Shown here: positions 1 to 33,887 of the stretch, in pieces
Numbering within the stretch: the stretch's first letter is position 1
Layout of the letters: each line of letters begins with the position of its first letter
DNA from: Candidatus Zixiibacteriota bacterium
GTDB taxonomy: Bacteria; JAAXHH01
Length of the DNA stretch: 33,887 bases
Direction of reading: 5' to 3'
Assembly (NCBI GenBank): GCA_016867335.1
Contig: VGJU01000013.1
Span: 1 to 33,887 of the forward strand
Program-made: the position numbers and the translations under genes
The notes under the pieces: generated by a model
Databases searched by the model: none
What the model saw: the letters and a program-made list of their open reading frames with translations, nothing else
What the model was told of the DNA's origin: nothing

Positions 1-1539
1 GATACAGGCGATGCCGCAACTAAGCGTCACGTAAAATTCCGTATCGTCTGACTGCTGACGTAGCTGTCCAAACCGCTCGCGGATTTCGTCCATCAGCCGG
101 ACGGCGTTGGCGGCGTCCGCGCCGACAAGGATGATGGCAAACTCCTCGCCACCATAGCGTCCTACGATGTCTGTCTGCCGGAGTCGTTGCTGGATCAAGC
201 GCGCCAGATTTTTGAGCACCCGGTCGCCTGTAGGGTGACCATAAGTGTCGTTGACCGATTTGAATCGGTCGATGTCGGTCATGACAAACGCCAATGGCGC
301 TTTTTGGCGCACCGCGACGGCATGTTCGCGGTAAAGTTGTTCCATGGTCGTGGTGTGGTTGAGCAAACCGGTCAGGCTGTCCCGTACCATAAACGAACGC
401 AATACCCGTGCCCGCTGCACACGGGCCGTCAGTGAGGCCACCAGTTGCTGGGTGGCGATCGGTTTGGTAAGAAAATCGTCGCCGCTGACCTGAAGCGCGT
501 CGAGGTGGTGGTTGAGATTGGCCTCGGTAGACAAAAATACCAGCGGAATGCTGACATACGCCCGCTGCTGACGGATGACTGCCGCAAGCTCCAACCCGCC
601 GCATTTCGGCATATACAGATCGAGGATGACAAGGTCCGGGCGAAAATCGTCGATCGCGGTAAGCACTTCCAAGGGATTCTGGAGAATCCGAGTCAACATG
701 CTGGCCTGACGCAAAGCGCTGGCATAGTAGTTCGCCAGCCTTTCGTCAGCGTCGATGATCAGAATCCGATACGGTTCGGACGGACGTTTGTGCGAAAGAC
801 GATCAAGGGTATCAACCACTTGGGGCGCTTCCACAGGTTTGAGAAAAAAAGCTTTGCTACCTGCGCGCACCGCCTGAAGCCGACTGTTCATATCTCCGTA
901 CGAGGAAAGCGTAATCATGGGTATCGGCGTATCGCCGGAGCGCGGGAAGATCATAAGCGCCTCGTAGGCCATGGGTACATCGATAAAACTGTCCAGATCG
1001 ACGATCAGCACCTCCGGCTTTTTCCCTTGACGAATATCTTCGATCCGCATCGAAGACCGCACCGCATAACCGAAATACCGGAGTTGCTGTCTGAGATCAG
1101 CCGTTTCCTCCGGCGCATGCTCCAACAGAAAAATTTCGGTAGCCTCTTCCTCTTGTTCCGGTACGATGCCCATGGTGGGTGAAGCAAGCCGCGCCTCGCG
1201 CTCCAGCATTTCCGCCAGGTGTTTTTTCATAGTCTGCAACTCATCGGCGATCTGACGCACCTGCGTGCTCATAAGCGGCGCATGGCCGTCCACGATGTTC
1301 CGGAGTACCGCCTCGAGACTGCTGGCAATCTTGCTGATGCGGGGAAAACCGAACGTCGTTCCCGAACCGTTCAGCCGGTGTATCAGACCGTAAAAGGTGT
1401 CCAACGATTCGCGGTCTTCGGATCGCGCCCGCAACTTTTCCCACAACTGCTCTGCCGTTTTTATTTCGTCGGGAAGACCTTCAAGATAGCTCTGTCGGAG
1501 TATTTTGAGGTTGTTTTCCGTCTCGTCGGGGTTTGACAT
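1..1539 (-). CDS. Hpt-REC-REC-GGDEF diguanylate cyclase / response regulator (C-terminus cut by window edge)
   Basis: This frame is open from an ATG at 1539 to the window edge, giving 513 residues with the end missing. An N-terminal helical Hpt-like domain carries HRLNGSGTTFG, with candidate phospho-His 54. It is followed by two receiver domains (about 135-250 and 257-372) and a GGDEF domain (about 385 onward). REC2 has the usual ILDLYMPKCGG with Asp307 and a lysine in FLTKP. REC1 has VDLD but lacks the normal acidic pair, so it may be degenerate. The cyclase site reads RYGGEEF (about 461-467) and is preceded by RQTD, which fits the RxxD product-inhibition site; this predicts an active c-di-GMP synthase controlled by phosphorelay. 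An AAGAGG-like ribosome site lies about 8 bases upstream. It follows glgX on the same strand after 152 bp. The domain reading is firm, the signal and partner kinase are unknown. Confidence 0.9.
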   Translation of the reverse strand, partial: MSNPDETENNLKILRQSYLEGLPDEIKTAEQLWEKLRARSEDRESLDTFYGLIHRLNGSGTTFGFPRISKIASSLEAVLRNIVDGHAPLMSTQVRQIADELQTMKKHLAEMLEREARLASPTMGIVPEQEEEATEIFLLEHAPEETADLRQQLRYFGYAVRSSMRIEDIRQGKKPEVLIVDLDSFIDVPMAYEALMIFPRSGDTPIPMITLSSYGDMNSRLQAVRAGSKAFFLKPVEAPQVVDTLDRLSHKRPSEPYRILIIDADERLANYYASALRQASMLTRILQNPLEVLTAIDDFRPDLVILDLYMPKCGGLELAAVIRQQRAYVSIPLVFLSTEANLNHHLDALQVSGDDFLTKPIATQQLVASLTARVQRARVLRSFMVRDSLTGLLNHTTTMEQLYREHAVAVRQKAPLAFVMTDIDRFKSVNDTYGHPTGDRVLKNLARLIQQRLRQTDIVGRYGGEEFAIILVGADAANAVRLMDEIRERFGQLRQQSDDTEFYVTLSCGIACI

Positions 1540-1691
1540 GCCTGCGCCTCTTGAAAAGGATGAGAAAATCGCTTGTCCGATGTAAAAACCGGGGGTTATG
1601 CGAAGGATGCAAAACTGTAAGGATTATGCGGGAAACAGGGTCGATACGGAATCGGAAAAAGACGGACTGTCAAGGAATTTGTAAATGCCTT

Positions 1692-3803
1692 TTAGAACGC
1701 CATCCTTTTTTCCACAAGCGCGATAACCGAGCGCCCACGGACCGGATACACGCGCTGATCCGGAAGATAGACTTCTTTGTCAGCTTCCGTGATATCGTCG
1801 GGCGATGGTAGTCCCGTATCCATCGCCCGATGCCATCCGGTGGAACCCAAACATACGGGAAGTTCGAACAGCCGGTCCTCTTCTTCGGCATGGACGATCA
1901 GATAAAGGTCTTCGTCCGCTTCGCCCGATAGATAGCGAAGGGCGATGGAGCGCGAGCCGTGCGACCAGTCTGGGGTGTTGTGCCAAAACCCATGCCAAGT
2001 AATGGTCGGGATGGCGTCCGGCTCAAAAAAATAACGGCTGCGAAGGATAGGATGTCGCTTCCGAAAGGCGATCAGCAACCTGAAAAATCGAAACAGATCA
2101 GCATTTTTTTGGATCAGCGACCAGTCCACCCAGCTCGTTTCGTTGTCTTGACAGTAGGCGTTGTTGTTGCCTTGCTGGGTTCTGCCGGCTTCGTCGCCCG
2201 CAAGCAACATGGGAACGCCTTGCGACAGAAACAGAATCGCGGCGAAATTGCGTATCTGTCTTGCGCGCAATTCCAAAATCTCAGCATTGTCCGTCGGTCC
2301 TTCCACGCCATAGTTCCGGCTCAAATTGTCGTCGTGGCCGTCTATGTCGTCCTTTCCGTTCGAAAGATTATGTTTATTCTCATAGGCTACCAGATCGGCC
2401 AGCGTGTACCCGTCATGGCTGGTGATAAAATTTATGCTGTGATAAGGGGCGCGACCACCGTCTTGATACAGATCGGAGTTGCCGGCCATGCGCGTAGCCA
2501 GCGTCGGAACCATCCCGAAATCGCCTCGGACAAACCGCCGCACGTCGTCCCTAAACCGTCCGTTCCATTCCGCCCATCGACCCCAGTTGGGAAAAGCCCC
2601 TACCTGATACAGCCCCGCCGCATCCCACGCTTCGGCGATAAGTTTGGTATTGGCAAGAACAGGTTCGGCGGCAATACGTTCGAGCAAGGGCGGATTAGCA
2701 AGCACCGTTCCGTCCTGGCCGCGTCCCAGTATGGACGCCAGATCGAACCGAAATCCGTCCACGTGCATTTCCGTCACCCAATAGCGTAGTGCGTCCATGA
2801 TCAGCGACCGTGCCACCGGGTGATTGCAGTTCACGGTATTTCCACATCCGGAAAAATCCTCGTACGCACCGGTAACCGGGTCGAGCATATAGTAGATCGA
2901 GTTGTCGAGCCCCCGGAGGTTAAAGATAGGCCCCGTTTCGTCCATTTCCCCGGTGTGGTTGAATACAAGATCGAGAATGACTTCTATACCGGCTTTGTGA
3001 AGCGCCTTGACCATGTTTTTGAATTCGCGCACCGGGCCGTCGGGTGAGGAGTCCGAAGCGTAGCTGCGTTTGGGCGCAAAAAAAGAAATCGGATCGTAGC
3101 CCCAGAAATTGCACAGCCGCTCGCCCGTAAGAGGATTCGTACGCAGGACGCTGTTTTCGTCAAACTCCGTAACCGGCATGAGTTCGACGGCGGTGATGCC
3201 CAATGTTTTCAGATAGGGGATACACTCCACCACCCCGGAAAAGGTACCCGGCCGAATCGCCCCGGAGTCGGGGTGAAGAGTAAACCCGCGTACGTGGAGT
3301 TCATAGACGATGGTGTCCGCAAGATGGGTATTGAGCGGGTGATCAAGCTCCCAATCGAAATCCTGATCGACGACAAGGCTATGGCGGGCGGCAGGGGTGT
3401 CACGCAAAGTCCAGATCGCCGGACCCGACAACGCCCGGCAATAGGGATCGGTCAACACCCGGTATGGATCGAATCGGTGAAAAGCCCCATCGTTCGGCCC
3501 ATCCACCCGATATCCGTATTCGACGCCGGGGCCCAGTCCCATGACAAAGGCATGCCACACGTCGCCGGTCCGGTGATACCGGGGGTCGAGCGGAAATTCG
3601 ACAATCGGCTCTTCGGTACCCGGCGTAAAGAGCACCAACGTCACCGCGGTCGCGTGTCTGGAAAAAACGGAGAAGTTGATCCCGCCCCGCCATACCGAAG
3701 AACCCAAGGGCAACGGACGGCCACGCAGGATGGCAAAGTCGGGCGTGATAAGCCGCATCAGCCGGTCTCGGTGCGAGTCGCCGATAGCGCCGATTACGGA
3801 CAC
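1692..3803 (-). CDS. glgX: Glycogen debranching enzyme GlgX (GH13)
   Basis: This 703-residue protein is a GH13 isoamylase-type debranching enzyme that hydrolyses alpha-1,6 branches of phosphorylase-limited glycogen in the cytoplasm. The N-terminal part has the CBM48-like start (GSSVWRGGINFSVFS). The catalytic barrel shows DLVFNHTGE, the nucleophile Asp in DGFRFDLAS, the acid/base Glu in LIAEAWDAAG and the third acid in FITSHDGYTL. Length matches the family (about 650-720). I chose the GTG at 3803 because GGAGG sits 8 bases upstream. This start overlaps the end of glgP by 10 bases, indicating translational coupling. A later ATG at 3758 is possible but has no clear ribosome site. It works with the phosphorylase encoded just upstream. 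Confidence 0.95.
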   Translation of the reverse strand: MSVIGAIGDSHRDRLMRLITPDFAILRGRPLPLGSSVWRGGINFSVFSRHATAVTLVLFTPGTEEPIVEFPLDPRYHRTGDVWHAFVMGLGPGVEYGYRVDGPNDGAFHRFDPYRVLTDPYCRALSGPAIWTLRDTPAARHSLVVDQDFDWELDHPLNTHLADTIVYELHVRGFTLHPDSGAIRPGTFSGVVECIPYLKTLGITAVELMPVTEFDENSVLRTNPLTGERLCNFWGYDPISFFAPKRSYASDSSPDGPVREFKNMVKALHKAGIEVILDLVFNHTGEMDETGPIFNLRGLDNSIYYMLDPVTGAYEDFSGCGNTVNCNHPVARSLIMDALRYWVTEMHVDGFRFDLASILGRGQDGTVLANPPLLERIAAEPVLANTKLIAEAWDAAGLYQVGAFPNWGRWAEWNGRFRDDVRRFVRGDFGMVPTLATRMAGNSDLYQDGGRAPYHSINFITSHDGYTLADLVAYENKHNLSNGKDDIDGHDDNLSRNYGVEGPTDNAEILELRARQIRNFAAILFLSQGVPMLLAGDEAGRTQQGNNNAYCQDNETSWVDWSLIQKNADLFRFFRLLIAFRKRHPILRSRYFFEPDAIPTITWHGFWHNTPDWSHGSRSIALRYLSGEADEDLYLIVHAEEEDRLFELPVCLGSTGWHRAMDTGLPSPDDITEADKEVYLPDQRVYPVRGRSVIALVEKRMAF

Positions 3804-6224
3804 GAGTCCAACCTCCAGATGTCCTGCGCATACTGACGGACCGTGCGGTCGCTGGAAAACTTTCCGGTGCGCGCTACATTGAGTACCGCCCGCCGCATCC
3901 ATGCGTCCCGGTCGAGATAATCGCGCCCGATCCGGTCGTTCGCGTCGATATAAGAAGGCAGATCGGCCAGATGAAAATAGGGATCGCCCTCGTCAAGCAG
4001 CGAACGGACGATCCAGCGGAACAACCCCGGTTCCTGCGGACAAAACCGGTTGGAATCGAGCGCCTCTACGACACGGCGAACCTGCGGATACCGGTCAAAG
4101 TAGGTTCGGGGGATGTACGAGCCGGTTTTGTTCATCTGGCGGATTTCCGGAGCGGTCAACCCGAAGATGTAGATGTTTTCCGGTCCGACTTCTTCACGGA
4201 TTTCTATGTTGGCACCGTCGAGCGTTCCAATGGTTAGCGCACCGTTCATGGCAAATTTCATGTTGCCCGTCCCGGAGGCCTCTTTGCCCGCCGTGGAAAT
4301 CTGTTCGCTCAGATCGGCGGCGGGAATGATCCGCTCGGCGAGCGAAACGCGATAATCGGGCATGAAGACCACCTGCATGAAGGCCCGCGCCGCCGGATCT
4401 TGATTTACCGTGCGGGCGACGTTGTGGATCAGCTTGATGATCTGTTTGGCGGCCCAGTAACCCGGAGCGGCCTTACCCGAAAAAACGAAAACGCGTGGAC
4501 CCGGCGGTGTATCGCCGTCTTCTACAAGTCTCAGATACCGGTACACAATGTGCATGACGTTGAGCAGTTGGCGTTTGTATTCGTGGATGCGTTTGACCTG
4601 CATGTCGAAAAACGCACCGGGATCGACCGACGTGGACGGTCTCACGGACAAGGTCCGCAAGATGGGTTTTGTTGACTTGTTTGGCGGTCTCGAACGCATG
4701 ACGAAACCCGCTATCTTCAGCAAGGGTTTCGAACGCGGCAAGCGCGTCCAAATCGGTTAGCCAGTTATCGCCGAGCGTGCGGGAGATCAATGTGGAAAGC
4801 GGCGGATTGGCTTGGAGCAACCATCGGCGCGGGGTAACGCCGTTGGTCTTGTTGTTAAACCGTTCAGGCCACAACTCAAAAAAATCCGGAACCAAATAGT
4901 GCTTGATCAATTCGGTATGCAATTCCGCCACGCCATTGACCGAATGACTTCCTGCGATGGCAAGATGCGCCATCCGCACCTGATCCGGAGTGCCTTTCTC
5001 GATGATCGGCATCCGCTTTAGACGATCTTCATCTCCGGGCCAGTGGACGCAGATCTGTCCCAGAAAACGCTGATCGATTTCATATATGATTTGCAAATGA
5101 CGCGGCAACACGCGCTCCAAGAGCGGAACCGGCCACTTTTCGAGCGCTTCGGGTAGCAAGGTATGGTTGGTATAGCCCATCACGCGGCGGGTCGTATCCC
5201 ATGCCGTTTCCCAGCCGATACCGCGTTCGTCCACAAGAAACCGCATCAGTTCGGCGACAGCCAGCGCCGGATGGGTATCGTTAAGTTGTATGGCTACTTT
5301 GTCGGGAAAGAGATCGAAGGAGGTATGGGTGCGTTCATAGCGTTTTACAATGTCGCGGATGGCGCAGGCCACAAAGAAATACCCTTGGATCAGCCGGAGT
5401 TCCTGACCCGCCGGGGTGGCGTCGGAGGGGTAGAGCACTTTGGAGATACGTTCCGTCGCCACCTTCTGTTCGACCGCGCGGGCATAGTCTCCTGTATTGA
5501 AGATTTCGATGTCGAACTCGTGCGCCGCGCGCGCCGCGTACAGCCGGAGAAAATTGACCGTCCGCCCGCCATAGCCCGCTATCGGCATGTCCGAAGGAAC
5601 ACCAATGATGACGTCCCAGTCCACCCACATCGGATTGTATTGTCCGTGACGGTCCTGTTCGTGGTCGATGCGGCCATAGACGGGAATCAGCACCTCTTCG
5701 GACGGACGCGCAATAAGCCAAGGGGTTCCGTATTCCAGCCAATCATCGGGTGTTTCCCGCTGATAGCCTCTGTCGATATGCTGTTGAAAAAGCCCGTATT
5801 CGTAGTGGATGCCATACCCGTAACCGGGCATGTCGAGCGTGGCGAGTGAATCGAGAAAACAGGCGACCAGCCAACCCAAGCCGCCGTTGCCAAGCCCCGG
5901 ATCTCGTTCCGGCTCCATGATGGCATCAAGATCGCCACCCAGCCTTTGGACGGCCTCACGGCAGGATTGGTACAGTCCGAGATTGCTCAAATTGTTTCTG
6001 AGCGCCAGCCCCATGAGAAATTCCATCGAAAGATAATAAAGCCGTTTGGCGTCTGTCGTCTCGTAACGCCGTTCGGTTTCCAGCAAACCGTCGATCAGCC
6101 CGTCCCGCACCGCCAGCGAAACGGCCATAAAGGTGTCTTCCGGCGACAACGTCCTCCATGCGCTTCCCAGCGAATACCGAGCATGACGCTCAATGGCTCG
6201 TCTCAGTTCCTCTTCCGAATACAT
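3794..6224 (-). pseudogene. glgP: Glycogen phosphorylase GlgP, interrupted by one apparent frameshift
   Basis: The enzyme releases glucose-1-phosphate from glycogen ends. The N-terminal frame starts at ATG 6224 (GGAGG only 2 bases upstream) and contains GNGGLGWLVACFLDSLATL and EKGTPDQVRMAHLAIAGSHSVNGVA. It runs to about ETVHV, then the family sequence continues one base over with DPGAFFDMQVKRIHEYKRQ, ending at the TAA at 3794. The C-terminal part has the pyridoxal-phosphate site EASGTGNMKFAMNGA and GTLDGANIEI. The span is 2431 bases, which is 3 x 810 + 1, so one extra base near 4624-4640 (a CC on the plus strand, GG in the gene) explains everything. Without it the protein would be about 809 residues, normal for the family. 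All catalytic motifs are otherwise intact, so this may be a recent mutation or an assembly error. Its stop overlaps the glgX start. Confidence 0.9.
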
Positions 6225-6300
6225 ATCCTCCCGTCCCCAAACGCAAAGGGCGCTATGCGCGCCCCTGTGTAATCGATGCTGTGCAAGTATCTTTCGAAAC

Positions 6301-6639
6301 TCACGTTTCAAGCACCCGGATGGCTTCCTCACGTGTCGGATAGATATCGAAGACTCGATTCATCCGGACGAGTTCAAACAGCGCCATGACCGATCCGGAA
6401 AGTCCACACAGTTTGAGATCGCCCCCGGCGCCTTTCAACCGCCTCATGCAAAGCATCATGGAGCCAAGCCCCGAACTGTCCACAAAGCGGAGATGGCTCA
6501 TATCGAGCACGATACGCGCGCCGGGCGTCAGCAGGGCGGAAAACCCTTCTACAAATTCCCGGTTGTTACTGGCGTCCAGACTCGGCTCCCCATAGGTAGC
6601 CACCAAGATCGCGCCTATCGTTTCGCTGTGTAGTTCCAT
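6301..6639 (-). CDS. STAS-domain anti-sigma-factor antagonist (SpoIIAA/RsbV-like)
   Basis: This small cytoplasmic protein (112 residues from the ATG at 6639) is a single STAS domain. The motif IVLDMSHLRFVDSSGLGSM contains the serine (55 from this start) that a partner-switch anti-sigma kinase phosphorylates in SpoIIAA-type proteins. Unphosphorylated, such proteins bind the kinase and free its target. I prefer ATG 6639 because GGTGAG lies just upstream; a GTG three codons earlier (6648) is possible, and would place the serine at 58 as in B. subtilis SpoIIAA. It lies 76 bp upstream of glgP on the same strand and downstream of a terminator that closes the M16 gene, so it probably opens the glycogen transcript. 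No cognate kinase or phosphatase gene is in the window. Confidence 0.88.
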   Translation of the reverse strand: MELHSETIGAILVATYGEPSLDASNNREFVEGFSALLTPGARIVLDMSHLRFVDSSGLGSMMLCMRRLKGAGGDLKLCGLSGSVMALFELVRMNRVFDIYPTREEAIRVLET

Positions 6640-6659
6640 GTCGCTCACCGCTGTCGGGG

Positions 6660-6698
6660 AAAAAGCAGGCTCCTGTCTTTTGTCGGAACGACGGAGCC
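6660..6698 (-). terminator. Intrinsic terminator after the M16 protease gene
   Basis: On the minus strand GGCTCC (6698-6693) pairs with GGAGCC (6673-6668), with a small GTCG/CGAC hairpin in the loop, and is followed by TGC and a run of five T (6664-6660). It starts 4 bases after the M16 stop codon. It separates the protease transcript from the STAS-glgP-glgX genes. Confidence 0.65.
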
Positions 6699-6701
6699 AT
6701 G

Positions 6702-9620
6702 TTAGAATACAAAAATGTCCTGCAAGCCCACTTCGATTACCTTGCCGTATCTGGAGAGGCTTTCCAGGTTGATTTTGTTTTTGTCTCCGACGATCGAGAT
6801 CAGCTTGGGACGACCCTTGAGCCGGTCAGCATGAAATTTGAGCATTATATCCATATCGGCTTGAAGAATTTGCTCGTATCGGCGTTTTCTGGGATCGACG
6901 GGTAATTCGAGCCGTTCCCATGCGCCGATGGCGTCGAGTACGCTCCGGAAGCCGATTTTCGAGGTGCGATAGCGGTTGAGTAACGCTTCGCGCGCGGCAT
7001 CAAACCGTTCGGGCGACACGGGCAGGTTGTCCAAAAGGTCGATAAAAGCGCCGACGGCATCCGAAGTTTTGTCCGCCTGTGTACCGATGAGGCCCACCAT
7101 GAGGTCCTGATCGCCTTTTCGGTCCCCGGTGACATAGCGCGCATCTGCGGCATAGGCCAAAGCCCGCGCTTCTCTGAGTTCCTGAAAGACGATGGCCGAC
7201 ATGTCGCCGCCAAAATAATCGTTGTACAACTGAATGGCCGGATTCTGGTCCTCCGAAACCGTCTGTCCGCCAAATTCGATGCGAACCTGCGCCTGTGCCA
7301 TTTCCTTGTGAAAAAATAGAATCTCGGTTTCTTGTGGCTGGCGCGTCTTGAGAAACGGGTGTGGCGGCGGTGGTTTGAGTTTGCCGGACACCAGATGGGC
7401 GGTTTTGAGCGCGGTGATCACCCTGTCCACCGGGAGCGAACCCACATAGGCGATCCGGTGTTGATAGGCAAACAGTCCCTTGATCAGCCCGTGCAGTTCC
7501 TGAAGCGTGAGTCGCTCGATCTCCGCGTTGGGAGTCATCCGCAAAAAGGAGGATTCGGCGCCATAGCGGTTTCGTTGGACGACCGCCTGGTGTATCTGCT
7601 GAAAGTTCTTTTTGGCATCCTCCCGGTTGACGAGAATGATCTTGATCAGTTCGTCAAGCGTAGTTTGCTCGGCCACGGGGTTTTTTACATAGTCCATCAT
7701 CAGCGCCAGCGACGGCTTGAACTGTTCGTCCAGACCGGAGATGCTGATCGAGGTTTGGTAGTCGCCTACGTTGATGCCAAAATCGGTGCCGAGCCGATAC
7801 CACTCCTTTTTGAGCGCCTCTCCGTCGAGTTTGGCCGTGCCCGACCGGTTAAGCAACAGCGATGCCGCGCTCAGTTTGTCCTGATGTCGGCGTCCCACGT
7901 CAAAGGTAAAGGTAAGCGAAAACAGATCGTTTAGCGGGTTTTTGGCATGGTAGAGTTTTACCCCTTCGACGTACGGCTTGATCTGATAGTCTTTTGCCGG
8001 GTCTACAAAGACGGGGGAGAGTTCTTTGACGGGCATGGCGATCACGCGGGCGGCAAAGCCGCTTTCCCGTGTCGGGTCGATGTCGATTTGTTCGATGTCG
8101 GGTTTTTCTATCGAGGGAACCGTATGCTGGCCGTTGAGCCGGTAGCCGGCCACATAATCGGCCCCAAAGTATTTGTTGGCTACTTTGACGACGTCGGCTT
8201 TGGTCAGCTTGGCCATACGGTCCAGACCGGCGACGGCATGATCCCACTCCTCAAACGAGAGATAGGAGGCCCGCATCGACGATACCCGGCTGCCGTTGGA
8301 TTCGAGACCCGCCTTCCGGTTTTTCTTGAAGTCGTTTATAATGGCCGGGATGATCCAGTCCTCAAATTCACCCCGTTTGACTTTTTCCATCTGTTCGAGT
8401 AGCAACTTTTCCACTTCTTCGAGCGTCTGGCTCTGTTTGGGAATGCCCCAGAGTGTCTGGAATCCGCTGTCGTTGTATAGTGACGGCGAACTTCCCGCCT
8501 GACGGACCTTTTGCTGTTGGTTGAGGTTGAGATTGATCAACCCGGCGGTGGAATTGTCGAGAATCATAGCAACCAGTTGCAACGCTTCGGCGTCGGGGTG
8601 ACGGTTCGACACGGTACGAAAGGAAAGCATGGCATACTCTTCGCCGGGATAATGGATGGTAAGCCTTTCGGCGCCCTGTAAAGGCGGCTCGGCCCACGTT
8701 TTCGGTGCGGGAAGCGGTTTGGCCTGCCACGCGGAAAAGTGTTTGTCGATCAGAGCCATCGTGGCGGTTATGTCGATGTCTCCGGAGATAAAAATCGCCA
8801 TATTGTTGGGCACGTAATAGGTGTTGTAATAGTCGTATACGTGCTTGAGTGAGGGATTTTTGAGGTGGTCGACCGTTCCGATGGTCGGCTGTTGTCCATA
8901 AGGGTGTACTTTGAACAGTTTTTTCGTGACGGCATAATAGATCAGTCGATCTTTGTTGTCGAGCGTCCGGTTTTTTTCTTCGTAGACTACCTCCAGTTCG
9001 GGTTGAAACAGCCGAAACACGGGGTTTAAAAAACGGTCGGATTCGATGACGGCCCACTGTTCCAACCGGTTGGAGGGCAGATCGACCTGATAGACGGTTT
9101 CCTCGTGCCAGGTATGGGCATTGACGGCATCGCCACCCATGGCGTTATACAGCCGATCGAGTTCGTTGGGAATGGCGTACTGCGCGGCCAACCCGGTTTG
9201 CTCATTGATTTTGGCGTAGATGGCCTTTCGTTTTTCCGGATCCGTCTCCCGATATTGTTCTTCGTAGAGTTCCGTGATGCGGTCCAGATAGACTTTTTCT
9301 TTTTCATAGTCGAGTGTTCCGAGATTCCGAGATCCTTTGAACAACAGATGTTCCAAGTAGTGGGCCAGGCCGGTAGCCTCGGCGGGGTCGTGCTTGCTGC
9401 CGGCGCGGACGGCGATCTCGACGTAAAACCGGGGCGACTCGTGGTTTTCCGTCAGATAGACAAGCAGACCGTTATCCAATTTATAGATATGTGCATTGAG
9501 GGGATCCGCCGGATTGGACCCGTTGATCCGGGTGTATCCCGCCTGCGCCGGCGCGATGAGAAAAACCAGTGTAAGCACGGTCAGCACGGATGATAGGGTA
9601 GCACGAAAGCGGGGGGACAT
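6702..9620 (-). CDS. Secreted two-domain M16 family zinc metallopeptidase (pitrilysin/insulinase-like)
   Basis: This 972-residue protein starts with a signal peptide (MSPRFRATL, hydrophobic stretch to about residue 25, APAQA cleavage region), so it is exported. The inverted zinc motif HYLEH is at 87-91 (His87, Glu90, His91), followed about 75 residues later by LEVVYEEKN, which supplies the third zinc-binding Glu. A second M16 half (from about residue 590) lacks HxxEH and ends with the ARYVTGDRKG-type domain; this active-plus-inactive fusion is typical of pitrilysin-like enzymes that degrade peptides in the periplasm. The ATG at 9620 is chosen because AAGGAG lies 5 bases upstream. It has its own promoter (9736-9764) and terminator (6660-6698). 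It is divergent from two peptide-type ABC permease genes, which suggests a shared role in peptide breakdown and uptake, an inference from position. Confidence 0.93.
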   Translation of the reverse strand: MSPRFRATLSSVLTVLTLVFLIAPAQAGYTRINGSNPADPLNAHIYKLDNGLLVYLTENHESPRFYVEIAVRAGSKHDPAEATGLAHYLEHLLFKGSRNLGTLDYEKEKVYLDRITELYEEQYRETDPEKRKAIYAKINEQTGLAAQYAIPNELDRLYNAMGGDAVNAHTWHEETVYQVDLPSNRLEQWAVIESDRFLNPVFRLFQPELEVVYEEKNRTLDNKDRLIYYAVTKKLFKVHPYGQQPTIGTVDHLKNPSLKHVYDYYNTYYVPNNMAIFISGDIDITATMALIDKHFSAWQAKPLPAPKTWAEPPLQGAERLTIHYPGEEYAMLSFRTVSNRHPDAEALQLVAMILDNSTAGLINLNLNQQQKVRQAGSSPSLYNDSGFQTLWGIPKQSQTLEEVEKLLLEQMEKVKRGEFEDWIIPAIINDFKKNRKAGLESNGSRVSSMRASYLSFEEWDHAVAGLDRMAKLTKADVVKVANKYFGADYVAGYRLNGQHTVPSIEKPDIEQIDIDPTRESGFAARVIAMPVKELSPVFVDPAKDYQIKPYVEGVKLYHAKNPLNDLFSLTFTFDVGRRHQDKLSAASLLLNRSGTAKLDGEALKKEWYRLGTDFGINVGDYQTSISISGLDEQFKPSLALMMDYVKNPVAEQTTLDELIKIILVNREDAKKNFQQIHQAVVQRNRYGAESSFLRMTPNAEIERLTLQELHGLIKGLFAYQHRIAYVGSLPVDRVITALKTAHLVSGKLKPPPPHPFLKTRQPQETEILFFHKEMAQAQVRIEFGGQTVSEDQNPAIQLYNDYFGGDMSAIVFQELREARALAYAADARYVTGDRKGDQDLMVGLIGTQADKTSDAVGAFIDLLDNLPVSPERFDAAREALLNRYRTSKIGFRSVLDAIGAWERLELPVDPRKRRYEQILQADMDIMLKFHADRLKGRPKLISIVGDKNKINLESLSRYGKVIEVGLQDIFVF

Positions 9621-9735
9621 ATTCTCTCCTTCCGAAAACATGGACGGAACTTCGAAACGGCAAATCTTACCCACTCTGTCGGGCCGATCTAAAAACGCAG
9701 AACCGGTGGGCGGGGTCATATATGATTTATGGTAA

Positions 9736-9764
9736 AACATACCACAGAAAAGGGTGCAAATCAA
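9736..9764 (-). promoter_or_regulatory. Sigma70-like promoter for the M16 protease
   Basis: On the minus strand TTGATT (9764-9759), a 17-base spacer and TATGTT (9741-9736). The predicted start near 9729 would leave an untranslated leader of about 110 bases before ATG 9620. Confidence 0.5.
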
Positions 9765-9878
9765 CCTCTCTTTTATATACGGTTTCCGTCTCTCGTAAAA
9801 ACAGTTGACACGCTGAGTGAAGGTGCACTTTCGTCGTAAAAGCTCGACTTTTCGGTGAAAACGCGCGTCTCAAAACCA

Positions 9879-9907
9879 TTGACAGCGGCGTCCCTCCGTT
9901 TTATAGT
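9879..9907 (+). promoter_or_regulatory. Sigma70-like promoter for the ABC permease pair
   Basis: Perfect -35 TTGACA (9879-9884), 17-base spacer and -10 TATAGT (9902-9907). Transcription would start near 9914, about 32 bases before the ATG at 9946, which is preceded by GGGGAG. Confidence 0.75.
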
Positions 9908-9945
9908 CAAAAAGATCGATTACACGCTCTGGGGAGTTTTGCCGC

Positions 9946-11256
9946 ATGTGGTTTTACGGCGTCGTGGGAATACTTTGGCTTTGTCTGTGTCTCGGCGTGG
10001 CCGTTTGGAGTCGCCGTCGAGAAATGGAGGACGGGCTTGTCCGCACCGTTCAGGGAATCGCTACGGCGATCGCGCTTATCGCCGTCTTTCCCGGTCTCGG
10101 TCTGTTCAAAACCATCCTGACGGTGCTATGGCTTTTTCTGTTTCTCTCCGTTTCCTCTCTTCTTAGCCGGCTACATCTACGAAAACCGATTCCTGCAGCG
10201 GCAGGTGTTCTCGTCGTCGTGCTCGCCTTTCTCGGCGCCGAAACACTCAACACCATGTTGCTCAGAGTACTCGCACTGCTGACCCTGAGCCTGATCTTTC
10301 TTTTAGGTCTCAACCTCGGATTTCGCTACCTCCTACGCCGTATCCTGTGGATGTTTCCCGTCCTGTTTGCCGTTACCGTCATCACATTCGGATTTATGCA
10401 CTCGGTCCCGGGTGGCCCCTTTGACGCGGGGGGCGAAACCGGCGGCATTCCGCTGACCCCCGAAGTGCGCGCCAATCTGATGCGCAAGTACAACCTGGAC
10501 CGCCCGCTCCACATCCAGTACGTCTCGTGGATAAGCAGCGTGCTTCAGGGAGATTTTGGCTTCTCCTTTCAGCACCAGAGCCGGACCTGCCAAGAAATCA
10601 TCGCCGAAGCATGGCCGGTGTCGGTGCATCTGGGCGGGATGGCGTTTGTCCTCGCCATGCTCGGCGGGCTTGCGCTTGGTATTCTTGCCGCCGTATACCA
10701 GAATACATGGATCGACTATCTTTCTTCGCTGGTAGCCATTTTTAGCATCGTTACCCCTGGTTTCGTAATCGCCGTAGGGCTTACCCTGGTGTTTACGCTC
10801 TGGCTTCACTGGTTCGAAACAGGCGGATGGAACTCGCCCAAAGACTGGGTCATGCCCGTGATCGCCATGTCCTTGGGGCCAATGGCGGTAGTGGCGCGTC
10901 AGACCCGGTCCAATATGATCGAGGTGATCCGCGCCGACTATGTGCGGACGGCGCGCGCCAAAGGACTGAAAGCCTTCCCCGTCGTCATCGTCCATGTCCT
11001 CAAAAACGCGCTGATCCCGTTGCTCACCATCTCCGGGCCTATGATGGGCGGCCTGATCACCGGCTCGTTTTTTATCGAAACCATCTTCCGCATACCCGGC
11101 ATCGGACGATATTTCACAACCAGCGTGTTTGCGCGGGACTATCCGATGATCATGGCGACGGCGCTGTTGTGGTCGTCGTTGATCATCGTCATCTATCTGC
11201 TTACCGACATCCTCTATGCGCTCGCTGATCCGCGCATCCGGTATAGGGAAAAGTAG
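9946..11256 (+). CDS. ABC transporter permease, OppB/DppB type, with extra membrane N-terminus
   Basis: Residues about 127-436 are a normal OppB/DppB permease of a peptide-type ABC importer in the inner membrane. It begins YLLRRILWMFPVLFAVTVITF and has the HSVPGGPFD and NLDRPLHIQY regions. The EAA loop (EVIRADYVRTARAKGLKAF, about 326-344), which docks on the ATPase, is followed by IPGIGRYF. The preceding 125 residues are unusual: they contain about five hydrophobic segments (about 2-21, 32-53, 57-74, 84-98, 104-126). Usual OppB proteins are 300-340 residues. The start ATG has GGGGAG 9 bases upstream. The next gene, 15 bases on, is the OppC-type partner. No ATPase or substrate-binding protein is encoded nearby, so the substrate cannot be given; peptides are the default for this family. 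Confidence 0.9.
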   Translation: MWFYGVVGILWLCLCLGVAVWSRRREMEDGLVRTVQGIATAIALIAVFPGLGLFKTILTVLWLFLFLSVSSLLSRLHLRKPIPAAAGVLVVVLAFLGAETLNTMLLRVLALLTLSLIFLLGLNLGFRYLLRRILWMFPVLFAVTVITFGFMHSVPGGPFDAGGETGGIPLTPEVRANLMRKYNLDRPLHIQYVSWISSVLQGDFGFSFQHQSRTCQEIIAEAWPVSVHLGGMAFVLAMLGGLALGILAAVYQNTWIDYLSSLVAIFSIVTPGFVIAVGLTLVFTLWLHWFETGGWNSPKDWVMPVIAMSLGPMAVVARQTRSNMIEVIRADYVRTARAKGLKAFPVVIVHVLKNALIPLLTISGPMMGGLITGSFFIETIFRIPGIGRYFTTSVFARDYPMIMATALLWSSLIIVIYLLTDILYALADPRIRYREK

Positions 11257-11271
11257 CGGCAGGAGACGGGG

Positions 11272-12561
11272 ATGGATCAAACGGGCGCGGTCATGGAGGC
11301 GGCGGGTTTTTCATGGGTCTTGCAGGCCGTACTGAGTTGGTTCTGGAACACCATGATCCTGGAAGTGGGCCGGATGGCCTTGGCCATAGAACTTACCATC
11401 CTCTTCTTCCGGATGCCTCGCATTGCCGCAAACCGAAAAACCGGACGGCTGGCGGCACTGTGTCGCACGCTTTCACGAAACAGAGCGATCTATGCCGCTA
11501 CCGGTGTCAGCGTCTTGTTGATCGACTATTTGCTACTTCTCGGTTGGATCGGTTCGTATCCCTACGGCACGGAAGAAACTCCGGAGACGCTTTCCGAATC
11601 GCTTACATGGGACGGGCTAGCACCCTTTTTTACTTGGACCGCACAGTTGTTGCGTGTAGGGCTGGCTACTTCGTTTACCCTGCTATGGCCGCGTGCGTAC
11701 TGGCACTTCAAAAAACACGACAGCGGTCTCTGGGCGGACGCCGCACGGCGTTTCTCCCGCAACGGTCTTTCCATCGTCGGGCTTGTGCTGGTGGTGATAC
11801 TCGTGGACACCGCTCTGCTGGCCCCGTGGATCGCCCCGTTTCACTTTACCAAACAGAATTTTGCCGTGGCATGGCAAGAACCGTCGTGGCGCTATCCCTT
11901 TGGTACGGACGGACTGGGACGCGATCTGTTTAGCCGGGTCATCTACGGTGCGGAAATTTCCATGATCGTCGGCGTGTTGGTACAAGGCATCATTTTTGCC
12001 ATCGGCGTGCCATTGGGCGCGATAGCCGGCTATATCGGCGGTAAAACCGACAACGCCATCATGCGATTTGTAGACGTGATGTCCGCGTTTCCGGGACTGC
12101 TGTTTATCATCCTCGTGATGGCTACCTTAGGACCGGGGCTTTTCAACATCTTTATCGCTATCGGAGTTACGGAGTGGGTAGGCGTATGCCGTCTGCTGCG
12201 GGGACAAGTCCTGTCACTCAAGGAGAAAGAGTTTGTACGCGCGGCTCGGTCGATGGGGGGGAGTCACCGCCGAATCATCCTGACTCACGTCCTGCCCAAC
12301 AGTATGACCCCGTTGATCGTTTCGCTCGCGCTCGGCATTCCGTCCGCCATATTTACCGAGGCGGGACTGAGCTTTATCGGCATCGGAATCAGTCCGCCTA
12401 CGCCAAGCTGGGGCCAGATGGTCGGAGAAAATGCCAACTATATCCGCTCCTATTGGCATCTTGCGACGTTTCCGGGGATCATGATCGCGCTGACCATGCT
12501 GGGTTTTCAACTTATGGGTGACGGGTTTCGGGATGCGCTCGATCCCAAGATGAACGAGTAG
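11272..12561 (+). CDS. ABC transporter permease, OppC/DppC type, with N-terminal extension
   Basis: Residues about 155-429 match OppC/DppC permeases: ARRFSRNGLSIVGLVLVVIL as the first family helix, FGTDGLGRDLFSRVIYG, the EAA loop EFVRAARSMGGSHRRIILTH and the C-terminal GDGFRDALDPK. It would form a heterodimeric channel with the permease encoded 15 bases upstream. The first 150 residues are an extension not found in ordinary OppC (about 280-300 residues). It has hydrophobic stretches around 33-47, 75-93 and 118-139. AGGAG lies upstream of the ATG at 11272. Both subunits being extended suggests that the extra segments belong together. The ATPases and binding protein must be encoded elsewhere. 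Confidence 0.9.
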   Translation: MDQTGAVMEAAGFSWVLQAVLSWFWNTMILEVGRMALAIELTILFFRMPRIAANRKTGRLAALCRTLSRNRAIYAATGVSVLLIDYLLLLGWIGSYPYGTEETPETLSESLTWDGLAPFFTWTAQLLRVGLATSFTLLWPRAYWHFKKHDSGLWADAARRFSRNGLSIVGLVLVVILVDTALLAPWIAPFHFTKQNFAVAWQEPSWRYPFGTDGLGRDLFSRVIYGAEISMIVGVLVQGIIFAIGVPLGAIAGYIGGKTDNAIMRFVDVMSAFPGLLFIILVMATLGPGLFNIFIAIGVTEWVGVCRLLRGQVLSLKEKEFVRAARSMGGSHRRIILTHVLPNSMTPLIVSLALGIPSAIFTEAGLSFIGIGISPPTPSWGQMVGENANYIRSYWHLATFPGIMIALTMLGFQLMGDGFRDALDPKMNE

Positions 12562-12707
12562 ATCCCACACACTGACACGCGTCGGACTGACAGCTTAAAG
12601 GATAAGACGTAACGGCAATTGGCCCTTATCGACCCGTTCCGTTTTAGCAACCCCGCCCGGATCCACGCGGATAACAATGGCTGCATCTACAAAGGAGCAA
12701 AAATTTC

Positions 12708-12735
12708 TTGACAGTAATCCGTCAATCGCTATATT
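12708..12735 (+). promoter_or_regulatory. Sigma70-like promoter for rho
   Basis: TTGACA (12708-12713), a 16-base spacer and TATATT (12730-12735). Transcription would begin near 12742 and give a leader of about 370 bases before the rho ATG. The long leader fits with rho leaders known to be autoregulated in other bacteria. Confidence 0.7.
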
Positions 12736-12758
12736 AGCCTTGTTGCCTCTTTAGAACT

Positions 12759-12782
12759 TATCCCAGATGTGGGTTTCGGATA
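12759..12782 (+). promoter_or_regulatory. Small hairpin near the 5' end of the rho leader
   Basis: CCCA (12762-12765) pairs with TGGG (12770-12773) around a GATG loop, or the longer TATCC (12759-12763) pairs with GGATA (12778-12782). It sits about 15 bases after the predicted transcript start. Function unknown. Confidence 0.35.
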
Positions 12783-12871
12783 GGCTCTTACAGGCAGACT
12801 TACTACGCGGGTCCTCTATTTTCCTCAATCGGAACATCGCATACTCCTGGTCACCAAGTCGAGATATCCTT

Positions 12872-12899
12872 CATGCGGGTGTAATGATACTCCCGCATG
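12872..12899 (+). promoter_or_regulatory. Strong stem-loop in the rho leader
   Basis: CATGCGGG (12872-12879) and CCCGCATG (12892-12899) are perfect complements. Inside them GTA and TAC pair around an ATGA loop after a single T/T mismatch, so the whole 28 bases fold into one hairpin. There is no T run after it, so it is not an intrinsic terminator. It lies about 215 bases before the rho start codon. Confidence 0.6.
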
Positions 12900-13115
12900 G
12901 TCTGTCGTATCCCCAATCATTGGCAGGGCCAAAGCGTCTTGTGTCGCACTCCGGACTCAGCACGCGCAAAGACGCGCCCCGACGTGTACCCTTCAAACTC
13001 ATCTGTACGTATTTCATGACGCAAACTGATCGTTCCCCCGATTCCCCCTATCCATCCTCGTTGCGCATGTCGCCGCGCAGCGCATTCACCTGCCTTCTCA
13101 AGAGGTAATCACCCG

Positions 13116-14366
13116 ATGCACATTTTAGAACTTAAAACCCAAACCCTGCCCGATCTCTACAAAATCGCCCAAGAACTCGGTATACAGGGCTATACGGGAC
13201 TTCGTAAACAAGAGTTGATCTTTGGCATACTCCAAGCCCAAACGGAGAAGGAAGGGGTTATTTTCGGCGAAGGCGTGTTGGAAGTGCTTCCCGACAACCG
13301 GTGCGGATTTCTGCGATCTCCCGACTACAGTTATTTGCACGGCCCCGACGATATTTACGTCGCCCCTTCGCAGGTAAAACGCTTCGACCTGAGAACCGGA
13401 GATACAATTTCGGGCCAGATTCGGCCTCCTAAAGACGGAGAACGCTTTTTCGCGCTGTTGCGCGTGGATACCGTCAATTTCGAAAACCCGGAAGACTCCA
13501 AAGAACGCACCTTGTTTGACAATCTGACGCCGATCTACCCGATCGAACGGCTGGTGCTGGAATACGACCCGACACGGCTGTCAACGCGCGTCATGGACCT
13601 TTTGACTCCCATCGGAAAAGGGCAACGCGGGCTGATCGTATCGCCTCCGAAAGCCGGAAAAACGATGCTCCTGCAGGAGATCGCCAACGCCATCACCCAC
13701 AACCATCCCGAAGTGGTGCTCATGGTGCTTTTGATCGACGAACGCCCCGAAGAAGTGACGGACATGGAGCGTTCGGTGCAAGGCGAGGTGATCGCCTCCA
13801 CGTTTGACGAACCGCCGGAGCGGCATGTGGCGGTCTCGGACATGGTGTTGGAAAAAGCCAAACGGTTGGTCGAACACAAACGCGACGTGGTAATTCTGCT
13901 GGACAGCATCACGCGTCTGGCACGTGCCCACAACGCCGTCACCCCGCACAGCGGCAAAATCCTCTCCGGTGGTATCGACGCCAACGCACTTCAGAAACCG
14001 CGTCGCTTTTTCGGGGCCGCACGCAACATCGAAGAAGGCGGCAGCTTGACCATCGTCGCCACCGCCCTGATCGAAACCGGAAGCCGCATGGACGACGGGA
14101 TTTACGAAGAGTTCAAAGGAACCGGCAACATGGAACTCGAACTCAGCCGGAAACTGGCAAACCGTTGGATTTTCCCCGCCATCGATCTGAGTACCTCCTC
14201 TACCCGAAAAGCCGAACTTCTCCTCGAAGGCGACGTGCTCAACAAGGTAAAAATTCTGCGCAAATTTTTGGACGGACTTGGCCCGGTCGAAGCGATGGAA
14301 CTCATGCTGGAGCGGCTTTCGCGCACCAAGACCAACCGGGAGTTTCTGCGGTCGATGAACGAGTAG
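13116..14366 (+). CDS. rho: Transcription termination factor Rho
   Basis: This 416-residue protein is the hexameric RNA-dependent ATPase/helicase that ends transcription. The N-terminal Rho_N helices ([19 protein letters not shown]) are followed by the cold-shock-like RNA-binding domain ([19 protein letters not shown], about 53-120). The ATPase domain has Walker A SPPKAGKT (176-183), Walker [14 protein letters not shown], and [20 protein letters not shown] and [13 protein letters not shown] regions. Length equals the E. coli protein (419), with no inserted domain. The ATG at 13116 has AGAGGT about 9 bases upstream. It has its own promoter and a structured leader of about 370 bases, suggesting control at the leader. 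Convergent with the transporter gene downstream. Confidence 0.98.
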
Positions 14367-14409
14367 GAGACGATAGCACCGGAATCGGACGCCGAAAAGC
14401 AGAACTCCC

Positions 14410-14434
14410 CTACAGCACCACGGTGCAACCGTAG
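14410..14434. terminator. Hairpin in the convergent gap between rho and the EamA transporter gene
   Basis: CTAC (14410-14413) and GTAG (14431-14434) enclose the inverted repeat GCACC-AC-GGTGC. It sits where a two-way terminator is expected, but neither side has a clean T run, so its role is uncertain. Confidence 0.35.
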
Positions 14435-14469
14435 AGCGCGCATATCTGACGACCAGAACGCGGAGAAAA

Positions 14470-15368
14470 TCAAATTCTTTTGGAGGAAGCTCGCAGCAGC
14501 GACGAGAGCATGGAGCCGGCAACCACGAAAAGCGCTCCGGCAATACCGGCCAGACCGAGCGATTCAGGCGAAACGACTTCCGGCCAGAGCGGATGCCCCG
14601 CCTCCACGCTCACACGGGACGCCTCCCAGTGGTTGAGCGCTTCGGCAAACGCGACATAAGAAACGAGCGAAGTCAATCCGCAGACCCCCAGCAACAAGAA
14701 TTCCTGCGGGGTACAACTTAAAAGACGAAGCGGACTGGCAAACGGAAGATACAGCAAAACGCCGACGAGATAGAACATCAGAATGGTCGTCGCCGGAGCG
14801 TACACCCGCAACAGCCGTTTCTGAATAAGCCCGTATATCGACCAAGTAAACGCAGCCGCCACGATCAGCAATACCCCCGCCGTTTCGCTCGACAGACTTC
14901 CGAATGGATCGTCCAGTTTCCGGTGAAAAACAAAAGCTGCCCGGACACCACCACCCCAAACCCTGTCCACTGCCCCGCCGAAAACGTCTCTCGATATACG
15001 ATCAAGCTTCCCAGCAACAAAAACATAGGCGCTAGTTGAATCACGATCTGGGCCGCACTGGGTGATACATACATCAGCCCGATTCCGTAAAATAGATAAT
15101 TGGTGGACATGAGCGCCCCCGCGACGATCACCTGTCCAATCAACCGAATATCCGGAAGGGGGGACGCCGCGATTCGGCCGGGTCTGACGATAAACGCCGC
15201 GAGAATGCCGGCTGCAATTACAAACCGATACCAAGTGACTGTATAGGGATCGATCGTGGCAAGCAATCCCTTGAGGGCGATCGGCAAAAATCCGAACGCC
15301 AGACAGGTGCATACAGCCATGATCAGACCCAGCGTCCAGTTACCGGAAGGCCTATGCACCAGCAACAC
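14470..15368 (-). pseudogene. EamA/DMT-family transporter, interrupted by one apparent frameshift
   Basis: The N-terminal half (GTG near 15368) reads MLLVHRPSGNWTLGLIMAV, with first-repeat EamA features such as TWYRFVIAAGI and SPSAAQIVIQLAPMFLLLGSL. After GQLLFFTGNW the family sequence continues in another frame with FGSLSSETAGVLLIVAAAF, TWSIYGLIQKRLL, LVSYVAFAEALNHWEASRVS and a final helix, ending at 14470. The span of 899 bases is one short of 900, so one missing base near 14905-14935 explains the break; the repaired protein would be about 299 residues with ten helices, as in drug/metabolite exporters. The exact start is unclear (GTG at 15368 or 15359, both with weak ribosome sites). Substrate unknown. 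It may be a true pseudogene or an assembly error. Confidence 0.85.
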
Positions 15369-15491
15369 CCAAAACGCATAAAACCGATCTTCGGGGGTCT
15401 ATATCCAGATAGGTACGAGGAGTTTTGATCACCAAGACAGCGCCCGGACCACTTCGGCGCGCGGACCCACGTTTGACAAAACGGTGAGAGG

Positions 15492-16493
15492 TCATCGTGG
15501 CACCAAGAGCCAACGAGGTTTTACCTCGCGGTTGACATACGAGCGCGGAAAGCGACCCCGGGCAAAATCGACCGCCGTTTCCACCGAAAGCCGCCACGAA
15601 TTTTCGGTCGTCTCGTCCGAGTATCCTGCGATATGGGGCGTAAGCACCACGTTGTCCATCTTTAAAAGCGGGTTGTCGGAGCCGATGGGTTCGGTCTCGA
15701 ACACGTCGAGACCTGCGCCCGCGATACGGCCCTCCTTGAGCGCGCGGACCAACGCCGTCTCGTCTACGGTCGGACCGCGCGAGGTGTTGACCAGCAGGGC
15801 GGTCGGCTTCAAAAGACGGAGCGCCCGCTCACCGATGATATGGCGGGTTGCTTCGGTCAGCGGCGTATGTACCGACACATAATCTGATTCCGAAAGGAGT
15901 TGGTCAAGATCGGTAAACCGTACGCCAAGTTCGGCGGCTTTTTCCGGATTTCCGTAAGGGTCGCAGGCCAGTATCGTAAGGTCGAACCCCTTTAATTTCC
16001 GGCTTATAAACTGTGGAATACGCCCAAAACCTATCAGACCGAGCGTTTGGCCCTGAAGATGCCATCCCGGCCACGCTTCGTATCGGTTCCATACGCCGCG
16101 ACGCACGGCCTTGTCCTGCGCTACGATCTGACGCATACAGGCAAACAACAGCCCGATGGTGTGTTCGGCGACGGCGTCCGAGACCCCCTCGGGCGTATTG
16201 GCCACCACAATACCCCGCGCCGTCGCTTCGGGTACAGGCACGTTGTCCGTGCCGCTTCCCGTGCGAATGATCGCGCCGCACCGGGGAACAACGTCCAGAT
16301 TTTCGGCGTATACACACCGATGCGAGCCAAATACCCACACCACGTCGGCGTCGCCTGCGGTTTGGGCCAGTTCCTCACGCGACACACACTCGCGTACGGC
16401 AAATCCGATGTCTTCCCGTTCAAAACGCTCATATACCCAGCCCGGAACGCTCTGACCGTCCAGACCGACCAACGCTACCTTGAAAGCTGGCAT
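15492..16493 (-). CDS. D-isomer-specific 2-hydroxyacid dehydrogenase
   Basis: This 333-residue NAD(P)-dependent oxidoreductase belongs to the SerA/glyoxylate-reductase superfamily. The Rossmann loop is GLIGFGRIPQ (about 152-161). The catalytic triad is visible: Arg239 in NTSRGPTVDE, Glu268 in DVFETEP and His287 in LTPHIAGYS. The substrate-side motif RTGSGTDNVP (about 77-86) is close to the PGDH-like group, but there is no ACT regulatory domain, so serine synthesis is not assured; glyoxylate, hydroxypyruvate or a sugar-derived 2-keto acid are alternatives. In the Rossmann loop the usual third glycine is replaced (GRIPQ for GRIGR). GAGG lies 5 bases upstream of the ATG. It is divergent from a PhyH-family gene and close to sugar kinase and isomerase genes. 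Confidence 0.92.
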   Translation of the reverse strand: MPAFKVALVGLDGQSVPGWVYERFEREDIGFAVRECVSREELAQTAGDADVVWVFGSHRCVYAENLDVVPRCGAIIRTGSGTDNVPVPEATARGIVVANTPEGVSDAVAEHTIGLLFACMRQIVAQDKAVRRGVWNRYEAWPGWHLQGQTLGLIGFGRIPQFISRKLKGFDLTILACDPYGNPEKAAELGVRFTDLDQLLSESDYVSVHTPLTEATRHIIGERALRLLKPTALLVNTSRGPTVDETALVRALKEGRIAGAGLDVFETEPIGSDNPLLKMDNVVLTPHIAGYSDETTENSWRLSVETAVDFARGRFPRSYVNREVKPRWLLVPR

Positions 16494-16598
16494 GAAGTCC
16501 TCGAAAGGTGGAGTTTGAAGAATGAAACGACCGAATCAGACACGCCGATACCGGATCGTAAGGTTTGGAGTTCGGCGATATGACCCAGGACAAAATGC

Positions 16599-16627
16599 TT
16601 GACGCAATGTGTCTATCTTAATGTATT
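16599..16627 (+). promoter_or_regulatory. Putative promoter for the PhyH-kinase pair
   Basis: TTGACG (16599-16604), a 17-base spacer and TGTATT (16622-16627), about 45 bases before the ATG at 16679. The -10 is a moderate match. Confidence 0.45.
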
Positions 16628-16678
16628 TTGGCGTATCGTACAAGAGGGGAGAAATCCGAGCTTTTTCCGGAGATCGCC

Positions 16679-17377
16679 ATGATGTGCTCCGTTCTCATCT
16701 CTCCCGAACAGCTACAACAGTACCACGACGAAGCATATTTCGTACTTCCCGACGCCATTTCCGAGAAATTGCTTGTCTTGCTGCGCGACGTATACGAGCA
16801 GATTGTCAAACCGTTGCACGCGGAAATGGACCGCCGGGGAACGGATGCCATCGGCGTCAACCGACGAGATCGGCAGTATCTGTTTACCAACTGTTATGCC
16901 AAACACCCGATACTTGGGCGTTTTTTGTTTAGCGACGTCATGGCGGACATCTGTCGCGCGACGCGCGGAACCGAAGCATTTTTGCTACACGATCAGTTTG
17001 TGGTAAAGGGACCGGGTATGGCCATGCCGTTCGAATGGCATCAGGACGGTGGGTGTATCGCGCACGACCATCGCCCGTACCTGATTTGCTGGTGCGCGAA
17101 TGACGATGTGGATACGGACAACGGGGCGGTGCAGATTCTGCCTTTTTCCTTCGCGGGAACACGCGAGCGCGTCCGTCACAAACGCGATCCGCGAACCGGC
17201 CAACCGGTCGGCTATTTCGGATCTGAACCGGGAGTGGCGATAAAAGGCGGAGCAGGGGTCATCGGTGTGTATTCCAGTCTGAGTTTTCACCGAAGCGGCC
17301 CCAACCGGTCCAACCGATTCCGGGCGGCTATTTGGTCCAATATACGGCGAAACCGCTTCTTCACGCCGACGGTGTAA
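16679..17377 (+). CDS. Phytanoyl-CoA dioxygenase (PhyH) family protein
   Basis: This 232-residue protein is a predicted Fe(II)/2-oxoglutarate-dependent oxygenase. It starts with the family opening LISPEQLQQYHDEAYFVLP. The iron-binding HxD is at 121-123 (EWHQDGG), a distal His is at 204 (SLSFHRSGPNRSNRFR), and the following Arg (about 215) would bind 2-oxoglutarate. PYLICWCANDDVDTDNGAVQILPFS is typical of PhyH proteins that act on small hydroxylated or amino-acid-like substrates, so the substrate cannot be named. The ATG at 16679 has GGAG 6 bases upstream; a second ATG follows directly. It is followed 62 bp later by a PfkB-type kinase on the same strand, probably one transcript. Confidence 0.9.
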   Translation: MMCSVLISPEQLQQYHDEAYFVLPDAISEKLLVLLRDVYEQIVKPLHAEMDRRGTDAIGVNRRDRQYLFTNCYAKHPILGRFLFSDVMADICRATRGTEAFLLHDQFVVKGPGMAMPFEWHQDGGCIAHDHRPYLICWCANDDVDTDNGAVQILPFSFAGTRERVRHKRDPRTGQPVGYFGSEPGVAIKGGAGVIGVYSSLSFHRSGPNRSNRFRAAIWSNIRRNRFFTPTV

Positions 17378-17439
17378 GGCTTTTCGGAAACGCCGTTCCC
17401 TTTCTCAAAGCAGACAAAAAATTCAGAAACGAGTAAATC

Positions 17440-18465
17440 GTGACACGAAACCAGCTGAAAACACTGCTCGATCGATTTTCCGACGCGTCGATACTGGTCG
17501 TCGGGGATTTCTTTCTCGACAAATATCTTGTTTTGGATCCGGTATTGACGGAGACCTCGGTCGAGACCGGACTCGACGCCTATCAGATCGTGGCACGGCG
17601 ATGTAGTCCAGGCGCGGTGGGGACCGTCGTTTCCAACCTGCACGCGCTCGGCGTGGGAACGCTCTACGCGCTTACGGTTCTGGGGGAAGATGGAGAAGGT
17701 TACGAGTTGGGTCAGGGACTGGAGGCGATCGGCGTACGGCCCGATTATGTGATCCGCACGACAGACCGTTTTACGCCCACCTATACCAAAGCTATGATGC
17801 GCGAACGGGGTGGAGAACGTGAAATCCAGCGGTTGGACGTCAAAAACAGATCGCCGCTGCCCACCTATCTGGAAGATCGCGTGATCGCGTATCTCCGAGA
17901 GGCAGTGGAACGGGTACAGGCCATCGTGGTGGGGGATCAAGTAAAGGAACGCAACTGCGGGGTAATCACGGATCGGGTACGCGAGACGCTTGCTGCCATC
18001 GGAAGAGAACGTCCGGAGCTTTTTATACTGGTCGATTCACGGGCGCATATCGACGCTTTCCGGGACGTCGTGCTCAAATGCAACCGGCGCGAGGCAACGT
18101 TGGCGCTGACGCCAGATCATGAGGGACCGGTAGATCGGGCGGAGATAGAACGCATCGGCCGGGCGTTGTTTACTCAAACCCGAAGACCCGTGTGTATAAC
18201 GTTGAGCGAAGAGGGTCTGTTGCTGTTCGACGCGGCAGGCTGTCGCCACATCCCGGCCCTGGCGGTTTCGGATCCCATAGACCCGGTAGGGGCGGGTGAT
18301 AGCACCACCGCCGGTCTCACCGCCGCCATCTGTGCAGGCGCGACGCTTGACGAGGCCGCGCTGATCGGCAATCTGACCGCCTCGATCACGATCACACAGC
18401 TTGGCACTACCGGAACCGCCTCGCCGGAACAACTCCTCCGTCAATTCGACAAACATCCGAGGTAA
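17440..18465 (+). CDS. PfkB-family carbohydrate kinase (HldE/RfaE kinase-like)
   Basis: This 341-residue protein has the ribokinase/PfkB fold. Near the N-terminus it has ILVVGDFFLDKYLVLDP and GAVGTVVSNLHALGVGTLYALTVLGEDGEG. The ATP/anion-hole signature DPVGAGDSTTAGL contains the catalytic base Asp287. The opening resembles the kinase domain of D-glycero-beta-D-manno-heptose-7-phosphate kinase, but the adenylyltransferase half is absent, so I only call a sugar kinase. The start is a GTG at 17440 with a weak ribosome site. It sits with a dioxygenase, a hydroxyacid dehydrogenase and an isomerase-like gene, suggesting catabolism of a sugar or sugar acid. It ends 8 bp from the convergent isomerase-like gene. 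Confidence 0.9.
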   Translation: MTRNQLKTLLDRFSDASILVVGDFFLDKYLVLDPVLTETSVETGLDAYQIVARRCSPGAVGTVVSNLHALGVGTLYALTVLGEDGEGYELGQGLEAIGVRPDYVIRTTDRFTPTYTKAMMRERGGEREIQRLDVKNRSPLPTYLEDRVIAYLREAVERVQAIVVGDQVKERNCGVITDRVRETLAAIGRERPELFILVDSRAHIDAFRDVVLKCNRREATLALTPDHEGPVDRAEIERIGRALFTQTRRPVCITLSEEGLLLFDAAGCRHIPALAVSDPIDPVGAGDSTTAGLTAAICAGATLDEAALIGNLTASITITQLGTTGTASPEQLLRQFDKHPR

Positions 18466-18473
18466 CGGACGCT

Positions 18474-19235
18474 CTATATGTCACACGTCCTGAAGGCGAC
18501 TTCAAGCGCTTTGATGGTATCGCCTTTGGGAAGAAACTCGTGGCTTACATAGCCGTCGTAGCCCGTCTGCGCGATAGCCCGCATCACCGCCGGGTAATAA
18601 ATCTCCTGCTCGTCGTCCAGATCGTTGCGTCCCGGATTTCCAGCGGTATGGAAATGACCGATATCTCCGATGTGGTCCCGGATGGTCCGGATCAGATCGC
18701 CCTCCATGATCTGCATGTGGTAGATGTCGTATAGCAGTTTGACTCTCGGTGAGTCTACCCCTCGACACACCTTGACGCCCCATGCCGTGGAGTCACACTG
18801 ATAGTGCGGGTGATTCACTTTGCTGTTGAGCAATTCCAGACACAGATTGATCCCGTATTTCTCCGCCGCAGGGCTTACCCGCCGCAAAATCTCGACGGTA
18901 TTGTCGAGACCTTCCTCCTCGGATTTGCCTTCTCGGTTTCCCGAAAAACAGATCAGCCCCGGTATGTCGTTGGCGGACGCCAGTTCGATATTGGCAAGTA
19001 GTTCCTGTTCTATGCGATCGTGGTTTTCCCGCTTGTTGAAACCGTCCGTCAGTGAGGCGTGACCGACGATGACGGCGATGCGCATACCCTGTTCGCGTAC
19101 GAGATCCCAGTATTGTTGCGGAAGCATCTCCACGCTGTGATAGCCTATGCGGCCCGCTTCGCGGATGACGGTCTCCGGCGCAACGCCGTTACGGGCAAAA
19201 CCCCAGAAAGCAAGCGACTGTTTGATCCGGCTCAT
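18474..19235 (-). CDS. Hydroxypyruvate-isomerase-like TIM-barrel protein (sugar isomerase/epimerase family)
   Basis: This 253-residue protein belongs to the xylose-isomerase-like TIM-barrel (AP_endonuc_2) superfamily and is closest to hydroxypyruvate isomerases of the Hyi type. The pattern includes LCLELLNSKVNHPHYQCD with a metal-binding Glu, LLYDIYHMQIMEGDLI, IGHFHTAGNPGRNDLDD and a C-terminal GYVSHEF with the second Glu. Members interconvert hydroxypyruvate and tartronate semialdehyde or isomerise related short sugars. ATG 19235 is chosen because CAGGAG lies 5 bases upstream; a longer frame to 19277 has no ribosome site. It follows an M81-type gene by 48 bp, probably in one transcript. A hydroxyacid dehydrogenase nearby would fit the same glycerate/glyoxylate chemistry, but this is an inference. 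Confidence 0.88.
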   Translation of the reverse strand: MSRIKQSLAFWGFARNGVAPETVIREAGRIGYHSVEMLPQQYWDLVREQGMRIAVIVGHASLTDGFNKRENHDRIEQELLANIELASANDIPGLICFSGNREGKSEEEGLDNTVEILRRVSPAAEKYGINLCLELLNSKVNHPHYQCDSTAWGVKVCRGVDSPRVKLLYDIYHMQIMEGDLIRTIRDHIGDIGHFHTAGNPGRNDLDDEQEIYYPAVMRAIAQTGYDGYVSHEFLPKGDTIKALEVAFRTCDI

Positions 19236-19283
19236 GACGACTCCTGTGGGATAAAGATGGGTAGATCGACGGTACACACAAAA

Positions 19284-20756
19284 TCACGGAATTTCTTCGA
19301 AAGGAAACATCGGATGTCGGCGATGCCGATAGGTAAACCGTCGCATATCGGCGGTGGTAGCACCGGGTGTATCTACGCGGATCAATTCGGTGCATACCGG
19401 GCGATACGCCGGGACCGGCGCATGGACCCCTTTGGCGATCACCACCTGAAAATCATCGGGTGAAAGCCCACAGCTTGTCATCAGACCCAGGCTGACGGGA
19501 ACCGTCCGGAGCGAGGTCAGACTGACGGTCAATCCCGAATCGGTGACGACCACGGCGGTCGGCCCCATGTTAAACACTTTGCCGCCGCCATGCCGGACTT
19601 CCGACTCGGTAAAGTGTCCGTCGTGCAGACTTCGGACTTGCACCTCGGCGATCAGCGGCGGGCCGTGCAGGTCGTCGGTCTTTCCGCCCATCGCCAGCGT
19701 CAAACGACTCCCGACACCGGCTTCAGTAGCTGCACGGACGGATTCCGGATCGTAGAGGCATACAAATCCCTTTATCTTGCGGCGATACAGCTCATGGGCG
19801 ATCAGCGTGCCATCCGCCGCCGACCCACCTCCCACATTGTCACCCATGTCCAGCAGACATACCGGGCCGGGACGCGCAACGGCTCGATCCACTGCCTTCT
19901 CGATCGAGGTAAACTCTCCGACAAATTCGTGACGGTGTTCGACAAGATAACCGGCCAGATCGTCGACGATTTGGCGTGCCAATACCGGATCGTTGTCCGT
20001 CACGGCGATAAACGCGGAGCCTATCTCCTCGACATCGGCGTAGGGAAAACCGAGTGTGATGCTGTTTGACAGCACACCCGGTTTTTCGAGCCATGCGTCG
20101 GCACGTTGGTGCAGGGGCAAACAGGGCGGTGCAGAGGTCAGTTGCCGTTCGATCCCGATGGCGACAGATGGAAAGGCCGCGGCCTGTGTGGGACGGACCT
20201 CACCCCGGAGCATACTCGCCAGCAGTCGGGCCGCCTCCAGACCCCGCGCCTTTTGATCCAGATGCGGTGTGGTGCGGTACGCGATGGTCGCGTTACAGGC
20301 GGTGACCATCCGGGGGGACAGATTGGCGTGCGGGTCGATGGTACAAACGATTGGCATATCGGGGCCGGCTTTTTCGCGCAACCGGGTAAGCCAGTGGCCG
20401 TCCAAATCGCGATATTCCGGACCTTCGCCCGCATTGGCTCCGTGCGGGGCCGTCAGCATCCCGTCAAACGGCCCGTGCCGGTCGAACTCATCCATCATGA
20501 GACGCACCAGTTCTTCGCATGTCGCCCGTGTAATCGTACCGGACGGCGGTGTGGAGGCGTAAAACAGAGCAACCGCTTCGATACCGGTCTCTTCCAGTCC
20601 TTTGAGAAAACCGCTGATCTCATGATGCCCACCCCGAAACGCATCGGCCATGCGAGCGCCGGTCAGCAGGGCATCGCGCCGGAACATGTCGATTGTGGTC
20701 GGCGTTACGATAAAGGTGTTGGATTCGTGGATAAGAGACAAGATACCGACACGCAT
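19284..20756 (-). CDS. M81 family metallopeptidase, microcystinase C (MlrC)-like
   Basis: This 490-residue protein matches the MlrC / DUF1485 family. The start MRVGILSLIHESNTF is typical, with LTAPHGANAGEG and TIDPHANLS. The expected zinc ligands are Asp141, His143 (DPH) and His165 (TTPHLD); their spacing (2 and 22 residues) equals that described for Sphingomonas MlrC. The C-terminal part has CLLDMGDNVGGGSAADGT. MlrC hydrolyses linearised microcystin to small peptides. Most relatives in non-degrading bacteria have no known substrate, so the call is family level. There is no signal peptide. GGGGAG lies 6 bases upstream of the ATG. It lies between the Asp-box protein and the isomerase-like gene on one strand, likely in an operon. 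Confidence 0.9.
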   Translation of the reverse strand: MRVGILSLIHESNTFIVTPTTIDMFRRDALLTGARMADAFRGGHHEISGFLKGLEETGIEAVALFYASTPPSGTITRATCEELVRLMMDEFDRHGPFDGMLTAPHGANAGEGPEYRDLDGHWLTRLREKAGPDMPIVCTIDPHANLSPRMVTACNATIAYRTTPHLDQKARGLEAARLLASMLRGEVRPTQAAAFPSVAIGIERQLTSAPPCLPLHQRADAWLEKPGVLSNSITLGFPYADVEEIGSAFIAVTDNDPVLARQIVDDLAGYLVEHRHEFVGEFTSIEKAVDRAVARPGPVCLLDMGDNVGGGSAADGTLIAHELYRRKIKGFVCLYDPESVRAATEAGVGSRLTLAMGGKTDDLHGPPLIAEVQVRSLHDGHFTESEVRHGGGKVFNMGPTAVVVTDSGLTVSLTSLRTVPVSLGLMTSCGLSPDDFQVVIAKGVHAPVPAYRPVCTELIRVDTPGATTADMRRFTYRHRRHPMFPFEEIP

Positions 20757-20795
20757 GGATTTCTCCCCCTATCGAATTTTGGATTTTAATCGGTG

Positions 20796-22211
20796 TTACT
20801 CCCCCTCGTTTACCATCCGTTTGAAATATACCTGCGAGCGACCGCTAAGGGTGTCGGACCATACCAGATGGGCGGTCCGGGGCAGAACGGCGACCGAAGG
20901 GTTTACTGCCACGCTTGCGGCGTCGGTAACACGGGCGGGCCGCGTCCAGGTGCGGCCCTCGTCCACCGATGTGGTGTGGTAGAGCGCGGGTGCGCCGTCA
21001 CGATCGTCGGACCATACCAGACGGACCTCATCACCCGATGCTCCGATGGACGCCTGCCGCGATGCGCCGGGGGTGTCGGTGACACGCATCTCATTTCCCC
21101 ACGTTTTTCCTGCGTCCTCGGATCGGCGATAGTAGATATCCCATTCGTTTGTGGCGGTCTTGACGATCCGATCCACTTCCCGGAGCATCGCCCCGATCTG
21201 AAGCGGGTCTCCGCCTCGGGCACCCCATATCGACGCGGCGGCCTGCACCTGTTGCCGTTTATGTTCTATCCTCGCCTGCAGGGCTTCCGTATCGAATACA
21301 CCCGCCTGTGTTTTTCGAATCGACTCACTGGTAAACGAAAGACCGATCAGACGCATGATCTCGTCCAACTGTCTTTCCGCGTCGGAGAGATCGTCGCCGT
21401 TGGCTTTCTGGTCGGCCCATGCGATATGGACGGTCTGCCCGGCGACGGCGACCGAAGGCGGTCCGGAGCCTAGCCGATTTTTAGTCAGACGGATTTCTTT
21501 GCCCCATGTCTGCCCCGTATCGGTGGAAATTCGTACGTATTCTTCCTCGTTGCCGTCTGGCGTATCAACATAGGCCATGACGATCAGCGTGCCAGCAACG
21601 GCGATAGAGGGGGTTCCGGCAGCTTTTCCGGATCCGGACAACACCTGTTCCGTCTCCCATGAACAACCCTCGTCTACAGAGCTGCGATAGAATACCCGCA
21701 TTTCGGAATCACCTGCCATTGCGCCGACAAGATGAAGCGTAGCGCCCGAAACGGCGATGCAAGGTTGCCTCCCCTCGGCGATGCGTATCGGAGAAGACCA
21801 TGTAGTGCCGCTGTTGGACGAGTGTGCAAGCTGTACGCCGGATGGGTTTGGGGTCACTGTTTCCCATGCCACATACACCCGCATACCCGCGACCGCGACG
21901 GACGGGCTTATGCCTACATCTATCGAGAGACGCTGTTCCGGTCCCCACGATACCCCACGATCCGGGGAGTGACGGTAGTGGATATAGGTCCGCCCGTTCT
22001 GCGTGTTTTCATAGACGACATGTACCTGACCGGCACTGTCTGCCGCCACGCTGCGCGCAAAGGAAGACGCGGTTCGCGCGTCTGCGGCGGGCGGAGTAAG
22101 TGGTAAATCGGGCGTTACGACGGGCTTCATCGCAGAAACGGGAAATACCGAAACGGTGGCGATCGTACCGGTCGCGGCGATAAGGCAAAACAAAAGAGAT
22201 ATTCTTTTCAT
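20796..22211 (-). CDS. Secreted Asp-box (BNR repeat) beta-propeller protein with helical insert
   Basis: This 471-residue protein has a signal peptide (MKRISLLFCLIAATG, about 1-27). Six Asp-box motifs of the S-x-D-x-G-x-T-W type follow at about 82-89, 132-138, 178-185, 229-236, 364-371 and 415-422. Each is followed by a strand and SVAVAG- or AWAD-like segments, as in sialidase-type propellers. Catalytic sialidase residues are not evident, so I would not call it a sialidase; a binding or unknown extracytoplasmic role is as likely. Residues about 272-356 are a charged, helix-rich insert between AWADQKANGD and NEWDIYYRRS, where ordinary members have a short loop. The start is 2 bp after the msrA stop with no clear ribosome site, implying coupling to msrA. 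Confidence 0.88.
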   Translation of the reverse strand: MKRISLLFCLIAATGTIATVSVFPVSAMKPVVTPDLPLTPPAADARTASSFARSVAADSAGQVHVVYENTQNGRTYIHYRHSPDRGVSWGPEQRLSIDVGISPSVAVAGMRVYVAWETVTPNPSGVQLAHSSNSGTTWSSPIRIAEGRQPCIAVSGATLHLVGAMAGDSEMRVFYRSSVDEGCSWETEQVLSGSGKAAGTPSIAVAGTLIVMAYVDTPDGNEEEYVRISTDTGQTWGKEIRLTKNRLGSGPPSVAVAGQTVHIAWADQKANGDDLSDAERQLDEIMRLIGLSFTSESIRKTQAGVFDTEALQARIEHKRQQVQAAASIWGARGGDPLQIGAMLREVDRIVKTATNEWDIYYRRSEDAGKTWGNEMRVTDTPGASRQASIGASGDEVRLVWSDDRDGAPALYHTTSVDEGRTWTRPARVTDAASVAVNPSVAVLPRTAHLVWSDTLSGRSQVYFKRMVNEGE

Positions 22212-22212
22212 T

Positions 22213-22752
22213 TCATGTCGTCAGCTTTTGGGCAAAGGCTTTTTTGAACTTTTGCACCTTAGGATCGATCACCATGACACAATATGGCTGGCGGGGATTG
22301 TTGCGATAGTAATTCTGATGATAGTCTTCCGCCGGATAAAAGGCGTCGAACGGCCCGATTTCCGTGACGATCCGGTCGGGCCACAACCCGGAGGCGTCGG
22401 TTTCTTTTTTCGAGCGTTCGGCGATTTGCTTCTGTTGCGGGTCGTGATACAGTATCGTCGAGCGGTACTGGGTTCCGATGTCCGCGCCTTGGCGGTTGAG
22501 CGTCGTGGGGTCGTGGGTGCGCCAGAAAATGTACAGAATGTCTTCGAACGAAATTTCGCTCGGATCGAAAACGATCTGGATCACTTCAGCATGACCGGTC
22601 GTGCCGGCGCATACTTCGCGGTACGCGGGGTTGCGCACACGGCCTCCGGCATAGCCGGAAACCACGGATTTCACGCCTTTGACTTGTTGGTAGATGGCTT
22701 CTACGCACCAGAAACAGCCACCGCCCAGCGTAGCGATTTCGGTTTGCGTCAT
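22213..22752 (-). CDS. msrA: Peptide-methionine (S)-S-oxide reductase MsrA
   Basis: This 179-residue enzyme reduces the S-epimer of methionine sulfoxide in proteins using thioredoxin. The diagnostic GCFWC (Cys13 nucleophile, Cys16) is near the N-terminus, then [44 protein letters not shown] and [12 protein letters not shown]. No fused MsrB domain. I chose ATG 22752 because AGGAT lies 6 bases upstream and the conserved domain begins directly; a longer frame would run into the repeat block at 22781-22861. It has no signal peptide, so it is cytoplasmic. The stop is 1 base before the start of the Asp-box gene, so the two are coupled. Confidence 0.97.
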
Positions 22753-22780
22753 GATAGGATCCTTTCGGGGATGGGTAAAA

Positions 22781-22861
22781 GGCGGGTTTGAAACCCCGGT
22801 AATTTGGGCGGGTTTGAAACCCGCCCCTACGGGCACGTTTGAAACCCGCCCCTACGGGCGC
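22781..22861. repeat. Palindromic GTTTGAAACCC repeat block (three units)
   Basis: Three copies of a GTTTGAAACCC core start at about 22786, 22812 and 22837 (spacing 26 and 25). The central copy is a perfect inverted repeat: GGGCGGGTTT (22806-22815), one G, AAACCCGCCC (22817-22826). CGCCCCTACGGGC follows copies two and three. The block resembles REP-like dispersed palindromes. It fills the gap between the small membrane protein gene and msrA and supplies the stop codon of the former. Confidence 0.8.
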
Positions 22862-23241
22862 GTATGTCGGCGTTGTGTGTAAAACGCCGAAAAATCGGGA
22901 TACGCATCCACGATGGTATTCCAGCGATCTTCGTATGTTTTTCGTCGGAAACGGCTATCCCGGCGAAACAGCCAGAAAGCGAGCAGGGTGATGGGTATCA
23001 GAAAACCCAAAAAAATCCATCCGAACGGTTTGCTGTTGGAAATAAGCCCTGTCATGGCGCTTAGCGTTCCGACGGATACGGCAAGCATACCAGCGGCCAT
23101 CGCCGCGGCTAGAAGGGCGATGATCAAGTCTTTGAGCGTCCCGCGCCAGCCGTGCGAGACGGCGCGGCGGTCGAGTTCTTCGGCAAGACGCGCATAAGTC
23201 TCTTGCCTATCCGTTATCGGTTCAGGAGGGGCGTTTTCCAT
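22852..23241 (-). CDS. Small inner-membrane protein of unknown function
   Basis: I do not recognise this 129-residue protein. It has a charged N-terminus (MENAPPEPITDRQETYARLAEEL) and two hydrophobic segments at about 40-63 and 74-91 with a short loop (ISNSKP). A basic linker (FRRDSRFRRK) and a hydrophilic tail follow, giving the pattern of a two-helix membrane anchor with cytoplasmic ends. AGGA lies 8 bases upstream of the ATG. The start overlaps the amidohydrolase end by 20 bases, so they are translated together. The final residues and the stop codon come from the repeat block, so the original C-terminus may have been altered by repeat insertion. Function unknown. Confidence 0.75.
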   Translation of the reverse strand: MENAPPEPITDRQETYARLAEELDRRAVSHGWRGTLKDLIIALLAAAMAAGMLAVSVGTLSAMTGLISNSKPFGWIFLGFLIPITLLAFWLFRRDSRFRRKTYEDRWNTIVDAYPDFSAFYTQRRHTRP

Positions 23242-24499
23242 CTACGTTGTCCTGGAGATCCTGCGTAACGGCACCGAGTGGCTTCCGGTCGAAGGTGGTT
23301 TTGAGTTTTCTCAGTAACCGGTCGGGTGTAAAACGACGTCCGGCGCGGATGGTGCAAAGCACCTGTCCGACATCGTCGATACGATCGAGCGGGTTTCCTC
23401 GTATGACGACCATATCGGCGAAAAAACCGGGTTGCAGGGTTCCGGTCTTTTTTTCGATACCCAGCACTTTCGCATTTACCGACGTGGCGGAGCGAAGGGC
23501 TTCTACGGGCGACAGACCGGCGTCCGTGTACATCGACAGTTCGTCGTGGACACTCATCCCCGGCACGAGATGGGGAAAGGGCGTGTCCGTGCCGAGGGCC
23601 ACCGTCACCCCCCGGCGATGCGCGCGTCGGAGAAATCGTTTAAGATGGACCATGACCTCTTGAAGCCGCCATCGAGCTTCAGGCGCGCCAAACCGGGAAA
23701 GATAGCGGTCCCACAACGCGAGGTGACAGGGATGCGCCCATATCCGACGTTCATCGTGATGAAACGACCGGTCAAGGATACGTCCAAGCCGGTCCCATAC
23801 GACAAACGTGGGATTGATCACAACGTGGTGTTCGAGCATCAGGTCGATCATGGCATCGTCTTCTTCCGGCGTTGCCGCGCGCCAAGCCACTCCACAGCCG
23901 TCGAGGTGCTCGAATTCGTCGAGACCCGCGCGTATGGCTTCTTCGGCTTTTGTCGCGCCCAGATGCGCAATGACGAAGGTATGACGTCGGTGCGCCTCGT
24001 CGATTCCCGCCGCCATCAGATCGGGTGTTATACCTGCATAGAGTTTGACAGCGTTTACCCCTCTGTCGATGTGATGACGTACAGCGGCGCGCAGGGCCTC
24101 GGGAGAAGCATGGGGGCGGCCCATGTGGGGCCAATGCGCGACCGGGCCGTCCAGCAGATGACCACAGCACAGAATTGCCGGACCTGCCGCCAAGTCTGTG
24201 GCATGACGCTCGCGTTGGGCCAGAATCCACTCCAGATCGTTTCCTACATCCCGGATCGTCGTCACGCCGGCGGCCAGAAACGCAGGCCCCATTACGTCGC
24301 TGTAGTGGACATGTGCGTCCATAAGACCGGGGATCAGCGTTGCGTCGGGCCACTCGAAACGCCGGATGTCGGCAGCAAGAGTGTCGGCCCGGGCGATGGT
24401 CTCTATACGTTTTCCGGAGATCACTACCGCCATGCCGGTCCGGGCCTCGTCGGCGAGGCCGTCCCAGAAACGGGCGGGTACAAGGGCGTAGCGAGCCAT
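23222..24499 (-). CDS. Amidohydrolase family protein (imidazolonepropionase/prolidase-like)
   Basis: This 425-residue protein is a metal-dependent hydrolase of the amidohydrolase superfamily. The first metal site HxH is His63 and His65 (LMDAHVHYSD). A Lys in NAVKLYAG, His in VIAHLGA and EFEHLDG, and Asp in LGTDTPFPH complete the usual binuclear set. The C-terminal part has SVNAKVLGIEKKTGTLQPGFFADMVVIRGNPL, as in imidazolonepropionase-like and Xaa-Pro-dipeptidase-like members. No signal peptide is visible, so it is probably cytoplasmic. The specific substrate cannot be read. I chose ATG 24499, which begins the conserved domain, over a TTG further upstream; the ribosome site is weak. It lies 84 bp after pckA and overlaps the membrane protein gene. 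Confidence 0.88.
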   Translation of the reverse strand: MARYALVPARFWDGLADEARTGMAVVISGKRIETIARADTLAADIRRFEWPDATLIPGLMDAHVHYSDVMGPAFLAAGVTTIRDVGNDLEWILAQRERHATDLAAGPAILCCGHLLDGPVAHWPHMGRPHASPEALRAAVRHHIDRGVNAVKLYAGITPDLMAAGIDEAHRRHTFVIAHLGATKAEEAIRAGLDEFEHLDGCGVAWRAATPEEDDAMIDLMLEHHVVINPTFVVWDRLGRILDRSFHHDERRIWAHPCHLALWDRYLSRFGAPEARWRLQEVMVHLKRFLRRAHRRGVTVALGTDTPFPHLVPGMSVHDELSMYTDAGLSPVEALRSATSVNAKVLGIEKKTGTLQPGFFADMVVIRGNPLDRIDDVGQVLCTIRAGRRFTPDRLLRKLKTTFDRKPLGAVTQDLQDNVDGKRPS

Positions 24500-24583
24500 G
24501 GAAAGACTTTCGGGGCGGTATACCAAGCGGTTACAAAACCGTGTGAAAGACGACCGGACGCGACACGCGATACTTGGAGGGCG

Positions 24584-26104
24584 TCAGTCGATTCGAATCG
24601 CCGGGTCGAGACCGGGAAAATTGGCCAGCCACGCCTGGCGTTCGCGTCGCAGCGTTTCGATACGCACGCGGTACTCGGCGGGCGTAAACTGCCGTGAAGG
24701 CGTATAACGATCCAGATCGACCCCCGGAATTGCTATGGGAACCTCATAGCCCCAGTTGGGGTCCGGAGTCCAGTTGATGCTGTTTCGGGCGATTTCTTTC
24801 ATGATTGTGGTCGAGATGTCGATGGTAATTTTTTCTCCGGCCCGACCTTCCCTTTCTCCCACGCTTCCGGTATTGAGCAAAAAACACTCGATATCCCGAT
24901 TAGCGCGAAGAATTTCCAGAAACCGATTGCCTTCTTCGGCTTCGGAGCCGATGATAAAGGGATTGGTACCCACTTCGCGTTTGGCCTGACCCGCTTTGGT
25001 AGGGTCGCCGGCGGATGTTTCGATGGATTCGCCCAGCATGAAATAGGTCGCGGCCTGTTCGGGTGTCAACCTCGCCACCGGCGGGACGATGTCTTGGCGG
25101 CGTGTGATGAACACGACCTTGTCGGCACGTTTGAGATCGATGGAATCGTCCGTCCCTGCCACTTCCGTACGCAGGATGATGCCTCTTCCGTTGGTCGTCA
25201 GCCGGTCGTCTACAAAATCCACGAGACCGTCTTCCGCTACGGTTACGTTTTCAAAGATGGCGTTTGGGCTGACAGCGGCATCGTAGAGCACCTTCTGGTT
25301 GGGGGTAAGCCCTTCGGTTTTGATATAAAAACCCTGTTCGGTTCCATAACAGGCGCCGTGGGCATCCATCAGCACCACGTCGTCCTGCCGGATGACGACA
25401 CGCTCCGGCTCCCTCAGACCGTGATCGTGGACGGTGAGCGTCGTTTTACCGGTTCCGCTCAGCCCGAACAGGATAAAACCCACATCGCGGATGACGCCCT
25501 CCGGCTGGCACACACGCAGCACCTTGCTGCCTGCATGAAGACCGATCCCGCCGCGTGTCTTGGCGATATACATCGCCATACGCAGAAATGATTTTTTGGA
25601 TTCCCCGAAATAGTCGGTTCCGAGGATACAGGTCAGCCTGTGACCGGGATGGACAAAGATAAGACGTTCCGGCCATTCGGGTACGAATATGCTGACCATG
25701 TCGGGTGTTTCGGCGGCTGCGGCGGGAAACAGGGACTGATGCCACATGTAGGCGATGCGGGCATAAGGTTTGGTGATATACAGACGGCCATGCAGCCGGT
25801 GGCCTGGTGTATCGCCCACGGTTCTGTCCACCTGAATGACTTCGCGATCTTTGAGATAGGCGCGAACCTCTTTGAGCACCGTCTCGGCCCGTTCAAGCGA
25901 AAGCCCTTGCTGTTGTACCCCCGGCTCCACACCACCCTCTACGATATAGGTGCGTCCGGCGCTCCGATTTCGCGCCTCGGATACATAGCTGGGGCTGCCA
26001 AACACCGTACGCCGTTCGTCGTGGCTGGCCAGAAGACGCAACGTCTCCCCATCCGGATTGACGATCAGAGATTTTGCTTCAAGATGACGACCGAAAATCT
26101 CCAT
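24584..26104 (-). CDS. pckA: Phosphoenolpyruvate carboxykinase (ATP), divergent type
   Basis: This 506-residue enzyme should convert oxaloacetate and ATP to phosphoenolpyruvate, the first step of gluconeogenesis. The ATP loop GLSGTGKTTL is at about 214-223 (Lys220), with RQDDVVLMD as a kinase-2-like segment and ILGTDYFGESKKSFL for the metal/PEP lysine region. YIKTEGLTPNQKVLYDAAVSPNAIFENV and the C-terminal TNPFIIGSEAEEGNRFLEIL match ATP-type relatives. It departs from the E. coli form in places: GLHAGSK stands where MHCSAN is usual, which marks a less-studied subgroup. The ATG at 26104 has GGAGG 9 bases upstream. The leader contains an intrinsic terminator (26171-26217) after a strong promoter, so expression may be controlled by attenuation. 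An unrelated phosphotransferase fold is unlikely. Confidence 0.9.
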   Translation of the reverse strand: MEIFGRHLEAKSLIVNPDGETLRLLASHDERRTVFGSPSYVSEARNRSAGRTYIVEGGVEPGVQQQGLSLERAETVLKEVRAYLKDREVIQVDRTVGDTPGHRLHGRLYITKPYARIAYMWHQSLFPAAAAETPDMVSIFVPEWPERLIFVHPGHRLTCILGTDYFGESKKSFLRMAMYIAKTRGGIGLHAGSKVLRVCQPEGVIRDVGFILFGLSGTGKTTLTVHDHGLREPERVVIRQDDVVLMDAHGACYGTEQGFYIKTEGLTPNQKVLYDAAVSPNAIFENVTVAEDGLVDFVDDRLTTNGRGIILRTEVAGTDDSIDLKRADKVVFITRRQDIVPPVARLTPEQAATYFMLGESIETSAGDPTKAGQAKREVGTNPFIIGSEAEEGNRFLEILRANRDIECFLLNTGSVGEREGRAGEKITIDISTTIMKEIARNSINWTPDPNWGYEVPIAIPGVDLDRYTPSRQFTPAEYRVRIETLRRERQAWLANFPGLDPAIRID

Positions 26105-26170
26105 GCGAGAAAACCTCCAAATTTCCTTTTTGCTTGCGCGGGAGCGATCCGGGTCTTTACCTGTACCCGA

Positions 26171-26217
26171 AAACAAAACGGGATGCCGATCGGTGCATCA
26201 ACGCCAGGCATCCCGTT
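26171..26217 (-). terminator. Intrinsic terminator / attenuator in the pckA leader
   Basis: On the minus strand AACGGGATGC (26217-26208) pairs perfectly over ten bases with GCATCCCGTT (26186-26177), followed by TTGTTTT. It lies between the pckA promoter and start codon, about 67 bases before the ATG. A second GATGC in the loop could pair instead with the same GCATC. The plus strand has no T run, so it acts on the minus strand only. Confidence 0.75.
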
Positions 26218-26256
26218 GTTCTGCCCCGTGATACGGACAAATTGCATAACATACAC

Positions 26257-26284
26257 AATATATGAGTGGATACCGGAAGGTCAA
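26257..26284 (-). promoter_or_regulatory. Sigma70-like promoter for pckA
   Basis: On the minus strand TTGACC (26284-26279), a 16-base spacer and TATATT (26262-26257). Transcription would start near 26250, about 33 bases before the terminator stem begins. Confidence 0.65.
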
Positions 26285-26296
26285 GAGGAGGGAAAG

Positions 26297-27367
26297 ATGA
26301 AGGAGGCGATGAAGTTTTTATTCCTACTTCCTACTTCCTACTTCCTACTTTCTTTTCTGTTTTTTATCTCCCCCGTTTACGCTCATTCCGGTCTTTCAGG
26401 GCCTTTTTCCGTTCGCGATCAGTTTCCGATCAAGCTTCTGTTTTTGAGCCTTCACCCCGAAGGGGCCGGGTTGTTGCCCGACGCAAAGCCTCTTTTTGCA
26501 GCCCGTTTTGTCTTTGGCAATACCTATGCCGTCACCCGGCCCGTGGGCGACCCGCGCGTAGCGCTCGACTACTATCAGGATGCCCCGCTTCGCGCTTACC
26601 GCGCGTTTGTAGATGCCGAAGTGCTGCATCTTACGGTGAAAGCGGACTGGCGCATCCTGCCTCGGCTTCAGGTCGGGATAGGTCTGCCGTTTATATGGCA
26701 GGGTGGTGGTTTTCTCGACGCGACCGTCGAAGGGTTTCACAAGCTGTTCCGACTTTCCAACGGCGGGCGCGAACAGACGCCCCGGAATGCCTATGGCGTT
26801 TTTGTGGCCCAGGACGGAAAACTGCGGATTGCACGCGAACACTCACCGGGCTGGCATCTCGGCGATATTACACTGCGACTCAAAACCCCGCTGCTTGTCT
26901 CAAAGGGTCCATGGCCCGACATTTCGGTCGCCGGGACCGTCAAATGGCCTACGGGACGGTTCGGGAGCCTGACGGGAAGCGGCGGGGTCGATACGCAGGC
27001 GGCGCTGTTGGTAACACAGCCGCTTGGAAAACGCGCGGCGCTCCACGCCAATCTCGCGTATACCCTACTCGGAAAATCGTCTCTCGGAACCGACCTTCCC
27101 GTTCGTTCGATTTTTTCTTGGATGATAGGTTTCGAATATCTTGCCACATCTCGCGTATCGGGTCTTGCCCAGGTACTCTCCAACACCAGCCTGTTCCCCA
27201 CCTATACGCTTGCCCCGCTCAACCGAACCGCATACGAAATCAACGCTGGGGTCAGGTTTCACATCGGATCGTCGGCGGTTTTCGAGACGGGGCTGATCGA
27301 GAATCTGAGTCAGCATCAGAATACACCCGATATCGGATTTCACGCGACGATCGGGATCCGGAGATAG
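26297..27367 (+). CDS. DUF3187 family outer-membrane protein
   Basis: This 356-residue protein starts with a signal peptide (MKEAMKFLFLLPTSYFL, cleaved near SPVYAHS). The body has the DUF3187 pattern GPFSVRDQFPIKLLFL, GLPFIWQGGGFLDATVEGFHKLFRLSNGGRE and many alternating strands up to a C-terminal strand pair (HATIGIRR). It is therefore a predicted outer-membrane beta-barrel of unknown function. GAGGAGG is 5 bases upstream of the ATG. The signal-peptide coding region carries four perfect TTCCTAC repeats (26321-26348). Copy number change would shift the frame. It is divergent from pckA and convergent with the LytTR regulator. Confidence 0.88.
   Translation: MKEAMKFLFLLPTSYFLLSFLFFISPVYAHSGLSGPFSVRDQFPIKLLFLSLHPEGAGLLPDAKPLFAARFVFGNTYAVTRPVGDPRVALDYYQDAPLRAYRAFVDAEVLHLTVKADWRILPRLQVGIGLPFIWQGGGFLDATVEGFHKLFRLSNGGREQTPRNAYGVFVAQDGKLRIAREHSPGWHLGDITLRLKTPLLVSKGPWPDISVAGTVKWPTGRFGSLTGSGGVDTQAALLVTQPLGKRAALHANLAYTLLGKSSLGTDLPVRSIFSWMIGFEYLATSRVSGLAQVLSNTSLFPTYTLAPLNRTAYEINAGVRFHIGSSAVFETGLIENLSQHQNTPDIGFHATIGIRR
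26321..26348 (+). repeat. Four tandem heptamers TTCCTAC inside the DUF3187 signal peptide
   Basis: Perfect copies at 26321-26327, 26328-26334, 26335-26341 and 26342-26348. The unit is seven bases, not a multiple of three, so gain or loss of one unit would put the start out of frame with the rest of the gene. Confidence 0.85.
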
Positions 27368-27416
27368 AAAAGTCCGTTTGCGAGCCATTTGAGAAGTTTT
27401 CGACCGGGCAGGCAGG

Positions 27417-28196
27417 CTACCACCTGAGCAGTTTGCGGAGTTTTTTCGACTGGGCGCGGCTCAGGGGGATTTCGCGTTTCTGCGTATCGTTCATCACAAG
27501 CCGGTAGGTCCCGCTAAACCAGGGCACGATCTCGCTCACACGGTCGATGTTGGCGATATAGCCCCGGTGGACGCGGCAGAAGACCTGCGGGTCGAGGTCC
27601 AGTTCCAGTTCTTCGAGCGTGCGATAGCCGGTCATGCCCTCAAAGGCCTCGGTGACCACAAATACCACGCCTTCGGCGATGCAGGCATACAGGATTTCGT
27701 GGGTATCGATAAGCGCGAAACGGGCGCCTTTTCTGACGGCGATGCGATTGGCGCGGCGCGGTGTCAACGTGTTTGGGTCGAGCGCCCGAAACAGCGTTTC
27801 CAGTTGGCCGCGTATGTCCGGCGTGTTTTCCATGCGTTTTTCCACGCGCTGGACCGCCCTCGCAAGCAGATTTTCGTCTATCGGTTTGAGCAGATAGTCT
27901 ACCGCATCGACCTCAAACGCCCTAAGCGCATATTGGTTATACGCGGTGACAAAGACGATGTGCGGCGTGTTCCCTGCGTCGCCGGCGATTTCCTTTGCCA
28001 CCTGAAACCCGTCTTTACCCGGCATCTGGATATCGATAAAGACAAGATCGGGGTGGGTTCGAAGGATAAGCGCAATGGCTTCGGGTCCGTTGGTCGCTTC
28101 GCCCGCAAGGACGATTTCATCTATTGCGCTTAATTGATAGGCCAGTTCTTCGAGCGCCAGCGGTTCGTCGTCTACGATAACGGTTTTTATGGGCAT
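27417..28196 (-). CDS. LytTR-family response regulator
   Basis: This 259-residue regulator has a receiver domain (1-120) with the acidic pair in VIVDDEPLA, phospho-acceptor Asp55 (FIDIQMPGKDG), Thr in FVTAYNQYA and Lys in DYLLKPIDE. A LytTR DNA-binding domain follows (about 155-259; RIAVRKGARFALIDTHEILYA, VHRGYIANIDRV, KREIPLSRAQSKKLRKLL). ATG 28196 begins the receiver domain. It follows the sensor kinase by 32 bp on the same strand and is its likely partner. LytSR-type pairs often control murein hydrolases or carbon-compound transport; the target here cannot be told. Confidence 0.95.
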   Translation of the reverse strand: MPIKTVIVDDEPLALEELAYQLSAIDEIVLAGEATNGPEAIALILRTHPDLVFIDIQMPGKDGFQVAKEIAGDAGNTPHIVFVTAYNQYALRAFEVDAVDYLLKPIDENLLARAVQRVEKRMENTPDIRGQLETLFRALDPNTLTPRRANRIAVRKGARFALIDTHEILYACIAEGVVFVVTEAFEGMTGYRTLEELELDLDPQVFCRVHRGYIANIDRVSEIVPWFSGTYRLVMNDTQKREIPLSRAQSKKLRKLLRW

Positions 28197-28228
28197 GGCT
28201 TTACGCCGCAAGGCAAGGGGTGACGGGC

Positions 28229-29569
28229 TTATCCGAGAACGGTACGGGGCAGGGCCTGGGCAGAGGGGTCCGGGATGTCGATCCGTACACGGGTTCCGCG
28301 GCCCGGACGGCTGTCCAACTGCAAGCGGCACTGCGGGCCGAACATGACCTGAAGCCGCTCGTTTACATTGCTCAGCCCGATACCCGATATGAGCGCCGTG
28401 GGAATGCGGTCTTCGGAAATGCCAAGTCCGTCATCCTCTATTTCTATGACGACCTGCCCGTTTACAAGACGGGTGGATATGCGGATGCCACCGCCGCCCA
28501 TTTTGGGTGACAGTCCATGCTGAATGGCGTTTTCGACCAGCGGCTGGAGGATCATGCTGGGCACCTGAACGTCCAACGTCTGAGGGTCTATCTGCCGGTC
28601 GATACGTAGTTTTTCGGGTCCGAAACGCGCCAGTTCGATGTCGAGATAAGCGTCGATAAACGCCAATTCGTCGCGTAGCGGCGTCGTATCCTCTTCGGTG
28701 TGAAGCAGACGCCTAAGGATGCCGGACAGTTTTACGAGAATCTGCCGGGCTTTTGCAGGATCGGAGCGGATCGTGGCAGCGATGGAGTTGAGCGTGTTGA
28801 ACAGAAAATGCGGGTTGATCTGGCTACGCAGGGTATCGAACCGAGCGCGGGCGACCAGCGCTCCCTGTTTTTCCAGCATCATTTCGACGCGTGTCGAGTT
28901 CCATATTTTGAGCGGAATGCCGAGACAGGCGATGGTGCTTACGAACATGGCAACGAGAACCAGCGTTCCTTCGGGTCGCAGGCTAAACAGGAGACGTTGC
29001 TCGGCAAAATGGCGACCAACCGCAATGGCGGCTGCGTCCATGGCGATACAGGCGAAAATCAGGGCGACTTGCCAAGAAAGACGGGTTTTGAAGAGATTGG
29101 CTTTAAGAAACCGGTATACATTGATCCATGTCAGCGGGGAAAAATTCCATACGGCGTCACGTGTGGGGGTCGTTTTTCCGGCAAGACCGCCCACGACACC
29201 GTACAGCGCATTCATGGGGATGGTAAGCATTTCTCCACCAAGGGAGGGAAAGATACCGATGACTGCGCCGGCAACTGCGCCGGTGACCGGCCCGGTAAGC
29301 AGACCGATCAACAGAATGCCCGCCAAACTGATATCGGCCCCGACATAGCCCAGCAAAAGCCGAAGACCGATACCGAGCGCAATAAAAACGCCAAACAGGG
29401 CGGCAAACTGCCAGTCCTCACGCCGCCCACGGTCTTCGGCCAGCAGAATACGCTGAAAAAACCGGTATCGCACCAGTATGGTCGCCAAGCTGGCCATCAC
29501 CCCGATGCGGACGAGCAACGTCACCAGAAGAAACTGATCCGCGCTGAGCAGAATACCGGAGGAGATCAT
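28229..29569 (-). CDS. LytS-type sensor histidine kinase (5TMR_LYT)
   Basis: This 446-residue membrane protein has a hydrophobic N-terminal half (about 8-215, with GPVTGAVAGAVIGIFPSLGGEML as in 5TM-5TMR_LYT domains) and a cytoplasmic His-kinase region. The phospho-acceptor His254 is in SQINPHFLFNTLNSIAA. The ATP-binding domain shows LQPLVENAIQHGL, DDGLGIS and GIGLSNVNERL, as in LytS/YehU kinases. It signals to the LytTR regulator encoded just downstream. GGAGG lies 11 bases before the ATG. It follows ilvE by 39 bp. Confidence 0.95.
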   Translation of the reverse strand: MISSGILLSADQFLLVTLLVRIGVMASLATILVRYRFFQRILLAEDRGRREDWQFAALFGVFIALGIGLRLLLGYVGADISLAGILLIGLLTGPVTGAVAGAVIGIFPSLGGEMLTIPMNALYGVVGGLAGKTTPTRDAVWNFSPLTWINVYRFLKANLFKTRLSWQVALIFACIAMDAAAIAVGRHFAEQRLLFSLRPEGTLVLVAMFVSTIACLGIPLKIWNSTRVEMMLEKQGALVARARFDTLRSQINPHFLFNTLNSIAATIRSDPAKARQILVKLSGILRRLLHTEEDTTPLRDELAFIDAYLDIELARFGPEKLRIDRQIDPQTLDVQVPSMILQPLVENAIQHGLSPKMGGGGIRISTRLVNGQVVIEIEDDGLGISEDRIPTALISGIGLSNVNERLQVMFGPQCRLQLDSRPGRGTRVRIDIPDPSAQALPRTVLG

Positions 29570-29608
29570 GGCGGGTTGAAACCTCCGAACGGCGTAGGCA
29601 ACGCAAGG

Positions 29609-30532
29609 TCAGACGTGTGTCAGCCAGCCGTGCACATCGTCGCTCTCGCCGGTGGTGATACCGAAAAAACGTTCCTGCAGTTGCGCCGTGATCGGCCCGC
29701 GTGTTCCGGAACCTATCGGAATCCGGTCTATGGAGCGCACCGGCGTAATCTCTACGGCGCTTCCCACAAAAAACACCTCGTCGGCGATATAAAGCATTTC
29801 TCTCGGAATATCCTGCTCTCGCACGGTAAGTCCCAGGTCTTGCGCCAGTTTTATGATGCTGTTGCGTGTGATCCCGCCGAGAATAGACGCAGAGAAGGTA
29901 TTGGTATAGAGTTCGCCGTTTTTGGCGATAAAAATGTTTTCACCGCTTCCTTCGCTCACCAGCCCGTCTACATTGAGCGCAATACCTTCCTTGTATCCGT
30001 TTACGATGGCCTCCATACGGATCAACTGGGCGTTCATGTAGTTGCCGCCGACTTTGGCAAGCGTAGGATGCGTATTCGGAGCCGGACGATTCCATGAGGA
30101 GATACATACGTCCACTCCGTCTTTGAGTGCCGAGTCACCTAAATAGTCACCCCAGTGCCAGGCGGCGACGGCGACCTCGACCGGACAGCCGAAAGGGTCC
30201 ACCTTGAGCAGACCGTAGCCGCGATACACGACCGGTCTTACATAGCAGGACCGCAGTTCGTTGGCGCGGACGGTCTCCAAGATGGCCGTCCGAATCTGCT
30301 CGCGCGAATAGGGAATTTCCACGCGGTAGATTTTGCAGGACTCGTACAGCCGTTCGATATGTTCACCCAGTCTGAAAATGGCCGGGCCGCGCCGGGTTTC
30401 ATAACACCGCATCCCTTCGAAAAAGCTAGTACCGTAATGCACGACATGCGAAAGCACATGGATTTTCGCGTCATGCCAGGGTATGAGTTTTCCGTTAAAC
30501 CAGATATATTTCGCCTCTGGCAAGGTAGCCAT
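29609..30532 (-). CDS. ilvE: Branched-chain amino acid aminotransferase
   Basis: This 307-residue class IV pyridoxal-phosphate aminotransferase performs the last step of isoleucine, leucine and valine synthesis. The opening YIWFNGKLIPWHDAKIHVLSH and HYGTSFFEGMRCY are typical. The PLP lysine is Lys160 (THPTLAKVGGNYMNAQ), with SEGSGENIFI and the C-terminal FFVGSAVEITPVRSID. Length matches E. coli IlvE (309). AAAGGAG lies 6 bases before the ATG. It has its own promoter with a leader hairpin. It heads a three-gene cluster with the LytS/LytTR pair and is divergent from the riboflavin operon. DAT-like activity cannot be excluded from sequence alone, but IlvE is by far the best fit. Confidence 0.96.
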   Translation of the reverse strand: MATLPEAKYIWFNGKLIPWHDAKIHVLSHVVHYGTSFFEGMRCYETRRGPAIFRLGEHIERLYESCKIYRVEIPYSREQIRTAILETVRANELRSCYVRPVVYRGYGLLKVDPFGCPVEVAVAAWHWGDYLGDSALKDGVDVCISSWNRPAPNTHPTLAKVGGNYMNAQLIRMEAIVNGYKEGIALNVDGLVSEGSGENIFIAKNGELYTNTFSASILGGITRNSIIKLAQDLGLTVREQDIPREMLYIADEVFFVGSAVEITPVRSIDRIPIGSGTRGPITAQLQERFFGITTGESDDVHGWLTHV

Positions 30533-30590
30533 TCCCTACTCCTTTCCGTACAGGCTGCGATATGCCAAACGCCCCCGCCGAGTCTGTCAT

Positions 30591-30628
30591 AACGGTTTTC
30601 CGGGGAGATGAAGAACTCGTAAACCGTT
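30591..30628 (-). promoter_or_regulatory. Stem-loop in the ilvE leader
   Basis: AACGGTTT (minus strand 30628-30621) pairs with AAACCGTT (30598-30591). It is not followed by T residues. It sits just after the predicted transcript start. Confidence 0.4.
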
Positions 30629-30653
30629 CCAAATTATAAGGAAAACGGCTTAC
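30619..30653. promoter_or_regulatory. Imperfect dyad around the ilvE -10 (operator-like)
   Basis: GTAAACCGTTCC (30619-30630) and GGAAAACGGCTTAC (30640-30653) are near-complementary arms around AAATTATAA, the -10 of the ilvE promoter. One mismatch and a two-base slip. A repressor bound here would block the promoter; this is an inference. Confidence 0.4.
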
Positions 30654-30659
30654 CGTCAA
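30633..30659 (-). promoter_or_regulatory. Sigma70-like promoter for ilvE-lytS-lytR
   Basis: On the minus strand TTGACG (30659-30654), a short 15-base spacer and a perfect TATAAT (30638-30633). The start would be near 30626, about 94 bases before ATG 30532. Confidence 0.6.
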
Positions 30660-30706
30660 GCGAAAGTTGGCGGATGACCGGCATCGGGACACGGGTAATT
30701 TCGACG

Positions 30707-30735
30707 TTGCCACCGTCCTGCGCGCCGGGTATACT
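30707..30735 (+). promoter_or_regulatory. Sigma70-like promoter for the riboflavin operon
   Basis: TTGCCA (30707-30712), a 17-base spacer and TATACT (30730-30735). Transcription would start near 30742, leaving a leader of only about 19 bases before ATG 30761. Confidence 0.65.
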
Positions 30736-30760
30736 CGGAGAAACACAAACGGGGTGCAAC

Positions 30761-31885
30761 ATGTCTGTTTCAGATCGAGATACGTTTTTTATGCGCCGGG
30801 CGCTTGAACTGGCCGAATACGGAAGGGGATGGGTCAGTCCAAACCCGATGGTCGGCGCGGTCGTGGTCCGCGAAGAACGCATCGTGGGTGAAGGCTTTCA
30901 CGAACGGCTCGGCGAGGCGCACGCGGAGCCGAACGCGCTGCGACAGGCCGGAGAAGCGGCGCGTGGGGCTACGCTGTACGTTACTCTCGAACCCTGTTGC
31001 CATCAGGGCCGCACGCCTCCATGTACCGACGCGGTCCTTGTGGCCGGAATCGCACGGGTTGTGGTGGCGATGACCGATCCGGACCGCCGGGTTGCGGGCA
31101 AGGGCATCACAGCACTGCTCGACGCCGGGATCGTCGTGGAGACAGGCGTCATGGAAGAGGAAGCGCGTCGGTTAAACCGGGTCTATATCTATCATCGCCA
31201 GACCGGGTTGCCGTTTACCACACTCAAATGGGCGCAGACCCTGGACGGACGGGTGGCGACACGGACCGGTCATTCCAAGTGGATCACCGGCGAGACCGCT
31301 CGCCATCGGGCGCATCGGATGCGCAGCCAATCCGATGCCGTGCTGGTGGGTGTCGGAACGGTGCTTGCCGACGATCCACAGCTTACCGTGCGAGAGGTCG
31401 AAGGCCGCCAGCCCCGACGTATCGTGCTGGACAGTCTGGGGCGCACGCCGCCCCACGCTCGCGTGCTTGACGACGCCACACCGACGATCGTGTGTGTGAC
31501 GGATGCCGCGCCCCAAGCAAACCTAACCGCGCTACGCGATGCAGGCGCGGAAATACTCGTTCTGCCGGCGGGTCAGAAAGGAAAAATCGATCTGTCTGCA
31601 CTCAAACGGACGCTGGGCGGTCTTCCTTTTCCGATCACCGCGCTGCTCGTAGAGGGCGGTCCACAGGTGATCACCGCTTTTCTCGATGCGGGGGAGGCGG
31701 ATCGAATCGCCTGTTTTATCGCCCCTATCGTCATGGGTGTGGGGCTGGATGCCGTAGGCGATCTGCAAATCCTACAACTGCCGGACGCGATCCGGTTGTG
31801 CGACGTAGCCGTCGAAACCATAGCTCCCGATACACTGGTTATGGGGGAGATAGAAGGAGCACGTCATGTTTACCGGCATCGTTGA
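30761..31885 (+). CDS. ribD: Bifunctional riboflavin deaminase/reductase RibD
   Basis: This 374-residue enzyme deaminates diaminohydroxyphosphoribosylaminopyrimidine and then reduces the ribosyl side chain in riboflavin synthesis. The N-terminal deaminase has the zinc motif HAE (54-56, reading HAEPNAL where many have HAEVNAL) and PCCHQGRTPPC with Cys79 and Cys88. The C-terminal reductase domain starts about residue 150 (LPFTTLKWAQTLDGRVATRTG, VGVGTVLADDPQLTVR, VEGGPQVITAFLDAGEAD). Length is typical. GGGGTG lies 4 bases before the ATG. It is the first gene of the rib operon and overlaps ribE by 20 bases, so translation is coupled. Confidence 0.96.
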   Translation: MSVSDRDTFFMRRALELAEYGRGWVSPNPMVGAVVVREERIVGEGFHERLGEAHAEPNALRQAGEAARGATLYVTLEPCCHQGRTPPCTDAVLVAGIARVVVAMTDPDRRVAGKGITALLDAGIVVETGVMEEEARRLNRVYIYHRQTGLPFTTLKWAQTLDGRVATRTGHSKWITGETARHRAHRMRSQSDAVLVGVGTVLADDPQLTVREVEGRQPRRIVLDSLGRTPPHARVLDDATPTIVCVTDAAPQANLTALRDAGAEILVLPAGQKGKIDLSALKRTLGGLPFPITALLVEGGPQVITAFLDAGEADRIACFIAPIVMGVGLDAVGDLQILQLPDAIRLCDVAVETIAPDTLVMGEIEGARHVYRHR

Positions 31886-32513
31886 AACAATGGGCATAAT
31901 CCGGAGCGTTCGTCCGGATCGGGGAGGTTTTGTCTTTTCCATCGAGGAAAGAACATTCGCATCCGAGACACGCGAAGGGGCGAGCATTGCGGTAGACGGT
32001 GTTTGTCTGACGGTCGTCTCGCGTGGACAAGACCTGTTTACGGTCGAAGTCGTGCCGGAGACGGTTCGGCGAACGACGTTCAAACACCGCAGGGTAGGAG
32101 ACCGGGTAAATCTGGAGCGTGCCATGCGGCTTTCGGACCGGATCGAGGGTCATCTGGTGCAAGGGCATGTGGACGGTGTTGGGCGGATCGCCGGACGGGA
32201 AGTCCGGGGCAACAGTCTGTGGTATACGATCGAAATTCCGGAGGTTCTGACGCCGTATCTCATTGAGAAAGGGTCGATTGCCATAGATGGAATTAGCTTG
32301 ACAATCGCCCTTCTCACGGGTAACTTGAGTGCCGTAGCGATCATCCCGCACACCGCTTCCGTCACGACTTTGGGAGATCGGAAGGTGGGGGACGAGGTCA
32401 ATATCGAAACGGATATAATCGGTAGATATGTGGAGTCTTTGTTGAGGGCCGGTCGTCTTCCCGGACCGGGTACGCCCTCCATAACGGAAGCATGGTTGAA
32501 GGAAAAACTTTAG
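31866..32513 (+). CDS. ribE: Riboflavin synthase alpha chain
   Basis: This 215-residue enzyme disproportionates two 6,7-dimethyl-8-ribityllumazine molecules to riboflavin. The two internal lumazine-binding repeats are visible: [15 protein letters not shown] with [13 protein letters not shown] in the first, and [17 protein letters not shown] with [14 protein letters not shown] in the second. The usual MFTGIVE start is present. It overlaps the end of ribD by 20 bases and its stop is directly followed by the ATG of ribBA. This forms a translationally coupled set. Confidence 0.97.
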
Positions 32514-33755
32514 ATGTCCGGGTTTTGCACCATACCGGACGCGCTCGAAGAGATTCGTGCCGGCCGTATTCTGATTGTGATAGACGACGAGGACCGGGAG
32601 AACGAAGGCGACTTTATCATGGCGGCGGCGAAGGTCACCCCCGGTGCCATCAACTTCATGGCACGGTACGGGCGTGGGCTGATCTGTCTGCCTACCACAC
32701 GCAACCGGCTGGAAGAGTTGCAGATTCCCGCCATGGTGACGGATAACACGGCCAAGCTGGGTACGCGCTTTACCGTCTCAGTGGATGCCGTAAAAGGGAC
32801 GACAACCGGTATTTCCGCGCATGACCGCGCCGAGACCATCCAGGTTTTCGTCCGTCCGGAAAGCCGCCCGGAAGACCTTGCTCGACCCGGTCACATTTTC
32901 CCTCTTCAGGCATTTGACGGCGGGGTGTTGCGCCGCGCCGGCCATACGGAAGCGACGGTGGATCTGGCCGTTCTTGCCGATCTGTATCCTGCGGGTGTGC
33001 TGTGCGAAATACTGGACGACGACGGCACGATGGCCCGTTTGCCGCGTCTTATCGAAATCGCGGCCGAGCACAAACTTAAGATCATCACCATCAAGGATCT
33101 GATCGAATACCGCCGACGGACCGAGCGGCTGGTGCGAAAAATCGTTTCCACTGCGATGCCGAGTCGTTTGGGAGAGTTTACGCTTCATCTCTACGAAGAC
33201 ATGCTGACCGGGGACCATCATACCGCACTGGTAAAGGGAGAAGTGGAAGGCATCGAAAACGTGCTGGTCCGTGTCCATTCGCAGTGTCTGACCGGAGACG
33301 TATTCGGTTCGATGCGGTGTGATTGCGGAGAACAGCTTGAGCGGGCGTTACGGCGTATCGGTGACGAAGGTCGCGGGGTGTTGCTGTACATGCGTCAGGA
33401 AGGACGCGGGGTAGGACTTGCCAACAAATTGCGCGCCTATGCGCTTCAGGATCAGGGGCACGATACGGTCGAAGCAAACGAAGCACTGGGATTGCCGGTC
33501 GATGCGCGTGACTATGGCATCGGCGCGCAGATACTGGCCGACTTGGGTCTCAGCACCATCCGGATCATGACCAACAACCCGGCCAAACGCATCGGGATCG
33601 AGGGGTACGGGCTGAGCGTAGTCGAACGCATTCCGATTCAGACGTCTCCCAACGAACACAATGTAGCCTATCTCAAAACCAAACGCGGCAAACTCGGCCA
33701 TCTACTCGAGATCAAAGAACCGGCGCAGGCCGACGGTTTTGACAGTCTGCTTTAG
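32514..33755 (+). CDS. ribBA: Bifunctional 3,4-dihydroxy-2-butanone-4-phosphate synthase / GTP cyclohydrolase II
   Basis: This 413-residue fusion supplies both precursors of riboflavin. The N-terminal RibB half (about 1-200) has [15 protein letters not shown] and [14 protein letters not shown] with the acidic and His residues of the metal site. The C-terminal RibA half has [24 protein letters not shown] with the three zinc cysteines and [29 protein letters not shown] and [10 protein letters not shown]. Both halves look complete and active. The ATG follows the ribE stop with no gap. ribH follows 32 bp later. Confidence 0.97.
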
Positions 33756-33787
33756 ACTGGCGGACGGTTTCCGCAAAGGAGTTTTCA

Positions 33788-33887
33788 ATGCCCAACGTGA
33801 TCGAAGGCAGCCTGACTGGGGCGGGAAACTATCGTTTCGGTATCGTCGTAAGCCGGTTTAATGCGTTTATCAACGAACACCTGCTGG
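33788..33887 (+). CDS. ribH: 6,7-dimethyl-8-ribityllumazine synthase, start only (window edge)
   Basis: Only 33 codons are present. They read MPNVIEGSLTGAGNYRFGIV then VSRFNAFINEHLL, the usual opening of lumazine synthase with the VSRFN substrate loop. AAAGGAG lies 6 bases before the ATG. It is the fourth gene of the riboflavin operon; the product condenses the RibBA and RibD products for RibE. Confidence 0.93.
   Translation, partial: MPNVIEGSLTGAGNYRFGIVVSRFNAFINEHLL

Follow-up and report, generated by a model that had tools for sequence, protein, structure and literature searches.

A predicted intrinsic terminator between a sigma-70-like promoter and the pckA start codon in a Candidatus Zixiibacteriota bacterium

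Terminators ahead of start codons and the pckA locus

In terminating riboswitches and ribosome-mediated attenuators, the terminator precedes the start codon of the gene. The pckA leader described here likewise has a putative terminator before its start codon, but it is without an aptamer-sized domain, an antiterminator of similar strength or a leader peptide with a ribosome site. Premature termination of this kind is common in bacteria, and termination by intrinsic terminators within the 5' UTRs of E. coli has been mapped with Term-seq (PMC7815308). The pckA leader resembles these E. coli cases in the order of its parts, namely a promoter, a short leader with an intrinsic terminator and the gene behind it, whereas it differs from them in being known from sequence alone, in having no known regulator and in belonging to an uncultured host. 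In Listeria, Rli51, which lies before mpl, combines attenuator and small RNA in one leader (PMC11394854). The likeness to Rli51/mpl is one of layout, since in both a metabolic or virulence gene is preceded at its 5' end by a short terminated RNA; an action in trans would be hypothetical for the pckA leader. A literature search for a pckA attenuator found no relevant paper.

The window, i.e., the whole stretch of 33,887 nucleotides that was analysed, contains the following features around the leader:

24584..26104, minus strand: pckA, phosphoenolpyruvate carboxykinase (PEPCK), subfamily NF006821 (PF01293, 262.6 bits; NF006821, 587.6 bits, cut-off 369)
26105..26169, minus strand: remaining leader as far as the ATG of pckA; contains a GGAGG ribosome site and a CGGGT/ACCCG hairpin; promoter search negative
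26170..26176, minus strand: T tract TTGTTTT (TTTTGTTTT when the two stem-closing T are counted)
26177..26217, minus strand: predicted terminator hairpin, 11 perfect pairs, 19-base loop, -23.1 kcal/mol
26219..26241, minus strand: weak 5' hairpin UUUGUCC/GGGCAGA, G-U pairs included, about -8.5 kcal/mol by folding
26257..26284, minus strand: putative sigma-70 promoter TTGACC-16-TATATT (15.5 with the genome-trained matrix, 17.3 with a larger training set)
26297..27367, plus strand: gene for a DUF3187 protein, divergent neighbour of pckA (PF11383, 109 bits; ATG at 26297)

In profile searches the pckA product reaches 587.6 bits with NF006821 but only 100 bits with the TIGR00224 equivalog, and hence belongs to a divergent PEPCK subfamily. 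Its start codon is the ATG at 26104, with the GGAGG upstream. The DUF3187 gene is indeed divergent, as had been predicted of the upstream gene, so that the terminator cannot be the 3' end of the neighbour. A search for a tRNA or small gene in the gap between pckA and the DUF3187 gene found none. Other genomes of the family and order have the neighbouring genes of the window grouped in the same way, which makes the contig part of that lineage. Towards DUF3187, the best sigma-70-like site is weak (7.8) and lies within pckA (26058-26085), so the gap offers no clear promoter for the DUF3187 gene; were this site used, it and the pckA promoter would face each other across the hairpin.

Candidate promoter and predicted terminator hairpin

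The promoter was evaluated against the genome's own usage. TTGACA is the most enriched hexamer in the divergent upstream regions, and 33 kb of these regions contain 33 sites that match TTGACA-16..18-TATAAT at 10 or more of 12 positions (2.4 in shuffles); the promoters of this genome resemble TTGACA-17-TATATT. A matrix was trained on the genome's other divergent regions, with the pckA region left out, and scores of at least 10 were reached in 52% of real regions and in 9% of shuffled ones. Because seeds were picked by consensus likeness, there is some circularity in the training, but none in the excess over shuffles. With 15.5 on this matrix, the site that the original prediction had called a good promoter holds up. 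Its elements on the minus strand are TTGACC at 26284-26279, a 16-base spacer and TATATT at 26262-26257, which places the expected transcription start at ~26250. The next independent site towards pckA scores only 2.1, and between the terminator and the ATG no sigma-70 site scored above 0 in a second matrix run with a larger training set (best -2.7); a search of the leader for a sigma-54 promoter was likewise negative. Only about half of the genome's divergent leaders show a matrix-detectable promoter, hence pckA may have a promoter of a different type past the terminator.

The stem begins ~40 bases after TATATT; its arms, again on the minus strand, are AACGGGATGCC (26217-26207) and GGCATCCCGTT (26187-26177), and seven of the 11 pairs are G-C. 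Intrinsic terminators are marked by a G+C-rich stem with a U tract directly behind it, and the pckA hairpin has the predicted form of one, with 65 bases from the T tract to the pckA ATG. Both the perfect stem and the TTGTTTT tail had been noted previously, with ten pairs instead of the 11 found here. Folding of the leader gives a z score of -2.8 to -3.0 (2 of 200 shuffles). In a genome sample of 1.76 Mb, taken as stretches, the 181 kb of intergenic DNA (881 regions) contain 19 stems with at least 11 pairs and at least six T, both strands counted, and eight Markov randomisations of this DNA contain none; the hairpin in the pckA leader is therefore very probably a working terminator. These elements and their excess over chance are directly observed. 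On the plus strand the hairpin has a weaker tail, TTGTTCT, and it may act in both directions. There is no second copy of the element in the genome, and a dispersed repeat was rejected on these grounds.

The position of the hairpin is less usual than its form. Hairpins of -18 kcal/mol or below with a T tract occur at 0.69/kb at convergent 3' ends, against 0.08/kb in the reversed control, and are rare in divergent leaders (0.09/kb), among which that of pckA is the strongest (748 kb in all comparisons). Stems with at least 11 pairs and at least six T are found in divergent leaders at seven sites in five places; a spurious antisense gene call accounts for one (C22), and others lie upstream, not downstream, of a good promoter. 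Genes were called by codon log-odds and greedy choice, so some of these region-class labels are wrong. A clear succession of promoter, terminator and gene without a second promoter was found in one other case in the 1.76 Mb, at C7:18828-19207, which consists of a promoter, a tRNA, a terminator, 68 bases and the next gene:

L055 18931-19004 (contig C7 of the same genome): tRNA-His gene (Rfam match), flanked by a promoter and a terminator of its own; a protein gene begins 68 bases further on

The tRNA-His unit is a control, in that the procedure recovers a true small RNA unit, and it demonstrates that as few as 68 bases can separate a stand-alone small RNA unit from the gene behind it. Since it shares the anatomy of the pckA leader, anatomy alone cannot decide between a stand-alone small RNA and an attenuated leader.

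Proposed termination and read-through, and the competing readings

There is, in our estimate, an even chance that the leader undergoes premature termination, yielding a short RNA, and that pckA is expressed through read-through. Transcription of pckA would begin at the sigma-70 promoter near 26250, most polymerases would halt at the intrinsic terminator ~75 bases downstream of the start, the terminated product would be a short RNA of ~78 nt ending near 26170, and the fraction of polymerases that read through would express pckA. Three steps of this are inferred, namely that polymerase uses the promoter, that most transcripts end at the terminator and that read-through feeds pckA. For this reading speak the genome-calibrated promoter, the sole one recognised towards pckA, the terminator, which is of the type typical of the genome's 3' ends and has no match in the random sets, the divergent neighbour, which leaves no 3' end for it to serve, and the lack of a competing fold during transcription. 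The putative terminator lies between a candidate promoter of the gene's own and the start codon, the position expected of an attenuator if that promoter is used. Against it stand the only close relative found, L002, whose hairpin is without a T tract, and the fact that the only other promoter-terminator-gene unit is a tRNA gene.

A self-contained switch, in which a ligand or the ribosome chooses between terminator and antiterminator, appears highly improbable. The original prediction had pointed to extra pairings, and both the second GATGC in the loop, able to pair with GCATC, and CGGGT/ACCCG are present; a short 5' hairpin also lies between the transcription start and the terminator. However, the leader up to the T tract folds with -32.4 kcal/mol when free, with -14.3 kcal/mol when the 3' arm is blocked and with -16.5 kcal/mol when the 5' arm is blocked, the last being the pairing of the second GATGC, which thus falls far below the terminator. 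Upon stepwise lengthening, the terminator fold dominates once the 3' arm emerges, and no antiterminator fold of comparable stability was found, as the alternatives lose by 16-18 kcal/mol; attenuation that depends on a protein or other factor would need no such fold. Ahead of the stem there are only ~33 nt with one weak hairpin, which leaves little room for a usual aptamer. A search for a leader peptide with its ribosome site before the terminator was negative, the sole reading frames running across the stem and beginning at or before the expected 5' end. Rfam gave no match to the leader at gathering score, and only chance-level eukaryotic matches at E up to 10, in agreement with the earlier statement that no known riboswitch class is recognisable; nor is the leader conserved in L002. 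Neither a self-contained riboswitch nor a leader-peptide attenuator is thus indicated by the fold loss, the ~33 nt and the missing ribosome-site frame. The original proposal, attenuation according to some signal or a short RNA with read-through, is supported in part: its signal-dependent half finds no support in these results, whereas the other half follows from the anatomy. As the leader shows no self-contained switch, any control in the termination and read-through reading would have to lie with a trans-acting factor, with coupling to another process or with the promoter itself, and the terminator might do no more than set a low pckA level.

It is unlikely, though worth some weight, that the terminator is passive, serving as a shield against unwanted transcription from the DUF3187 region or being a leftover of rearrangement, with a non-sigma-70-like pckA promoter downstream. 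The locus is rearranged, as relatives have OadB-OadA or another PEPCK in the slot, and some divergent regions of the genome, e.g., C1:18145-18460, have a terminator upstream of the promoter. Past the terminator, however, the best sigma-70 score is the -2.7 given above and the leader has no sigma-54 site, and the relatives with a tandem gene before DUF3187 have a gap of ~30-60 bases without a terminator, so that none existed to inherit. A terminator left by a former tandem gene was rejected on this ground, the gaps between OadA or canonical PEPCK and DUF3187 being short and terminator-free. Improbable as well is a stand-alone small RNA gene of ~78 nt between the divergent genes, with the pckA promoter unrecognised or pckA reached by accidental read-through. 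Its predicted anatomy, a discrete RNA flanked by a promoter and a terminator of its own, would equal that of the tRNA-His unit; on the other hand, searches of the rest of the genome and of 14 relatives yielded no counterpart of the short RNA (best E 0.04, short pieces), so conservation beyond one genome was not seen in the genomes searched, Rfam has no match, and the ~33 nt before the terminator fold weakly.

If the leader terminates most transcripts, a gene at the centre of gluconeogenesis would come under termination control, in a phylum that has seen almost no functional work, and the leader would be a defined element for reporter tests; if it does not, the terminator is an ordinary one. 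It is very doubtful that the leader is a novel type of regulated attenuator, at which a protein or other factor that senses oxaloacetate, PEP or the energy state would let polymerase past the terminator in the lineage that exchanged oxaloacetate decarboxylase for PEPCK.

Relatives of the leader and apparent enzyme exchange beside DUF3187

The sole close relative found for this PEPCK, 73% identical, comes from a genome of the same order (L002) with the same divergent DUF3187 neighbour, which limits the homologous leaders to two. Its intergenic gap aligns poorly with that of the window and reveals no conserved leader, and no good promoter towards pckA was found there (best score 7.0, genome-trained matrix). 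L002 has a hairpin of -15.5 kcal/mol, 56 bases before the start and without a T tract. AACGGGA is common to the 5' arms of both hairpins, which may be due to descent or to chance. Loss of the stem in relatives had been named as evidence against the original prediction; in this one relative, too few to decide, the stem-loop is kept and the T tract is missing, which goes part of the way towards that outcome. The leaders of distant PEPCK genes have no hairpin with a T tract, but at 36-46% identity they are too far to count against conservation, and the other genomes of the same family that were examined have no PEPCK.

The enzyme exchange at the pckA locus may be the more interesting biology. The slot adjoining DUF3187 (24584-27367 in the window; L177, L178 and L179-L185) holds either OadB-OadA or one of two kinds of PEPCK. 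In eight genomes of the same family, all without PEPCK, DUF3187 stands in tandem with OadB (PF03977) and an OadA-like gene; the genome of the window and an order-level relative (G014) have the divergent PEPCK and no OadB; and in a further genome (G015), likewise without OadB, DUF3187 is in tandem with a canonical PEPCK. The pattern is clear in the 11 genomes compared, although several of them are incomplete and eight are closely related to one another. Both OadB/OadA and PEPCK consume oxaloacetate, and the pattern, judged from gene content, looks as if one oxaloacetate-using enzyme had been replaced in situ by another.

Short repeats were also observed at the locus. The heptamer TTCCTAC is present in four exact copies at 26321-26350, within the signal-peptide region of the DUF3187 gene, and at this place the DUF3187 genes of relatives have short tandem repeats of different sequence (the GGATTGT and GTCACTC types in L002 and GATTGACTGATTGGT in L177); a change in copy number of such repeats would not always keep the frame. 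At 22766-22863 the window contains ~2-3 copies of a GGGCGGGTTTGAAACCCGCCCCTAC-type repeat, the perfect form of which is found on other contigs of the genome (L051, L071, L127) and is a dispersed palindromic repeat.
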